From Halorubrum halophilum (lineage in GTDB: Archaea > Halobacteriota > Halobacteria > Halobacteriales > Haloferacaceae), in assembly GCF_000739595.1 (NCBI RefSeq), contig NZ_BBJP01000092.1, positions 1 through 56,193 of the forward strand: a DNA stretch of 56,193 nt, in the 5' to 3' direction. The notes under the pieces were generated by a model that saw nothing but the letters and a program-made list of their open reading frames with translations, was not told the origin of the DNA and searched no databases. Both the position numbers and the translations under genes were made by a program. How positions within the stretch are numbered: the first letter of the stretch is position 1; each line of letters starts with the position of its first letter. Shown here in pieces: positions 1 to 56,193 of the stretch.

Positions 1-299
1 TATTGTTTGATATAATACTGCCTCGTTGCGAGGGCGGACAGGCCGCCTCCGAAGGTCGTTCGGAATCCGCTCCGTTCCGACCTGACCTTACCGACATATA
101 GCGATTCTTGAAACTTCAAAGTATCTATTAGTAACTCGAACTAGGGAGTCCAACGTGGTTTGATTCCAAGCTGTCGGATTCATCCTGCGGCTAAAGCCGC
201 AGGTATTCTCCTTGATCTTATATAAATCGCGGCGGGCGAGAGGGGTGGACCGAGCGCACGGTGCGGCTTTTTAAGAACCGGCAGCGCGGACGTGCGAGC
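1..299. other. Intergenic left edge, possible IS200/IS605-type end remnant
   Basis: I see no convincing gene here. Positions 184-203 form a perfect hairpin with 9-bp arms (CCTGCGGCT / AGCCGCAGG) and a 2-nt loop, followed by TATTCTCCTTGAT. Hairpins of this kind are common at the ends of haloarchaeal IS200/IS605 (IS1341-type) elements, so this may be an end left by one; no transposase frame is recognisable beside it. A TATA-like CTTTTTAAG at about 267-275 lies 27-30 nt before the first gene and probably drives it. Confidence 0.35.
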
Positions 300-698
300 A
301 TGACCAGATTCGACGCCGCGACCGAAGGAGAGCGGCTGAAGCTGTTCGCGGACGCGGCGACCGCCCACCGCGCCCGGTCGAGCGAGGTGATGACCGTCGA
401 CGTCGACCCAGACAGCGACACCACCGAGGGCGGCGAGGTGCCGCCGTGGATCCAGCTCGCGGGCACGGAAGTCATTCTGGACTGCACCGACGACGAGCTA
501 GACCGGCTAAAGGCCCTACTCGGCGAGTTCCCGGAGTTCCGGATCGACGAGCTGGTGAGCCCGGAGGAGGCCGAGGGGACGAACGCCGTCGTCACCGCCC
601 GGTCCGACGCGAACCGCGTGGCGGGGTTTATCGAGCGCGCCTTCCGCGAGGTGTACGGGCTCGACGACGACTACCGGGCGTGGGTGACGGCGGTTTAA
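300..698 (+). CDS. Conserved haloarchaeal hypothetical protein
   Basis: An acidic 132-residue protein that I do not recognise by function. The ATG at 300 is preferred over an in-frame upstream ATG at 261 because residues from MTRFDAATEGERLK onward have typical haloarchaeal composition, the upstream segment is basic, and a TATA-like box lies 27-30 nt before 300, as expected for a leaderless transcript. The protein looks like a small alpha/beta domain with no membrane segment or cysteine cluster. It is followed after 15 nt by the acetyltransferase gene on the same strand, so the two may be co-transcribed. Confidence 0.7.
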   Translation: MTRFDAATEGERLKLFADAATAHRARSSEVMTVDVDPDSDTTEGGEVPPWIQLAGTEVILDCTDDELDRLKALLGEFPEFRIDELVSPEEAEGTNAVVTARSDANRVAGFIERAFREVYGLDDDYRAWVTAV

Positions 699-713
699 GC
701 CGGGAATATGGGT

Positions 714-1271
714 ATGTCAACCGAGACGGAGCGGATGCTCGCCGGGAAGCTTTACGACCCGAGCGCGCCCGAACTGGTCGCCGACCGGGAGCGCGCCCGC
801 GATCTCGCCCGGCGGTACAACGCGACGAGTGAGGCGGAGTCGGAGCACCGCGAGACGCTCCTGCGGTCGCTGTTCGACGCGGTCGGCGACGACCCCGTCG
901 TCAAGCCGCCGTTTCGATGCGACTACGGGTACAACATTGCGGTCGGCGACGGCTTCTTCGCGAACTACGGCTGCGTGTTCCTCGACACCAACCCGATCTC
1001 GTTCGGCGACCGGTGCCTGCTCGGACCGGGCGTTCACGTCTACACGCCGACGCACCCGATCGACCCCGAGGAGCGCGCGACGGGCCGCGAGCGAGCCGAG
1101 CCGGTGACCGTCGGCGACGACGTCTGGATCGGGGGCCGCGCCGTGCTCAACCCGGGCGTGACGGTCGGCGACGGCGCGGTGATCGCCTCGGGCGCGGTCG
1201 TCACGAGCGACGTGCCGGACCGGGTCGTTGTCGGCGGGAACCCGGCGCGGGTGATTCGGGAGATAGAGTAG
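714..1271 (+). CDS. maa: Maltose/galactoside-type sugar O-acetyltransferase
   Basis: A 185-residue member of the left-handed beta-helix acetyltransferases (LacA/Maa/NodL group), which move acetyl from acetyl-CoA to sugar hydroxyls. An N-terminal helical cap (MLAGKLYDPSAPELV) precedes hexapeptide repeats, with the acceptor-site segment YTPTHPID (His near residue 114) and the C-terminal VGGNPARVIRE typical of the family. Length is normal. An alternative ATG lies two codons upstream at 708. Substrate cannot be told from sequence; a cytoplasmic sugar or nucleoside is plausible. Confidence 0.88.
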   Translation: MSTETERMLAGKLYDPSAPELVADRERARDLARRYNATSEAESEHRETLLRSLFDAVGDDPVVKPPFRCDYGYNIAVGDGFFANYGCVFLDTNPISFGDRCLLGPGVHVYTPTHPIDPEERATGRERAEPVTVGDDVWIGGRAVLNPGVTVGDGAVIASGAVVTSDVPDRVVVGGNPARVIREIE

Positions 1272-1383
1272 GCGGCTCCGGCGAATCCCTCAGAACGGAC
1301 AGGATCGGCTCGATGGACGCACGGATGTAGAGGGGCACTCACGTTACGTTCTCCGACGAAATCCCGGAGTAGCCGATAGACCA

Positions 1384-1814
1384 CGAGAGTGAGTATTGCA
1401 GATCGGTGGCAGTGATGGAGTATTTAAATAACCGTGAACGTCAGCAGCAGTTCCTTATAAATGCGGTGCGGTGGCGCGCCCCGGTGAGCGGCCGCCATCG
1501 GCGGCCGCGAACTGCCGGTGCGAGGGAGTCGCTGGCGGCGGGAGCCGCCAGCGACGAGGCTGGGGAGGCGTGAGGCTGCGGTTGCGGTTGCGGTGCGGGC
1601 GGGGTGGGACTCAAAGTGGCAGCCGCTGCGGGCGGCGCAGGCGACGTAAGCACCGCAGCGAGCAACGCGAGCGAGGAGCACAGCGAGCGTGCGCCGCCCG
1701 CAGCGGCTGGGGCTTTGGACGTGTTCACCGCCGTACCCTTATAAACAGCCGACGGCAACACCACTCGATAGGTTATAAACAACCGTTTCACCAATTCGCT
1801 ATCCCTACTCCCGA
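1384..1814 (+). repeat. Dispersed structured repeat, copy A (long form)
   Basis: This gene-free stretch between two convergent genes holds a complete copy of the window's repeat family, in the orientation I call forward. An imperfect terminal inverted repeat starts near 1384 (..GAGTATTGCAGATCGGTGG) and ends near 1814 (..CCTACTCCCG). TATA-like boxes TATTTAAATA (1421-1430) and TTATAAA (1456-1462) precede the core. The core can pair end to end (GCGGTG 1468-1473 with CACCGC 1726-1731) and contains a 9-bp hairpin (1488-1508), a perfect 12-bp hairpin with GGGA loop (1528-1555) and a perfect 20-bp stem (1620-1639 with 1690-1709). No protein is likely from it. Confidence 0.85.
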
Positions 1815-1847
1815 AGTCGATCAAGAAAGACTGCGTACCGAACGTAG

Positions 1848-2702
1848 TCAGTCCAGCGCGTCGGCGAGAACGGGCGCGACGCTGACGACGCTGCAGCCGC
1901 GTTCGAGCGTGTCGCTGCCGACGATCCGGTCGACGCCGGCGCCGCGGAGCTTCGTCACGGCGTTGGCCGCGAGCATGGGGTGGACGCAGGCCGCGAGCAC
2001 CCGCGCCGCGCCGCGGTCGTTCAGCACGGCGACCGACTCGCTCATCGTCGACCCGGTGGCGACGATGTCGTCGACGACGACCACGTCCCGGCCCCCAACG
2101 GGGGCGTCCGAGGGCGATACCTCGACCTCGCCCGTCTCGCGGTCGCGGTGCTTCTCGAAGTAGTCGGTCTCGCCCACGCCGTACGCGTCTCGGACCGTCT
2201 CCGCGATACCGACCGCGCCCTCGTCGGGCGCGAGGAACAGGGGGTCGTCGAGGGCGGCCGGGAGGGGCTCCGCGAGCACGCCGGCGGCGTCGACGGTCTC
2301 GGTGGGCACGTCGTAGAAGTCGGCGACGCCGGCCTCGTGGGGGTTGACGAGCACGACGCGGTCGGCCCCCGTCGAGACCGCGCGGGCCATCGCCCGCGCC
2401 GAGACGGGCTGGCCCTCGCCGAAGGACTCGTCCTGTCGGGCGTACCCCATGTAGGGGATCACCGTCGTCACGCGCTCGGCGCCGGCCTCGCGGACGGCGT
2501 CCTGCAGCTGGAGCAGTTCGACCCACGCCTCGTCGGCGTCGGTCGCGGCGACGACCGTCGCCTCGTCGCCCGCGAAGTCGGGAGCCGCCGCGAGTCCCTC
2601 GCCGTCAGGGAACCGGTCGTAGGTCGGGGTCGCCAGCGGCCGACCCGTCTCCTCAGCGAGCGCGGCCGCCAGCAGCTGTGAGCTGGATCCGGGTACGATC
2701 AT
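1848..2702 (-). CDS. prs: Ribose-phosphate pyrophosphokinase (PRPP synthetase)
   Basis: Makes 5-phosphoribosyl 1-pyrophosphate from ribose 5-phosphate and ATP for nucleotide, histidine and tryptophan synthesis. The 284-residue protein shows the N-terminal GSSSQ segment, the YARQD loop (about 87-91), NPHEAG (120-125), a flexible loop LAPDEGA (157-163) and the PRPP-binding motif DDIVATGST (211-219). The start MIVPGSSSQ at 2702 matches the family better than an upstream start at 2723. A TATA-like TTTACC lies about 27 nt upstream. The gene is convergent with the acetyltransferase, with repeat copy A between. Confidence 0.95.
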   Translation of the reverse strand: MIVPGSSSQLLAAALAEETGRPLATPTYDRFPDGEGLAAAPDFAGDEATVVAATDADEAWVELLQLQDAVREAGAERVTTVIPYMGYARQDESFGEGQPVSARAMARAVSTGADRVVLVNPHEAGVADFYDVPTETVDAAGVLAEPLPAALDDPLFLAPDEGAVGIAETVRDAYGVGETDYFEKHRDRETGEVEVSPSDAPVGGRDVVVVDDIVATGSTMSESVAVLNDRGAARVLAACVHPMLAANAVTKLRGAGVDRIVGSDTLERGCSVVSVAPVLADALD

Positions 2703-2813
2703 GGGCGTCCGTACCCCAGACACCGGTAAACCAGTTTCCTTACTCGTTCACTCACAGAAAGGCCCCCGATCGAGCCCCACGCGACCGTGTGACGCACCGC
2801 AGCCACAGGGGCG

Positions 2814-2821
2814 GATATTTA
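2814..2821 (+). promoter_or_regulatory. TATA-like box for the zinc-finger gene at 2847
   Basis: GATATTTA centred about 29 nt before the ATG at 2847, the spacing expected for a leaderless haloarchaeal transcript. Confidence 0.5.
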
Positions 2822-2846
2822 CGCGAGCGGCGGATACGACGCCGTA

Positions 2847-3497
2847 ATGACCGAAACAGGAGACCGAGTCGGTCTCGCCTGCCCGTCGTGTTCGCCGGGC
2901 GAGGAGACCGTCCACGAAGTGTTACGCCCCGGCGGGCAGGCGACCGTCCGCTGTACCGAGTGCGACCACACGCACAAAGCCGAGATCCCCGAGGAGGAGA
3001 CCGTCCGACTGACTGTCGTCGTCTCGCAGGACGGCGAGTCCTTCTCCACCGAGATGGACGTGCCCGCGGACACCTACGTCGCCACGGGCGAGGAGTTCGT
3101 CGTCGACTCCCCCGACGCGCTGATGCAGGTCCGAGTGACGGGGATCGAGGTCGGGCCCGAACAGCGCGTCGAGGAGGCCGACATCGAGACCGTCGAGACG
3201 CTGTGGACCCGCGCGGTCGACAACGTCACCGTCCCGGTGACGCTCCACCCGAAGGACGGCGACGCCGACCAGACGCGATCGCTGCGCGTGAACGTCCCCG
3301 GCGACCACGAGTTCACCGTCGGCGAGACCGCAACCTTCGGCGAGGAGGAGTTCACGATCGAGGGGGTTCAGATCCGCGAGGACGCCCCCGAGTACCGGCA
3401 CGAGAAGCTGGACCACGAGGGCGACTTCGCGTACGCCAAGGACTGCAAGCGGGTGTACGCCCGCGACGAGAGTCTGACGGCGTGGTCGGCCTGGTAA
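2847..3497 (+). CDS. HVO_0476-family zinc-finger protein
   Basis: A 216-residue protein with an N-terminal zinc ribbon (Cys12-x2-Cys15 and Cys36-x2-Cys39) followed by beta-rich, acidic sequence ending in a conserved region with KDCKRVYARDE. It matches what I know of a euryarchaeal family named after HVO_0476, of unknown function; nucleic-acid or protein binding is inferred from the ribbon only. It has its own TATA-like box and is followed convergently by ferredoxin. Confidence 0.85.
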   Translation: MTETGDRVGLACPSCSPGEETVHEVLRPGGQATVRCTECDHTHKAEIPEEETVRLTVVVSQDGESFSTEMDVPADTYVATGEEFVVDSPDALMQVRVTGIEVGPEQRVEEADIETVETLWTRAVDNVTVPVTLHPKDGDADQTRSLRVNVPGDHEFTVGETATFGEEEFTIEGVQIREDAPEYRHEKLDHEGDFAYAKDCKRVYARDESLTAWSAW

Positions 3498-3624
3498 GCG
3501 GGAGTGACTCGGGACCGAGAAGTCGCTCGTAGAGACAGTTTCTCCGAAAAAACGGTGGCACCGATGGGGGTGACCCACATCGAACACCGTCTGTGAGTAC
3601 GACCGTGGCGTGGTCGGATCGGCG

Positions 3625-4014
3625 TTAGATGACGCGGTTCTGCAGGTAGTCGAGGTGTTTCGCGTTGTAGACGATCTTGACCTCGTCCGTCGCCGGGCTA
3701 CCGATGCAGGTCAGGCGGACGTTCTTCTCTTCGACCTCCTCGTCGGAGAGGATCTGCTGCATGTCCATCTCGATGTCGCCCTCCTTGACGATGGAGGCGC
3801 AGTTCGCGCAGGCGCCGGCGCGGCACGAGAAGGGCCAGTCGTAGCCCTGTGCCTCGGCGGACTCGAGGATGTATTCGCCCTGATTCACGTCGAGGGTACC
3901 GTAATCCTCGTCGTCGAGGTCGGCGTCGGCCGCCTCCTCGAACAGGTCGTCGTCGTCCATCGACCAGCCGTGGTCGTCGAGCACTTCGTAGTTGAGGTAT
4001 TCTACTGTGGGCAT
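3625..4014 (-). CDS. fer: 2Fe-2S haloferredoxin
   Basis: A 129-residue plant-type ferredoxin that carries electrons for 2-oxoacid oxidoreductases and other enzymes in haloarchaea. Cluster ligands are Cys64, Cys69, Cys72 (CRAGACANC) and Cys103. Residues 8-35 form the acidic N-terminal insertion typical of haloarchaeal ferredoxins. The ATG at 4014 gives the standard length and N-terminus [10 protein letters not shown]; the frame stays open upstream but that sequence is basic and not conserved in type. It is transcribed divergently from cheF. Confidence 0.96.
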
Positions 4015-4184
4015 CACCCGGCGGTTTGATGCCCACCTCATTAGGCTTTGCTGTTCCGCGTTTTTCTCGGACGATCGACCACCCACGAACGCCCGAACAC
4101 GTTCGTTTCTCATCTGTCGGTATATTATCACGACTGATACGTCAGGAGTAACAGTAAATACCGGAGGGCCGCAAGTAGTGTTCG

Positions 4185-5054
4185 ATGGAAGAGTCCGTCG
4201 TCGCCGACTTCGTCGGTCGCGTCCACACTTCCGGCCTCGGAAGCGACGAACCCGTGTCGGGCCGCGTCCTCCTGAGCCAGCGTCGGCTCGTCCTCGCAAC
4301 CGACGGCGCGAAGACGACCGTCCCCCTCTCGAAGGTGTTCGACATCGTTGTCGGCACCGTCCCCGGCGACCTCCAGTCCTTTTTCAGCGACAGCGTCACC
4401 GTCGCCTACGAGCGGAACGGGAACAGGTGCACTGCCCTCGTCGAGGGCAAGGCGGACGACATGGAACGGTTTACCCGGGTACTGTTCAAGGCACTGTTGC
4501 GCGGCGTGACAGTCACGGTCCGCCACCCCGCGAAGCTCGGCGGCCGCGTCACGGACGCGTCGGACCACACCGCGTCGATCAGCCTCTCCCGGGGCGCGAT
4601 CGGTTTCACCGACTGCCCCGACCCGTTCACGGTCGAGCTCTCCAGCGTCATCGACTACGAGCGGACCAACCGCACGATCGCCGGCGAGAAGCGCCCCGCG
4701 CTCGTGTTCCGCCACGTCCCGGACACGCAAACCGTGACCTCGATCGCGACCGTTCCAGACAAGCGAATCCTGAACGTGCTCGGGCGGTACATCAAGCTGG
4801 AGTACGACGAGGTGATGGAGGACGTCGAGGCGTTCGATCCGACGGAGGAACAGCTGGAGATCCTCGTGTCGATCTACTCCGCCGGCGGCGAGGCGAACAT
4901 CGCCGACGTGGTCACCGGCGACGTCACCCAGACGGAGATGGTGCTGGACACGCTCCGCGACGAGAACCTCGTCGTCGACGGCGACTCCGGCGCCGCGCTC
5001 ACGCGGAAGGGACAGATGATCGTCACCTCCTACATGGAGTCGGTCAACTCCTAA
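4185..5054 (+). CDS. cheF: Taxis protein CheF, archaellum adaptor
   Basis: A 289-residue protein matching CheF (DUF439), the adaptor linking archaeal CheY to the archaellum motor. Recognisable features are the N-terminal [12 protein letters not shown] segment, a central beta-rich domain, and a C-terminal winged-helix-like part ([15 protein letters not shown] onward) ending YMESVNS. A TATA-like GTAAATAC sits near 4154-4161. No other che or arl genes lie in this window, so the gene is separate from a main motility cluster here. Confidence 0.88.
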
Positions 5055-5127
5055 CCGGCTCTCTTCGCGGATGACCGCTAAGCCCGGGCTCGGCCCCCAA
5101 CGGGGGAAGTTTCATGCCGGTACAGGT

Positions 5128-5144
5128 GCATGTGACTCACATGC
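5128..5144. promoter_or_regulatory. Perfect 17-bp palindrome at a gene start
   Basis: GCATGTGACTCACATGC has 8-bp arms around one central base and overlaps the second candidate ATG (5141) of the following gene. It looks like an operator for a dimeric repressor such as a metal-sensing ArsR/TrmB/DtxR-type protein, but which regulator is unknown. It could also be chance. Confidence 0.4.
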
Positions 5145-6019
5145 CAGACGACCACCACGGGCGGTCGACGCGGCTCGATGCCGTGGTCCGCGATCGGGGG
5201 ATTGACGCGTCAGATCCCGGCTCGGGACCGCGGGTCGCGCGGGTACCCGAACCGCACGTCCACGACACCTTCTCCGTGAAGGGGATCGATACGAAGCGCC
5301 GTGAGGAGCTGTTGGAGGCCGTGCTCCGCGACCGCGACGGCGTGAGCGCCGCGTCGGCGACCGCCCGGAACGGCACCGTCGGCGTCCACCACGACCCGGC
5401 GGTCTCCCGCGACGGCCTCCGGGAGACGCTGGAGGCGTGCGGGCTCGTCGTCGACCCCGCGGACCGGGCGTTCGAGGTCCGACGGGCCTCGCAGTTCGCG
5501 TCGGCGCGCGTCGCCGTCGCCGTGCTGTTCGGGCTGATGGTCGCGACGCCGTACATCGCGGTGCTGTACCCGACCCGGCTCGAGTGGCTGTTCTACGACC
5601 CCATGACGGTCGCGTACCTGCAGTCGCTCCTCGACTCGCGGATGGCGACCCACTTCTTCGTCAACCTCGGCGCCCTCTCCGGGATCGCGTTCCTCGTCGC
5701 CTGCGGCCCGCTTATCAAGCGGTCCCTCGCCGCGGCGGCCGCGGGTCGAGTGACGAACGAGAGCGTGTTCGTCGGGAGCGTCGCCGCGCTGTTCGCGTAC
5801 AGCACCGCCGCCGCGTTCACCGGCTTCGGCGGGACGGTCCACTACGACCTCGTCGCCTACGCGGTCGCGGGCGCGACCCTCTGGACCCACTTCGGCGCCG
5901 CGGACCCGGCCACCGAAGACCACGGTGCGGCGGAGTCGACCGGAAGCGCGGACGCCGAAGTCGCCGAGGGCGAACTCGCCGACAGCGATCCGGTCGCGAT
6001 GACCGACGGCGGCCAGTAA
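5141..6019 (+). CDS. HMA-like membrane protein resembling a P-type ATPase N-terminus
   Basis: Of 292 residues, roughly 40-115 resemble a heavy-metal-associated ferredoxin-like domain (DTFSVKGID.. and GTVGVHHDPAVS) but lack the CxxC metal pair. About four membrane helices follow (near 125-145, 175-195, 205-225 and 230-250), then a very acidic tail. The arrangement recalls the N-terminal part of a P1B ATPase, yet there is no phosphorylation or ATP-binding domain. A start at 5114 is also possible; 5141 is chosen because the sequence from MPDDHHGRS has haloarchaeal composition. The function is unknown; a metal-related regulatory role is inference. Confidence 0.6.
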   Translation: MPDDHHGRSTRLDAVVRDRGIDASDPGSGPRVARVPEPHVHDTFSVKGIDTKRREELLEAVLRDRDGVSAASATARNGTVGVHHDPAVSRDGLRETLEACGLVVDPADRAFEVRRASQFASARVAVAVLFGLMVATPYIAVLYPTRLEWLFYDPMTVAYLQSLLDSRMATHFFVNLGALSGIAFLVACGPLIKRSLAAAAAGRVTNESVFVGSVAALFAYSTAAAFTGFGGTVHYDLVAYAVAGATLWTHFGAADPATEDHGAAESTGSADAEVAEGELADSDPVAMTDGGQ

Positions 6020-6046
6020 TCGGCCGTCGGGGCGGACCGCTCTTCT

Positions 6047-6928
6047 TCAGTCTCCGCCGTCCGGCTCCGCCTCGACGCCCTCGATCGTGACCGCGTCGTC
6101 GACCGCGAGCGTCGAGCCCCATTCGTCCTCCGGGACGACCGTGTTGACCATCAGCCGGAAGTCGTGGTCGAACCGATCGCTCTTGGTCCACGCCGGTCGC
6201 GTCTCGCGGCGCTTCCGGATGAACGCCTCGCGGAACCCGTCGATCGGCTCGCCCGTGTCCGGATCCCGCGAGGGAACCACGCAGCGCTGGCACGGGTTGA
6301 CGCCGAACAGCTCGGTCTCGCCGATCGAGACGCGCACGGCCTCGCCCCGGTCGGCGAACAGCCGGTCCTCCCAGAACGCCGGGCAGTCGTCGAGCACGAG
6401 GTTCGGCCGGAGCCGCCGACGCATCTCCGTCGCGTCAGCAATCTCGTCGAACCACGACGCGACCGTCTCCAGCGTCGCCCGCGAGACGACCGTCGGCCCC
6501 GGCGCCGCCCGGTCGTCCGGGAGCCCACCGTTCGGCTCCCGGACGAGGTCGACCGCGTAGCCGAGGTAGTCGCCGACCCACGCCGCCAGCGCCTCGCCGT
6601 CCTCGGGGAGCGCGAAGGTGCGCTCGTCGGCGTCTGCGCCCGTCTCCGGACGCGCCGGCCGCGAGAGGGTCACCGCGGTCGGGGTCGCATCGGTCGGCCC
6701 GGCGACCTCGTAGCGCGCCGACAGCCCGTGGACCGCCGATTCGCGCTTCCCGTTGACGTAGCCGCCGTCGCCGCCGACCGAGGCCGCGTGCGGGTCGACG
6801 CCGGCCTCGACGAGCGCGTACGTGCGGTCGCCGCGGAGGGCGCCGTTCGGGCCGAGCTCGGCGCGGTCGACCGCGGCGCCGTCGTTCGACTTCAGCGGGT
6901 ACGCGACGAGCTCCGCGATGCGTGCCAT
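6047..6928 (-). CDS. MOSC-domain protein with MOSC_N beta barrel
   Basis: A 293-residue protein of the mARC/YiiM type. The N-terminal beta barrel begins MARIAELVAYPLKS and the C-terminal MOSC domain carries the conserved NPCQRC (211-216) followed by DPDTG. MOSC proteins bind molybdenum cofactor or act in sulfur transfer; N-hydroxylated compound reduction is possible by analogy with mARC. The ATG at 6928 is used because upstream in-frame sequence is a low-complexity Thr/Pro run that is not part of the family. It lies next to the proteasome gene on the same strand. Confidence 0.85.
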   Translation of the reverse strand: MARIAELVAYPLKSNDGAAVDRAELGPNGALRGDRTYALVEAGVDPHAASVGGDGGYVNGKRESAVHGLSARYEVAGPTDATPTAVTLSRPARPETGADADERTFALPEDGEALAAWVGDYLGYAVDLVREPNGGLPDDRAAPGPTVVSRATLETVASWFDEIADATEMRRRLRPNLVLDDCPAFWEDRLFADRGEAVRVSIGETELFGVNPCQRCVVPSRDPDTGEPIDGFREAFIRKRRETRPAWTKSDRFDHDFRLMVNTVVPEDEWGSTLAVDDAVTIEGVEAEPDGGD

Positions 6929-7004
6929 ACCCGCGGTTCGGGAGGCGGCGACAAAAGGATCCGGGAGGGGAGGGCGCAGAAGGCGGGGCGCGGGAAACGA
7001 GGGG

Positions 7005-7808
7005 TTACTCCTCGTCGTCGGTGTCGTCGGCGTCTGCGTCGGCTTCGTCAGCGTCCGCGTCGGCTTCGTCGTCCTCATCATCGCCGGTCGTCAGCCCGGC
7101 GGCCTCGAACGCCTCGTCGACCTCCTCGACGGGGACGGTCCGGTAGCCGTCGGCCTCGGTGACCGTGGCGACGGCGAGGTCGGCCGGCTCGAACTCGTCG
7201 TCGTGGGCGGCGAGCGCGGCGATGGCGAGTTCGACGCCCGCGTCGAGCGAGAGCCCCTCGGTCCACTCGTCTTCGAGGTGCCCCTGAATGTCCTGCCGGC
7301 CGCCACCGATGACGGTCGCCTTCCACTCGTTGGGGGTCCCGGAGGGGTCGGCGGCGAACAGGCGCGGCTCGCCGTTGTCGATGCCGCCGATGAGGAGCGC
7401 GGCGCCGTACGGCCGGGTGCCGCCGCGCTGGGTGTTCTCCTGGATATGGTCGGTGACGAACTTCGTCAGCGTCTCGACGCCGACGGCCTCGCCGTAGCGC
7501 AGGCGGTTCCCCTGCGACTGGCGGCGCGCGAGGTCGATCAGCTGGCGGGCGTCGGCGACGTGGCCGGCGCTCGCGGTGCCGAGGTGGTCGTCGAGCTTGT
7601 GGAGCTTCTCGATGCTCTCGGCCTCCATCAGCGTGGAGGAGGGGCGGGACATCGCGACGAAGACGACCCCGTCGGCCGTCCGGACGCCGACGCTCGGCGC
7701 GCCGCGCGAGACCGCCTCGCGGGCGTACTCGACTTGGTAGATCCGGCCGTCCGGCGAAAACAGCGACGTGCCGCGGTCGTACGCCTGCTGGTCGTTACCG
7801 CCCATCAT
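7005..7808 (-). CDS. psmA: 20S proteasome alpha subunit (second-type, PsmA2-like)
   Basis: A structural alpha-ring subunit of the 20S proteasome, 267 residues. It begins with the alpha-type signature AYDRGTSLFSPDGRIYQVEY and keeps the family order of helices and strands; as in all alpha subunits there is no catalytic N-terminal Thr. The last 30 residues are an Asp/Glu/Ala tail. Haloarchaea often have two alpha subunits and the sequence looks like the second kind, but that assignment is a judgement. The matching ATPase, PAN, is at 28963-30186. Confidence 0.9.
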   Translation of the reverse strand: MMGGNDQQAYDRGTSLFSPDGRIYQVEYAREAVSRGAPSVGVRTADGVVFVAMSRPSSTLMEAESIEKLHKLDDHLGTASAGHVADARQLIDLARRQSQGNRLRYGEAVGVETLTKFVTDHIQENTQRGGTRPYGAALLIGGIDNGEPRLFAADPSGTPNEWKATVIGGGRQDIQGHLEDEWTEGLSLDAGVELAIAALAAHDDEFEPADLAVATVTEADGYRTVPVEEVDEAFEAAGLTTGDDEDDEADADADEADADADDTDDEE

Positions 7809-7950
7809 CGTCGATCACCCGCTCTCGCGGTGTCGCGCTGTCTCATTACCCCTTCTTACGCCGGACGGTTGAAAAAGCATCCGTAACCGGTACAAGCGGT
7901 CCGGGAACCCGGCCCCTATACGTCCGCGTCGGTCGGCGGTCTCTGCCTAC

Positions 7951-7959
7951 GACGGATAT
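7951..7959 (+). promoter_or_regulatory. TATA-like box for the 7984-11352 operon
   Basis: GATATATCC lies about 28 nt before the GTG at 7984, fitting a leaderless start of the three-gene secreted protein/ABC operon. Confidence 0.5.
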
Positions 7960-7983
7960 ATCCCGGCACGTCCCCTAACAGGG

Positions 7984-9420
7984 GTGACATTGACACCCAC
8001 GAGAACCACGGCCGCGCTGCTGGCCCTGCTGGCGCTACTGGGGGCCGTCGGCGCGGTCACGGCGGTGCCCGACGCCCGGATCGCGATCGACGCGGTCGAC
8101 GCGAGTTCGAGCGAGCCCGCGGTCGGCGAGCGGACGGCGCTGAACGTGACCGTCTCGAACTCCGGCGGAAGCCCGGCGGCGGCCGACGTGAGGAGCGTGC
8201 GCCTCTTTGACGCCGGGGACGCCGGCGATGTGGACGATGACGATCTCCGCGACGAGGCGACCGCGGTCGGCGCGCTCTCGGCGGGCGACGCGACGGACGT
8301 GGTCCTGTGGACCCGATTCGACGAGCCGGGCGAGCACCGGCTTACGGTCGAAGTCGTCGCCGAACAGGAGGCGACTGGCGGCGACGACGACGGCGGGACG
8401 GTCACCGTGACCCGCGACGTGGTCGTCGACGTGCAGCCGGCCGAGGTCGCGCTCGACGTGCGTACCCGAGCGCTCTCGCCGGCGGACCTCCGGAGCGACG
8501 ACGAGAGCGAGGGTGCCGGCGGGATCAGCGTCGGCGGCATCGAGGGCGTCTTCGGCGGCGGGAGCGGCGGGCTCCAAGCCGCCGAGGAGGACGAGGCGGA
8601 GTCGGTGCGGTCGGCCGACTCGCCGGTCGCGGTGACGGTCGTCAACACGGGCACGTCGACCGCCGACCGCGTGAGCCTGACCGCCGTCGGCGCGCCGGTC
8701 GGCGCGAGCGGTGGCGGTGACGACGCCGGTGACGGCAGTGGAGACGAAGCCGGAGACGACGGTGACGGCGGGGCCGAGCCGACCGTTGAGGTCGGCCCCT
8801 TCGTCGTGGAGGACGTCGCGCCCGGCGAGGAGCGACAGGTGGTCGTCGACCTCGGCCCCCTCGACGAGCGCTCGGACGTGACGGTCACGGCGGCGTTCCG
8901 GTCCGAACTCGACGCGCCAGTCGGCGCCGGCGCGAACCGGACGGCGGAGTCGACGGTTCGGTACCCGCCGCGGGAGGGGAGCCCGACCGTCACCGACGCG
9001 ACCGTTCGGACGACCGACGACGGCGAGGTGGTCGTCGACGCCAACCTCGGCAACGAGGGCACCGGGGAACTGGAGGGGGTCGTCGTCTCGGTCGCCGGCG
9101 CCGAGGGGGTCGATCCGACCCCCGCTGGGAGGGAGTACTTCGTCGGCAGCGTGGGCGCGGGCGACTTCGTCGCCTTCGACCTGCGGACCGCGGCGAACGC
9201 CTCCGTCGCCGACTCCGTCCCGATCCGGATCGCGTACACCGAGCGCGGCGTCCGGTACACCGAGACCGCGACGGTCGCGCTCCCCGATTCGAGCGACGGC
9301 GCGGGAGGCGGTTCCGGCTCCGGCGCCGTCGGAACGCTCGGGACCCTCGGCCTCGTCGGGCTCGTCGGCGGCGCGGGCGTCGCGGTCGCCGGGAGTGTGA
9401 TCCGTCGCCGCGATGTATAG
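7984..9420 (+). CDS. Secreted CARDB-like protein with C-terminal membrane anchor
   Basis: A 478-residue protein with a signal peptide (LLALLALLGAVGAVTAV, about residues 12-28), at least three beta-sandwich repeats of the CARDB/COG1361 kind (near 30-130, 200-310 and 325-425; note VTVSNSGG, VTVVNTGTS and VDANLGNEG), low-complexity Gly/Asp linkers, and a C-terminal helix (about 450-472) ending in Arg-rich RRRDV. It starts with GTG, preceded by a TATA-like box. Its end overlaps the ATPase gene by 8 nt, so it belongs to the ABC operon. It may be a surface partner or substrate of the transporter; this is inference. Confidence 0.82.
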   Translation: MTLTPTRTTAALLALLALLGAVGAVTAVPDARIAIDAVDASSSEPAVGERTALNVTVSNSGGSPAAADVRSVRLFDAGDAGDVDDDDLRDEATAVGALSAGDATDVVLWTRFDEPGEHRLTVEVVAEQEATGGDDDGGTVTVTRDVVVDVQPAEVALDVRTRALSPADLRSDDESEGAGGISVGGIEGVFGGGSGGLQAAEEDEAESVRSADSPVAVTVVNTGTSTADRVSLTAVGAPVGASGGGDDAGDGSGDEAGDDGDGGAEPTVEVGPFVVEDVAPGEERQVVVDLGPLDERSDVTVTAAFRSELDAPVGAGANRTAESTVRYPPREGSPTVTDATVRTTDDGEVVVDANLGNEGTGELEGVVVSVAGAEGVDPTPAGREYFVGSVGAGDFVAFDLRTAANASVADSVPIRIAYTERGVRYTETATVALPDSSDGAGGGSGSGAVGTLGTLGLVGLVGGAGVAVAGSVIRRRDV

Positions 9421-10156
9421 CGTCGAACTCCGCGGCGCCACCAAACGGTATCCGGGAGGGGGCGCCGAGCCGGTGGTGGCACTCGACGACGTCGACTTCG
9501 CGGTCGAGCCGGGGGAGTTCGTCGCGGTCGTCGGGCCGAGCGGCTCCGGGAAGTCGACGCTCCTCAACGTGCTCGGGCTCCTCGACGACCCCACCGAGGG
9601 GTCGCGACTGCTCGATGGCACCGACGTGACAGAGCTCACGGTCGCGGAGCGCACCGCGGCCCGCAAGGAGTCGATCGGGTTCGTCTTCCAGGATTTTCAT
9701 CTCCTCCCGACGCTGACCGCGGTCGAGAACGTCGCGCTCCCGACCGCGTTCGATCCGGGCGACGAGAGCGACCGCGCCGCCGACCTGCTCGACCGATTTG
9801 GACTCGGCGACCGGCTCGACCACGAGCCCGCGGAGCTGTCCGGCGGGCAGAAACAGCGGGTCGCCATCGCCAGATCCCTCATCAACGAACCGGCGGTGCT
9901 GCTCGCGGACGAGCCGACGGGGAACCTCGACACGGAGACCGGCGAGTCGATCCTCGCCGAGTTCGAGCGCGTGAAGGAGGAGGGGGTCGCGGTCGTCGCC
10001 GTCACCCACGACCCGCTCGTCGAGGAGTTCGCGGACCGCGTCGTCGAACTCACGGACGGGGTGTTGGAGGGCGGGACCGCGGGCGAAACGGACTCGGTTG
10101 CGGGTTCCTCGACGGACCGCGCTCCCGACTCGGCGCTCGCGCCGGAGGAACGATGA
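9413..10156 (+). CDS. ABC transporter ATP-binding protein, MacB/LolD type
   Basis: A 247-residue ATPase with Walker A GPSGSGKST (41-49), Q-loop FQD (92-94), signature LSGGQ (142-146), Walker B LLADEP (163-168) and H-loop His199. The sequence is closest in style to the LolD/MacB/FtsE class, which power mechanotransmission-type permeases rather than import. It overlaps the secreted protein gene upstream and the permease gene by 4 nt downstream, so the three are translated together. The C-terminal 30 residues are a nonconserved polar tail. Confidence 0.93.
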   Translation: MYSVELRGATKRYPGGGAEPVVALDDVDFAVEPGEFVAVVGPSGSGKSTLLNVLGLLDDPTEGSRLLDGTDVTELTVAERTAARKESIGFVFQDFHLLPTLTAVENVALPTAFDPGDESDRAADLLDRFGLGDRLDHEPAELSGGQKQRVAIARSLINEPAVLLADEPTGNLDTETGESILAEFERVKEEGVAVVAVTHDPLVEEFADRVVELTDGVLEGGTAGETDSVAGSSTDRAPDSALAPEER

Positions 10157-11352
10157 GCGACGACGGCAGCGGCGGGACGGCGAGCGACCGTGGGGCCGCC
10201 GGCTGGCTCCGCGGCTGGCGCCCCGCGGTCGCGATGGCCGCGCGGAACCTCCGGCGGAACCGCGTCCGGACGGTCCTCGCGGTGCTCGGCGTCTGCATCG
10301 GCGTGCTGGCGGTCGCGGCGCTCGGGATCTTCGGGAACGTGCTCGCGCTCGGCGCCGACGACGCCATCGGCGACATCGGCACGCAGGTGGTCGTGTCGCC
10401 GAACGCGGACGCCGGCGTGGAGTCGCTATCGGCGGCCGACGTGGCGGCGATCCGACGCGCCGTCGACGACCCGGCGGTCGGGGACCCGGCCGTCGTCCCG
10501 CTGTACTCCGACAACGCGATCGTCGAAGGCGCGAGCGGACAGACGTTCGCGACGATATACGGCGTCGAGGAGCCCGGGCTCGCGTTCGAGGCCGCAGAGG
10601 GCAGGCTCCCGGACCGCCACAGGCAAGGCGCAATCGTCGGGTCGGGAATCGCTGAGGACCTCAGCGTGGGCGCGGGCGACACCGTCGGGATCGCGGGCTC
10701 GCAGGTCCGCGTCGTCGCCGTGCTCGCCGAGAGCCAGACGTTCAGCCCGGTTGCGCCCGACGATGCCGTCTTCCTCCCGGAGTCGGCGTTCGCCGCCGAC
10801 GGCTACGCGCAGGCGCTGGTCGTCGCTGAGTCGGGTGAGACGGCGCGAGCCGCCGCGGACGCGATCCGCGAGGACGTGAACGCCCGCGAGGAGCGCGTCG
10901 ACCTGTTCGAACTGGCGGCGATCGTCGACGAGATCAACGACTTCTTCGATCTCCTGAGCACGTTCCTGCTCGGGCTCGGCGCCATCTCGCTCGTGGTCGC
11001 CGGTGTCTCGATCCTCAACGTCATGCTGATGAGCACCGTCGAGCGCCGACAGGAGATCGGCGTGATGCGCGCGGTCGGCGTGACCCGCCGGGACGTGTTG
11101 CGCGTGCTGCTCGCGGAGGCCGGGCTCATCGGCGCGGCGGGCGCGGCGGCGGGGACCCTGCTGACCGTGCTGCTCGTCGCCGGGCTCGTGGCCGCGACGC
11201 CCGCGGTCGACGCCGCGCTCGTGCTCGATCCGACGAACGGCTACTACCTCCTGTTGGCGCTCGGGTTCGGCGTCGGCGTCGGGATCGTCAGCGGGGCGTA
11301 CCCCGCGTGGAAGGCGGCGAACGAGCGCCCCGTGGAGGCGCTTCGGAGCTGA
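10153..11352 (+). CDS. ABC transporter permease, MacB/FtsX type
   Basis: A 399-residue permease with one N-terminal membrane helix (about 36-58, VLAVLGVCIGVLAVAALGIF), a large extracytoplasmic MacB_PCD-like domain (60-265), and three C-terminal helices in the FtsX domain (about 275-300, 325-355 and 362-385), including the conserved segment VERRQEIGVMRAVGV. It works with the ATPase just upstream (ATGA overlap). In archaea such systems probably extract or move lipid-anchored or secreted molecules at the cell surface; the substrate here is unknown. Confidence 0.92.
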   Translation: MSDDGSGGTASDRGAAGWLRGWRPAVAMAARNLRRNRVRTVLAVLGVCIGVLAVAALGIFGNVLALGADDAIGDIGTQVVVSPNADAGVESLSAADVAAIRRAVDDPAVGDPAVVPLYSDNAIVEGASGQTFATIYGVEEPGLAFEAAEGRLPDRHRQGAIVGSGIAEDLSVGAGDTVGIAGSQVRVVAVLAESQTFSPVAPDDAVFLPESAFAADGYAQALVVAESGETARAAADAIREDVNAREERVDLFELAAIVDEINDFFDLLSTFLLGLGAISLVVAGVSILNVMLMSTVERRQEIGVMRAVGVTRRDVLRVLLAEAGLIGAAGAAAGTLLTVLLVAGLVAATPAVDAALVLDPTNGYYLLLALGFGVGVGIVSGAYPAWKAANERPVEALRS

Positions 11353-11419
11353 GGCGGAGTCGCACCGGGCCCTCTCGCACGGCGGCGTCCTCCTCATCCA
11401 GCCCACTTACCCGGCCCAC

Positions 11420-11596
11420 TCACCCCGCCCAGCCGCCCCGCATGTCGTCGGTGACGCGGTCGCGCCACGTCTCGAACGCGTCGCGACACTCCGGCTCGTT
11501 CTCGACGTGGCGCATGAACCCCGCGCCGGGGGACGCGAGCTCCGTCCCGCAGAACGGACACCGCTTGGGCTCGATCACGGTCTCTGCTGATGCCAT
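11420..11596 (-). CDS. Small zinc-finger microprotein
   Basis: A 58-residue protein with CPFCG near the N-terminus and a later His...Cys pair (FMRHVENEPEC), giving a likely C2HC zinc finger. It resembles the DUF7501-type small proteins I recall in haloarchaea, but the family name is tentative. The ATG at 11596 (MASAETVIEPKRCPFCG) is preferred over an in-frame start five codons upstream. It is convergent with the ABC operon. Confidence 0.7.
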   Translation of the reverse strand: MASAETVIEPKRCPFCGTELASPGAGFMRHVENEPECRDAFETWRDRVTDDMRGGWAG

Positions 11597-11777
11597 GGTA
11601 ACGAGTAACATGTTCCAGAATCAAAAGTGTTGCTACGATCACCATATCGCGAGTATGTGCATAATTCGTTTCGATCGTTCCAAGATCATCGAGTGAATGA
11701 CGGAGGTCTCTCCGAGTACGATTCCGTCTCAGAAACCACTCGTCTGCGAGTGCGGCCGAGAGATCGGACGCCCGCGT

Positions 11778-12338
11778 TCAGTCGACGACCCGTTCGTAGG
11801 TGACGAACGCGAGACCGTCGTCGCTATCGGTGTCGTCCTCGCCGTCGCTGTCGGCCTCGCCGGTGTCGGCGACCTCGCGTTCCACCTCGGTCCACTCGCC
11901 GGGGTCCCAGTCCGGGAAGCGCGTGTCGCCGTCGGGCCGCTCGGGGATCTCCGTCAGTACCAGCCGGTCGGCACGGTCGAGGAACCCCTCGTAGACGGTC
12001 GCACCGCCGATCACGTAGACCTCGTCGACGCCGCGGTCGGCGGCGTCCGCGGCCGCGAGATCGACCGCCTCCTCGATGTCGTTCGCGACGACGGCGCCCT
12101 CGGGGAGGTCGAGGTCGCGGGTCGTCAACACGACGCTGGTGCGATCTGGGAGCGGGCCGCCGATCCGGTCGACGATGCTCTCGTAGGTCGCGCGTCCGAC
12201 GATCACGGGGTGACCGGTCGTGAGCCGCTTGAAGTGGGCCAGATCGGCCGGGTAGTGCCACGGCATGCCGCCGCGGTCGCCGATGACGCGGTTCTCCGCG
12301 ACCGCGGCGACGAGGACCAAATCCACGTCCGTTGTCAT
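11778..12338 (-). CDS. folA: Dihydrofolate reductase
   Basis: Reduces dihydrofolate to tetrahydrofolate with NADPH, regenerating the cofactor oxidised by thymidylate synthase. The 186-residue protein has VAAVAENRVIGDRGGMPWHYPADLAHFK-type N-terminal order (given here only as a family landmark in parts: NRVIG, MPWHYPADL), the NADPH site IVGRATYES and VYVIGGATVYEGFL. It ends with an acidic insertion before FVTYERV. The ATG at 12338 leaves 8 nt to the thyA stop; a GTG at 12350 would overlap that stop. Either way it is translated with thyA. Confidence 0.94.
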   Translation of the reverse strand: MTTDVDLVLVAAVAENRVIGDRGGMPWHYPADLAHFKRLTTGHPVIVGRATYESIVDRIGGPLPDRTSVVLTTRDLDLPEGAVVANDIEEAVDLAAADAADRGVDEVYVIGGATVYEGFLDRADRLVLTEIPERPDGDTRFPDWDPGEWTEVEREVADTGEADSDGEDDTDSDDGLAFVTYERVVD

Positions 12339-12346
12339 CGCAGCGT

Positions 12347-13375
12347 TCACTCCGCGACCGCGAACGAGATGCCGTCCGCGGAGTCGTAGTCGACGACCTC
12401 GACGTCCTCGTAGGTGAGCTCGTCGAGCGGCACGTCGGCGATCTCGATCCGGGGGCGCTCGCGCGGCTCCCGCGAGAGCTGTTCGAGCAGGCCGGGGACG
12501 TGGTCGTACCCCTCCTCACCGTTCGTCTCGTCCGGGGCGGTCCGCTCGACCCAGCTCTTCACGTCGAGGTAGTCGGCCTTGCTCTCGACGTTGGCGAGGC
12601 GGTCCTGCACGTACGGGAGGTTGTTCGCGTACCACTTCCCGCGCTCGCCGCGCCCGCAGTAGACGTGCGCGTCGACGACGGTGTGGCCGAATTCGCCCAC
12701 CTCGAACCCCGTCCGCTGGGCGAGCGCGTTCGCGAGCAGCGCGTACGCGGCGATGTTGAACGGCACCCCGAGCGCGATGTCGCCCGAGCGCTGCGTGAGG
12801 TGGAGGTTGAGTCGACCGTCCTGCACGTTCACGACGAAGGTGTAGTGACACGGCGGCAGCGTCGAGACGGCGGCGTTGGCGGGATGCCACGCGTTCACGA
12901 CCATCCGGCGCGACTGCGGGTTCTCGTCGAGGGTGTCGAGTACGTACTGGATCTGATCGAACGTCCGGCGCTCGGCGCCGTCAGGTCCTTCCTCGACGTT
13001 CACCCAGCGGTGCGCGTTCTCGGGCCAGGTCTCGCCCGGAAGCGCGTCGACGCCGTCCGGCACGGGGAACCGACGCCAGAACCGGCCGTAGGCGGTGTCG
13101 AGGCGGCCCTCCTCGTCGGCCCACGCGTCCCAGATCTTCGTCTCCTCGCGGAGGTTCCGGACGTGCTCCTCGCCGGAGAGGTACCAGAGCACCTCGTGGA
13201 TCAGCGAGTTCCAGCGATAGCCGTCCATTTTCTTGGTCGTGAGGAGGGGGAACCCATCCGCGAGGTCGACGGTGTACTGCCCGCTGAACGTCGCGATCGT
13301 GTCGACGCCGGTTCGGTTCGGCTTGTACGTGCCCGTCGACAGGGTGTCGTCGACGAGATCGAGGTACTGTTGCAT
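12347..13375 (-). CDS. thyA: Thymidylate synthase ThyA
   Basis: Methylates dUMP to dTMP using methylenetetrahydrofolate. The 342-residue protein has RTGVDT near the N-terminus, the Arg pair RRM (156-158), catalytic Cys176 in LPPCHY, the dUMP-binding QRSGDIALGVPFN (195-207) and HVYCGRGE in the late part. It is longer than the bacterial enzyme because of a haloarchaeal insertion and tail. It lies directly upstream of folA; the classic ThyA-FolA pairing recycles dihydrofolate. Repeat copy B begins about 158 bp upstream of its start. Confidence 0.96.
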   Translation of the reverse strand: MQQYLDLVDDTLSTGTYKPNRTGVDTIATFSGQYTVDLADGFPLLTTKKMDGYRWNSLIHEVLWYLSGEEHVRNLREETKIWDAWADEEGRLDTAYGRFWRRFPVPDGVDALPGETWPENAHRWVNVEEGPDGAERRTFDQIQYVLDTLDENPQSRRMVVNAWHPANAAVSTLPPCHYTFVVNVQDGRLNLHLTQRSGDIALGVPFNIAAYALLANALAQRTGFEVGEFGHTVVDAHVYCGRGERGKWYANNLPYVQDRLANVESKADYLDVKSWVERTAPDETNGEEGYDHVPGLLEQLSREPRERPRIEIADVPLDELTYEDVEVVDYDSADGISFAVAE

Positions 13376-13532
13376 GGTGGGATCGGGGTCGCCGGTATAC
13401 TCGCCGGCGAGACGGGTTTACGGTTACAACCGAACGGGCGAACCTAACCGTGACGGTCTGGAGTTCGGATCGATGTGTGGAAGAGTTCGTCCGTGGTTCG
13501 ATCGGAGACGTGTTCGCTGGTCCGGTCGCTCG

Positions 13533-13822
13533 CTTATAAATGGCTGATACTGGATCGGCGGTAAACAACTTCAAAGCCCCAGCCGCGAGGACGGCGCACA
13601 CTCGTTGTGCTCCTCGCTCGTTCGCTCCGCTCACTCGCTGCGGTGCTTACGTCGTCTGCGCCGCCCTCGCGGCTGCCCCTTTGAGCCCCACCCCGCACCG
13701 CACCTCACGCCTCCCCAGCCTCGTCGCTGGCGGCTGTCGCCGCCAGCGACTCCCTCGCGCGGCGCTCCTCGCGCCCGTTGGGCGCTCGGAGGCGCGCGCC
13801 AACCGCAGATCGGTTTATAAAT
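13533..13822 (-). repeat. Dispersed structured repeat, copy B (short form)
   Basis: A core copy in reverse orientation, bounded on both sides by TTATAAA (13534-13540 and 13814-13820), without the outer terminal inverted repeats seen in copies A, C and E. The long stem pairs 13580-13598 with 13657-13675 (one G-U pair) and the 12-bp hairpin with core GTCGCTGGCGGC is intact at about 13723-13750. It sits between thyA and tRNA-Gly. The rest of 13376-13532 and 13823-13903 shows no gene. Confidence 0.85.
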
Positions 13823-13903
13823 AGTCGATAGAGACGTCAGCAGTCAGAGCTCCGAGAAAGGGAGAATCGAAAAGCAGCGCTAATGACTGAAACAGCCAGA
13901 GGG

Positions 13904-13976
13904 TGCACCGGCCGAGACTCCCGTGAGCGAAGCGAACGGGAGGCAGGCCGGTGTATCTTCGAGCGTAGCGAGAAGA
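13904..13976. repeat. Duplicated tRNA-Gly 3' end and two loop-sharing hairpins
   Basis: TGCACCGGCCGAGA at 13904-13917 repeats exactly the tRNA-Gly 3' end at 13977-13990, 73 bp away. Between them are two hairpins with different stems but nearly the same loop: CTCCCGT/ACGGGAG (13918-13942, loop GAGCGAAGCGA) and ATCTTC/GAAGAT (13955-13977, loop GAGCGTAGCGA). The duplication looks like a scar of integration at a tRNA gene or a slipped copy. Confidence 0.5.
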
Positions 13977-14047
13977 TGCACCGGCCGAGATTTGAACTCG
14001 GGTTGCAACCATGGCAAGGTTGCGTGATACCACTACACTACCGGTGC
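13977..14047 (-). tRNA. tRNA-Gly (anticodon GCC)
   Basis: A 71-nt cloverleaf: acceptor GCACCGG/CCGGTGC with discriminator A, D-arm GTGTAGTGGTATCAC, anticodon stem CAACC/GGTTG with loop TTGCCAT (anticodon GCC), and T-arm CGAGTTCAAATCTCG. No intron and no encoded CCA. Repeat copy B lies downstream. Confidence 0.95.
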
Positions 14048-14158
14048 GTGCTTCGCACTCGACGATTAGTCGGAGGATTACTTAAACCTGTCACATCCGA
14101 CTGACTGCGGGCCGGCGAGGGTGACAGATTCGGGGCGGGCGACCGGGTTCGCGAGGAG

Positions 14159-14857
14159 TCACTCCCCGCGCGTCGCCGCGATGTCGTCGGCGTGGGCGCG
14201 CACGAGGTCGGCGAACGATGTCGCCTCCGCGCGCTCCTGCGTCTCGTCGTCGCGGCGGTCGCGCACCCGGCGCTTGATCGCGCGGAGCGCGTCGGGCTTC
14301 CCGGTCGCGACCGCGTCAGCGACCGACCGCGGATCGTCGACGACCCGAGAGACGAGCCCGGTCCGGAGCGCCTCGTCGGCGTCGAGCATGCGCCCGGAGA
14401 GCGCGAAGTCGAGCGCGTCGCCCTCACCCATCACTCGCGGCAGACGGACGGTCCCGCCCCACGCGCCGAACAGCCCGAACGCGACGCCGGGTTCCGCGAA
14501 CGTCGCCGCGGGCGTGGCGACCCGGATGTCCGCCGCGAGCGCGAGTTCGACCCCGCCGCCGCGGGCCGCGCCGTCGATCCCGCAGACGACGACCGTCTCC
14601 GCGTCTGCGATGGCCCCGGCCGTGCGCTGGCCGGCGCGAGCGAACGACTCCGGGTCGTCGAGGCTGGCGACCACGTCGAGGTCGGCGCCGGCACAGAACG
14701 CGTCGCCGGCGCCGCGGAGGTAGGTCACGGGTGCATCGGCGTCGGCGACGGCTGCGCGCAGCGCGGTCAGGTCATCGGGTCGGAGCGCGTTCCGGCGCGC
14801 CGGCCGGTCGATCGTCACGACGCGGACCGTGCCGTCGTCGTCTCGGGTGCGGATCAC
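14159..14857 (-). CDS. Enoyl-CoA hydratase/isomerase family protein
   Basis: A 232-residue crotonase-fold protein. It shows the N-terminal IDRPARRNAL, the first oxyanion segment GAGDAFCAGADL, the second GIDGAARGGGVELALAADIRVA-type region (landmarks GGGVELAL and DIRVA), and GLFGAWGGTVRLPR. In classical hydratases a catalytic Glu sits in a PE(I/V) pair just before that last segment; here the pair is Pro-Gly (EPGVAFGL), so hydratase chemistry is doubtful and a different crotonase reaction is possible. Length is a little short for the family. It is transcribed away from the next gene. Confidence 0.85.
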   Translation of the reverse strand: MIRTRDDDGTVRVVTIDRPARRNALRPDDLTALRAAVADADAPVTYLRGAGDAFCAGADLDVVASLDDPESFARAGQRTAGAIADAETVVVCGIDGAARGGGVELALAADIRVATPAATFAEPGVAFGLFGAWGGTVRLPRVMGEGDALDFALSGRMLDADEALRTGLVSRVVDDPRSVADAVATGKPDALRAIKRRVRDRRDDETQERAEATSFADLVRAHADDIAATRGE

Positions 14858-14916
14858 ACCGTGATCTCCCGGTCGTTTCCAAAGGTCTTTGCCCCTCGAT
14901 CGACTACCGTTACGTA

Positions 14917-15582
14917 ATGGACGATGCCGCGCGAGCGCGTGACGCCGCGTCTGAGGCGCTCGCCGACGTCGAGCCCGCTCAGCTGCGTGAGGCCCTCGAA
15001 GACCGGATCGCGAACGCCGCCGTAACGCCCGGCGTGCTGGCGCTGGTCACCGCTCGCGCGGTCGACCCTGAGGTCGACCCCGAGGCGGTGGTCGACCGGG
15101 CGGCCGGCGTGCAGCTCATCTACGAGGGGCTCCGGCTCACCCGGTCGGTGGCCCACGAGGAGCCGTGGGTGACCGCGGCCACGCAGGGGACGGACATCGA
15201 CGCCGACATGGACGTGCTCACCGCCGATGTGCTCGTCTCGCGCGGATTCTCGCTGCTCGCGTGCACCGACGCCGCCGCGGCCGCGGTCGAGGTCGTGCGC
15301 GCGTTCGGCCGCGACCAGACCGTTCGCGACCGTGAGGGGACCGACCCCGCCGCGGCGACCGCGCTCGACCGGAACCTGGAGATCGACGCCCTCGAACTCG
15401 CGGTCGTCGCCGGCACCACCGCCGTCGGCGGCGATCCCCCCGAGGAGCTGCTGACGTACGCCCGCGATCTGGCGGCCGACTACGACGGCGAGTTTCCGCC
15501 GCCGGGCCGCGCGCTCCCGGACGCGACCGCCGACCGCATCGCCGACATCTCCGACCGCGCCGTGAGCGCGACCGATCGGTGA
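14917..15582 (+). CDS. DUF7114-like haloarchaeal protein, polyprenyl-synthetase-like fold
   Basis: A 221-residue, almost wholly alpha-helical protein. Parts such as GVQLIYEGLRLTR and LTADVLVSRGFSLLA recall the helices of trans-isoprenyl diphosphate synthases, but the Asp-rich DDxxD motifs are missing, so it is probably not an active prenyltransferase. I recall a similar haloarchaeal family named DUF7114; the name is tentative. The ATG at 14917 is preferred because the frame upstream overlaps the divergent crotonase gene. tRNA-Thr follows 94 bp downstream. Confidence 0.7.
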   Translation: MDDAARARDAASEALADVEPAQLREALEDRIANAAVTPGVLALVTARAVDPEVDPEAVVDRAAGVQLIYEGLRLTRSVAHEEPWVTAATQGTDIDADMDVLTADVLVSRGFSLLACTDAAAAAVEVVRAFGRDQTVRDREGTDPAAATALDRNLEIDALELAVVAGTTAVGGDPPEELLTYARDLAADYDGEFPPPGRALPDATADRIADISDRAVSATDR

Positions 15583-15676
15583 GGTCGCCCGACGGCGGTG
15601 GGACGGTGTGTGTCCGCGTGACGGGTCGCCCCCGAATCGAAACCCATAAAGTCGAATCCGGTCAACGACTCATTGC

Positions 15677-15748
15677 GCCTGGGTAGCTTAGCGGTAAAGC
15701 GCGTCCTTGGTAAGGACGAGACCCCGAGTTCAAATCTCGGCCTAGGCT
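15677..15748 (+). tRNA. tRNA-Thr (anticodon GGT)
   Basis: A 72-nt cloverleaf: acceptor GCCTGGG/CCTAGGC with one G-U pair and discriminator T, D-arm GCTTAGCGGTAAAGC, anticodon stem CGTCC/GGACG with loop TTGGTAA (anticodon GGT), T-arm CGAGTTCAAATCTCG. No intron and no encoded CCA. Confidence 0.95.
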
Positions 15749-15842
15749 CTTCTCGCATTTTCCAGCCCGAATAGCGCCGACCCTGACACCTTCTCCGCCG
15801 CCGGCCGCAAACCCGATACCCGTCGCCGCCAACATCGCACGT

Positions 15843-16499
15843 ATGACCGCGACCTTCACCGATCTCTTCGATCGAGCCGCCGAGTACGACGCGGACGCCG
15901 AGGCGGTGAGCGCGGCGCTGGTCGAGCGTCGGTCTGACTCGGGGGGCGACTCGGATACCGCCGAGAGCGACGCCACTGGGAGCGCCGATCTCCCTCCGGT
16001 CGACCGCGATCCGAGCCCTGCACGCGTCGTCGCCGACGCCGACGTCCTTGCGGCAGACCTCCTCGTCGGCGGGGCGGCCCGCGAGGCGCTCGACGCGCTG
16101 CGCTCGCACGCGTGGACGACGCTCGTCGCCAGCGACCCGCTGCTCGACGACGCGGAGGCCGTGATCGCCGCGCTCGCGGACGACGAGCTGGCGGCCGACT
16201 GGCGCGACACGGTCGAGGGGTGGCGCGAGCCGGTGGCACAACCCGTGGGCGACCACCCGGCGCTGGCGTCGGCGTACCGCGGCGGCGCGATGCAGGTCGT
16301 GAGCCTCGACCCGTCGCTCACGGGGGCGCAGGCCGCGGCCGGACTCCGGAACCGGATGGCGGTGAGCGTCCGCGAGCCGCGGGCGTTCGCGACCGTGTTC
16401 TCGCCGGCGGGGCTGTACCCGGAGGCCGTCGGCGGCGAGTATCCGGGGCCGGACCGCGACCCGCGCTCGATGGCGCCGGTCGAGAACGGCGAAGACTGA
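15843..16499 (+). CDS. PIN-like domain protein (DUF7384-like)
   Basis: A 218-residue protein whose middle, about 60-115, has the start of a PIN-type nuclease fold: ARVVADADVLAADLL with the leading Asp, then a helix and ASDPLLDDAEAVI. An acidic, Ser-rich insertion (31-58) precedes it. It resembles the haloarchaeal DUF7384 group as I recall it. There is no antitoxin-sized partner beside it, so a toxin-antitoxin role is not supported; RNA processing is possible. It lies between tRNA-Thr and mutY on one strand. Confidence 0.65.
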   Translation: MTATFTDLFDRAAEYDADAEAVSAALVERRSDSGGDSDTAESDATGSADLPPVDRDPSPARVVADADVLAADLLVGGAAREALDALRSHAWTTLVASDPLLDDAEAVIAALADDELAADWRDTVEGWREPVAQPVGDHPALASAYRGGAMQVVSLDPSLTGAQAAAGLRNRMAVSVREPRAFATVFSPAGLYPEAVGGEYPGPDRDPRSMAPVENGED

Positions 16500-16551
16500 G
16501 ACTCCAACGCGGACCAGCACCGATAAACCGCCGCCGACCCGACCGGGGGTA

Positions 16552-17505
16552 ATGACCGACTCGGACGCGGCCGCCGCGGCGGACCCCCTCGACGACGGCG
16601 ACGCCCCCGAGCTGCCGGCCGACCTCGACGCGGTCCGCGAGGCGCTCGTCGACTGGTACGAGGCGGACCACCGCGAGTTCCCGTGGCGGCGCACCGAGGA
16701 CCCCTACGAGGTCCTCGTCAGCGAGGTGATGAGCCAGCAGACCCAGCTCGACCGAGTCGTCCCCGCGTGGGAGGACTTCGTCGAGAAGTGGCCGACGACC
16801 GCGGCGCTGGCAGAGGCCGACCGCGGCGACGTGGTCGCGTTCTGGTCTGACCACTCGCTCGGCTACAACAACCGCGCGAAGTACCTCCACGAGGCCGCCG
16901 GACAGGTCGAGAACGACTACGACGGGGCGTTTCCCGAGACCCCAGAGGAGCTGCAGGATCTGATGGGCGTCGGCCCGTACACCGCGAACGCGGTCGCGTC
17001 GTTCGCGTTCAACAACGGCGACGCCGTCGTCGACACCAACGTGAAGCGGGTGCTCCACCGCGCCTTCGCGGTGCCGGACGACGACGCGGCGTTCGCACGG
17101 GTCGCCTCACACGTGATGCCCGACGGCGAGTCCCGCGTCTGGAACAACGCGATCATGGAGCTCGGCGGCGTCGCCTGCGGGACGACCCCGCGCTGCGACG
17201 AGGCCGGCTGCCCGTGGCGCGGGTGGTGTCACGCCTACGAGACCGGCGACTTCACCGCGCCCGACGTGCCCGAGCAGCCGAGCTTCGAGGGGAGCCGGCG
17301 ACAGTTCCGCGGGCGTGTGGTTCGACTCCTCGGTGAGCACGACGAGATGGACCTGGACACGCTTGGTCATCGGATTCGTGTAGACTACGCGCCCGACGGC
17401 GAGCACGGCCGAGAGTGGCTGCGCGGGCTGATCGACGACCTCGCGGACGACGGCCTCGTGGCGGTCGAGGAACGGAGCGGTCAGACGGTCGCTCGACTCC
17501 GATAG
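16552..17505 (+). CDS. mutY: A/G-specific adenine DNA glycosylase MutY
   Basis: Removes adenine mispaired with 8-oxoguanine or G in DNA. The 317-residue protein has WRRTEDPYEVLVSEVMSQQTQ with catalytic Glu58, helix-hairpin-helix LMGVGPYTA (137-145), catalytic Asp161 in VDTNVKR, and four 4Fe-4S cysteines at 209, 215, 220 and 226. The spacing x5-x4-x5 differs from the usual x6-x2-x5. The C-terminal part (about 235-317) is short and looks like a winged helix rather than the NUDIX-like 8-oxoG reader of bacterial MutY. A weak TATA-like GATAAACC lies about 27 nt upstream. Confidence 0.93.
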   Translation: MTDSDAAAAADPLDDGDAPELPADLDAVREALVDWYEADHREFPWRRTEDPYEVLVSEVMSQQTQLDRVVPAWEDFVEKWPTTAALAEADRGDVVAFWSDHSLGYNNRAKYLHEAAGQVENDYDGAFPETPEELQDLMGVGPYTANAVASFAFNNGDAVVDTNVKRVLHRAFAVPDDDAAFARVASHVMPDGESRVWNNAIMELGGVACGTTPRCDEAGCPWRGWCHAYETGDFTAPDVPEQPSFEGSRRQFRGRVVRLLGEHDEMDLDTLGHRIRVDYAPDGEHGREWLRGLIDDLADDGLVAVEERSGQTVARLR

Positions 17506-17506
17506 C

Positions 17507-19687
17507 TCACTCCCGATAGCCGAGTAACCGAAGCCCGTTCAACGAGACGAGGACCGTCGACCCCTCGTGGCCGACGACTGCGAGCGGAAGCGGGATGCCT
17601 CGGAGGAGAATCGCGCCAACCATGAGTGCGATCGCGCCGAAGGCGACGGCGAGATTGACCGTGAGTGTCCGACGAGTCCGCCGCCCCAGTCCGAGGACAT
17701 ACGGAATCTTGCTGAGATCGTCGCCCATCAGCACCACGTCAGCGGTTTCGAGCGCGACGTCGGTCCCCGCCCCGCCCATCGCTACGCCGAGGGTCGCCGT
17801 GGCGAGTGCCGGCGCGTCGTTGACGCCGTCGCCGACCATCGCCACGTTCTCGTGCCGATCGACCAACTCCTCGATGGTCGCAACCTTCTCTTCCGGCAGC
17901 AGTTCCGCCTGCACTTCGTCGATGCCGACCTCGTCGGCGATCCGCTGTGCGACGCGCTCGTTGTCGCCCGTCAACATCACGATGTGATCGACCCCGAGCG
18001 AGCGGAGGTCCTCGACCATCTCGGCGGCGCCCGGTCGAACCGTGTCGGTGAACGCGAGCCACCCCAACACGGTGCGATCGCCACCGTGCTCTCGGGCGAC
18101 GAGGACGCTCGTTTTCCCCTCCGCTTCCAGCGTTCGGAGCCGGTCTAACCCTGGTTCGAGACCGTTGATCGGCGCGTCTCCGAGCACGGTCTCGAAGTAG
18201 CTCCGGTTTCCGATGTGGACGGTTCCGTCTGCGACCTCGGCTTGGACGCCTTTTCCAGCGACCGACTGAAACCGCCGTGCGCCGGGAATTTCTAGTGACT
18301 CTTCTTCCGCCGCCGTCACGGTCGCGCGAGCGAGGTGGTGCTCCGACCGGGATTGCACCGCGGCTGCGAGTGAGAGCAGATCGCCGTCGGTCAGCGTCCC
18401 GTCATCGACGCCCTCGCGGACGGCCACGTCGGTCAACTGCGTATCCCCCTGCGTGAGCGTTCCCGTCTTGTCGAACGCGACCGCGTCGATGCCGGCGGCC
18501 GTCTCGACGTGTTCGCCGCCCTTGAACAGGACGCCCTGTCTGCCGCCGGAGGCGATGGCCGATAGAACCGCCGCCGGCGTCGAGATGATGACCGCACACG
18601 GCGAGGCGGCGACCATCAGCGTCATCGCGCGGTAGAACGTGCTGGTGAACTCGCTCCCTAGCGCGAGGGGAACCGCAACCGCTGCGATCGTGAGTCCGAA
18701 CACGCCCAGGACGTACGGTTGTTCGAGTCGGTCGATGAGCCGCTGGGTCGGGGCCTTCTCACTCTGGGCGCGTTCGACCATGTTGATGAGCCGGGTGATC
18801 GCCGACTCGTGAGCCTCTCGCGTGACTTCGATTTCGAGGCTCCCGCTCTCGTTGATCGTCCCGCCGAACACCTCGTCGCCGCGTTCCTTCGGGACGGGCA
18901 CCGACTCGCCGGTGAGCGACGCCTGATCGACCGTCCCCTCACCGGACGTGACGACGCCGTCGAGTGGAATCCGGTCACCTGGCCTGACGACGAACACGTC
19001 TCCGACGGCCACGTCGTCGATGGGGACGGTGATTTCCTCGCCGTCGCGCAGGACCTGCGCCTCGTCCGGTCGCATCTCGACGAGCGATCTGATCGCTCGA
19101 CGCGAGCGCCCGATGGCGTAGTGCTGGAGCGTATTCGACAGCGAGAACAAGAAGAGAAGCATCGCGCCCTCGAACGGGGCCCCAATCGAGAGTGCACCAA
19201 GGGCGGCGACGATCATCAACAGGTCGATGTCGACGGCGCGGTGACGGAGCGTCTCGATCGCGCCGTAGAGTCCGTACCAGCCGCCGAAGACGTACGCGAC
19301 GCCGTAGCCGGTCCACAACAGGAGTGCCGGCCCGCCGAGCCATTCCGTCGCCAGGCCGGTCGTCATGCCGGCGAGAGTCAGGCCGACGAACGCTGCCTCC
19401 CGTCTGAGTTCCGAGCGGGTACTCACGTCGTCGGTTGCAGTCCCGGCGTCCGCTCGGAGCGTGACCGCGCGATCGCGGACCGCCTCTCTGAGCGTTTCCT
19501 CCGAGGTGACGCTCTCGTCGTAGGTGACCCGGACGCTCCCCGTTCGGAACGAGGCCTCGACATCGCGGACGCCGGGCGTGTTTCGGAGCCGTCGTTCGAG
19601 CGCTCGTGCACCGGCTTCGCCGCGACCGCCTCGGCGCTCGATCCGGACCGTACACGTCGATAGCGAGGGCGGTTCAGTAACGGCCAC
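17507..19687 (-). CDS. P1B-type heavy-metal ATPase, SPC subtype
   Basis: A 726-residue metal-exporting ATPase. A degenerate HMA domain without CxxC occupies residues 10-80, about eight membrane helices follow, with TGES (259-262), the intramembrane metal motif SPC (362-364), phosphorylation motif DKTGTLT (406-412) and HEGST (707-711) in the last helices. The SPC plus HEGS/T combination marks subgroup P1B-4, usually linked to Co, Fe, Zn or Ni export; the metal is not decided by sequence alone. It is close to a UspA gene on the same strand, and convergent with mutY with only 1 base between the stops. Confidence 0.93.
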   Translation of the reverse strand: MAVTEPPSLSTCTVRIERRGGRGEAGARALERRLRNTPGVRDVEASFRTGSVRVTYDESVTSEETLREAVRDRAVTLRADAGTATDDVSTRSELRREAAFVGLTLAGMTTGLATEWLGGPALLLWTGYGVAYVFGGWYGLYGAIETLRHRAVDIDLLMIVAALGALSIGAPFEGAMLLFLFSLSNTLQHYAIGRSRRAIRSLVEMRPDEAQVLRDGEEITVPIDDVAVGDVFVVRPGDRIPLDGVVTSGEGTVDQASLTGESVPVPKERGDEVFGGTINESGSLEIEVTREAHESAITRLINMVERAQSEKAPTQRLIDRLEQPYVLGVFGLTIAAVAVPLALGSEFTSTFYRAMTLMVAASPCAVIISTPAAVLSAIASGGRQGVLFKGGEHVETAAGIDAVAFDKTGTLTQGDTQLTDVAVREGVDDGTLTDGDLLSLAAAVQSRSEHHLARATVTAAEEESLEIPGARRFQSVAGKGVQAEVADGTVHIGNRSYFETVLGDAPINGLEPGLDRLRTLEAEGKTSVLVAREHGGDRTVLGWLAFTDTVRPGAAEMVEDLRSLGVDHIVMLTGDNERVAQRIADEVGIDEVQAELLPEEKVATIEELVDRHENVAMVGDGVNDAPALATATLGVAMGGAGTDVALETADVVLMGDDLSKIPYVLGLGRRTRRTLTVNLAVAFGAIALMVGAILLRGIPLPLAVVGHEGSTVLVSLNGLRLLGYRE

Positions 19688-19816
19688 GCTGTCCCTCCCA
19701 ATCGGTGCGTCTGTTACAGGTGGGGAACGGCGACGCGTCGACGCCCGATCGCCTGTGCGAAGGGTTCTCCTGGCGACGCAGTCGTTGTGTCGCTTCCGTT
19801 CTCCGGTTCGCCCGAG

Positions 19817-20245
19817 TCATCGGACGATCGTCACCGGGATCCGCGCTCGGCGGGTGACCGTCTCGGCGACGCTTCCGAGAATCGCACGGTCGATTCCCGA
19901 CCGGCCGTGGCTTCCCATGACGATCTGATCGATGCCGTGTTCCGCAGCGTATTCGACGATCTCCCGCGCCGGTTTGCCGACTTCCGTGACGGTCTCGAGG
20001 TCGACCTCGTGATCTGCGGTGAGGTCCGTGGCCGCCGTCTGGACGGCGGTCGCCCGTTCCCGGGCGTTGTCGTACCAGTCCTCCGCGACCGGGAGACCGC
20101 CGGCTTCGACGTCGAACACCGAGTCGATCGGATTGATGACGTAGATCGCGGTGACGGTCGCGTTCGGGAAGCTCTCGACGGCGTACGTGAGCGCGCGCTC
20201 GGAGAGCGGAGATCCATCGAACGCGACGAGGACGTTGTCAGGCAT
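19817..20245 (-). CDS. Universal stress protein, UspA family
   Basis: A 142-residue single-domain Usp. It starts with the beta-strand VLVAFDGSPLSERAL and has the ATP-binding pattern GSHGRSG...GSVAETV (G-x2-G-x9-GS) near residues 113-131, so it is of the ATP-binding class. It lies 129 bp upstream of the metal ATPase on the same strand and may be co-expressed with it; a joint stress role is inference. Confidence 0.93.
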   Translation of the reverse strand: MPDNVLVAFDGSPLSERALTYAVESFPNATVTAIYVINPIDSVFDVEAGGLPVAEDWYDNARERATAVQTAATDLTADHEVDLETVTEVGKPAREIVEYAAEHGIDQIVMGSHGRSGIDRAILGSVAETVTRRARIPVTIVR

Positions 20246-20305
20246 ACGATCAGATACGTGGAGGGATGAAATGAGTGTACTGCCGCGAAGACGCGTCCGC
20301 GAGCC

Positions 20306-20348
20306 ACCCCGTCGCCTTCCGGCGTGGGGAAGTCCCGTAGCGCGGGAA
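20306..20348. other. Two tandem hairpins between usp and the 20399 gene
   Basis: ACCCCGTCGCC...GGCGTGGGG (20306-20329) and TCCCG...CGGGA (20333-20347) can each fold into a short GC hairpin. They could be a terminator-like structure or an old IS200/IS605-type end. No coding sequence overlaps them. Confidence 0.25.
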
Positions 20349-20398
20349 CTCAGCGAGGAACCGTTACCCGTTTATCACGGGAGCGGGAATGAGTGGCC

Positions 20399-20797
20399 AT
20401 GAGCGAGACCGTCGACGCCGACCTCTACACGCGGACGAAGGCCTTGCTGGAGCCGGGCGACATCGAACTCGCGGGCTGTATCGTCCACACCGCGCTCGGC
20501 GGGCAGGAGGACCTGGAGATGCACGAGCTCACGGTCGCGATCAACGAGGTCATCGCCGACCACGCCGGCAAGGGCGAGGCGTACATCGAGGCTGGCAACG
20601 ACGACACGAACTTCTCGTCGAACCAGTTCCAAGGGCTCACCCTCGACGACGAGGAGTTCGTCTGGGAGTGCCAGCAGCTCCTCCGCGACGGCACCTTCGA
20701 CCTCGTGTTCTACTACGAGGCGAACGTCGAGCAGGAAGCGCTCGCGGACGACTTGGCCGACCTCGACGGCGTCGATCGCGTGACGCAGGTGCCCTGA
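20399..20797 (+). CDS. DUF5778-like haloarchaeal protein
   Basis: A 132-residue acidic protein, MSETVDADLYTRTKALLEPGDIEL onward in family style (landmarks: LLEPGDIELAG, LGGQEDLEMHELT, WECQQLLRDG). I recall this as the haloarchaeal DUF5778 family; function is unknown. An in-frame GTG lies two codons upstream at 20393; the ATG is preferred, with a TATA-like CGTTTATC about 27 nt before it. The following hydrolase gene starts 25 nt downstream on the same strand. Confidence 0.8.
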   Translation: MSETVDADLYTRTKALLEPGDIELAGCIVHTALGGQEDLEMHELTVAINEVIADHAGKGEAYIEAGNDDTNFSSNQFQGLTLDDEEFVWECQQLLRDGTFDLVFYYEANVEQEALADDLADLDGVDRVTQVP

Positions 20798-20821
20798 CGC
20801 GGCGACGCGTTCGTTGAACCC

Positions 20822-21472
20822 GTGAGCGACACCGTCCTTGTTCCCGGCGGCCGCGACGTGCGCGCCACCCTCGACACCGCCGCGAGCGACGGCGGTGGCG
20901 ACGCCATCGGCGATGGTTCCCGCGCCGACAGCGTCGTCGTCGCCTGCCCGCCACACCCCCAGCAGCGCGGCCACCGCGGCGACGAGCGCCTCACCGCCGT
21001 CAGCGACGCCCTGACCGATCGGGGGATCGACTGCCTCCGGTTCGACTACGGCGACTGGGACGAGGGGTACGGCGAGAGCACCGACGCCGACAACGCGGTC
21101 GGCTGGGCCGCCGACCGCTACGAGCGCGTCGGGTTGTTCGGCTTCTCGTTCGGAGCCACGGTCGCGCTCGTCACGGCGGCATCTCGCCCCGGACTCGCCG
21201 GGGTCTGCGCCCTCGCCCCGACCGCGCGGCTGAACCCCGACGTCGACGCGGTCGCGGCCCTCGACGACCTCGTCGATCTCGGCGTGGCGACGCAGATACT
21301 GTACGCGACCCGTGACTCGACGGCCGACTGGGAGCCCGTGGTGGAGCGGGCGAAAGAGCTCGGGATCGAGACGCGGTCGTTCGAGTCCGACCACTTCTTC
21401 GTGGGGCGGTCCGGTGACGTGGGAGAGGCGGTGGCGGGATTTCTCGGAGGGCGGTTACTTGAGGATTTATAA
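20822..21472 (+). CDS. Alpha/beta hydrolase
   Basis: A 216-residue hydrolase starting with GTG. The nucleophile elbow is GFSFGA (Ser near residue 107), strands DCLRFDYGDW before it and QILYATRDS (likely acid Asp) after it, and the late SDHFF supplies the probable catalytic His. It resembles the short dienelactone-hydrolase or acyl-peptidase-like hydrolases of archaea. The substrate is unknown. It is probably in one operon with the upstream gene. Repeat copy C starts 84 bp after its stop. Confidence 0.85.
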   Translation: MSDTVLVPGGRDVRATLDTAASDGGGDAIGDGSRADSVVVACPPHPQQRGHRGDERLTAVSDALTDRGIDCLRFDYGDWDEGYGESTDADNAVGWAADRYERVGLFGFSFGATVALVTAASRPGLAGVCALAPTARLNPDVDAVAALDDLVDLGVATQILYATRDSTADWEPVVERAKELGIETRSFESDHFFVGRSGDVGEAVAGFLGGRLLEDL

Positions 21473-21556
21473 GCGGCGTCTGTGGGTGTATCGGATTCTT
21501 CGCGCCGACTCGATCCGCTTCGGTCTGCCGTCCGTCTGGGAATTGCGATGAGTGAT

Positions 21557-21997
21557 AGCGGGAGTAGGTATAGCAAATTGGTGAAACGGTTGTTTATAAG
21601 CGATCGAGTGGCGTCGTTGTCGGCCGTTTATATGAGATCGGCGCGTCTGCGGTGAACATTTTCAAAGCCCCAGCCGCTGAGGACGGCGCACGCTCGCTGC
21701 GCTCCTCGCTCGCGTTGCTCGCTGTGGTGCTTACGTCGCCTGCGCCGCCCTCAGCGGCTGCCCCTTTGAACCCCACCCCGCACCGCAACCACACAATACC
21801 TCACGCCTCCCCAGCCTCGTCGGGCGCCCTCCGCGTTGCTCCGGACGCCCGACTCCCTCGCACCGGCGGTTCGCGGCCCTCCGGGCCGCTCACCGGTGCG
21901 CGCCACCGCGGTAGACTTTTATAAGATATCGTCGCCATCGCTCATACCCTTTTAAATACTCTCTCGCCGCCACCGATCTGCAACACCTACTCCCGCT
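21557..21997 (-). repeat. Dispersed structured repeat, copy C (long form)
   Basis: This gene-free stretch between two convergent genes is a complete long copy in reverse orientation. Terminal inverted repeats are clear: AGCGGGAGTAGGTATAGCA at 21557-21575 and the complement of AGCGGGAGTAGGTGTTGCA at 21979-21997. Stem positions 21671-21690 pair with 21741-21760 (one G-U). The middle hairpin differs from A, B and E: GTCGGGCG pairs with CGCCCGAC, so pairing is kept with a new sequence. No direct target repeat is evident beside the ends. Confidence 0.88.
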
Positions 21998-22072
21998 CTC
22001 GACCGAGAGATAATCGCTTAGCGACCGTCGTTTCAGACAAAAACACTTCTGAGCGGGATCCGAGGACCCTGG

Positions 22073-22402
22073 TCAGTTATACCCTCTCCACCGGTGCCCG
22101 CACTCCTTGCATTTAAAGAACCGCGTCGGAGGCTCGTCGGCGGCGCCGGTCTGTTTGATCGTGTACCACGCCTCGCCGTGGCCGCACTCGTCGCAGACGA
22201 TGTCGTTGGCGGTCGGTTTTCCCTCGAAGTTCGCGCCCTCCTCGGTCTCGATCACCTCGTCGCCGGTCTGTTCGGTCGTCGACTCGAACTCGGCCGCGAG
22301 CCCCTCGTCGCGCTCGGCGGTGCCGCCGCAGTCGTCGTTCTGACACACCATCTCTCCGTCGCGAGAGACCATCATCGAGCCGCAGTCGTCACAGAACTGC
22401 AT
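22073..22402 (-). CDS. tfs: Transcription factor S (RNA cleavage factor, TFIIS/RPB9-like)
   Basis: Induces cleavage of backtracked transcripts by archaeal RNA polymerase. The 109-residue protein has an N-terminal zinc ribbon (Cys4, Cys7, Cys20, Cys25), an acidic linker, and a C-terminal ribbon with CDECG...KCKECG. The loop GAADEPPTRF carries the Asp-Glu pair that reaches the polymerase active site, so it is expected to be active. Length is typical. A TATA-like CTAAACC lies near -27. Confidence 0.94.
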   Translation of the reverse strand: MQFCDDCGSMMVSRDGEMVCQNDDCGGTAERDEGLAAEFESTTEQTGDEVIETEEGANFEGKPTANDIVCDECGHGEAWYTIKQTGAADEPPTRFFKCKECGHRWRGYN

Positions 22403-22547
22403 ATGCGTCGGGGTAGGGCGTCGAGCGGTTTAGCTCCCGTGACTGCGGGCGGCGAGCGGTCGCACGTGCCACCTGCCCTCGCCCCCGTCGCCCCCGATTC
22501 CGCCTCCGGAACACCCTTGCCGGTGCCCCGATCAGTAGGACGTGAAC

Positions 22548-23567
22548 ATGAACCACCGAACGCTCGGGAACGTCGGCGCGGTCAGCGAGGTCGGCTACGG
22601 CTCGTGGCAGATCGGGAGCGACTGGGGCGACGTGAGCGAGTCAGAGGCGGTCGAGGCCGTCGAGGCCGCCCGCGACGCCGGGATCGACTTCTTCGACACC
22701 GCGGACGTGTACGGCGACGGGCGCTCCGAGCAGATCCTCGGGGACGTGCTCGAAGCCGACATCGCGAGCGGCGACGTGACGGTCGCCACGAAGGCCGGCC
22801 GCCGGCTCGACCCCCACGTCGCCGACGAGTACAATGAGGCGAACCTCCGCCGGTTCGTGAACCGGTCGCGGGAGAACCTCGGGGTGGAGACGCTGGACTT
22901 GGTCCAGCTTCACTGCCCGCCGACGGACGCCTACTACCAGCCGGAGACGTTCGACGCGCTCGAAACGCTCGCCGACGAGGGGAAGATCGCGAACTACGGC
23001 GTCAGCGTCGAGCGCGTCGAGGAGGGGCTGAAGGCGATCGAGTACCCCGGCGTCGAGTCGGTCCAGATCATCTTCAACCCCTTCCGCCAGCGCCCCGCCG
23101 AGCTGTTCCTCGACGAGGCCGCCGCCTGCGACGTGGGCGTGATCTGCCGAGTCCCGCTCGCCTCCGGGCTGCTGACCGGCGCGCTCTCGCGGGACACCGA
23201 GTTCGCGGAGGACGACCACCGCAACTACAACCGCGAGGGCGACGCGTTCGACGTGGGCGAGACGTTCGCCGGCGTCCCCTACGAGGTCGGCCTCGACGCC
23301 GCCGACGCGCTCGCCGAGCGGGTCGACGCCGTCGCCGACGACCCGACCGACGCGACCGGCGACGACTGCTCGCTCCCGCAGCTCTCGCTGCGCTGGATCC
23401 TCGACCACGACGCCGTCTCGACGGTCATTCCGGGCTCGACGACGCCGGAGCACATCCGGTCGAACGCGGCCGTCAGCGACCTCGCGCCGCTCGGCGAAGC
23501 CGACCACGAGGCCGTTGCGGACGTGTACGACGAGTTCGTCCGCGAATACGTTCACCAGCGCTGGTAG
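22548..23567 (+). CDS. Aldo/keto reductase
   Basis: A 339-residue NAD(P)H-dependent carbonyl reductase. The catalytic tetrad can be seen in DFFDTADVYGDG (Asp and Tyr), VATKAG (Lys) and LVQLHCPP (His). The C-terminal cofactor segment VIPGSTTPEHI is normal. It matches the YhdN/YajO-like branch more than classic aldose reductases. The ATG at 22548 is preferred to a GTG two codons upstream. Substrate unknown. Confidence 0.92.
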   Translation: MNHRTLGNVGAVSEVGYGSWQIGSDWGDVSESEAVEAVEAARDAGIDFFDTADVYGDGRSEQILGDVLEADIASGDVTVATKAGRRLDPHVADEYNEANLRRFVNRSRENLGVETLDLVQLHCPPTDAYYQPETFDALETLADEGKIANYGVSVERVEEGLKAIEYPGVESVQIIFNPFRQRPAELFLDEAAACDVGVICRVPLASGLLTGALSRDTEFAEDDHRNYNREGDAFDVGETFAGVPYEVGLDAADALAERVDAVADDPTDATGDDCSLPQLSLRWILDHDAVSTVIPGSTTPEHIRSNAAVSDLAPLGEADHEAVADVYDEFVREYVHQRW

Positions 23568-23630
23568 CGGGTCCGACCGACGGGAGAACGAGTCGCTTTT
23601 CTCCCGAGCCGGGTCACGTCGACTTGAACC

Positions 23631-25244
23631 GTGAACGACGGATCCGGAGCCGATCGCGACGCTCCTGACGATCCCGCGAGCGACGCCGACACCGCCGACG
23701 CCGCCCCTGCCGACACCACCCCCGCAGATAGCGTCCCCGACGACGAGCGCGAGGCGCTCCTGACGATCGCGGGCGGAGCGGTGCTCACCGCCGGCGGCGT
23801 CTCCGGACAGCGCGCGCTCACGGCCGCGGCCGAGTTTTTCCTCGCGAGGGGGCTCGGCCCGGCCGCCTACGGGGTGTACGCGCTGGCGTGGCGGATCGCC
23901 CAGCTCCTGTCTCGGCTCGTCACGTTCGGGAGCGTCCCGGCGCTCCAGCGCTACCTCCCCGAGTACGCGGACGACCCCGACCGACAGGGCGTCGTCGCCG
24001 GGCTCGCGTACGCCACGACGCTCGGGTTCGGAGCCGCCATCGCCGCCGGGATCTGGCTGACCGCGCCGCGGATTGACGCGCTCACCGTCGCGGACCCCGC
24101 GTTTCCGGCGACGATGCGGACGTTTGGCTTTCTCGTCGGGCTGCTCGGGGTCGTGATGGTCGCGTCGGCGATTTTCCGCGCGGTCGGCTCCGCGCGCGGC
24201 GAGATCGCCTTCAACAAGCTCCTCCGCCCGGGCGTCCGGCTCGTCGGCGCGCTCGCGGCGCTGGCCCTCGGCTACTCGGTTGTCGGCGTCGCCGGCGGCA
24301 TCGTCGTCGCGACCGCGCTGCTCGCGGTCGTCGCCGCCCCGCTTGCCGCACTGGTGACCGGGATCGTCCCGTCGCTTCGGGGCGTTCGTCGGGAGGCGGG
24401 GCGGTTCTACGACCATGCGGCGCCGGTCGCGATGAGCAGCCTCGGGAAGGTGTTCCAGAACCGCGTCGACGTACTGCTCGTCGGAGCGCTGCTGACGGCG
24501 ACCGCTGCGGGAGTGTACAACGTCGTCCTCGTGTTGATCGCGATCGCGTGGATCCCACTGCTCTCGTTCAACCAACTGCTCCCGCCGGTCGCCTCCGAGC
24601 TGTACGCCGACGGTCGGACAGAGACGCTCAACGCGGTGTACGCGTCGGTGACGCGCCAGATCGTGACGACCGTGATCCCGATCCTCGCGGTGCTCGTGGT
24701 GTACGGCCGGGAGCTGCTCGGACTGTTCGGGGAGCCGTACGTCGCCGGGTACGTCCCGCTCGTCGTCTACCTCGGCGGGGTGTTCGTCGGCAGCGCGGTG
24801 GGCGCGACCGGCTGGCTGCTGATGATGACCGACCACCAGTACGCCCGGATGGCGCTCGACTGGCTGCTCGCCGTCCTCAACGTCGCCCTGACGTACGCGT
24901 TCGTCGTTCGGTACGGGCTCGTCGGCGCCGCGCTCGGCACCTCGCTGGCGATCGCGGTGCAAAACGCGATTCAGGTCGTCCTGCTGCGTCGATTCGAGGG
25001 GCTGTGGCCGTTCGACCGCACTTACCTCACCCCGCTCGCGGCCGGCGTCGCGGCCCTCGCTGCGATGCGGGCGATCCGAGAGGTCGTCCCCGGACCGGCC
25101 GCCGTGGTCGTTGGGGCCGCAGGCGGGCTGGCGGCCTACGGGGGCGCGCTTCGGGTCCTCGGCGTCGACCCCCGCGACCGGCTCGTCGCGCGGGAGCTGG
25201 CGGCGCGGTACCGTGCGTCACTCGCGGAGCGACTCGGCCGGTGA
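23631..25244 (+). CDS. Oligosaccharide flippase / polysaccharide biosynthesis membrane protein
   Basis: A 537-residue protein with 12-14 predicted helices after an acidic, Ala/Asp-rich N-terminus (1-40). The first helix carries GLGPAAYGVYALAWRIAQLLSR, whose GPAAYGVY core is typical of Wzx/RfbX-like flippases of the MOP superfamily, which move lipid-linked sugars across the membrane for N-glycosylation or polysaccharides. It starts with GTG. No glycosyltransferases lie beside it, so it is an orphan flippase here. It could also be a general MATE-like exporter. Confidence 0.87.
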   Translation: MNDGSGADRDAPDDPASDADTADAAPADTTPADSVPDDEREALLTIAGGAVLTAGGVSGQRALTAAAEFFLARGLGPAAYGVYALAWRIAQLLSRLVTFGSVPALQRYLPEYADDPDRQGVVAGLAYATTLGFGAAIAAGIWLTAPRIDALTVADPAFPATMRTFGFLVGLLGVVMVASAIFRAVGSARGEIAFNKLLRPGVRLVGALAALALGYSVVGVAGGIVVATALLAVVAAPLAALVTGIVPSLRGVRREAGRFYDHAAPVAMSSLGKVFQNRVDVLLVGALLTATAAGVYNVVLVLIAIAWIPLLSFNQLLPPVASELYADGRTETLNAVYASVTRQIVTTVIPILAVLVVYGRELLGLFGEPYVAGYVPLVVYLGGVFVGSAVGATGWLLMMTDHQYARMALDWLLAVLNVALTYAFVVRYGLVGAALGTSLAIAVQNAIQVVLLRRFEGLWPFDRTYLTPLAAGVAALAAMRAIREVVPGPAAVVVGAAGGLAAYGGALRVLGVDPRDRLVARELAARYRASLAERLGR

Positions 25245-25270
25245 GTACGCTCTCACCCGGATCGGCGACA

Positions 25271-25278
25271 CTTTATCC
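25271..25278 (+). promoter_or_regulatory. TATA-like box for the 25300 gene
   Basis: CTTTATCC centred about 26 nt before the ATG at 25300; it also supports choosing that start for a leaderless transcript. Confidence 0.5.
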
Positions 25279-25299
25279 GGACCGAGGCGTAGTGGGTGT

Positions 25300-26211
25300 A
25301 TGGAAACGATCGACCGCGGGTCGGCGGGCTCGGCCCGCGTCGCGATCGTCGGCGGGATCCACGGGGACGAGCCCGCCGGCGTGCGGATCGTCAGGCGGCT
25401 CGCCGACGAACTCGACGCGGAGGGAGAGGGGTCCGGCGACGGGAGCGTTCGACTGATCATCGCCAACGAGCGGGCGCTGGCGGCGGAAACGCGGTACACG
25501 GACACCGACCTGAACCGCGCATTCCCGGGCGACGCCGACAGCGACGAGTACGAGCGTGCGCTCGCGCCGCGGCTCGCGGCCGAGTTGGAGGGAATGGACG
25601 CGGTGCTCGCGCTCCACACCTCCCACAGCGCGCCGCCGCCCTTCGCGATCCACAGCGGTCTCACGCCGTCGGTCCGCCGGACCGTGACGGCGATGCCCGT
25701 CGACTACGTCGTCGACGCGAGCGGGCTCCGCGGGACGACGCTGGACTCCAGGATCCCGCACACCGTCTCGATCGAGGTCGGCCGACAAGGTAGCGAGGAG
25801 GCCGTCACGTTCGGCTACGAGGCGTGTCTGGCGTTCCTCCGAGCGCACGGCGCGCTCGCGGACGAGCCCCCGACGTTCACCGAGACGACGGTCGTCGCGG
25901 GCGACGAGGAGGTGCCGAAGGGAGGCGGCGAGCCTCACGTCCACTTCGAGAACTTCGAGGAGATTCCCCGGGGCGCGGTGTTCGCCGAGGACGACGTGTA
26001 CACCCACCGCGTCGAGGAGGAGGGCGTGGTTCCGATCCTCGCGAGCGAACACGGCTACGAGGAGATATTCGGGATCTACGGCCGGGTGATGGGGACGCTG
26101 GAGCCGCCGGCGTCTGCGGGGGAGACGGAGAGCTCGGCGGGCGCGGTCGGAGAAGCGGATGAAACGGCCGGAAAAGCGGACGAAACGGCCGAAGAGGCGG
26201 AGACGGAGTAA
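25300..26211 (+). CDS. Succinylglutamate desuccinylase/aspartoacylase family (M14-like)
   Basis: A 303-residue zinc-dependent deacylase-like protein. GGIHGDEPAG supplies the first His and Glu zinc ligands, a later ALHTSHS the second His, and TDLNRAFPG the substrate-binding Asn-Arg. The C-terminal third holds a beta domain with an acidic, Ala/Glu-rich tail. The start at 25300 follows a good TATA-like box. Natural substrate is unknown; N-acyl amino acids are likely from the family. Confidence 0.87.
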   Translation: METIDRGSAGSARVAIVGGIHGDEPAGVRIVRRLADELDAEGEGSGDGSVRLIIANERALAAETRYTDTDLNRAFPGDADSDEYERALAPRLAAELEGMDAVLALHTSHSAPPPFAIHSGLTPSVRRTVTAMPVDYVVDASGLRGTTLDSRIPHTVSIEVGRQGSEEAVTFGYEACLAFLRAHGALADEPPTFTETTVVAGDEEVPKGGGEPHVHFENFEEIPRGAVFAEDDVYTHRVEEEGVVPILASEHGYEEIFGIYGRVMGTLEPPASAGETESSAGAVGEADETAGKADETAEEAETE

Positions 26212-26220
26212 TCCGAGCGT

Positions 26221-26598
26221 TCACTTCGCGGTCGGCGTCACGTCGCCCACCGCGTCCATCACCTGCATCGCGGCGCTGGCGGCCAACCCGCGGGCGACCT
26301 CGTCGGTGTCGGCGTCCGCGATACCGGCCTCCAGCTCGTCGGGGTCAGGCGTGAACCCGGCCGAGACCGGGTGGCCCGCGGGCGGGTTGACGGCGACGGT
26401 CGCCTGCGGCCCGTTCGCGCCGACCGACAGCTCGGAGCCGACCGCGTAGCTGTCCGGGAGATACGACTCGGTTCGCGAGACGATTCCGGCGACCGCGCGC
26501 CGGAGGCGCCGTTCTTGGTCCGGAGAGAGGTCGACGGCCGCGGGCTCGCCCGCGTTCGTCACACCCGGTGCCCCGGCGTACGGGTTGTTGCCGTTCAT
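26221..26598 (-). CDS. DUF5811-like haloarchaeal protein
   Basis: A 125-residue protein beginning MNGNNPYAG, with a helical middle (SPDQERRLRRAVAGIVSRTE) and VNPPAGHPVSAGFTPD, matching the haloarchaeal DUF5811 family as I recall it. Function is unknown. The start at 26598 agrees with the conserved N-terminus; in-frame sequence upstream overlaps the next gene's end region and is not of family type. It is convergent with the deacylase gene, 9 nt apart. Confidence 0.8.
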   Translation of the reverse strand: MNGNNPYAGAPGVTNAGEPAAVDLSPDQERRLRRAVAGIVSRTESYLPDSYAVGSELSVGANGPQATVAVNPPAGHPVSAGFTPDPDELEAGIADADTDEVARGLAASAAMQVMDAVGDVTPTAK

Positions 26599-26693
26599 CG
26601 AAGACACCTCCGATACGCGGAGCCCACTCAAAAAGGCGTCGGCGGGGGCGATCCGATCGGCGTCCGGCCGACGGCCTCTCCGTCCCGGCTCCC

Positions 26694-27851
26694 TCAGCCG
26701 TAGATCCGCTCGGTCGCGATCGCGGCGCCCTCGTCGAGCGCCTCCAGTTTCGCCCACGCGATCTCGGGGTCGACCATGCCGATGCCGGCCTGCGTGCCGA
26801 ACCCGCAGTCAGGCGCGGCGACGAGCGGCGTCCCGTCGGCGACCGCGTCGGCGACGCGCTCCAGCCGGTCCGCGATCGTCTCGGGGTGGTCGATGATGTT
26901 CGTCTTCACGTCGACGACGCCCGGGATCAGCGTCCAGCCGTCGGGGACCGGATGTTCGTCGAACGCGCGGTACTCGTGCTGGTGGCGCGGGTTCGCCTGC
27001 TCGACGCTGAGCCCGGAGATATCGGCCTCGTAGATCTCCGGGAGCATGTCGGCGAGATCCGTGTCGAGGTGGTGCGGTCCCTCGTAGCTCCCCCAGCAGG
27101 TGTGGAGCCGGACCTGTTCCTCAGGGATCCCGGAGAGCGCCTCGTTGAGGGCCTGCACGTGGAGCCGCGTGGCCCCCTTGACCTCCTCCAGCGGCTCGTC
27201 CGCGTACGCCGCGGTGTGGCCGACCGTGAGCAGTTCTGGCGCGTCGATCTGGAGCGTGTACCCCGCGTCGGCGACGATCTCGTACTCCTCGGCCATCGCG
27301 TCGGCGACGGCGAAGAGATACTCCTCGTAGTCGCCGTAGTGGTCGTCGACGTGGGTCGCGGTGACGACGCTCGGCGACGCCGCCGTGACGAACGCCTCCT
27401 CGAAGTCGGCGTCCGTCGCGTCGAGCGCGTCGCGGAACGCCGCCAGCTCGGCCTCGGCCTCGTCGCGGCCGGTGTACTCGACCGGACCGGTCACGACGGG
27501 GTGCTCGGAGAGGTCGATCACGTCCGTCTTGAACGTCTCCTCGGCGTAGTCGGGGAACTCCTGGAGGTCCGCCCACAGCCCCTGCTCGCGCGTCCCCTCG
27601 ATACCGCTGAGCCGGTCCGCGACGTACCAGTTGAACGAGACCCGCGACTGCTCGCCGTTGTTGGCGACGTCGAGACCCGCGTCCGCCTGCCGCGCGACCA
27701 CGTCGCGCGTGGCGTCCCTGACGGTCTCCTCCCACTCCGCGTCGTCGACGGGCTCGCCGTCCTGGCGCCGCGTGAGGAGGTCGAGTAGCTCGGGAGGCCG
27801 GGGAAGACTGCCGATGTGCGTCGTCCGGATTCGGTCGTCGTTCGCCGTCAT
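26694..27851 (-). CDS. MetE-like cobalamin-independent methionine synthase (catalytic domain only)
   Basis: A 385-residue TIM-barrel methyltransferase of the MetE C-terminal type. Zinc ligands fit His-x-Cys in RLHTCWG and Cys in APDCGFG. The N-terminus TTHIGSLPRP is typical of this group. The bacterial MetE N-terminal folate-binding half is absent, as is usual for archaeal short forms, which take methyl from a corrinoid protein or methyltetrahydropterin-type donor. No corrinoid protein gene lies nearby. A TATA-like box is about 30 nt upstream. Confidence 0.87.
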   Translation of the reverse strand: MTANDDRIRTTHIGSLPRPPELLDLLTRRQDGEPVDDAEWEETVRDATRDVVARQADAGLDVANNGEQSRVSFNWYVADRLSGIEGTREQGLWADLQEFPDYAEETFKTDVIDLSEHPVVTGPVEYTGRDEAEAELAAFRDALDATDADFEEAFVTAASPSVVTATHVDDHYGDYEEYLFAVADAMAEEYEIVADAGYTLQIDAPELLTVGHTAAYADEPLEEVKGATRLHVQALNEALSGIPEEQVRLHTCWGSYEGPHHLDTDLADMLPEIYEADISGLSVEQANPRHQHEYRAFDEHPVPDGWTLIPGVVDVKTNIIDHPETIADRLERVADAVADGTPLVAAPDCGFGTQAGIGMVDPEIAWAKLEALDEGAAIATERIYG

Positions 27852-27948
27852 GTATGCTGGTGTGTCCCGCCTCGTGCCGCCTAAAGTTCGCGGAACCTGC
27901 AAGGACCGGAGAGCGGGAGGGGAGGGAAAGAGGAGGGGAGGCCGGCGC

Positions 27949-28506
27949 CTACGCCGACGGCGAGAAGACCGGCTCCGACTCGCCGTACGCGGCGACCACG
28001 ACCGCGGTCGTGAACCGGTCGGGCGCCGCGGCCGCCGACTCGATCCGGACCTCGCGGTCCGGCAGGTCCCAGTCGCGGAGGTCGCCGCCCGCGTCGAGCC
28101 CCGCCTCGATCCGATCGCGTACGTCGTCGGGGTCCTCGCCGGTCACCTCGTAGAAGAGGCCGGGGCCCGGACCGGTGGCCCAGCCGAGGCCGGCGGTCAC
28201 GTCGGGATGGCGGCGCGGCGCTCGCTTCGAGTCGGCGTCCTCGGCGCCGGCGCGGCCGCCCTCGCGGAAGTCGACCGCGTCGCCCGGCCCGACCGTCCGC
28301 CGCGCCTCGACGACCGTGAGGCGGTTGCCGGCGGGGCCCAGGTCCGGTGCCTCCGGGACCGACTCGACGGTCGCCTCCGCGGGGACGACCGAGGAGACCG
28401 CGACGAGGTTGTAGTTGTGGAGGTTCGCGTCCGCGAGCGCGGCGTCGTAGGAGGCCATCGCCGTGTCGGCGACGCCGACGCCGCCGGCGACGTGGATGGT
28501 GTTCAT
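27949..28506 (-). CDS. pdaD: Pyruvoyl-dependent arginine decarboxylase
   Basis: Converts arginine to agmatine, the first step towards polyamines or agmatidine-modified tRNA-Ile(CAU). The 185-residue proenzyme has the self-cleavage site Ser38-Ser39 in NLVAVSSVVP; cleavage creates the pyruvoyl group at the second Ser. Later landmarks are GPGLFYEV and TTAVVVAAYGE. Length is slightly longer than in Methanocaldococcus because of a charged insertion (about 80-100). Repeat copy D lies upstream of its start. Confidence 0.88.
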   Translation of the reverse strand: MNTIHVAGGVGVADTAMASYDAALADANLHNYNLVAVSSVVPAEATVESVPEAPDLGPAGNRLTVVEARRTVGPGDAVDFREGGRAGAEDADSKRAPRRHPDVTAGLGWATGPGPGLFYEVTGEDPDDVRDRIEAGLDAGGDLRDWDLPDREVRIESAAAAPDRFTTAVVVAAYGESEPVFSPSA

Positions 28507-28580
28507 TGCCGGAGCGTTGACGGCGCGGGAGGTAAGGGGTTACGAAGCGATCGCATCTCGACTGGCTGCCGACACGGGTG

Positions 28581-28876
28581 TTTATAAACGGCTGCGGTGG
28601 CGCGCCGCCGAGCGGTCGCCATCGGCGACCGCGAGGAGCCCGCGAGGGACGCGGTGAGCGCTCGAAGAGCGCGAACCGCGAGGCTGGGGAGGTGTGAGGC
28701 TGCGGTTTGCGGTGCGGGGCGGGACTCAAAGGGGAGCCGGGAGAACGGCGCAGGCGACGCAAGCACTGGAAGGAGCGAACGAAGTGAGCGACTGAAGCGC
28801 GCAGCGAGCGTGCGCCGTTCTCCCGGCTGGGGCTTTGGCGGTGTTCGCAGTTGATCCGTCAGCAACCATTTATAAA
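28581..28876 (+). repeat. Dispersed structured repeat, copy D (short form, most divergent)
   Basis: The 456-bp gap between pan and pdaD holds a forward core copy bounded by TTTATAAA at 28581-28588 and at 28869-28876, with no outer terminal inverted repeats. Stem sequences differ from the other copies but remain paired: 28735-28752 with 28811-28828 is an 18-bp perfect stem, and the closing pair is CTGCG (28592-28596) with CGCAG (28846-28850) in place of GCGGTG/CACCGC. The motifs GGCTGGGGAGG, GGGACTCAAAGGGG and GGGGCTTTGG are retained. Confidence 0.85.
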
Positions 28877-28962
28877 CGATCGACTGAGGATTCAAACAAG
28901 ATCGCCGCTGATCCACGGTCAGAAGTCCCACAGCACTCGAAAACGACTCCCGCCCAGTACGC

Positions 28963-30186
28963 CTAGTACTGGTAGTTGATGACCTTCTCTTCGGTCTGCT
29001 CGGCGTCCTGCAGCTTCTCGCGGGCCGCCTCGAAGTCCGCCTGCGTGACCTCGGTGCGGCCGTCGCGGATCGCGAACATCCCGGCTTCGGTCGCCAGCGA
29101 GGCGATGTCGGCGCCGCTGTATCCATCCAGATCCGCGGCGACCTCGCTCACGTCCGTCCCCTCGGCGACGTTCATGTCCTGCGTGTGGATCTCCAAGATG
29201 CGCGCGCGACCCTCGGCGTTCGGCTCGGGGACCTCGATGAGGCGGTCGAATCGACCGGGGCGCAAGATCGCTTCGTCGAGCATGTCGAAGCGGTTGGTGG
29301 CGGCCATGATCCGGACCTCGCCGCGGTCGTCGAAGCCGTCCATCTCGGAGAGCAGCTGCATCATCGTCCGCTGGACCTCGGCGTCGCCCGAGGTCTTCGA
29401 GTCCGTCCGCTTGGCGGCGACGGCGTCGATCTCGTCGATGAAGATGACGGCGGGCTCGCGCTCGGCGGCGAGTTCGAACAGGTCCCGGACGAGCCGGGAG
29501 CCCTCGCCGATGAACTTCCGGACGAGCTCGGAGCCGGCCATCTTGATGAAGGTGGCGTCGGACTCGTTGGCGACCGCCTTCGCGAGCATCGTCTTCCCGG
29601 TGCCCGGCGGGCCGTGCAGGAGGACGCCGCTCGGCGGCTCGACGCCGACCGCCTCGAACTGCTCGGGGTTCTCGAGGGGGTCCTCGACCGCTTCGCGGAC
29701 CTCGCGGATCTGGTCGTCGATACCGCCGATGTCGGCGTACTCCACGTCGGGCGACTCGGTGACCTCCATCGCCTGCGCCCGGGAGTCGGTCTCGTCGTCG
29801 AGCACCTGCTGGACCGCGAAGGAGTCGTTGATCGCGACGCGGTCGCCCGGCCGGAGGTCGGACTCGAGCGTCGTGGACGTCTGCGTCAGCACCTCCTGGT
29901 TGTTGCCGTGCTGCTTGATGACGACGCCGTCCTCGGTGATCTCCTCGACGGAGGCGATGTACAGCGAGGAGGTCTTCAGGACCTCGTTCTCGCGTTTCAG
30001 CTCGTCGACGTCGGTCTTCAGCTCGCCGCGTCGGTCCTGCGCGTCGTCGAGCCGGTCTTCGAGCTCATCGTTCACTTGTCGTATCCGCCGGTAGTGCTGG
30101 CGGATCGCCTCGAGCCGCTCCGTCTCGCTCATCTCCGGATCGAGCTCCAGACGGGGACGGTCGGGCAGTGAGGGGCTATGAGACAT
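28963..30186 (-). CDS. pan: Proteasome-activating nucleotidase PAN
   Basis: The AAA+ ring that unfolds proteins for the 20S proteasome. The 407-residue protein has an N-terminal coiled coil (about 20-72), an OB domain (75-135), Walker A GPPGTGKT (192-199), Walker B IFIDEID (248-254), and Arg fingers in LRPGRFDR (309, 312). The C-terminus ends NYQY; canonical HbYX needs Tyr at the penultimate place, but Gln is there and Tyr is third from the end. The ATG at 30186 (MSHSPSLPDR) follows a TATA-like ATTTACG at about -27. Confidence 0.95.
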   Translation of the reverse strand: MSHSPSLPDRPRLELDPEMSETERLEAIRQHYRRIRQVNDELEDRLDDAQDRRGELKTDVDELKRENEVLKTSSLYIASVEEITEDGVVIKQHGNNQEVLTQTSTTLESDLRPGDRVAINDSFAVQQVLDDETDSRAQAMEVTESPDVEYADIGGIDDQIREVREAVEDPLENPEQFEAVGVEPPSGVLLHGPPGTGKTMLAKAVANESDATFIKMAGSELVRKFIGEGSRLVRDLFELAAEREPAVIFIDEIDAVAAKRTDSKTSGDAEVQRTMMQLLSEMDGFDDRGEVRIMAATNRFDMLDEAILRPGRFDRLIEVPEPNAEGRARILEIHTQDMNVAEGTDVSEVAADLDGYSGADIASLATEAGMFAIRDGRTEVTQADFEAAREKLQDAEQTEEKVINYQY

Positions 30187-30329
30187 TCGTTGTTCCCGGT
30201 TAGGAAGCGCGCGTAAATGTGCCTTTGGGTCACGGCGGTCTCCCGGTCCGATCGTAACGTTCGGCCCGTGTCGACCGCGTGATACCTCGGACGCACCCAG
30301 ATATCGACTCTGATATTCACAGGTCAACG

Positions 30330-30337
30330 TTTTAACC
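30330..30337 (+). promoter_or_regulatory. TATA-like box upstream of the uORF/response regulator
   Basis: TTTTAACC is centred 26-27 nt before the ATG at 30360, not before the response-regulator ATG at 30437, so transcription should start at or near 30360. Confidence 0.5.
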
Positions 30338-30359
30338 GGTCGCGTGCGTAGCCCGAGTT

Positions 30360-30440
30360 ATGAGCGCACGAACAGCGGTCAGCCGCGCCGGTCTGTGGGT
30401 CTCAGCGGGCGATCAGCGGGCCGCAGTCCTCCGATCATGA
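30360..30440 (+). CDS. Possible 26-residue leader peptide (uORF)
   Basis: ATG at 30360 sits at leaderless spacing from a TATA-like box and opens 26 codons (MSARTAVSRAGLWVSAGDQR..) ending in TGA at 30438-30440. The stop overlaps the response-regulator start as ATGA. If translated, it would couple regulator translation to itself. It has no recognisable domain, and it may be only a leader region; ribosome profiling would settle it. Confidence 0.4.
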   Translation: MSARTAVSRAGLWVSAGDQRAAVLRS

Positions 30441-30997
30441 GCGGCGCCGAGTCGCAGCCCACGGTCCTCGCGGTCGACGACGAGACCGACCTCGCCGAGC
30501 TGTACCGGGTGTACCTCGACGCGGCCTACGAGGTGCGGATCGCCACCGGCGGCGAGGAGGCCCTCTCGCTGATGGACGATTCCGTCGACGTAGTCCTTCT
30601 CGACCGCCGGATGCCCGACATGTCGGGCCACGAGGTGCTAGAGGCGATCCGCGGAGCGGGGTACGACGCGCGGATCGCGATGCTGACCGCGGTCGAGCCC
30701 GACGTCGATATCGTCGAGATGCCGTTCGACGACTACAAGACGAAGCCCGTCACGAAGGAGGACCTGCTCTCGCTCGTGGAGGTGCTGCTCCACCGCGCGA
30801 AGTTCGACGAACACAGCCAGGAGTTCTTCGCGCTGGCGTCGAAGAAGGCCGCGCTGGAGGCCGCCGACACGACGAACACCGGGGAGTACGAGGAGCTCAT
30901 CGACCAGATGGAAGCGGTGCGGGATCGGGTCGACGACACCCTCGATCACCTCTCCGCCCGCGACGCGTTCGTCGAGGTCCCCGGGAACGTTCCGTAG
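30437..30997 (+). CDS. HalX-domain response regulator
   Basis: A 186-residue two-component regulator. The receiver domain has acidic residues Asp14-Asp15, phospho-acceptor Asp56 (LLDRRMPDMSG), Thr84 and Lys103 (YKTKP). The C-terminal HalX domain (about 120-186) is a helical region of unknown role found in haloarchaeal regulators; there is no helix-turn-helix. No kinase is adjacent; a histidine kinase is at 40626-42305. Its ATG overlaps the stop of the 26-codon upstream frame. Confidence 0.88.
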   Translation: MSGAESQPTVLAVDDETDLAELYRVYLDAAYEVRIATGGEEALSLMDDSVDVVLLDRRMPDMSGHEVLEAIRGAGYDARIAMLTAVEPDVDIVEMPFDDYKTKPVTKEDLLSLVEVLLHRAKFDEHSQEFFALASKKAALEAADTTNTGEYEELIDQMEAVRDRVDDTLDHLSARDAFVEVPGNVP

Positions 30998-31014
30998 CGG
31001 GCTCTGGTAACTCC

Positions 31015-31305
31015 TTACTCGATCTCTAACTCCGCGTTCTCGCCGTCGTCGACGCCCTCGCTCTCCTCGTCCCACTCCAACTCGAACTCGACGCTGAGCT
31101 CGCCCGGGCCGTCGGCGGGCCCCTCGCGTTCGGCTTTCACCTCGAACGCCGGCCGCGCCGGCGGGTCCATCGTTACCGACCGCTCGCCCTGCTTCAGGGT
31201 GAGCGCGCTGCCGGACTCCAGCGAGTCGGCGACGGTCCTGAGGTACGCGGCGATCTCAGCGCGGGTTCGACGGCTCTCCGACTCGAAGAGGACTTCTTCA
31301 GGCAT
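31015..31305 (-). CDS. Amphi-Trp domain protein
   Basis: A 96-residue protein with the short amphi-Trp domain: N-terminal EVLFESESRRTRAEIAAYLR and a later beta segment ending VEFELEWDEE, whose amphipathic strand and Trp give the domain its name. It is acidic at the C-terminus. Function is unknown in the family. A strong TATA-like GTTTTATATG lies at 31329-31338 on the reverse strand, 29 nt before the start. Confidence 0.85.
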   Translation of the reverse strand: MPEEVLFESESRRTRAEIAAYLRTVADSLESGSALTLKQGERSVTMDPPARPAFEVKAEREGPADGPGELSVEFELEWDEESEGVDDGENAELEIE

Positions 31306-31328
31306 GGGTGGGTGTACGCGCAGTAAAC

Positions 31329-31338
31329 ATATAAAACG
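31329..31338 (-). promoter_or_regulatory. TATA-like box of the amphi-Trp gene
   Basis: GTTTTATATG read on the reverse strand, about 29 nt before the ATG at 31305. Confidence 0.55.
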
Positions 31339-31486
31339 ACCTGCGAAACGGAACGAGACCGTCTCCGACGGCGAAATGCGCGTCGGCGCGGAGGTCGTTC
31401 GAACTGGCTGGCTCTGTTGACCGCTCGTTTTTTAAGCGGACTTCGGTCCCGAACAGTTAGACGGAGGGGGCCGTCTCTCGATCGAC

Positions 31487-31985
31487 TACGGGAGTGGGTA
31501 TATCGATACGGTAGAGTGGTTGTTTATAAGTGATCGAGTGGTGTTGCTGTCGGCTGTTTATAAGTGATTGATGGTAAATCGGCGGTGAACACCTCTAAAG
31601 CCCCAGCCGACGAGGCGGGCGCACGCTCGCTGCGCTCCTCACTCGCTCGCTAGCGCTCCCTCGTTGCGGTGCTTACGTCGTCATCAGAACGCTTTGCGTT
31701 CTGATTGGCTCACGAGAGTTCCGCTCTCGTGAACGCCTGCGCCCGCCTCGTCGGCTGCCCCTTTGAGTCCCACCCGCCCACAATCGCACCGCACCTCACG
31801 CCTCCCCAGCCTCGTCGCTGGCGGCTGTCGCCGCCAGCGACTCCCTCGCGCGGCGCTGTTCGCGCCCTTCGGGCGCTCACAGGCGCGCGCCGACCGCCTC
31901 ATTGATTTATAAGCGATCGTTGCGGTCGCTTATGGCTATATAAATACTGAATCGTCATCACCGATCTGCAACACTTACTCCCGCT
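31487..31985 (-). repeat. Dispersed structured repeat, copy E (long form with extra hairpins)
   Basis: This copy fills most of the 802-bp gene-free stretch before dnaG, in reverse orientation. Ends: CGGGAGTGGGTAT near 31489 and the complement of AGCGGGAGTAAGT ending at 31985. The long stem is a perfect 20 bp (31604-31623 with 31738-31757). Its tip contains an insertion absent from other copies: two perfect hairpins, ATCAGAACGC/GCGTTCTGAT (31683-31705) and CACGAGAG/CTCTCGTG (31711-31731). The remaining flanks, 31339-31486 and 31986-32107, show no gene. Confidence 0.87.
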
Positions 31986-32107
31986 ATCTATCGAGACACG
32001 GCCACCAACGAACAGCTGTTTCATGCCGCCTCCTGTCTGTTGAGTGGGATTTCGACGAAGCGGTCCGCGGAGAAGCGCGTTCGAGTCCGAGACGCCTCGC
32101 GCCGTCG

Positions 32108-33652
32108 TTAGCTCCCGGCGCGGAGGTCGCCGACTGTGAGCACGCGCGTTCCCACGGGCCGTTTGACGAACTCGCCGACCTCCCGGCCGAGGAGCTCGCT
32201 GACCCCGCGCTGCGCGGCGACGTCGAGCAGGCGCTGGTCGATCAGCCCGTCGACGACGACCGTGTGCGGGGCCGTCTCTGCGCTCTCGACCGCGTCGAAG
32301 GCGTCGACCGCATCGACCTCCGCGAGGACGCCGCGGTCGTCGCCGAGGAGCCGGGCGCGGTCGCTGCCGGCGTCGACGATCTCCTGCACGTGTTCCTCGA
32401 TCGATCGCGGCTCGTCGTCGAGGGGAGTGTCGTCGGTCACCGAATCCGCCGTCTCCGCGTCGTCGGCCTCGGGATCGGGATCGACCGTGTCGGAATCGTC
32501 GGATCCCGAATCCGACGCGTCGTCCGTGGTGTCGTCGCCGTCGCTGATCTCGTCGGCGTCGGGCGCGTCGCCGTCGTTCCCCTCGCGCCCCTCGTCGGTC
32601 TCCTCCTCGCCGGTCGCCGCGGGTCTCGGTGGGTCCTCGACCGCCTCCACGAGCCCGCCCTCCATCGCACCGCGAGCCCCGTCGGCGACGACGCCGGAGT
32701 CGCCGTCACTCGACCGGCTGACCTCGGTACCGTTTTCGGCGTCGTTCTCGTCAGCGGGCTCGGACGCACCGCCGGGGAGGCCGGTTCCCTCTCCTTCGAG
32801 CGGAGCGTCCCCCGAATCGTCCGCGGCGGCCTCGCGGAGGTTCGGCTCGTCGGCGAGGCTGCTGTACGGCACCTTCCCGCGGAGCGCCTCGAAGACGGCG
32901 TTGCGGTCGAGGTCTTCGACCGACTGGCCGGGCGGGGCGAAGGCGACGTAGTCCACGTCGCCCACCTGCGCGAGCTCGCGGAGGATGAGCTCGCCGCCGC
33001 GGTCGCCGTCGAGGAACGCGGTGACGGTGCGGTCGGCGGTGAGGTCGGCGACCGCGTCGGGGACGTTCGTCCCCTCGACGGCGACTGCGTTCTTGATGCC
33101 GCACTCGAGCAGGGTCAGCACGTCCGCGCGCCCCTCGACGACGATGACGGCGTCGGAGTCGCCGACGCGGGGGCCGGCGGGGAGCCCCTCGTAGTCGACG
33201 ATCCCCTCGACGCGGGCGGCCTCGCGGACCTCATCGAGGATGTCGTCGCTCCTGAGGCTCGTCTCCTCGAAGCCGCCGGCGACGAGTTCCTTGGCGCGCT
33301 CGACGACCTCGCGGCGCTTCGCCGCCCGCACGTCCTCGATGCTCGTCACCTCCACCGAGGCGTGGCAGGGGCCGATACGGTCGATCGTCTCCAGCGCGGC
33401 GGCGAGGATCGCGGTCTCGACCTTGTCGAGGCTCGACGCGACCGTGACCTCGCCGAACGACTGGCCGTTCTCGGACTCGACGGCGACGTCGATCCGCCCG
33501 ACCCGCGAGGACTCTTGGAGGTCCCGCAGGTCCAGCTCGTCGCCGAGGAGCCCCTCCGTCTGGCCGAACACCGCGCCGACGACGTCGCTCCGCTCGACGA
33601 CGCCGTCGGCCGCGATGGTGGCGTGGATGAGGTATTTTTCGGTGTCTTTCAT
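32108..33652 (-). CDS. dnaG: Archaeal DnaG (bacterial-type primase homologue)
   Basis: A 514-residue TOPRIM protein. In archaea DnaG makes primers in vitro and is also linked with the RNA exosome. The N-terminus MKDTEKYLIHATI is typical; the TOPRIM motifs are EGRAD (173-177) and DGDRGG (215-220). Residues about 285-425 form a long acidic, low-complexity linker, longer than in non-halophiles, followed by a conserved C-terminal domain (HTVVVDGLIDQRLLD onward). It starts with ATG at 33652. Repeat copy E lies downstream of its stop. Confidence 0.95.
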   Translation of the reverse strand: MKDTEKYLIHATIAADGVVERSDVVGAVFGQTEGLLGDELDLRDLQESSRVGRIDVAVESENGQSFGEVTVASSLDKVETAILAAALETIDRIGPCHASVEVTSIEDVRAAKRREVVERAKELVAGGFEETSLRSDDILDEVREAARVEGIVDYEGLPAGPRVGDSDAVIVVEGRADVLTLLECGIKNAVAVEGTNVPDAVADLTADRTVTAFLDGDRGGELILRELAQVGDVDYVAFAPPGQSVEDLDRNAVFEALRGKVPYSSLADEPNLREAAADDSGDAPLEGEGTGLPGGASEPADENDAENGTEVSRSSDGDSGVVADGARGAMEGGLVEAVEDPPRPAATGEEETDEGREGNDGDAPDADEISDGDDTTDDASDSGSDDSDTVDPDPEADDAETADSVTDDTPLDDEPRSIEEHVQEIVDAGSDRARLLGDDRGVLAEVDAVDAFDAVESAETAPHTVVVDGLIDQRLLDVAAQRGVSELLGREVGEFVKRPVGTRVLTVGDLRAGS

Positions 33653-33794
33653 GATGGGTGAATGGTGATGATCGGGCGGAGCCGGCCGCCCGTGGGTCGT
33701 TGTGTCCGTCGGCGAAAATAGTTATCGCACGTGCCTGCGTCGACGTCTGGTGAAGAAAAAATCTCTTCGATACTAAATACTGAATTAGACCAAC

Positions 33795-33804
33795 AATATT
33801 TATC
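33795..33804 (+). promoter_or_regulatory. TATA-like box for the DUF3311/symporter pair
   Basis: AATATTTATC centred 29 nt before the ATG at 33829, within an unusually A/T-rich patch (about 33755-33805). Confidence 0.55.
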
Positions 33805-33828
33805 CGGTGAATCCTAACGCTGTTCCAC

Positions 33829-34083
33829 ATGAGTCGATCTCGGAGAGATCTCGTGTGGATACCGACGTTCGCGGTCCTCGTCGCCTTCGCGGTGCCGTGG
33901 CCGCTGTGGGGAGTCGATCGAGTCGTCGCCGGGCTGCCGGTGTGGATCTGGTGGCACGTGGCGTGGCTCGGGCTGTGTACCGTCCTGTTCTCGCTGTTCG
34001 TCCGGAGCGGCGCGTGGGAGCGCGGGATGGGTCGCCAACCGGGGTCGAAATCCGAATCGCCGCTCGGAGGTGACCGACAGTGA
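33829..34083 (+). CDS. DUF3311 small membrane protein
   Basis: An 84-residue protein with two hydrophobic helices (about 9-29 and 41-62) and the Trp/Pro-rich middle PWPLWGVDRV typical of DUF3311, which is regularly paired with sodium:solute symporters. It is likely a small accessory subunit of the transporter next to it. The stop overlaps the symporter GTG start (GTGA), so the two are translated together. It has its own TATA-like box. Confidence 0.87.
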   Translation: MSRSRRDLVWIPTFAVLVAFAVPWPLWGVDRVVAGLPVWIWWHVAWLGLCTVLFSLFVRSGAWERGMGRQPGSKSESPLGGDRQ

Positions 34084-35564
34084 CGCTCGGCCTGTCGCTC
34101 GGGGTCGTCGTCGGCTACCTCCTGTTCGCGCTCGCGGTCGGCCTCGTCGCCTACCACGTCTCCGAGGCGACCGCCGAGGACTACTACCTCGCGAACCGCT
34201 CGATCGGAACGGTCGTGCTACTGTTCACCACGTTCGCCACCCTGCTCTCGGCGTTCACCTTCTTCGGCGGCCCGAACCTCGCGTTCGCCGCCGGGCCGGA
34301 GTGGCTGATCGTGATGGGGACGCTCGACGGCGTGCTGTTCGCGGTGCTGTGGTACGCCATCGGCTACAAGCAGTGGCTGATCGGGGACCGGCACGGGTAC
34401 GTTACGCTGGGAGAGATGCTCGGCGACCGCTTCGGCTCTACCGGGCTCCGCGCGCTCGTCGCGGGTGTGAGCCTCCTCTGGCTGTTCCCGTACGTCATGC
34501 TCCAGCAGATGGGCGCGGGCGAGGCGCTGGTGGGGCTCACCGGCGGCGCCGTCCCCTACTGGGGCGGCGCGGCGCTGGTCACCGCCTTCATGATCCTCTA
34601 CGTCGTCCTCGCCGGGATGCGCGGCGTCGCGTGGACCGACACGGTACAGGGGCTGTTCATGCTCTCCATCGTCTGGATCGCCGCCGTGTGGGTGGTCTCG
34701 GCGGTCGGCGGCGTCGGCGCCGCCACCGGCGCCATGCTCGACGCCCGACCCGACTTCGGGAACTTCGGCGGCGGGACCTACTCGGTCGGGTTCATCGTCT
34801 CCACCGCGATCACCATCGCGTTCGGCGTGACGATGTTCCCGCAGATCAACCAGCGCTTCTTCGTCGCGAAGTCTGGCGAGACGCTCAAACGGTCGTTCGT
34901 GCTGTGGCCCGTCCTCGTCCTCCTTCTCTTCCTCCCCGCGTTCATGCTCGGCGCGTGGGCGGTCGGGATGCCGGTCGAGGTGCCGGAGGGCGCCAACGTG
35001 CTCCCCGTCGTCTTGAACGAGTACACGCCGGCGTGGTTCGCGGCGCTCGTGATCGCGGGCGCGATGGCCGCGATGATGTCTTCCTCGGACTCGATGCTTC
35101 TGTCCGGATCGTCGTACTTCACCCGCGACGTGTACCGGCCCGTGATCAACGCCGACGCCTCGGAGCGCCGCGAGGCGTGGATCGCCCGGATCGGCGTCGC
35201 CGTCTTCGCCCTCCTCGCGTTCGTCGCGAGCCTCTTCCGGCCCGGGACGCTGATCGAGGTCGGGGACACCGCCTTCTCCGGGTTCGCGCTGCTGGCGCTC
35301 CCGGTGATCTGCGCGCTCTACTGGGACCGGACGACGCGGACCGGGATGATCGCCGGGGTGCTCGTCCCGCAGGTCGCGTACCTCGCGGTGGTGCTGTCCG
35401 CGGTCGTCGGCACCGTGCCGACGCTGCCCCGCACCGTCGCCGGCGGCTGGGACGTGGCGCTCGGGCTGATGGTCCTCTCCGCGGTCCTCACGGTCGGCGT
35501 CTCGCTCGTCACCGCGCCGACCGCCGAGGGCGACGCCTCGCGGTTCGCGGTCGCCGGGGACTGA
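34080..35564 (+). CDS. Sodium:solute symporter (SSS family)
   Basis: A 494-residue transporter with about 13 helices. Landmarks are ATAEDYYLANRSIG in the first loop, FGGPNLAF, and the sodium-site-like MAAMMSSSDSMLLSGSSYF region (about 335-353). It is of the SSS/SLC5 type, taking up a solute with Na+; the partner DUF3311 gene fits organic acid or amino-acid transporters of the YhjB/PanF kind, but the substrate cannot be named. It starts with GTG overlapping the DUF3311 stop. Confidence 0.93.
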   Translation: MTLGLSLGVVVGYLLFALAVGLVAYHVSEATAEDYYLANRSIGTVVLLFTTFATLLSAFTFFGGPNLAFAAGPEWLIVMGTLDGVLFAVLWYAIGYKQWLIGDRHGYVTLGEMLGDRFGSTGLRALVAGVSLLWLFPYVMLQQMGAGEALVGLTGGAVPYWGGAALVTAFMILYVVLAGMRGVAWTDTVQGLFMLSIVWIAAVWVVSAVGGVGAATGAMLDARPDFGNFGGGTYSVGFIVSTAITIAFGVTMFPQINQRFFVAKSGETLKRSFVLWPVLVLLLFLPAFMLGAWAVGMPVEVPEGANVLPVVLNEYTPAWFAALVIAGAMAAMMSSSDSMLLSGSSYFTRDVYRPVINADASERREAWIARIGVAVFALLAFVASLFRPGTLIEVGDTAFSGFALLALPVICALYWDRTTRTGMIAGVLVPQVAYLAVVLSAVVGTVPTLPRTVAGGWDVALGLMVLSAVLTVGVSLVTAPTAEGDASRFAVAGD

Positions 35565-35618
35565 GCCGACCGCTGTCGCGGTCGCTCGCGGCGCGTTTAA
35601 AAACCTCCTCAGAGGGGC

Positions 35619-36962
35619 TCAGTCGTCGAGCTCTTCCGTGACCGAGTCGGGGGTAGACTCGGCGTTACCCGGGGCCGCGTCGCGTCCGGCGTTGCTCCCG
35701 CCCGGCCCGTCCGGGAGCGTGTCGAACTCGGGATCGAACAGTTGGAGCGCGGTCCGGATCGTCTCCCAGTCGTCCTCGCCGGCCGCGTCGCGCAGCGACC
35801 GGGTCGGGGCGGCGAGCAGCTGGCCGACCAACGCGTCCGCCAGGTCCTCGACGGTCTCGCGCTGTTCGTCGGTCAGGTCACCCTGCGCCTCGAGCTTCGA
35901 GACCGCGCGGTCGACCTCGCGGGCCTTCACGCGGTCGGCGCCCGCGTACATCGCCGAGATGGCGTCGTCGGCGCGCTTGCGCTTGTACGCCTCCAGGATG
36001 CGGTCGAGCTCGTCGTCGATGATCGCCTCGACCTCCCGCGCCTCCGTCTCGCGGCTCTCGCGGGTCTTGCGGGTCACGTCCTCCAGCGCGTCGATGTCGT
36101 ACAGCGTGACCCCGTCGCGGTCGGCGAGCGCGGGGTCCACGTCGCGCGGCTGCGCGATGTCGATGCAGACGAGTCGGTCGGCGCCCGCCGCGTGTTTCGG
36201 CCGAATCACCGGGTCCGGGCTGCCGGTCGCCGCGATCACGAGGTCGGCGTCTGCGACCACGGTCGAGAGGTCGGCGAGCGACACCGCCTCGGCGGGGGTG
36301 TCGACCTCCTCGGCGACGAACGCCGCGTTCGGCACCGTCCGGTTCGCCACGACGATCTCCGAGACCGGGGTGTCGTCGAGCGTCCGGGCCGCGAGCGTCC
36401 CCATCTCCCCGGCGCCGACCACGACAGCGGAGCCGTCGGTGAGATCGATCTCGCCGGCGGCCAGCCGCACGGCGGCCGAGCCGAGCGAGACGACTCCCTC
36501 GTTGATCGACGTCTCGTTGCGCGCGCGCTCGCCGACGTGGAGCGCCTTCGTCACTCCGTCTTTCAGCACCGGGCCGATGCCGCCCGCGGACTTCGACTCC
36601 TCGTACGCCTCGCGGAGCTGGCCGATGATCTGGTCCTCACCGAGGACGAGCGACTCGAGCCCGGAGGCGACCCGCATCAGGTGTTCCAAGCTCTCCTCGT
36701 GGTCGAGCCGGCGGACTGCGCCGCCGCGGACCTCGGGCGCGAACGACTCCAGCGCGACCGCGCCGTCGACGGTCCGGTCGGTGACGACGTACGCCTCCGA
36801 GCGGTTGCACGTCTGGAGCGCGAACGCCTCCTCGACCCCGTCGCGCGCGAGCAGGTCCGAGACGGTGGCGCGGACGCCGTCGCCGCCCGCGGCCTCGATC
36901 TCGTCGACCGTCGCGCGGGAGTGGGCGACGCTCACGCCAGTGATAGCGCCCGTCTCCTTCAT
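35619..36962 (-). CDS. hemA: Glutamyl-tRNA reductase
   Basis: Reduces glutamyl-tRNA to glutamate-1-semialdehyde, the first step of tetrapyrrole synthesis. The 447-residue protein has catalytic Cys52 in LQTCNRSEAY, the block GLESLVLGEDQIIGQ, the NADPH site VVVGAGEMG (near 180), and a C-terminal dimerisation helix followed by an acidic tail. Its ATG at 36962 overlaps the stop of the precorrin-2 dehydrogenase gene (ATGA), so it is the last gene of the heme operon. Confidence 0.95.
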   Translation of the reverse strand: MKETGAITGVSVAHSRATVDEIEAAGGDGVRATVSDLLARDGVEEAFALQTCNRSEAYVVTDRTVDGAVALESFAPEVRGGAVRRLDHEESLEHLMRVASGLESLVLGEDQIIGQLREAYEESKSAGGIGPVLKDGVTKALHVGERARNETSINEGVVSLGSAAVRLAAGEIDLTDGSAVVVGAGEMGTLAARTLDDTPVSEIVVANRTVPNAAFVAEEVDTPAEAVSLADLSTVVADADLVIAATGSPDPVIRPKHAAGADRLVCIDIAQPRDVDPALADRDGVTLYDIDALEDVTRKTRESRETEAREVEAIIDDELDRILEAYKRKRADDAISAMYAGADRVKAREVDRAVSKLEAQGDLTDEQRETVEDLADALVGQLLAAPTRSLRDAAGEDDWETIRTALQLFDPEFDTLPDGPGGSNAGRDAAPGNAESTPDSVTEELDD

Positions 36963-37636
36963 CTGGTGAGTACCTCCTCGATCACGGAATCCGCCTCTTG
37001 CCGACCGTAGGAATCCCCCTTTTGTAAACCCTTCCAAACCCCCTCGGATCGCACGACTCGACGGATCGCTTCCCGGCGTTTCTCGGGAGCGATCTCCCGG
37101 CCTTTGAGCTCTGCCCGAAGCTCTCCGGACAGTTCCGCCATCGCGCCGGCGCCGTCGATCTCCGCCTCGATCCGCTCGCGGAGCGCCTTCGCGAGCGCCG
37201 GGCTCGTCCCCCCGGTCGAGAGCGCTACCCTGATCGGGTCGTCCTCGACCGTCGCCGGGACGACGACGCTCCGCGCTCCCCGGCCTCCCGACCGGTCCGC
37301 CGCCGACACGTCGGTCCGGTTGACGAGCGCGTCGGCGTCGAGCGCCGCCGCCTCGGCCGCCGCGTTGACCGCCGCGTCGTCCGTGGCGGCGACGACGAGC
37401 GCGGGGTCGACGCGGTCGATCCAGCCGCGGACGGCCTCGGCGTCCGGCGCGGCGCGGACCAGTTCAACCGACTCGGAATCCGCCTCGGCGAGATTGACCA
37501 ACCGATCGTCGAACGCGGGGCTCACGACGACGACCCGCGCCTCGTTCGCGAACCGGGACGCCTTCCGCGATCCGACGGCGCCGCCGCCGAACACCAGCAC
37601 CGTCTCGCCGGTGAAGTCGTGGTACAGCGGGATCAC
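36959..37636 (-). CDS. Precorrin-2 dehydrogenase (Met8/CysG-N type)
   Basis: Oxidises precorrin-2 to sirohydrochlorin and may also insert iron, giving siroheme. The 225-residue protein begins VIPLYHDFTGETVLVFGGGAVG-style, with the NAD-binding GGGAVGSRKA and STGGTSPALA later. It starts with GTG at 37636, overlapping the stop of the Ahb gene by GTGA. The product feeds siroheme decarboxylase, encoded just upstream. Confidence 0.92.
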   Translation of the reverse strand: MIPLYHDFTGETVLVFGGGAVGSRKASRFANEARVVVVSPAFDDRLVNLAEADSESVELVRAAPDAEAVRGWIDRVDPALVVAATDDAAVNAAAEAAALDADALVNRTDVSAADRSGGRGARSVVVPATVEDDPIRVALSTGGTSPALAKALRERIEAEIDGAGAMAELSGELRAELKGREIAPEKRREAIRRVVRSEGVWKGLQKGDSYGRQEADSVIEEVLTR

Positions 37637-38718
37637 GCGGTGTTGCTGTCGGCGCGGTCGGCGATGCGGATCCCCGTCTTCTTCAGGATTCGGGTCGAGA
37701 ACAGCGTGTCCCAGTCGCTCTCGCCGACCTCCCAGTACTCGTCCATCAGCTCCTTCACCTCCGCGATCCGGCGCTCGCTTTCGGCCTCCGTCCGCCCGTG
37801 CGTCATCGCGAAGAAGTTGTACTCCCAGACGCCCGCGTGGCGCGGGCGCTGGTAGCAGTGGGTGACGAAGTCGAGCCCCGCGACAGCCGGCCCGACTTCG
37901 TCGAGCGCGTCCTCGGGCACGTCCCAGACGGTCATCCCGTTCTCGGTGTACCCGAGCGCGTAGTGGTTCGGGATGACGCCCACGCGGCGCACCTTCCCCT
38001 CCGCCTCGAACCGCTTTACCGTCTCGATCACCCACTCGGTGTCGGCGCCGATCGCGGCCGCCACGTCGGCGTACGGCGTCTCGCTGACTGGGAGTCCGCC
38101 CTGAATCTCGACGACGAGGTCGCGCTCGTCGGGGGTGAGCGTCGATCGGTCGCTCGGCGAGACGGCCGGCCCGAGATCCGACAAATCAACGTCGCCGTCC
38201 GGGACCGGGCCGTCGACGAGGAACTTCGCGCCGACGTGGAACTCCCGGACCTTCGGGAGGTTGTACGTCTCCTGCCCGGTCGCGGCCTCGATCTCCGCGA
38301 GCACCTCGTCGACCCGGTCGCCGCCGTCCTTGTCCGGGTCCGGGTGGTCCGCGACGCTCACCACGAACCACATGTTGAGGTGCGGGTGCTCGCGCTCGTA
38401 GTTGTGCGCGACCGCGGTGAACTCGTTGACGGTCTCCGCGATCTCGTCGTACCGGTCCTCGGGCGCGTGCATCGCGACGAGCGACGCCGCCCCGCCGATC
38501 TCCTCGGCGTTGACGAGCGCCCCGAACCGGGAGAGGATTCCCTCTTCGTCGAGATCGCGGACGCGTTCGCACAACTCCGGGCCGGTCACCTCGATCCCGT
38601 GCTCGCGGAGCGCGGCCGCGGCCGGTTCGAAGGGGCGCTCTGTCACCGGGAATCCGCCTTGGAAGGCGTTGATGATCCCGCGGTCGAGCGCCGTCAGATC
38701 CGCGTCGACCTCTTGCAT
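37633..38718 (-). CDS. ahbAB: Siroheme decarboxylase, fused AhbA-AhbB
   Basis: A 361-residue protein with two AsnC/Lrp-like repeats: residues about 5-160 (LTALDRGIINAFQGGFPV) and 195-350 (LTPDERDLVVEIQGGLPV). In the alternative heme pathway AhbA and AhbB together decarboxylate siroheme to 12,18-didecarboxysiroheme; here both halves are in one chain. The second half holds HYALGYTENGMTVWDV and HCYQRP, fitting the active-site His region. First gene of a three-gene overlapping operon with precorrin-2 dehydrogenase and hemA. Confidence 0.9.
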   Translation of the reverse strand: MQEVDADLTALDRGIINAFQGGFPVTERPFEPAAAALREHGIEVTGPELCERVRDLDEEGILSRFGALVNAEEIGGAASLVAMHAPEDRYDEIAETVNEFTAVAHNYEREHPHLNMWFVVSVADHPDPDKDGGDRVDEVLAEIEAATGQETYNLPKVREFHVGAKFLVDGPVPDGDVDLSDLGPAVSPSDRSTLTPDERDLVVEIQGGLPVSETPYADVAAAIGADTEWVIETVKRFEAEGKVRRVGVIPNHYALGYTENGMTVWDVPEDALDEVGPAVAGLDFVTHCYQRPRHAGVWEYNFFAMTHGRTEAESERRIAEVKELMDEYWEVGESDWDTLFSTRILKKTGIRIADRADSNTA

Positions 38719-38805
38719 ACGTTTGGATCGGATCCGCGCGAGAATAAGCGATCCGGCCTGCGCGTCACCGTGAGGACGGTGGGCGTCGGGACGGTCCGTC
38801 CCGAC

Positions 38806-39273
38806 TCAGCCGTCGAGGTCGCTGGCGATATTCGACAGCGACGACCGAGGACCGCGCGTCGCGTCGTACACCGTCCGCTCGCCGGGGATCCGGAGGCCGT
38901 ACTGCTCGCCGGGAACGACGACGTCGAGGACGATGACGTCACCCGGTTCGCGGTCGTTCTCGTCGAGCCACTCGGCGAGGCGGTTCGCCCCTTCGCCAGG
39001 CTCGCGCGCGAGCCGTCGGTTGTCGAACGCGCCGCGGACGAGCCGCCCCTCGCCGTCGCTCCGCACCGGCGCGTGGTACTCCTCTCGGTCGACGGCGACG
39101 CGGACGATATCGCCCGCGGCGAGCGCAAGCGACTCGCAGCTCCCGGACTCGACGCGCCCGTCGAGCTCGTCGCCGTTCGGGATCCGGACGCAGGGCCGGC
39201 GAGTGCCGCCGCTACGGGCGAGCGAGACCCGGATCGATGCGACGCCCTCGTCGTCGGAGGGGACGCGGGGCAT
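38806..39273 (-). CDS. DUF7112-like haloarchaeal protein
   Basis: A 155-residue protein with predicted beta strands and no membrane segment; landmarks are ESLALAAGDIVRV, GAFDNRRLAR and PGDVIVLDVVVPGEQYGLR. It resembles the haloarchaeal DUF7112 family as I recall it. Function is unknown. It lies 11 nt after the S6e gene on the same strand, so the two are probably co-transcribed. Confidence 0.75.
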   Translation of the reverse strand: MPRVPSDDEGVASIRVSLARSGGTRRPCVRIPNGDELDGRVESGSCESLALAAGDIVRVAVDREEYHAPVRSDGEGRLVRGAFDNRRLAREPGEGANRLAEWLDENDREPGDVIVLDVVVPGEQYGLRIPGERTVYDATRGPRSSLSNIASDLDG

Positions 39274-39284
39274 CGAGAAGGCGG

Positions 39285-39689
39285 TTACTCCTCGTCGGCG
39301 TCAGCGTCGGCGTCGCCCTCGCCGAGCGCGGCGGCGACGTCGTCGCCGTCGACGACCGAGACGTTGATCTGGGCCACGTCGTTGTCGATCTCGCGGCCGC
39401 GAACGGTGATGCGCTTGCGCTCGCCCTCGCGGGATGGCTTGAAGCCGACGCCGTCCTCAAGGAGGAGCTCCTTCAGGCGGGTGCCCGAGACGTCCTCGCG
39501 CATCGGGCGGCCGGTCTCGTCGGAGCCGCCGGTGATATCGACCGTGTGCTCGGAGAGTCCGACGGCGTCGCCGCCGAGTTCGTCACCGATCTCGCGACCG
39601 AGGAACCGGTTGGCGTCCTGTCCGTCGACCTCTCGCTGGAACGTCTCGCCGGTGTCGGGGTCGGCGATGACGACTTTGAATTCGGCCAT
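39285..39689 (-). CDS. rps6e: 30S ribosomal protein S6e
   Basis: A 134-residue archaeal small-subunit protein. It starts MAEFKVVIADPDTGETFQ and contains FLGREIGDE, GGSDETGRPMR and KRITVRGREID as in the family. The tail is Asp/Ala-rich. The archaeal form lacks the long phosphorylated C-terminal extension of eukaryotic S6. The start at 39689 is fixed by the conserved N-terminus. Confidence 0.96.
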   Translation of the reverse strand: MAEFKVVIADPDTGETFQREVDGQDANRFLGREIGDELGGDAVGLSEHTVDITGGSDETGRPMREDVSGTRLKELLLEDGVGFKPSREGERKRITVRGREIDNDVAQINVSVVDGDDVAAALGEGDADADADEE

Positions 39690-39783
39690 GAGCGAACTGA
39701 GACTCCCGCGAATAAAAAGCACGTCGAAAGCGCGATCCGACCGAGATCCGCAGGCGGACTGCGTCGCAGACGACGCTCGCCGC

Positions 39784-40497
39784 TCAGTCGTCGCGGTCGA
39801 TCCGGTCGATCTGCGGGTCGCCGTCCCCCCACGGATCGTCGACGAACGCCTCTTCGAGTGTCCGAGCGACGGGTTTCGGCCGATCCGGGCCGCCCGCATC
39901 CGCGACGCTCCCGACCGTCTCCGGGTCGAACGGAACGTCGATCGCGCCGTACACCCCCGCCGTTACATCCGCGATATCGCGCGCGTCCCCCCGCGTGACG
40001 ACCAGACAGCCGGCCACGAGCGCGGCGTCACCTCGGACCCGCTGGGCGATTCCCGCGACCTTGCCGCCGCCCGCGACGCGGACCGAGTGGTCGCCGGGAC
40101 AGAACGACTCCGGCGGTTCGCCACGCGACACGTCGGCACCGAGGCGCCGCAACGCCTCGATAACCGTCTCGGTCGCACGCTCGTACCGCTCCGCGATCAA
40201 CCCGCGGTCTCGGTCGTCACCGAGCGGAATCGCGTGCGCGAACGCGACCGTGTCGCCCGGGTACGCGACAGCCCGACCCCCCACGTCGCGCTCGATCGGA
40301 GTGAATCCCCGATCGGTGGCAACCCGCTTCGCTCGCTCGAAGCCCGGCTCGCGGGCGTCACGGCGGCCGAAGGCGACCTGTCGGTGCGGCGTCCACACTC
40401 GGAGTCCAGGCGTCCCGTCGCCGGCGCTCGCGAGCAGCGCCGCCGTGTGCTCTCGGTCCGCTTCGGGGCTGTGGCCGCGACCTCTGAGCACGCGCAT
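39784..40497 (-). CDS. Lipoate-protein ligase A-like protein (BPL/LplA fold)
   Basis: A 237-residue protein of the biotin/lipoate ligase superfamily. It shows VWTPHRQVAFGRRDA, IERDVGGRAVAYPGDTVAF-type order (RDVGGRAVAY is the RRxxGGGxV-like site), and GKVAGIAQRV with the likely catalytic Lys. Members attach or transfer lipoyl or octanoyl groups to E2 or GcvH proteins. The Gly-rich site is shortened to one GG, and no partner protein is nearby, so the exact activity is open. Confidence 0.82.
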   Translation of the reverse strand: MRVLRGRGHSPEADREHTAALLASAGDGTPGLRVWTPHRQVAFGRRDAREPGFERAKRVATDRGFTPIERDVGGRAVAYPGDTVAFAHAIPLGDDRDRGLIAERYERATETVIEALRRLGADVSRGEPPESFCPGDHSVRVAGGGKVAGIAQRVRGDAALVAGCLVVTRGDARDIADVTAGVYGAIDVPFDPETVGSVADAGGPDRPKPVARTLEEAFVDDPWGDGDPQIDRIDRDD

Positions 40498-40625
40498 ACC
40501 GGCGAGAGGGGTCGGTCAGACAAGCCGTTTGCGACGCACGGCAGACGCGTGTCGTCCGCTTTTGCGAGGAGCCGTGACCGCGTGACACAAATGTTTTGCC
40601 GGCCCTCTGACTGTGTCAGGTAACG

Positions 40626-42305
40626 ATGACCGATCTCGGCGCGCTGCCGGTGCAGGCGTACCTGGCAGCATGCCTGCTCGCCGGGGTCATCGGGCTCGGG
40701 CTCGGGTACGTCGCGTGGACCGACCGGGAAGAGCCCGGCGGCACCGAGGTCGCGCTCTATCTGCTCTGTGGCGGCGGTATCTCGCTGCTGTACGCCGTCA
40801 GAGTCGCCATCGCCAGCGAGCTGGCGATGGTCGTCGCGCTCAACCTCTCGACGCCCCTCGTCGCCGCGGTCCCCGGAATCTGGATGGCGTTCGTGTTGGC
40901 GTTCTCGGGCCACGACCGGTGGCGCACGGAGAACCGGACCGTCGCGCTCGCGGCCCCGGCGTTCGTCTGGGTGCTGGCCGCTTGGTCGAGCGGAACGCAC
41001 GGGCTCTCACGCCGCTCGCTGGCGGCCGTCGTCGAGGGCCCGTTCACGCTGCTCTCGTTCGGACTCGGGATCGCGGACGCCGCGTTCGTGCTGTACGCCT
41101 ACGGGCTGTGTATCGCCGGCGCCCTCGTCGTCGTCGACCTGTACCGCCGGACGGGGAATCGCTACCGGCTCCAGACGTTCGTGATACTACTCGGCACGCT
41201 GTTCCCGTTTCTGGGCGGGATCGTCACGGTCATCGACGTGGGGAGCTACGCGCACCTCGCGTGGTTCCCGACGGGGCTCGTGGTCCACGGGGCCTTCCTG
41301 TACGGGACCGTCTTCTGGCTCGGGACGCTCGACGCCGCGGTCGTCGCGCGCGACACGGCCGTCGAGGTGATGCAGGACCCCGTGATCGTCGCCGGATCCG
41401 ACGGAGAGATACGGGACCTCAATCCGGCGGCGGAAGAGCTCCTTCCACCGGACGCGGTCGAATCGTCGCTGTCGGAGGTGTTCCCGCTCTTGGAGGTCGG
41501 CGTGGAACACCCGATATCGATCGGGGGTCGCCAGTTCGACATCCAAGAGGATCCGATCACTGACCCCCGCGGGACCGACCGCGGACACGTGTTCCTGCTC
41601 CGGGACGTGACCGAACGCGAGCATCGACAGACCGAACTGGAGCGCCGCGAGGCCGAGCTGGAGCGACAGAACGAACGGCTCGAGGACTTCGCCGGCGTCG
41701 TCTCTCACGACCTCCGGAACCCGCTCGCGGCCGCGACCGCAGCGGTAGAGCTCGCTCGTAGCGGTACCGGTGACAACGACGATGCCCTCGACCGCGCCGC
41801 GAACGCCCACGAGCGGATGGACGACCTGATCGAGGGGCTGCTGTCGCTGGCGACCGCCGGGAAGTCGGTCGACGAGGTCGACCGCGTCTCGCTCGACGGG
41901 ACCGCGAGGCGGGTCTGGTCGCGGCTCGAGACCGCGGACGCGACGCTGTCGGTCGACGGGCCAGACGTGCCAGCACTCGCCGACGGCGACCGGCTCGAAC
42001 AGCTCCTCTCGAACCTGTTCCGCAACGCGATCGAACACGTCGGCGACGACGTGGCAGTACGAGTCGAGATCGAGCACCGAGAGGACGGTATCACCCTCAC
42101 GGTCGACGACGACGGTCCCGGCGTACCCCCGGACCAGCGCTCGGAGGTGACCGAACGCGGCGTTTCCCTCGATGGCGGGACCGGACTCGGGCTCGCCATC
42201 GTCGGCGACATCGCCGAGGCGCACGGGTGGGCGCTCTCCGTCGAGGAGTCGGCGTCCGGCGGCGCGCGCTTCGTGATCTCGGGGATCGAGCCCGCGGACG
42301 ACTGA
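40626..42305 (+). CDS. Histidine kinase with N-terminal 7TM sensor and PAS domain
   Basis: A 559-residue membrane kinase. Seven helices span about 7-235 (the haloarchaeal His-kinase N-7TM type), a PAS domain follows (about 245-330), then HisKA with phospho-acceptor His361 (SHDLRNP) and the HATPase core: NLFRNAIEH (N box), VDDDGPGVP and GTGLGLAIV. There is no response regulator beside it. The TATA-like context upstream is weak. The ligand is unknown. Confidence 0.92.
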   Translation: MTDLGALPVQAYLAACLLAGVIGLGLGYVAWTDREEPGGTEVALYLLCGGGISLLYAVRVAIASELAMVVALNLSTPLVAAVPGIWMAFVLAFSGHDRWRTENRTVALAAPAFVWVLAAWSSGTHGLSRRSLAAVVEGPFTLLSFGLGIADAAFVLYAYGLCIAGALVVVDLYRRTGNRYRLQTFVILLGTLFPFLGGIVTVIDVGSYAHLAWFPTGLVVHGAFLYGTVFWLGTLDAAVVARDTAVEVMQDPVIVAGSDGEIRDLNPAAEELLPPDAVESSLSEVFPLLEVGVEHPISIGGRQFDIQEDPITDPRGTDRGHVFLLRDVTEREHRQTELERREAELERQNERLEDFAGVVSHDLRNPLAAATAAVELARSGTGDNDDALDRAANAHERMDDLIEGLLSLATAGKSVDEVDRVSLDGTARRVWSRLETADATLSVDGPDVPALADGDRLEQLLSNLFRNAIEHVGDDVAVRVEIEHREDGITLTVDDDGPGVPPDQRSEVTERGVSLDGGTGLGLAIVGDIAEAHGWALSVEESASGGARFVISGIEPADD

Positions 42306-42392
42306 TCCGGTGCGTGGACCGTCGTTTCGCGGACCTCCCGGGGTGGCCGGCTCCGACGCACACTTCCCCGTCGAGTCCGTCGTGACGGGTCG

Positions 42393-43280
42393 ATGGCCGT
42401 CACACCCCCGGCGTCGGTGCTCGACCGCTTCCGGAAGTTCTCGCGGTTCAACTCTCCGTACCCCGCGCACGACGACGGCTGCGCGATAGACCTCTACCCA
42501 GACGGCGAGACGGGGATCTCGCCGGTCGCCGGCGTCGTCCGAGAGACGCGGACCGTCGGCTGTCCGGACCGGTCGTACGCCGCCGACGAGGACCACCTGA
42601 TCGTCGTCGAACTCGACAACGAGTGGTGTCAGCGCGCGGGCGCGGCGCCCGGAACGCTCGCGCGAATTCTCCACGTGATCCCGGAGGTGTCTCCGGGCGA
42701 CCGCGTCGCGGTCGGGGACTCACTCGGTCCGCTGACGCGGTCCGGCTTCTTCGGGCGGTGGGTCGACGACCACGTCCACCTCGGGTTCAGACCGCCGGAC
42801 GCGAACGCGCTCCGAGCGAGCGGGTCGCTCCCGGTCGACGTCGATGTGCCCGTCGAACCAGTCCGGTGGGACGGAACCGGCGCGGTCGTTGAGCGCGGTC
42901 CGACACACGTCGTCCTCGACGCGCCGACCCGTCCGGACCCCGGCCGGCGGTTCGCGGCGCTCGCGAGCGACGAGGGGATCCCTCTGGACGGCGGGCTGGC
43001 GCACTACGCGGGCGGCGGCGCGTTCGACGCGCTCGCGGACGGGACGGCGGTGTCGCTGTGGGGGACCCGCGTCGGAGTCGCGCGCGGACGCGGCGTCGCG
43101 TGGGAGCCGGTCGACGTGCTTGCGAACGGCCAGCGCGCGGTGGGGCTGTCGCTGTTCGCGGCCAGAGACGGCGGGTTCGGGACGAAGCTCGTCTGTCCGG
43201 ACAGACGGTTCGAACTCGGAGAGACCGTGTCGCTCGCCCTCGCCCTGAGCGACGATCCGATCCGGCTCGGTGTCGGGTGA
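42393..43280 (+). CDS. M23-peptidase-like haloarchaeal protein
   Basis: A 295-residue protein. The first half (about 20-140) has the layout of lysostaphin-type (M23) domains: HDDGCAIDLYPDGETGISPVAG, RVAVGDSLGPL and DDHVHLGFRPP, where the HLGF motif matches the HxH-type edge. The second half is unassigned beta sequence. Active zinc ligands are not certain (one His and Asp seen), so it may bind rather than cut. No signal peptide is seen. Confidence 0.65.
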   Translation: MAVTPPASVLDRFRKFSRFNSPYPAHDDGCAIDLYPDGETGISPVAGVVRETRTVGCPDRSYAADEDHLIVVELDNEWCQRAGAAPGTLARILHVIPEVSPGDRVAVGDSLGPLTRSGFFGRWVDDHVHLGFRPPDANALRASGSLPVDVDVPVEPVRWDGTGAVVERGPTHVVLDAPTRPDPGRRFAALASDEGIPLDGGLAHYAGGGAFDALADGTAVSLWGTRVGVARGRGVAWEPVDVLANGQRAVGLSLFAARDGGFGTKLVCPDRRFELGETVSLALALSDDPIRLGVG

Positions 43281-43544
43281 GTTCGGAGACATCCGTGGCT
43301 GGCGAGAACGACGGCAGGGTGGCGAACAGCCGGCGCGAACGATCGGCCGCGGCGGTGCGCCGGGCTCCAGCCTCGGCCGCCGCGGGGTGACGCGTCAGGT
43401 CACGGGGCGGATGACGCGGGATCGCGGATAAGGCGTCTGGTGGGGGTTCGACTGAGGTCCTCTCTCCGACCGCACCGCCCCAACCTCGCCGCCGTTGTCG
43501 CGAGTTCCGGGGACTACAAGCGGAGGGACGCCGACGGGTGGGAT

Positions 43545-44006
43545 ATGGACCGGAGCGAGGTCGAGGCGATGGAGCCGCTGCCGGCGGAGGCCGTCGAGCT
43601 CGTCGAGCGGCGGATCGAGGAGGAGCACGGCTACCTCTCGTGGCTGAACACGTCGGTCGACGTCGTCGAGCGCGGTCGGGTCGTCCTCTCGATCCCGTTC
43701 GACGACAAGCTGACGAACAGCGACGGCGGCACCATCCACGGGGGCGTGGCCGCGACGCTCGTCGACACCGCGGGCGGGATCGCCCAGCGCACCGCCTTCG
43801 AAGAGCCGCTCTCGGGCGGAGTCGCGACGGTGAACCTCAACGCGAACTACCTCCGGCCGGCGACGGGCGACCTCCGAGCGGAGGCGACGATCGTCAGGTC
43901 CGGCGGCTCGATCGGCGTCAGCGATATGAGCGTCACCAGTTCGACGAACGGGAACGCCGCCGAGGTCGTCGTCGGTCAGGGATCGTTCCGACTCTTTCGC
44001 GAGTAA
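43545..44006 (+). CDS. PaaI-family acyl-CoA thioesterase
   Basis: A 153-residue hotdog-fold protein. The family motif IHGGVAATLVDTAGG gives the His and catalytic Asp region, and ATVNLNANYLRPA is the second strand pair. It hydrolyses acyl-CoAs, often aromatic. The ATG at 43545 is preferred (MDRSEVEAMEPL) with a TATA-like TACAAG near -28. Its last 31 nt overlap the end of the opposite-strand moeA gene. Confidence 0.9.
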   Translation: MDRSEVEAMEPLPAEAVELVERRIEEEHGYLSWLNTSVDVVERGRVVLSIPFDDKLTNSDGGTIHGGVAATLVDTAGGIAQRTAFEEPLSGGVATVNLNANYLRPATGDLRAEATIVRSGGSIGVSDMSVTSSTNGNAAEVVVGQGSFRLFRE

Positions 44007-45937
44007 CCCGCCAGGCCGGCGAGGAGGTCGGTGGGATCGTCGAGCGCGTCCGCCAGTTCCGCGACCGCGTCCCGCTCGACCCGATCGGGCGCGGCGCGGA
44101 CGGCGACCGCCTGCTCTCCCAGCGAGACGAACTCGCAACTGAGCCGCTCAGCCGTCTCGCGGAGTCCGAGGCCGGCGTCGGCGTCGCCCGCGAGCACCTT
44201 CCTAACTGGGCTCTCGAACGCCCGGACCGTCAGCTCGTAGCCGTCGATCCGGTCAGCGAGATTGGCGCGCGACGCGTCGCGGTCGGCCGCGAGCTCGTCG
44301 AGCGCGCCGTCGAAGCTCCGGCGGATCCCCGAGTCGGTCGGCCGGTTGACGAACCGAACGTCGCCGTCGACGAGGTCGGCGATCCCCGTCACGCCGTCGG
44401 GGTTGCCCTCGGGGACGACCAGTCCCCACTCGCGGGTCCACCCGCCGAGGTCGACGGCGTCGACATCGCGGTCGGTCGGGCCCGCGACGACTGCCACGTC
44501 GGGCACGCCGTCGCGGAGCCGGCGGAGCCCCTCGCGGGAGCCGACCGGGAGGTACCGCGGATTTTCGAGGCGGTCGAGCAGCCGGTTGAGCGCCGGGTCG
44601 TCCTCGCCGACGCCGAGCAGGGTCGGCGGGCGCACGTCGGGCGAGAACAGCCGGACCGACACGCGTTCGTCCTGATCGAGGTACTCCGTGTCCGGGTCGA
44701 CCGCGACGACGCCGTCGGCCTCAACGAGGCTCGTCGTCGCACCCGACCCCTTGTCGACTGGGTAGACGAGAGGGAGATTGCCGTCGATCAGGTCGAGGAG
44801 GCCGACCGGCATCAGCCGCATGCGGCCCTCGCCGTAGCGCTCGCCGACGGCCATCCGGCCCTCAACGGTCGCCGTCGCGGGCTCCGGCTGGCCGGCCGCC
44901 TCGCGGATCGCGGGCGCGACGAACGTCCGGAAGATCGTGAGCGCGGAGACGGGGTAGCCGGGCAGGCCGATATACGCCGAGGGCCCCGGCGCGTCCACGT
45001 CTTCGCGCCGGTCGAGCCGTCCGACCAGCATCGGCTTGCCGGGCTTGACCGCCACGCCGTGGAGCAGGAGGTCGCCACGTTCCTCGATCACGCGGTAGAT
45101 CACGTCGACGGCGCTCGCCGAGGTCGACCCCGACGAGAGCACGAGGTCGCACTCGTCGGCCGCGCGCCGGAGCAGTCGCTCCATCTCCTCGTAGTCGTCG
45201 CCTGCGTGCGGGTAGAGGACGGGCTCTCCCCCCGCCTCCTCGACGCCGGCCGCGATCGTCGTCGAGTTCACGTCGTAGATCTCGCCGCGCGAGGGGTCGA
45301 GATCCTCCCCCGGGCGAACAAGCTCGTCGCCGGTCGAGACGATCCCGACCCGCGGTTTCCCCGCGACCGGGACCTCGTCGACGCCGAGCGCGGAGAGCAG
45401 CCCGATCTCGCGGGGCGTCAGCCGCGTTCCGGGACCGAGCGCGCGGGCGCCCGCGGCGATGTCTGCGCCCGCGCTCATCACGTGATCGCCGGGCGCGATC
45501 GCGGTCCGGACCGCGATTTGGTCGGGTTCGGATCCATCCTTATCCGGATCCCCGCCGACCTCGTCCGTCCGCTCGACCATCACCACGGCGTCGGCGCCGT
45601 CCGGCATCACGGCCCCGGTGGAGATCTCGGCGCAGGTCCCGGGCTCGACGGTAACCTCGGGCGCTGCGCCGGCGTGGACCGCCCCCACGAGGTCGAGTTC
45701 GGCCGGGTCTGCCTCGTCGGCCCCGAACGTGTCGCGGGCGCGGACCGCGTACCCGTCCATCGAGGCGCGGTCGAACCCCGGCACGTCGATCGCGGCGTCA
45801 ATCCGCTCCGCGAGGACCCGGCCGCGGGCGTCTTCCAGCGGAACCGTCTCCGGCGCCGGCGAGAGGTCGAGCGAGTCGATCGCCTCGCGTGCGGCCTCGG
45901 GCGTCGCGAGGTCGCGGAACTCCTTGCGCTCGCTCAT
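43976..45937 (-). CDS. moeA: MoeA molybdopterin molybdotransferase fused to a PBP-like domain
   Basis: A 653-residue fusion. Residues 1-410 are MoeA (FDRASMDGYAVRARDTFG, VSTGDELV, SSGSTSASA, GLPGYPVSA), which inserts molybdate into adenylylated molybdopterin. Residues about 440-640 form a periplasmic-binding-protein-like domain (SREGLRRLRDGVPDVAVV, GYELTVRAFESPVRKVLAGDA), which may sense molybdate. This fusion is known in archaea. It overlaps the second moeA by 4 nt (ATGA) and the convergent thioesterase by 31 nt. Confidence 0.93.
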   Translation of the reverse strand: MSERKEFRDLATPEAAREAIDSLDLSPAPETVPLEDARGRVLAERIDAAIDVPGFDRASMDGYAVRARDTFGADEADPAELDLVGAVHAGAAPEVTVEPGTCAEISTGAVMPDGADAVVMVERTDEVGGDPDKDGSEPDQIAVRTAIAPGDHVMSAGADIAAGARALGPGTRLTPREIGLLSALGVDEVPVAGKPRVGIVSTGDELVRPGEDLDPSRGEIYDVNSTTIAAGVEEAGGEPVLYPHAGDDYEEMERLLRRAADECDLVLSSGSTSASAVDVIYRVIEERGDLLLHGVAVKPGKPMLVGRLDRREDVDAPGPSAYIGLPGYPVSALTIFRTFVAPAIREAAGQPEPATATVEGRMAVGERYGEGRMRLMPVGLLDLIDGNLPLVYPVDKGSGATTSLVEADGVVAVDPDTEYLDQDERVSVRLFSPDVRPPTLLGVGEDDPALNRLLDRLENPRYLPVGSREGLRRLRDGVPDVAVVAGPTDRDVDAVDLGGWTREWGLVVPEGNPDGVTGIADLVDGDVRFVNRPTDSGIRRSFDGALDELAADRDASRANLADRIDGYELTVRAFESPVRKVLAGDADAGLGLRETAERLSCEFVSLGEQAVAVRAAPDRVERDAVAELADALDDPTDLLAGLAGYSRKSRNDP

Positions 45938-47265
45938 GGGCTCGCCTCCCACAGCTCCACGTCGACGACCTCGCCCGCGTCGATCCCCTCCCGCGGCTCG
46001 GGGACGACGACCCAGCCGTCCGCAAGCGCGACGCTCGACAGGATTCCGGAGCCGCTGGCGCGGGTCGGCGTGGCGGCGGGGAGGGTCGAGTCAGCTCCGT
46101 TCCCGTCGCCCTCGGCGTTCCTGCCGCCATCGTCGTTCCCGCCGTCCTCAGCATCCCCGTCCCCGCTCTCGCTCTCGCTCTCCGAGAGCGAGACTCGCGC
46201 GAACGTCCGCGTTCCGGGCTCGCTCGGCACCTTCCGGGAGAGCCTCGCGCGCCGCGTCGGGAACGGGTCCGCGGTCGTTCCCCCCGCGCGCTTCTGGACC
46301 GGCCGGAGGAACTGCGCGGCGTTGACGATGCAGGCGACCGGGTAGCCGGGCAGCGAGACGATCGGGGTCCCCTCTGCCTCGCCAAGACAGACCGGGTGAC
46401 CGGGTTTCAGGGCGACGCCGTGGACGAGCACCTCGCCGAGCGAGTCGACGACCTCCGGGAGCAGGTCGCGCTCGCCCACCGAAGATCCGCCGGTGGTGAC
46501 GACTACGTCGGCGTCGAGGTCGCTCTCGATCGCGGCCGCGAGCGCGTCCTCGTCGTCGGTGACCACGTCGCGATAGCGGGCCTCTCCGCCCCACCGCTCG
46601 ACCAGCCGCGAGATCGTCAGCCCGTTCGTTTCGATCACCTCGCCGGGGCCGGGGTCGGACTGGACCAGCTCCTCGCCGGTCGGGATCACGGCGACGGTCG
46701 GGCGCTCGTAGACGGCGACCGCGTCGAGTCCGACCGACTTCAGGAGGCCGAGGTCGGAGGGGCGGAGGACGTGCCCGGCCTCGAAGAGTCGCTGGCCGTC
46801 CGCCACGTCCTCGCCCGCCTCGCCGACGTTCTCGCTCTCGGCGACCGCGTCGAACGCCTCGATCTCGTCGGCGCCCCCGTCCCCGCCGCCGACCGTTTCC
46901 ACCCGCTCGATCATCACGACCGCGTCGGCGCCCTCGGGGACCGCGCTCCCCGTGTGGACGCGCGCGGCCTCGCCCGGCGCGATCGAGCCGGCCTCGGCCC
47001 CGACCGCTCGGAGCACGGCCGGCGACCGGTCGGACGCGCCGAAGGTGTCCTCGGCGCGGACCGCGTACCCGTCCATCGCCGCGCGGTCGTAGCTCGGGAC
47101 CGGCGCCGGCGCGTCGATCGGCTCGGCGACGACCCGCCCGTCCGCGTCGGCGAGCGGCGCCGACTCGGTCCGGCCGTGGGGGTCGGCCGCGTCGAGCAGC
47201 GTCGCCAGCGCGTCCGCGACGCGGGTCCGTCGTTTAAACCCGGCCTCGCGTCTGTCGTGGCTCAT
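45934..47265 (-). CDS. moeA: MoeA molybdopterin molybdotransferase, second copy
   Basis: A 443-residue MoeA without the extra domain. Landmarks are SYDRAAMDGYAVRAEDTFG, VIPTGEELV, VTTGGSSVGERD and SLPGYPVACI; an acidic insertion (about 375-405) is present. It is the first gene of the moeA pair. Two MoeA paralogues in archaea may serve Mo and W or different steps; which does what is not clear. The start at 47265 follows a TATA-like box at about -30. Confidence 0.93.
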   Translation of the reverse strand: MSHDRREAGFKRRTRVADALATLLDAADPHGRTESAPLADADGRVVAEPIDAPAPVPSYDRAAMDGYAVRAEDTFGASDRSPAVLRAVGAEAGSIAPGEAARVHTGSAVPEGADAVVMIERVETVGGGDGGADEIEAFDAVAESENVGEAGEDVADGQRLFEAGHVLRPSDLGLLKSVGLDAVAVYERPTVAVIPTGEELVQSDPGPGEVIETNGLTISRLVERWGGEARYRDVVTDDEDALAAAIESDLDADVVVTTGGSSVGERDLLPEVVDSLGEVLVHGVALKPGHPVCLGEAEGTPIVSLPGYPVACIVNAAQFLRPVQKRAGGTTADPFPTRRARLSRKVPSEPGTRTFARVSLSESESESGDGDAEDGGNDDGGRNAEGDGNGADSTLPAATPTRASGSGILSSVALADGWVVVPEPREGIDAGEVVDVELWEASP

Positions 47266-47338
47266 AGCCTGTCGTTTCGCGCCCGCGGCCAAAAATCCGT
47301 CTCCGGCGAGCGGATCGGAACGTCGCCCGCCGGGATCG

Positions 47339-48241
47339 TCAGGTCACCCACGAGAGGACGCGCGCGGCGCGATGTGCGCCCTGCGAGACTGCAACTCGGG
47401 CGGTCGAGACCACTTCCGCGATCCCGCGACGCGCGGCGGTTACGCTCCGCACCGCGCCGGTCCGCGCGTAGTACCCTGACTTGCGCCCGGCCGCGCCGAC
47501 GTAGTGTTTCGCCGCCATCCGGATCGGCGCGCGGCGGCCATCCACCCGCGTCGTCCCGTTCCGGATCGCGTCGAGCACGTCGTCGGCCGTGACCGCGTCG
47601 ACGGACTCGCGCCCCTCGATCTCGACCTCGGTGAACGCGCGTCCGACGTACTCCAAGTGGTGCGCGTCGCTCGCGGCGATCCCCGGATAGCCGTGCTCGG
47701 CCGCGAACCGCCGCGCGCGTCGGTTCCGGTAGCCGGTGAACAGCCACGCGTTGAACACCTCGACTGCGTCGACCTCGGGGACATCGGCGACTCCGCCGTT
47801 CGCCTCAACGCCGACGCGCTCGGCGCTCGCGTCGCTTTCTCCCGCCCCATCCTCTCGGTTCGGCACGGGGATGTTCCGCTCGCGGACGCCGTGGCGCGAC
47901 CGCTGGAAGGGGTGGGGGACGATCGCGACGCCTCCGTGTTCGTGGATCCACGCGACGGTCTCGTCGTAGGGGCGCCGGCGCGGCGGCATGCGTTCGACGC
48001 CGACCGCGAGCAGGTGGCCGTGCGCGGTCGACACCTCCACGCCGGGGATCCCGATCAGCCCGTACTCGTCGGCGATCTCCGCCGCGCGCTTCGACTCGCC
48101 GATCACGTCGTGGTCGGTGATCACCACCGCGTCGAGCCCGATCTCCGCGGCGTGTTCCAAGATGAGCTCCACCGGCTCGTGGCCGTCGTAGCTGTCGTCC
48201 GAGTGGACGTGGGGATCGATACTGACGGTGACGCGGGACAC
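47339..48241 (-). CDS. PHP-domain phosphoesterase
   Basis: A 300-residue metal-dependent phosphoesterase-like protein. The four PHP motifs are visible: DPHVHSDDSYDG (His-x-His), VVITDHDV, GIPGVEVST...GHLLAVG, and IPHPF-type (VPHPFQRSRHG) followed by ASDAHH. Members hydrolyse phosphate esters, for example histidinol phosphate or nucleotides. It starts with GTG 25 nt after a strong TATA-like box at 48261-48270. A Lys/Arg-rich C-terminus (about 245-300) is unusual for a haloarchaeal protein. Confidence 0.9.
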   Translation of the reverse strand: MSRVTVSIDPHVHSDDSYDGHEPVELILEHAAEIGLDAVVITDHDVIGESKRAAEIADEYGLIGIPGVEVSTAHGHLLAVGVERMPPRRRPYDETVAWIHEHGGVAIVPHPFQRSRHGVRERNIPVPNREDGAGESDASAERVGVEANGGVADVPEVDAVEVFNAWLFTGYRNRRARRFAAEHGYPGIAASDAHHLEYVGRAFTEVEIEGRESVDAVTADDVLDAIRNGTTRVDGRRAPIRMAAKHYVGAAGRKSGYYARTGAVRSVTAARRGIAEVVSTARVAVSQGAHRAARVLSWVT

Positions 48242-48260
48242 GGCCGAGCTAACGCCGGGA

Positions 48261-48270
48261 GGTATATAAA
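48261..48270 (-). promoter_or_regulatory. TATA box of the PHP gene
   Basis: TTTATATACC read on the reverse strand, about 25 nt before the GTG at 48241, at leaderless spacing. Confidence 0.6.
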
Positions 48271-48323
48271 CGCGCGCGCCGCGTCAGACGAAGGGTTAGG
48301 TATCCGCGGGCGAACACGGGAGT

Positions 48324-48842
48324 ATGAGCGATCCGGCAGACGGCGACGAGATCGACGGCGACGAGATCGACAGCGACGGATTCGACTCGACCGACCGCGA
48401 GTACGTCGACCGCGCGATCGAGCTCGCGGAGGAGGCCGTCGAGATGGGGAACACCCCGTACGGGGCGCTACTCGTCCTCGACGGCGAAATCGTCGGCGAG
48501 GGCCACAACGAGACGTTGACCGAGGACGACTTGGCGGCCCACCCGGAGCTGACGCTCGCGCGGTGGGCCGGCCGCGAGCTCGACGCCGACGAGCGCGCGC
48601 GGTGCACGATGTACGCCAGCACTGAGCCGTGCCCGATGTGCGCGACCGGAATCCACTACGCCGGGATCGGGCGGGTCGTCTTCGGCGTCGCGGGCGAGAC
48701 GCTCGACGAACTCACCGGCGACGTGGTGACGATCCCCTGCGCCGAGGTGATCCGGCGGGCCGACGGCGACACGGCGGTCGAGGGACCGATCGCCGAGGCG
48801 GCCGCGATGGAGCTCCACGAGTCGGTGTACGGTGACTCGTAG
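48324..48842 (+). CDS. Cytidine/nucleoside deaminase family protein
   Basis: A 172-residue zinc deaminase. The active-site motif reads His73-Pro74-Glu75 (instead of the more common His-Ala-Glu) and the metal site is PCPMC with Cys103 and Cys106. It resembles guanine deaminases and TadA-like proteins more than cytidine deaminases. The N-terminus has a 25-residue Asp-rich tail. Next gene, a PfkB kinase, starts 30 nt later on the same strand, hinting at a shared nucleoside or sugar task. Confidence 0.86.
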   Translation: MSDPADGDEIDGDEIDSDGFDSTDREYVDRAIELAEEAVEMGNTPYGALLVLDGEIVGEGHNETLTEDDLAAHPELTLARWAGRELDADERARCTMYASTEPCPMCATGIHYAGIGRVVFGVAGETLDELTGDVVTIPCAEVIRRADGDTAVEGPIAEAAAMELHESVYGDS

Positions 48843-48872
48843 CGTGAGCCGGCGAGGGGGGTCGCGGCGCCC

Positions 48873-49910
48873 ATGACCGGGGCGCCCACGACCGACCCGC
48901 CCCCGATCCTCGCGGTCGGCGCCGCGGCGATAGACGAGTGGTACGCCGTCAGCAACCTCCCGGAGCCGGACGGCGGCGCGTTCGCGAGCGAGGTGACGAC
49001 CGCGTTCGGCGGCGTCGGCGCCAACGTCTGCGTCGCGCTCGACCGGCTCGGGCGCGACGTGGGGCTCGTGAGCCGCGTCGGCGACGACGAGTACGGCGAG
49101 CGGGCGCGCGGGTATCTCGCGGACACCGGCGTCGACGCCTCGCGCGTCTCGGTCGGCGACGACCCCTCGACCCGGTCGGTGATCCTCAGCGACCCCGCGG
49201 GCGAGCGCGCCATCGTCACCGCGGGCGAGAGCTTCCGCCGCCTCCGGCTGGACGAGGCGGACTGCGAGGCGCTCGCCGCGACGGACACCGTCTTCCTCAC
49301 CGGGTACGCGCCCGACGCGGTCTCGCGGGCGGTGCTCGACGTGATCGCGTCGGCCGCTGACCCGCCCGCGCTCGCGTTCGACCTCTCCGGCTCGGTCGAG
49401 GAGCTCGTCGGTCGGGGGACCGAGCCGGAGACGGTCCACCGACTGCTCCACGCCGCGGACCTGTTCGTCGCCGACGACGTGGCGGCCGCGGCCTACTTCG
49501 GCGGGCCGGACGCGGCGATTAATCGGGTCGCAGCCGCACAGCGCGCGCGGGAAGACGGCGGCGGGGGTCGATCCCCACTGACCGGCGACGACTGGCCCAG
49601 GGCGGTCCTCACCCACGGCGCCGACGGGATGACCGTTGTCGCCGACGGCGCGGTCACCGGGTTCGACGCGTTCGAGGTCGACGTGGTCGACGCGACCGGC
49701 GCCGGGGACTCGTTCGTCGCGGGGCTGATCGACCGGTTGCTCGCCGGGAGAGACGGCGGCGACGGCTCACGCCGCGAGCGCGTCGGCGTCGCCGACGGGG
49801 TCCGGTTCGCGGCCGCGGTCGCCGCGATCAACTGCACGTCCCGATTTGCACAGACCGGGCTTCCGACCCGAGACGAGGCGGAGGCGTTTCTCGCGGAGCG
49901 GGGGAACTGA
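48873..49910 (+). CDS. PfkB-family carbohydrate/nucleoside kinase
   Basis: A 345-residue ribokinase-fold protein. The N-terminal GAAAIDEWYAV and GGVGANVCVALDRLG (substrate Gly-Gly) and the C-terminal ATGAGDSFVAGL (catalytic Asp near 276-280) are clear. PfkB enzymes phosphorylate sugars or nucleosides; this one cannot be narrowed further. It follows the deaminase gene closely and ends 27 bp from the convergent BtpA gene. Confidence 0.92.
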   Translation: MTGAPTTDPPPILAVGAAAIDEWYAVSNLPEPDGGAFASEVTTAFGGVGANVCVALDRLGRDVGLVSRVGDDEYGERARGYLADTGVDASRVSVGDDPSTRSVILSDPAGERAIVTAGESFRRLRLDEADCEALAATDTVFLTGYAPDAVSRAVLDVIASAADPPALAFDLSGSVEELVGRGTEPETVHRLLHAADLFVADDVAAAAYFGGPDAAINRVAAAQRAREDGGGGRSPLTGDDWPRAVLTHGADGMTVVADGAVTGFDAFEVDVVDATGAGDSFVAGLIDRLLAGRDGGDGSRRERVGVADGVRFAAAVAAINCTSRFAQTGLPTRDEAEAFLAERGN

Positions 49911-49937
49911 GTCCGCCGAGCCGCAGTCACCGACTCT

Positions 49938-50765
49938 TTACCGCACCTCGTCGGCCCGCGCGACGAGTTCGGCGACACGCTCCGGGTCGACCGGCGCGGT
50001 CGTCTCGCCGCCCTCCTTGAGCGCGGTGCCGACGATCGCGCCGTCGGCGACCGAGAGCACGTCGCCGACCGTGTCGGCCCGGACGCCGCTGCCGACGAGG
50101 ACTGGCGTGTCGAGGCCGTGGGCGTCGCGGTCGGCGACGACCTCGTCGAGCGCCTCCGAGTCCATCGCCTCGCCCGTGCCGCGTCCCGAGGCGATCACGG
50201 CGTCGGCGAGCCCTCGCTCGGCGGTGTCGGCGAACGACTCCGCGGTGTACCCCTCCGCGGAGAGCGGCGCGGAGTGTTTCACGTCGGTGTCGGCGAACAC
50301 GCCCGCGTCGACGCCGAGGCGGTCGCGCAGTCGGAGCGTCTCGTGGGCCTTCCCCTGCACGACGCCCTGATCGGTGACTCGCGCGCCGGTGTGGACGTTC
50401 ACCCGGACGTAGTCGGCGCCGACCGCGGCGGCGACCGACAGGGCTGCTTCCGCGTCGTTGCGGAGGACGTTGATCCCGAGCGGGAGATCGGTCGCAGACC
50501 CGATTTCGGTCGCCGCTCGGGTGACGCTCGCGACGACGTGTTTGGGCGCGTCGTCCGGGTAGAAGGGCGCGTCCCCGAAGTTTTCAACCATGATCCCGTC
50601 GACGCCGCCCCGGTCGAGCGCGCGGGCGTCGGCGGCGGCGCGGTCGAGCGCGTTCCGCATCGCGGCCGCGCCGTCGTCCGGCGCCTTCGGCGCCCCGGGG
50701 AGGGGCGGGAGGTGTACCATGCCGATCACGGGCGCGTCGGTGCCGAAGGTGGCCTCGAACTCCAT
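49938..50765 (-). CDS. BtpA/SgcQ-family TIM-barrel protein
   Basis: A 275-residue protein of the BtpA family, needed for photosystem I stability in cyanobacteria but of unknown biochemical role in archaea. It shows GMVHLPPLPGAP, GGVDGIMVENFGDAP, LGINVLRNDAEAAL and VNVHTGARVTDQG. It is probably an enzyme acting on a phosphorylated sugar or nucleoside. It is convergent with the PfkB gene. Confidence 0.9.
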   Translation of the reverse strand: MEFEATFGTDAPVIGMVHLPPLPGAPKAPDDGAAAMRNALDRAAADARALDRGGVDGIMVENFGDAPFYPDDAPKHVVASVTRAATEIGSATDLPLGINVLRNDAEAALSVAAAVGADYVRVNVHTGARVTDQGVVQGKAHETLRLRDRLGVDAGVFADTDVKHSAPLSAEGYTAESFADTAERGLADAVIASGRGTGEAMDSEALDEVVADRDAHGLDTPVLVGSGVRADTVGDVLSVADGAIVGTALKEGGETTAPVDPERVAELVARADEVR

Positions 50766-50883
50766 CTACCGGCCGGACGACGCCTCCGCGGATAAGTCTC
50801 ACCACACGGAGTCCCGCCGTCTCCACCTCCAACCTTTCATACCCCCACGGTTTACCGGATCGGGGCCGAAGTACCGACGAGAG

Positions 50884-51345
50884 ATGGGTATCGACGTCGA
50901 CGATTCCGGCGATCGAACCGGCGAGGTGACGCTCGTCCTCTCGCTGGGCGCCGCCCGGCGGCTCGCGGACCCGCAGGCGGCGGTCGCGGACGCGCGAGAG
51001 TGGAGCCGCTACGTCGGCGTCGTCGCCAACGACGCGGAGGCGGTCGAGCGGTTCGTCCGCGAGGCGGGCGTCGAGAACGACTACGCCCTCCGGAACTGGG
51101 ACAAGTGGGGGACGCTCGGCGACATCCACGAACAGAGCGACGCCCCGCGGGCGGCGTTCGTCGGCACGTCGGCCGCGAACCGGCGCGTCGCGATCCACGT
51201 CGGCTTCGAGTACGTGCCGATCGACGAGGCGGCGGAGAAGGCGGGATGGGAGCTCTCGGAGCCGGAGCGCGCGTCGAGAGAGTCGGGCGGCGGGTCGGGG
51301 CTCGTCGATCGGCTGTGGCGGACGGTGCGAGAGCGGTTGGGCTAA
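50884..51345 (+). CDS. DUF7124-like haloarchaeal protein
   Basis: A 153-residue protein with VTLVLSLGAARRLADP, WSRYVGVVANDAEAVERF and a basic end (LVDRLWRTVRERLG). It resembles the haloarchaeal DUF7124 family as I recall it; function is unknown. The start at 50884 (MGIDVDDS) follows a TATA-like GGTTTACC at about -30. Upstream in-frame codons overlap the BtpA gene and look noncoding. Confidence 0.75.
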   Translation: MGIDVDDSGDRTGEVTLVLSLGAARRLADPQAAVADAREWSRYVGVVANDAEAVERFVREAGVENDYALRNWDKWGTLGDIHEQSDAPRAAFVGTSAANRRVAIHVGFEYVPIDEAAEKAGWELSEPERASRESGGGSGLVDRLWRTVRERLG

Positions 51346-51395
51346 GCGGGGCTGTATGGAGATGGCGGCAGAGAACGAGGGAGAAGGGCGGCCCG

Positions 51396-51557
51396 CTATT
51401 GCTCCAGTTCGACCGTCAGATCGGTCGCGATCCACGCGTCCGTGTTCCCCTCTTCGGTGAAAACGGTGCGGTCGGGCGAGCAGCGGCTCGCCGCGACCGT
51501 CGGGCGTGCGTCCGACGACTCTTCGACCTCGCGTTCGATCCGGTCTCCAGCGGTCAT
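51396..51557 (-). CDS. Small DUF7331-like microprotein
   Basis: A 53-residue protein read from ATG at 51555-51557 to TAG at 51396-51398: acidic N-terminus (MTAGDRIEREVEES), a middle CSPDRTVFTEEGN, and the end DAWIATDLTVELEQ. The WIATDLTVELE ending is of a kind I recall in small haloarchaeal DUF7331 proteins. A TATA-like ACTATAAC lies about 32 nt upstream. It is easily missed because of its length. It faces the old yellow enzyme gene, sharing the upstream region. Confidence 0.7.
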   Translation of the reverse strand: MTAGDRIEREVEESSDARPTVAASRCSPDRTVFTEEGNTDAWIATDLTVELEQ

Positions 51558-51694
51558 TACCGATGCGTCGGGGGTGCGGGGGGTTATAGTTTTCGGTCGG
51601 CCTAAACCGTCGGAAAACCGACCGGGGGCGTTTCGGCTGCGGCGAGACGGGCGGGGGATCGGATCCCATTAGCCCGTGGCAGTCGTAGATCGAG

Positions 51695-52798
51695 ATGATG
51701 CCGGATTCGCTTTTCACTCCGTTTACGCTGCGCGACACCGAGTTCCGCAACCGTGTGATGTTGTCGCCGATGTGTCAGTACTCCGCGGACGACGGGTTCG
51801 CGAACGACTGGCACCGGGTCCACCTCGGTTCCCGCGCCGCCGGCGGGGCCGGAGTCGTGATGACCGAGGCGACCGGCGTCGAGCCGCGCGGCCGCATCAC
51901 GCCGGACTGCTTGGGTATCTGGTCCGACGAGCACGCTGAGGCGATCGAACCGATCGTCGACTTCGTCAGATCGCAGGGCGCGACGCCCGGGATCCAGCTC
52001 GCTCACGCCGGCCGGAAGGGCTCGCACGCTCCTCCGGCCGAGGGCGGAGACCCGATCCCAGAGGACCGCGAGCAGGGCTGGGAAACGGTCTCCGCGACCG
52101 ACGCGCCGTACCCGGACCCGGGCGCCGACGAGGACGAGTTGGCGTCGACTCGCCGGCTGGACGGCGAGGGTATCGACGAGGTGGTCGACGCGTTCGCGGC
52201 CGCCGCGGAGCGCTCGCGCGATATTGGGTTCGAGGTCGCGGAGGTTCACGCGGCCCACGGCTACCTGCTCCACCAGTTCCTCTCGCCGGTCACCAACGAC
52301 CGCGACGACGAGTACGGCGGGAGCTTCGAGAACCGCACCCGCCTCGTCCGCGAGGTCGTCGAGGCCGTTCGCGAGGTCTGGCCCGACGACAAGCCCGTCT
52401 TTGTTCGCATCTCCGCGACCGACTGGCTCCCCGACCGCGACTCGTGGGACGTTGACGACTCGGTGCGGCTGGCTCCCCTCCTCGCCGAGGCCGGCGCCGA
52501 CCTGATCGACGTCTCCGGCGGCGGGATCCACCCGGACCAGCAGCTTCCCGGCACCGGGCCGGGCTATCAGGTGCCATACGCCGAGGCGATCCGCGAGGGG
52601 ACCGACGTTCCGGTCGCCGCGGTCGGTGGAATTACGGAGCCGACCCACGCCGACGCCCTCGTCCGGAACGGGCGGGCCGACCTCGTCGCGCTCGGCCGCG
52701 AGATGCTTCGGCATCCGTACTGGCCGCTCGAGGCCGCCCACGAACTCGGCGCGGACGCCGAGTGGCCGGTGCAGTACCGGCGTGGTCGGTTCGACTGA
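51695..52798 (+). CDS. NADH:flavin oxidoreductase (old yellow enzyme family)
   Basis: A 367-residue FMN-dependent TIM barrel that reduces activated C=C bonds. It shows LFTPFTLRDTEFRNRVMLSPM-type N-terminus (RNRVMLSPMCQYS), the Gln-x-His motif QLAHAGRKG, FEVAEVHAAHGYLLHQFLSP-type segment (HAAHGYLLHQF), FENRTR and the phosphate-site AVGGIT with ALGREMLRHPYW. The set is of the YqjM (thermophilic-like) class. ATG at 51695 is followed by a second ATG, either could start it. Confidence 0.94.
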   Translation: MMPDSLFTPFTLRDTEFRNRVMLSPMCQYSADDGFANDWHRVHLGSRAAGGAGVVMTEATGVEPRGRITPDCLGIWSDEHAEAIEPIVDFVRSQGATPGIQLAHAGRKGSHAPPAEGGDPIPEDREQGWETVSATDAPYPDPGADEDELASTRRLDGEGIDEVVDAFAAAAERSRDIGFEVAEVHAAHGYLLHQFLSPVTNDRDDEYGGSFENRTRLVREVVEAVREVWPDDKPVFVRISATDWLPDRDSWDVDDSVRLAPLLAEAGADLIDVSGGGIHPDQQLPGTGPGYQVPYAEAIREGTDVPVAAVGGITEPTHADALVRNGRADLVALGREMLRHPYWPLEAAHELGADAEWPVQYRRGRFD

Positions 52799-52883
52799 GA
52801 CGGGTCGCCCGCGTCCCCGCTGGAGACGTGAATCTCCCGCACGCTCCGGGAAGACTTATTCCGCTCCCGCGAGCCGACGGGAT

Positions 52884-54155
52884 ATGGAGTACCGATCGTT
52901 TCCCGACGAGCGCGGCGACGAGTTCGACGCGTTCATGCGATACGCGTTCGCCCCCGCCGAGGGCCCGTACGACCCCGAGGAGGCGGACGATCACGACACC
53001 ATCGCCGAGACGCGAGGGCTGTTCGACGACGGCGACGACGGCGACGATGGCGATCCGGTCGCTGTCTGCGCGCACCACTACTTCTCGCTGCGGATCCGCG
53101 GCGACGACCGCGAGGTCGCCGGGCTCTCCGCGGTCGCGTCCCCCCCGGAGCACCGCCGACAGGGGAACGTCGGGCGCATGCTCCGGGAGTCGCTGGCGGA
53201 GTACCGGGACCGCGGCGTCTTCGTCTCCACGCTGTGGCCCTTCGAGTACCCATTCTACGCCGCCTACGGCTGGGCGACCGCGAGCCGTTACCGCCGTCTC
53301 ACCGCGCCGCCGGACCGGCTCGGGTTCGTCGACGACCTGATCGCGACCGCGGGCGACGAGGCCGGGACCTTCCGCCGGCTCGACGAGGACGACTACACGG
53401 CCGTGAAACCGGTGATCGCGGCGATGGCGGAGCGCTACGACCTGACGATGGACTGGACCGAGGAGTGGTGGCGCGAGCGCGCCCTGCAGGGCTGGAAGAC
53501 CGATCCGTTCGTCTACGGCTGGGAGCGCGACGGCGAGCTCCGGGCGGTCTGTGCGTACAGCTTCGACGACGACACGGACGACGTAGCCGACGCGGACGAT
53601 CCGGTTCTGCGCGTCTCCGACGTCGCCGTCGCGGACGACGAGGCGTGGTTCCAGCTCCTTCGCTTCTTCCGCAACCACGACTCGCAGGTCGCCGAGGTCC
53701 GGATCCGCGCCCCGCCGGACGCGCCCCTGCTCAACCTCGTCGACGACCCCCGCGCCGTCGACTGCGAGGTCCGCACCGGGCCGATGGTCCGGCTCGTCGA
53801 CGTCGCTGCCGCCCTCGAAGCGCTCGATCCCGACCCCGCGGTCGAGGCCGCGTTCTCGCTGTCGGTCGCCGACCCCCTCGTCGACTGGAACGACGGGACG
53901 TTCCGCGTCGTCGTCGCGGACGGATCGGTGGCGGTCGAACCGGCGAACGGCCGCGAGGGAGACGATCAGGCCCCCGACGCCGCGGACGCCGCGGACGCCG
54001 CGGTCGACGTCGGCGCCCTCTCGCAGCTGTACGTCGGGTACAGATCGGTCGACGAGGTGGCCCGGGGCGACGGGCTCGTGGTCGATTCCGCGACCGCCGA
54101 CGACCTCCGCGCGCTGTTCCCGCCGCGGACGACGCACCTGCGCGAGGGGTTCTGA
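52884..54155 (+). CDS. Eis-like GNAT acetyltransferase
   Basis: A 423-residue protein. The first 150 residues are a GNAT domain (VAGLSAVASPPEHRRQGNVGRMLRESL has the acetyl-CoA pyrophosphate loop RRQGNVG), then a second degenerate GNAT region (200-320) and a C-terminal SCP2-like part (from 330), the layout of Eis enzymes, which acetylate amines such as aminoglycosides in bacteria. The acceptor here is unknown. TATA-like ACTTATTC at about -27. Confidence 0.85.
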   Translation: MEYRSFPDERGDEFDAFMRYAFAPAEGPYDPEEADDHDTIAETRGLFDDGDDGDDGDPVAVCAHHYFSLRIRGDDREVAGLSAVASPPEHRRQGNVGRMLRESLAEYRDRGVFVSTLWPFEYPFYAAYGWATASRYRRLTAPPDRLGFVDDLIATAGDEAGTFRRLDEDDYTAVKPVIAAMAERYDLTMDWTEEWWRERALQGWKTDPFVYGWERDGELRAVCAYSFDDDTDDVADADDPVLRVSDVAVADDEAWFQLLRFFRNHDSQVAEVRIRAPPDAPLLNLVDDPRAVDCEVRTGPMVRLVDVAAALEALDPDPAVEAAFSLSVADPLVDWNDGTFRVVVADGSVAVEPANGREGDDQAPDAADAADAAVDVGALSQLYVGYRSVDEVARGDGLVVDSATADDLRALFPPRTTHLREGF

Positions 54156-54191
54156 GGCGCTCGCTCCGTGAAACGCCCCGCGCCGGCCGGG

Positions 54192-54200
54192 CTTTTTATC
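54192..54200 (+). promoter_or_regulatory. TATA-like box for the 54223 gene
   Basis: CTTTTTATC centred 27 nt before the ATG at 54223. Confidence 0.5.
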
Positions 54201-54222
54201 CGCGGACCGCCTACGTCGCGGT

Positions 54223-55113
54223 ATGAGTTCCCGCGACGACAGACGCGACGACGACCTCGAGGAGCGGCTCGACGAGCTCGAAGCCGTGCTGAGCGAGCTC
54301 CGCCGCGACCTCCGTGAGACCGAGCGGGACCGCCGCGGCCCCCCGCGACCCCCCCGGCTCTCCGAGCTGGTGCGGTTCACCGAGCAGTACACCATCCCCA
54401 CGGTGATCGCGCTGCTCGAGACGACGATCAAGTCGCTCGAACTGGTGCAGGGGACGCTCCGGCTCGCCGACCCCGGCCGGACGCTCGACGAGGCGGGCTC
54501 GGCGGCCGACCGCCTCGGCGACGCGCGGGACGGCGCGAGCGCGGGACTCGCGCGGTCGCTCTCGGAGCTCCGGACGGCGCTCTCGGAATCTGACCTCCCG
54601 GAAGAGGCCGCCTCGCGGTCGATAATCGCGGACGCGCGCGACCTCACGGCGGAGATCGAGGCGCGGATCGACGAGGGCCGCCGCGAGGCCGACGCGGCCC
54701 GGCGCGGGCGACGGGACCGGGTCGATACCCCGAGCGAAGATAGGCCGGATGAGAGCCGGACCGCCAGCGACGCAAACGACGACCGCGACGACCGCGACGG
54801 CCGTAGCGGCCGCGGTGTCAGGATCGACGTGACCGACCCGGATGCGGAGAGCGAGAGCGACGGAGACGGGGGCGACCCGGACGACGACCCCGCGCCCGAG
54901 GTCGACGTGGAGTCGGAGCTGGAGTCGATCAAGCGCCAGCTCGGCGACGGCGAGGCGGACGCGACAGACGAGCCGAACGAGGGAACGGACGCGACGGCCG
55001 GGGCAGACGAGGTGAGGGATGCCGACGGGGAGCCGGCCGACAACGGCGGTTCTGACGGTGATGAGGGAGACGGGGGAGCGGCGGACGGAGACGACGACCG
55101 AAACCCGGCCTGA
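54223..55113 (+). CDS. DUF7547-like acidic coiled-coil protein
   Basis: A 296-residue protein. Residues 5-45 form a coiled coil (EERLDELEAVLSELRRDLRE), 48-100 a helical region with FTEQYTIPTVIALLETTIKSLEL, which is the conserved part, and the last 130 residues are disordered, Asp/Glu/Gly-rich. It recalls the haloarchaeal DUF7547 family; function is unknown. The helical segment resembles some gas-vesicle GvpK-like sequence, but the match is weak and I do not claim it. Confidence 0.72.
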   Translation: MSSRDDRRDDDLEERLDELEAVLSELRRDLRETERDRRGPPRPPRLSELVRFTEQYTIPTVIALLETTIKSLELVQGTLRLADPGRTLDEAGSAADRLGDARDGASAGLARSLSELRTALSESDLPEEAASRSIIADARDLTAEIEARIDEGRREADAARRGRRDRVDTPSEDRPDESRTASDANDDRDDRDGRSGRGVRIDVTDPDAESESDGDGGDPDDDPAPEVDVESELESIKRQLGDGEADATDEPNEGTDATAGADEVRDADGEPADNGGSDGDEGDGGAADGDDDRNPA

Positions 55114-55142
55114 CCGCCGCGTCGTCGCTCGGTAGCGAACCC

Positions 55143-55892
55143 TTAAAAATCGACGCCGAGCCGCTCCGCGACCCGTTCGGCCGAGTCGAGGAGGAGCGTC
55201 TCGTCGTCGGTGAACACCTCCAGCGCGACCGTGCCGTCGAACCCGCCGAGCTCGGACTCCACGATCCCGTAGTCGACCTCGCCGGCCCCCACGGGGAGGT
55301 GGGTGTCGCCGCGGCGGCGGGCGTCGTGGCAGTGGAGGTGCGAGATCCGGTCACCGTGGCTCCGGAGGAATCGCTTGATCGCCTTGTTGTCGCCCTCCAT
55401 GTACGCGTGCCCCACGTCGAAGCAGATCGGCGTGTCCGTCTCCCGAGCGAGCTCGCCGAGGACGGAGAGCTGGAGCCCCGCGTGCTGGTGGCCGACGTTC
55501 TCGACGACGACCTCGACGCCCGCCTCGCGGCCGGCGTCGGCGACTCGCCGGAGCTGGTCGGCGGCGACCTCCCGGAACTCGATGTCGTCGCGGTCGGCGG
55601 AGGTGGCGTGGAGGACGGCCTTCTCCGCGCCCAGATCGCCGGCCGCATTTAAAAGGCGACGCTGGTAGTCGACGATGGCGTCGTTGACCTCGGGAACGTA
55701 GCTGGCCAGCCGCTGGCTGTACGGGAGGTGGACGAGTAAGTCGCGGCCGGCGAGCGCGTCGGTCAGGCGCCCGGGGTCGATCTCGCCCGGCACGAGCGTC
55801 GGCTCGCCGATCCCGAGCTCGCAGAAGTCGAACCGCGTCGGCGACGCCGCGAGACGGTTGAGATCGTCGCCGACGGTGAGGCCGATGTCCAT
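55143..55892 (-). CDS. Sugar phosphate isomerase/epimerase (AP-endonuclease-2 fold)
   Basis: A 249-residue TIM-barrel protein. It shows FDFCELGIGEPT, HLPYSQRLAS, VVVENVGHQHAG (metal-site Glu), CFDVGHAYMEGDN (Asp, His) and HLHCHDARRRGDTHLPVG, with EVF near the end as the last metal Glu. Members isomerise sugars or act as endonuclease IV; the short length and loops suit an isomerase. The ATG at 55892 follows a TATA-like box at 55915-55922. Confidence 0.88.
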   Translation of the reverse strand: MDIGLTVGDDLNRLAASPTRFDFCELGIGEPTLVPGEIDPGRLTDALAGRDLLVHLPYSQRLASYVPEVNDAIVDYQRRLLNAAGDLGAEKAVLHATSADRDDIEFREVAADQLRRVADAGREAGVEVVVENVGHQHAGLQLSVLGELARETDTPICFDVGHAYMEGDNKAIKRFLRSHGDRISHLHCHDARRRGDTHLPVGAGEVDYGIVESELGGFDGTVALEVFTDDETLLLDSAERVAERLGVDF

Positions 55893-55914
55893 GTCGGCGG
55901 TGGGTGCGGCGGTC

Positions 55915-55922
55915 GTATAAAT
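55915..55922 (-). promoter_or_regulatory. TATA-like box of the 55892 gene
   Basis: ATTTATAC read on the reverse strand, about 27 nt before the ATG. Confidence 0.55.
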
Positions 55923-56009
55923 GGTGCCGCCGAGTCGGTGGCACTGCGACGATTCGGTTGGCGGCTTTCCACGCCTCAACCGCTCTGTACAGACTGAGCG
56001 GTGAGCGAT

Positions 56010-56193
56010 AGCGGGAGTAGGTGTTGCAGTTCGGTGGTGGCGATCCAGTATTTAAATAATCGTGAGCGCTAGCGACGATCACTTATAATGAACGATGCGG
56101 TCGGCGCGCCCCGGTGAGCGGCCGCCATCGGCGGCCGCGAACCGCCGGTGCGAGGGAGTCGCTGGCGGCGGTAGTACGTGAGAGATGTTTTGG
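56010..56193 (+). repeat. Dispersed structured repeat, copy F (interrupted at window edge)
   Basis: A forward copy with a clear terminal repeat AGCGGGAGTAGGTGTTGCAG at 56010, TATTTAAATA at 56049-56058, TTATAA at 56083 and the first hairpin (about 56118-56138). Similarity to copy A stops in the 5' arm of the second hairpin, after 56171; the final 22 bases (GTAGTACGTGAGAG..) are unrelated to the family. The copy is either broken by an insertion or deletion, or cut by a rearrangement. Confidence 0.8.

Follow-up and report, generated by a model that had tools for sequence, protein, structure and literature searches.

Results

Six copies of one element in the window

The window (the whole stretch of 56,193 nucleotides analyzed here) contains six copies, A to F, of a dispersed element (Table 1), all at the places where an initial annotation of this DNA had located them. 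A 294-position profile built from the complete copies detects the five complete copies in the 56-kb window with E-values of 1e-62 to 1e-73. The ends proposed earlier need partial revision: the six places stand, but the ends given for copies A, C and E (1384 and 1814 in copy A, for example) are the inner arms of a larger transposon-like shell. These three copies represent the long form of the element, and a scan for the inner shell arms in copies B and D found none. Beyond copy E, at a distance of ∼80 bp (near 31410), there is a shell end, GGCTCTGTTGACC. Seven other species of the genus also carry the element at the site of copy B, which is empty in two (G052 and G054), and copy C is absent from several relatives.

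Table 1. Copies of the element in the window, with the parts of copy A
Feature	Position	Strand	Remarks
Copy A, long form	1384..1814	+	Inner inverted arms CGAGAGTGAGT...ACTCCCG enclose structured core 1452-1746; convergent genes on either side end at 1271 and 1848
Left TATA-like motif, copy A	1455..1461	+	TTATAAA
P1 and hairpin 1, copy A	1475..1522	+	P1 pairs 1475-1480 with 1517-1522; hairpin 1 has a tandem GA/GA mismatch
Hairpin 2, copy A	1528..1555	+	GTCGCTGGCGGC-GGGA-GCCGCCAGCGAC
Invariant motif, copy A	1556..1575	+	GAGGCTGGGGAGGCGTGAGG; apparently unpaired, first bases adjoin hairpin 2
Long-stem unit, copy A	1602..1717	+	GGGTGGGACTCAAAG ... CTTTG; portion common to Halobacteriales
Right TATA-like motif, copy A	1739..1745	+	TTATAAA
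Copy B, core only	13533..13823	-	Between a gene starting at 13375 (-) and tRNA-Gly 13977-14047 (-)
Copy C, long form	21559..21995	-	Core 21626-21927; neighboring genes convergent, with ends at 21472 and 22073
Copy D, core only	28580..28877	+	Flanked by two genes on the - strand
Copy E, long form	31489..31983	-	Core 31556-31915; long stem has two additional hairpins in its apical part
Copy F, partial	56010..56193	+	Core part 56080-56176; truncated where the contig ends

Two local rearrangements were seen next to these copies. Near copy B (window 13900-14047), the 3′ end of the tRNA-Gly gene (GCACCGGCCGAGA...) occurs a second time next to the gene, separated from it by a short inverted repeat, and the same layout is found in G014, G004, G011 and G047; the duplicated end may be a scar left by an integrated element. 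In G011 (L070, G011:C12), ∼11 kb separates the flanks of site C (window 21472-22094), which are oppositely oriented there, and one of the two still adjoins a copy of the element; this may reflect an inversion by recombination between inverted copies.

Copy number and distribution

A BLAST search with copy A, in which 40 candidates were scored, puts the number of copies in the host genome at 40 or more. The 20-nt motif GAGGCTGGGGAGGCGTGAGG, with up to two mismatches, occurs there at 153 places, while the reversed control has 0 in this genome and 0 or 1 in each genome searched, supporting the earlier view that these are not chance palindromes. Across all 52 genomes of the genus the motif is found at 9-194 places per genome, the highest number being that of the single-contig genome G051. 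Close relatives of the element are present in a few other genera of the family, with 100 places in G129 and 18 in G088.

A covariance-model search of other haloarchaea, proposed in the initial annotation, was carried out with a model of the long-stem unit (R1), which matched 171 of 243 Halobacteriales genomes and 59 of 77 genera. The element is not confined to Halorubrum, and its long-stem unit is widespread in Halobacteriales. In a phylum-wide draw of 197 genomes no match fell outside this order, and all 25 matching genomes lay inside it. The exact foot of the unit (GGGTGGGACTGAAAGGGG) is found in named records of Halobaculum, Haloparvum, Haloarcula, Natrinema, Natronococcus, Haladaptatus and Halorussus, among others, and nearly all the stretches listed for it are haloarchaeal. 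We rejected a plasmid or phage origin, since only two plasmid records matched (the best from Halorubrum salinarum) and a search of phages gave no match.

Outside Halorubrum the unit is often solitary or forms back-to-back inverted pairs (15 pairs among 86 units) with linkers of ∼17-29 bp, an arrangement that is not the rule in Halorubrum. A YCAACCGGCTACG-like sequence recurs in the linkers of several such pairs (L269, L280, L284, L294, L296 and others). Other genera also have minimal forms (L275, L335), in which hardly any of the stem is left.

The claim that this is not a known RNA is borne out by Rfam, where no family matched the element at either gathering or permissive thresholds. We found no description of it in the literature searched by topic and by exact motif, although an earlier mention in a genome paper is possible.

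Anatomy of the fold

The initial description of the hairpins, long stem, CAAAG/CTTTG clamp and 3x3 GGG/GGG loop is correct. Read 5′ to 3′ as in copy A, the element begins with a TATA-like motif, GCGGTGGCGCG, hairpin 1, CGAGGGA and hairpin 2, and continues with the near-invariant GAGGCTGGGGAGGCGTGAGG, a variable G-rich linker, GGGACTCAAAGGGG and the long stem. The long stem, which CAAAG and CTTTG clamp across the GGG/GGG loop, has a conserved inner loop region (GACGTAAGCACCGCA ... GAGGAGCGCAGCGAG) and is followed by GGCTGGGGCTTTG, a tail with TGTTCACCGC and a second TATA-like motif. The unit measures ∼107-130 nt and the whole Halorubrum core ∼290 nt. In 112 distinct sequences, two helices of hairpin 1 are separated by its tandem GA/GA mismatch. 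Covariation speaks neither for nor against the outer closing stem (GCGGT/ACCGC), which is almost invariant.

The TATA-like motifs are strongly enriched. The left box (TTATAAA-like) sits 11-14 nt upstream of GCGGTGG in most copies and is found in 83 of 107 copies, compared with 4.8 expected after shuffling; the right motif is found in 107 of 143 copies, compared with 4.1 expected. We considered the left box as a promoter for the whole structure and gave it no weight in this role, because its spacing would put the transcription start inside P1.

The 3′ arm of the long stem together with the tail (GGCTGGGGCTTTG...TTATAAA) is repeated in tandem 2-7 times in G051 (L139-L178, L426-L435), G065 and G062. 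The repeats are spaced at 57 bp and affect 25 of the 63 places in G051; none was seen in the host genome or in G055. Several 3′ arms facing a single 5′ arm could allow alternative pairing.

Covariation and the folding strand

To quantify pairing, we used an alignment of 41 copies from several families for the long-stem unit and one of 40 copies for P1, hairpin 1 and hairpin 2. Both confirm that the two arms change together. In the long-stem unit, two-sided changes are found in 24 of 30 pairs tested, 96.7% of cells are paired (79.2% after shuffling), and the covariation score is 0.450, compared with 0.138 for shuffled alignments; none of 500 shuffles scored as high, and sliding the 3′ side by 1-3 columns reduces the score to ≤0.065. 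For P1 and the two hairpins the corresponding values are 16 of 24 pairs, 96.0% paired and a score of 0.413 (0.163 shuffled; 0 of 500 shuffles as high). The shuffle figures are not probabilities, because the copies are related, and the argument is carried by the effect size and the slid controls. Covariation thus extends over five helices of the long-stem unit as well as P1, hairpin 1 and hairpin 2, and the larger alignment, in which a lack of significant covariation had been named as the outcome that would overturn the proposal, leaves it standing. Even the outer clamp participates, CAAAG/CTTTG becoming GAAAG/CTTTC in other families. The unpaired motifs are constant, as had been noticed, and the mismatched loops (GGG/GGG, GA/GA and the inner loop of the long stem) are kept while the stems change.

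Imperfect pairs in the long-stem arms identify the strand that folds. On the strand chosen in the initial annotation, G.T outnumbers A.C by 82 to 15 overall, by 25 to 8 in Halorubrum-type units (p=0.0046) and by 57 to 7 in the remaining units (p=8e-11). Hairpin 2 shows no such difference (10 and 8), and P1 contains 31 cells with G.U or U.G. The excess of G.T over A.C indicates that this orientation, as proposed, is the folding strand; selection or tolerance acts on it. Single-stranded DNA likewise tolerates G.T better than A.C. The excess therefore favors RNA, and single-stranded DNA is also compatible with it.

Presence, absence and a MITE-like shell

Individual sites are often empty in sister species. 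At site s3 the element is present in G065, G051 and G016, and eleven aligned relatives have instead a short unrelated gap adjoining flank that is ∼93-95% identical; element-free counterparts were found at further sites. Clean empty sites were also sought for core-only copies, and none was obtained, the flanks being too diverged.

In Halorubrum, 21 of 94 copies (about a quarter) have the inner arms CGGGAGT...ACTCCCG, and some long copies additionally have outer ends GGCTCTGTTGAAA next to 8-bp target duplications. In G051, three such copies (626-650 bp) are bounded by the duplications AAATCGGT, GGTAGCAC and AATTTCAT, each matching at 8 of 8 positions. The initial annotation had proposed a candidate undescribed RNA family and had not recognized the element as a known MITE. 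A multicopy, covarying fold absent from Rfam is indeed present, but the second part needs correction for about one quarter of the Halorubrum copies, which are cargo of an inverted-end shell bounded by 8-bp target duplications.

The GGCTCTGTTGAAA shell, mostly with target duplications of 7-8 bp, also bears unrelated cargo, including small open reading frames, in L401, L407, L410, L411 and L420, and is possibly a cassette-like mobile family. At L408, an IS5-family transposase gene (PF01609; NF033579) lies between similar ends; because its flanks do not match as a duplication, we regard this enzyme only as a candidate partner. Y1 transposases are few (1-4 per genome), and none is flanked by the element; the ten Y1 loci inspected in five genomes gave a single partial match overall, far from the gene. 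A REP/RAYT link through Y1 transposases is thus unsupported.

Change at orthologous loci

To follow the long stem at single loci, we compared orthologous copies in G051, G055, G062 and G065. At 53 pair positions both sides differ and are still paired, while only 4 one-sided differences preserve pairing and 7 break it in one species. Hairpin 2 is often exchanged whole for another recurrent type, both between loci and at site B. The proposal that covariation is the signature of selection for structure must therefore be qualified: the fold does covary, but selection is not the whole source, since the arms change almost only in concert and hairpins are swapped whole. This pattern, read from sequence comparison, implies gene conversion between copies, to which template switching within palindromes perhaps adds, and these processes would yield part of the covariation.

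Could such processes explain everything? A palindrome kept complementary by template switching and gene conversion, spread by shells and functionless as a folded molecule, would give the lopsided counts above and recurrent hairpin types that move whole between loci, and shells with 8-bp duplications do carry the element. However, correction of palindromes should erase the mismatched GGG/GGG and GA/GA loops, yet these hardly vary, and it should act equally on G.T and A.C, whose counts in fact differ; conversion or template switching alone is therefore insufficient. The element also occurs without any observed shell in dozens of genera. We consider such a passive passenger improbable.

The same data bear on the possibility that the copies are small RNA genes, or lie within transcripts, with an RNA product that acts in trans or binds a protein, the structure being maintained by selection on this RNA. 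This would fit the covariation in all the helices listed above, the restriction of G.U-type pairs to one strand (including those in P1), the conserved internal-loop motifs, the fixed places of the TATA-like boxes on both sides of the Halorubrum element and its occurrence in most Halobacteriales genera. Against it, the boxes were not seen in the inspected copies from other genera, the left one is misplaced for a start outside P1, sites are often empty in sister species, and the ratio of double to single changes is far above that usual for RNA. On balance a structured RNA family is the main rival, though an unlikely one.

Two observations on orientation were made during this comparison. The core is reversed inside a seemingly orthologous shell (G051 165218, G065 176804, G055 165335, in coordinates of the joined stretches), which suggests inversion or conversion in place. 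An apparent inversion at locus Y was discarded, as it reflects the orientation of the surrounding region.

Gene neighborhood

Gene context was evaluated with simple gene calls on 1.6 Mb, in 20-kb stretches. All 93 copies with neighbors on both sides are intergenic, overlapping no gene: 41 lie in convergent, 42 in tandem and 10 in divergent gaps. Occupied gaps number 41 of 287 convergent, 41 of 723 tandem and 10 of 293 divergent ones. In tandem gaps the element shows no preference for orientation, reading with the genes in 23 cases and against them in 19, and its median distance is 106 nt to the stop codon and 161 nt to the start codon.

The enrichment in convergent gaps, the proximity to stop rather than start codons and the great stability of the stems are what one would expect of a bidirectional 3′-end element that stabilizes or terminates the transcripts of its neighbors and is most useful between convergent genes. 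Yet the orientation of neighboring genes is ignored although one strand folds best, a U-rich terminator tract is not evident in the copies inspected, and most convergent gaps have no element. Placement alone proves no function, because promoter-sparing insertion of any kind would give the same pattern. A role of this kind is accordingly very doubtful.

Discussion

Relation to known repeats

Like bacterial REP/BIME repeats, the element has many intergenic copies between convergent or unidirectional genes (PMC3733652, PMC2817692), and its units are palindromic, with constant foot bases and G.T pairs in the stems; bacterial REPs have the same placement and G.T-rich stems (PMC3733652). The opposite-orientation pairs with short linkers in other haloarchaeal genera resemble BIMEs, and the variable occupancy of sites between species likewise fits the REP/BIME pattern. 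In contrast to REPs, which measure 20-40 bp, the unit is several times longer, contains several hairpins and conserved internal loops, has the foot GGGTGGGACTSAAAG with no GTAG/CGTC tag seen, and flanks no RAYT/Y1 gene at the ten Y1 loci inspected. We do not class it as a REP, because both a short tagged palindrome and a RAYT neighbor were looked for and neither was found.

The long Halorubrum copies resemble MITEs in their inverted GGCTCTGTTGAAA ends, 8-bp duplications and lack of a transposase gene; unlike a MITE, the core is only one of several cargoes of the shell and is widespread without it. The PATEs and SMRs of Haloquadratum walsbyi are likewise transposase-free, dispersed haloarchaeal repeats with palindromes (PMC3119063). 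PATEs have palindromes near their ends and neither terminal inverted repeats nor target duplications, both of which the long copies have, and SMR-A repeats, of ∼110 bp, target other mobile elements (PMC3119063). In its level of covariation and its conserved loop motifs it is comparable to the structured RNA families of Rfam, while its copy number and mobility distinguish it from most RNA genes.

A proposed mobile repeat with a folded strand

The explanation that we prefer, and hold tentatively at a little under even confidence, is that the element is a large REP/BIME-like mobile repeat of haloarchaea whose folded strand is recognized in trans. The family is dispersed and non-coding, and its folding strand is built of modules: hairpin 1 with its tandem GA mismatch, hairpin 2, the constant single-stranded motif, and the long stem clamped by CAAAG-GGG...GGG-CTTTG. 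We infer that a protein acting in trans recognizes this strand, as single-stranded DNA or as a transcript, and helps to copy it to new intergenic places, so that the element would spread non-autonomously as bacterial REP/BIME repeats do, with insertion near gene 3′ ends being tolerated. In Halorubrum, the MITE-like shell would provide a second route, ferrying the element as cargo, and gene conversion among the many copies would keep them similar and exchange whole hairpins. Mobility, rather than a host function, would be the main reason for its upkeep.

Three findings count against a mobile repeat. No mobilizing enzyme was found, the unit exceeds REPs in length, and orthologous copies still pair long after they were inserted, which a dead mobile copy would not need unless conversion renews it. 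A haloarchaea-wide structured RNA, made from up to ∼200 chromosomal copies, might also assemble with protein into a complex that has its own function, such as directing the spread of the element or working at the ends of genes. In our estimate this is distinctly unlikely; if real, the RNA would be a new class, among the highest-copy structured RNAs known in archaea.

Transcription would make the element an abundant RNA class missing from Rfam; without transcription, it would be an archaeal counterpart of REP/BIME repeats, mobilized by a putative enzyme. In either case, this is an order-wide, large and easily aligned family of folded repeats whose hosts can be manipulated genetically, and clear predictions follow as to the folding strand, the loops that matter and the loci to delete. 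It also offers a natural experiment on the concerted evolution of hairpin arms, in which hairpins are rewritten whole in place while the loop motifs remain fixed.

One further likeness concerns the foot of the long stem (window 1602-1620; GGGTGGGACTGAAAG in other genera), which seems to resemble the 3′ end of haloarchaeal CRISPR repeats (GTGGGATTGAAGC) and may do so by coincidence.

Follow-up and report, generated by a model that had tools for sequence, protein, structure and literature searches.

An intergenic hairpin unit of Halorubrum with shared sites, variable contents and variable orientation

The window analysed here is a whole contig of Halorubrum halophilum, 56,193 nucleotides in length. 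It carries at 22073-22402 a gene for transcription factor S (TFS; Pfam TFIIS zinc ribbon), whose closest relatives are found in Halorubrum species with up to 100% identity, and beside it a repeat at 21557-21997, hereafter copy C. The first-pass annotation had described copy C as flanked by imperfect terminal inverted repeats (TIRs), free of any transposase and without a clear target-site duplication, and had proposed a MITE-like carrier for it. A pattern search of the window locates both TIRs without a mismatch and, with up to three mismatches allowed, finds four TIR sites against 0.07 expected, a number reached in none of 100 shuffles of the window; the further two sites lie at 31967-31985 (reverse strand) and 56010-56028 (forward strand). 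No open reading frame of at least 100 amino acids lies wholly within 21557-21997, and a search for a target-site duplication at the inner TIRs gave none that is convincing; the three descriptive statements are thus borne out. The features of the window are listed below, those of copy C first.

21557-21575, forward strand: left TIR of copy C, AGCGGGAGTAGGTATAGCA (pattern hit, 0 mismatches)
21558-21640, forward strand: arm A of copy C (nhmmer model A, 68.9 bits)
21651-21776, forward strand: hairpin H1 of copy C (nhmmer model H1, 101 bits; stems covary across copies)
21798-21908, forward strand: hairpin H2 of copy C (nhmmer model H2, 74.6 bits; stems covary across copies)
21918-21996, reverse strand: arm B of copy C (nhmmer model B, 71.2 bits)
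21979-21997, reverse strand: right TIR of copy C, AGCGGGAGTAGGTGTTGCA (pattern hit, 0 mismatches)
22018-22053, reverse strand: decayed X end of the IS5-type outer layer of copy C (nhmmer model X, 16.5 bits)
1384-1813, reverse strand: complete unit in the order B-H2-H1-A (profile models)
31489-31985, forward strand: complete unit in the order A-H1-H2-B (profile models)
31990-32061, reverse strand: X end beside the unit at 31489-31985 (nhmmer model X, 36.2 bits), with GGCTCTGTTGA-like termini on both sides
56010-56193, reverse strand: unit cut by the contig end, with arm B and part of H2 (TIR pattern and models)
13560-13801, forward strand: core-only copy, H1-H2 (models); site empty in L065 and L066, filled in L064
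28595-28847, reverse strand: core-only copy, H1-H2 (models); counterparts at the same site in L065, L066, L070, L073 and L075, site empty in L064 and L068

Copy C is one member of a family of non-coding units of about 440 bp, which lie between genes and, according to profile models built from the copies, have a fixed order of TIR, arm A, hairpin H1, hairpin H2, arm B and TIR. We distinguish 73 units, at least 49 in this genome and 24 from relatives; the BLAST copy count for this genome, with 40 of 210 candidates scored, is a lower bound. The profile models (X, Y, A, B, H1 and H2) derive from the very loci to which they were applied. The inner end is longer than the first-pass annotation had it, with a conserved (T)GAT(C/T)GATAGCGGGAGT, and across the genome there are 26+26 TIR sites against 3+3 for a reversed-pattern control (up to two mismatches). 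By our reading of the site list, all convergent TIR pairs in the genome are about 210-500 bp apart and none spans an interval the size of a transposase gene. The contig ends inside the unit at 56010-56193, as if the repeat had broken the assembly. The gene context of 53 copies is convergent in 27, tandem in 23 and divergent in three, as assigned by a GC3 heuristic that is wrong for at least one copy of the window.

The stems of the two hairpins differ strongly in sequence among copies while their pairing is kept. For H2, 84% of the cells are paired over 111 copies against a shuffled mean of 65% (highest of 500 shuffles, 69%), and for H1, 74% over 104 copies against 50% (highest of 500 shuffles, 55%). 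The hairpins look like REP-type chromosomal repeats with maintained pairing; a search of 21540-22010 with the Rfam covariance models returned nothing at E-values up to 1. At the site orthologous to the core-only copy at 28595-28847, the stems are quite different between genomes and still pair, and core-only copies can evidently persist. In L070 and L075, sequence seems to have been deleted between repeated CCCCAGCC motifs. Both arms also contain TTTATAA / TATTTAAA motifs (for example, at 21590-21640 and 21920-21960), which we take to resemble archaeal TATA boxes.

The H2 box occurs 10-194 times per genome in all 52 genomes of the genus (controls 0-6; up to two mismatches) and, with up to one mismatch, across the order in 83 of 293 genomes, which represent 25 of 87 genera. 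In other haloarchaeal families its distribution is patchy, with up to 95 boxes per genome, for example in genus g35 of family f17. Among annotated plasmids the core is found in four records (E-values up to 1e-3), the Y end in 32 and an IS5 transposase in 183, so the core is largely chromosomal; phage records gave no match to the unit.

Two further segments, X and Y, recur outside the TIRs, and their ends start with GGCTCTGTTGAAA. Termini of this kind are present 70-80 nt outside the TIR on 54 of 146 sides as compared with 4 of 403 control windows, and X or Y accompanies 31 of the 49 own units and 13 of the 24 units of relatives on at least one side. Both outer ends could be identified in 14 units, always as one X and one Y; X stands beside arm A (or Y beside arm B) in 24 of 44 cases and the reverse holds in the other 20. 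The 8-mers immediately outside the outer ends of 12 units agree in 4.08 of 8 letters on average, against 2.42 when shuffled (one of 5000 shuffles as high), and the duplications are eroded in old copies, with four or fewer letters alike in seven of the 12 units. The outer repeat of own L024 is, by our reading, seemingly longer, at about 13 nt. At copy C the outer layer has decayed, Y being undetected; the X terminus abuts the stop codon of TFS, and its position is unchanged in H. salipaludis (L066) and H. salsamenti (L070).

The outer ends match those of IS5-family insertion sequences of the ISHla2/ISHxa2 type, which have an 8-bp target duplication. An intact IS5-family transposase gene of this genome lies about 50 nt inside a Y-like end, the left ends of ISHxa2/ISHla2-type plasmid elements are Y-like, and L216 contains a 1238-bp IS5-type element with a Y-like end, a full X right end and an exact duplication of the 8-mer GCTTGCCT. 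The terminus GGCTCTGTTGAAA had seemed to us reminiscent of IS26, and the IS6 family was considered as carrier on that account; it was rejected, the three IS6 copies of this genome having the TIR GTGTTCAGATAAG.

Elements with X and Y ends also occur without the hairpin unit. Five loci of this genome (L141, L142, L144, L145 and L147) are, by our reading, transposase-free X-Y elements with exact 8-bp duplications, and the cargo genes of such elements include HTH proteins, membrane proteins and a possible PIN-like pair. The element at 2049-2901 of L343 (G036), 853 bp long and likewise lacking the unit, is located beside the gene that flanks the unit in own L007, and the 119-bp L146 is an X-Y element without linker. 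At own L003 (C45, about position 10685) the outer terminus GGCTCTGTT is present four times head to tail, in an insertion that is empty in eight of eight relatives. A search for an X-Y junction from before insertion, with the unit cleanly missing, found none. An IS5-type transposase of the ISHla2 type is the likely agent of seeding, and IS5-type non-autonomous elements probably founded the sites, although 18 of the 49 own units have neither X nor Y on either side and lend this no support.

The first-pass annotation had proposed comparing empty and filled sites between relatives, and this comparison confirms empty sites. We compared 11 further sites of this genome with relatives in 87 rows; the sites were picked for coding flanks, L022 and L030 also for their lack of X/Y, and orientation played no part in the choice. 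Thirty-nine rows are empty, 23 are filled and were kept, 24 are partial or undecidable, and one was dropped, namely L292 at own L006, a false hit that had been retrieved for a different site; L292 was also excluded from the rank test described below. The site of copy C is clean and empty in L060, L064, L072 and L088, where the two convergent genes lie close together.

Orientation varies at the filled sites. Relative to this genome, the unit has the same orientation in 12 of the 23 filled rows and the opposite orientation in 11, and among the 16 rows with both flanks aligned it is the same in seven and opposite in nine. An opposite unit is present at all six sites that have a two-flank row (L006, L021, L022, L024, L025 and L030); at each of the other two filled sites, L012 and L016, there is a single partner with one aligned flank, and its orientation is the same. 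At the site of copy C the unit is opposite in L066 and the same in L070, and orientations are mixed as well at a site compared in G036, G018 and G027. At L006 and L024, the flanks including the X/Y remnants match up to the TIR on both sides with the unit reversed, so the frame there looks inherited. The case for these two sites rests on the printed flanks and not on the mean identity of the outer 70 nt, a measure that allows free gaps and is high between unrelated flanks too (0.77 for non-orthologous and 0.80 for orthologous pairs). At L030, both junctions are common to six genomes (this genome, L252, L256, L260, L264 and L265) and the unit inside differs.

The contents of the units do not follow their positions. 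In 22 pairs the median rank of the positional counterpart is 58.5 of 94, no closer than that of random copies, and at four sites arm identity is 0.80 between orthologous sites and 0.80 at random. Near-identical units are found instead at different sites of one genome, sites that other species share: L252 (site L030) and L070 (site of copy C) agree at 98.2% over 435 nt, and in G015 the unit L291 at site L006 agrees with L307 at site L021 at 93.5% over 324 nt. Neither pair remains alike beyond the TIR, the flanks being unrelated. The own units L021 and L025 share a near-identical tract that starts inside the TIR and ends near arm B. Two further pairs were left out: L268/L338, in which L268 has one aligned flank only, as a shared-site case, and own L026/L158, which is 95% alike over part of the unit and 77% over the whole of it. 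Loss of positional kinship is partly expected, because intergenic sequence diverges fast, but orientation and the within-genome copies are free of this weakness. Inversion in place as the sole event was rejected, since the contents of the units differ too.

At the level of sequence, the comparison of genomes thus reveals shared sites, variable contents, variable orientation and copying bounded by the TIRs. Based on the opposite orientation in nine of 16 two-flank rows, the lack of positional kinship and, in two genomes, the near-identical units at two sites that are alike only as far as the TIR, we conclude that the TIRs are the joints at which the cassette is exchanged and inverted. The proposal of a MITE-like carrier is accordingly upheld for a discrete, repeated, transposase-free unit bounded by TIRs with empty orthologous sites; the transposon-type ends, however, are not AGCGGGAG but X and Y, 70-80 nt outside, and the unit, being exchanged and inverted at sites already occupied, is more than a simple MITE. 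The same annotation had held that junctions conserved at syntenic sites irrespective of the core would speak against such a carrier, and this is what is seen at some sites, such as L030 with its six genomes.

We hypothesize, with somewhat better than even confidence, a layered non-autonomous element that combines IS5-type seeding, a TIR-bounded cassette and turnover by host recombination. Seeding, which is supported though not for every copy, would occur by insertion of a transposase-free element with the X and Y ends of an ISHla2/ISHxa2-type insertion sequence, on which an IS5-family transposase would act in trans and leave an 8-bp duplication. Inside X and Y lies the cassette, with the TIR GATCGATAGCGGGAGT at its ends and the order arm A-H1-H2-arm B. 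The pattern at sites already occupied is one of units replaced by copies from elsewhere in the genome, in either orientation and with breakpoints at the TIR. We infer host recombination as the agent of this turnover. Most likely, gene conversion copies a unit from site to site, which accounts for the overwriting but would leave orientation as it was, and the flips come from recombination between the two inverted TIRs. Against this route, the TIR, at about 25 nt, is a short substrate for homologous recombination.

An unlikely competitor is an ordinary MITE with a hot spot, in which units of different species insert afresh and independently, in either orientation, at one favoured position near gene ends through an unseen transposase recognising AGCGGGAG. 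Such insertion would account for unrelated units in random orientation at one site, for the empty sites in relatives and for the TIRs themselves, and it is a rival where the outer frame has decayed. At L006 and L024, however, the match of flanks and outer X/Y remnants up to the TIR speaks for an inherited frame, the inner TIR lacks a target duplication, and a pattern search of this whole genome for an insertion sequence with AGCGGGAG ends, as the first-pass annotation had suggested, matched none. A dedicated site-specific recombinase that both exchanges and inverts the cassettes at the TIR, comparable to those of integrons or of phase-variable inversions, would explain both overwriting and flips, and the exact TIR boundaries of the copied units and the near-equal orientations agree with it; yet no repeat-linked candidate gene was found in this genome among the Pfam families IS240, DDE_Tnp_1 and Y1, and we regard this account as rather unlikely. 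The most far-reaching reading seems to us rather unlikely too: a haloarchaeal cassette-exchange system in which a trans-acting recombinase at GATCGATAGCGGGAGT ends would continually shuffle and invert hairpin cassettes among dozens of fixed intergenic docking sites, possibly altering the ends or the transcription of neighbouring genes. An artefact of assemblers turning units round at inverted repeats is very improbable, for although the repeat is high-copy and most genomes are drafts, the TIR is only about 25 nt long, the units differ in content as well as in orientation, and the genome G016, in three contigs, has the opposite unit at site L022.

MITEs, PATEs and SMRs have been described in Haloquadratum, and SMR-A is the closest known system to the layered element favoured here (PMC3119063). 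Both SMR-A and the unit are bounded by TIRs, lack a transposase and a target duplication, reside inside other mobile elements and have a TIR unrelated to known transposons, the latter having been checked for the unit in this genome. SMR-A is about 110 bp long and inserts into near-terminal palindromes of PATEs or IS605-type elements (PMC3119063), whereas the unit is about 440 bp long with two hairpins, has an IS5-type X/Y frame in 44 of 73 cases and is swapped in place. PATEs are likewise palindromic and transposase-free but are described there without TIRs, which the unit has (PMC3119063). A survey of REP sequences, from which the term 'halo' is absent, indicates that REP, BIME and REPIN elements resemble the unit as abundant, intergenic, palindromic and mostly chromosomal repeats, the unit being much longer and having TIR arms (PMC12306157). 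In PMC11078007, no word begins with 'repeat' or 'mite'. A RAYT/Y1 transposase beside the hairpins is unsupported, as none of the three Y1 loci of this genome has a module within 1.5 kb.

ISHla2/ISHxa2-type IS5 elements and their derived MITEs have the GGCTCTGTTGAAA outer ends and the 8-bp duplication in common with the frame of the unit, which unlike the insertion sequences has no transposase and carries as cargo a hairpin unit with its own TIRs. Compared with what defines a MITE, TIRs are found at both inner and outer ends and empty sites in the comparison with relatives; autonomous elements with common ends exist for the outer ends, in the IS5 family, and none does in this genome for the inner TIR, and the target duplication is 8 bp and eroded outside and absent inside. 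The BOX elements of pneumococci are, like the unit, modular non-autonomous repeats, and we know of no in-place flipping or swapping among them. A literature search recognised no paper describing the repeat in Halorubrum, although most subscription journals lay outside its scope and a description may be in print.

Prokaryotic repeats are usually treated either as mobile, inserting and decaying, or as fixed, inherited in place in the manner of REP. The family of units described here combines fixed sites with mobile contents, its positions being inherited across species while the unit at each is overwritten and turned round. An IS5-type transposase can be named as likely behind the seeding of the sites. 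If this is confirmed, the family would allow ectopic recombination and concerted evolution in archaea to be assayed by counting natural cases, and its named sites would be the places to look for a recombinase.
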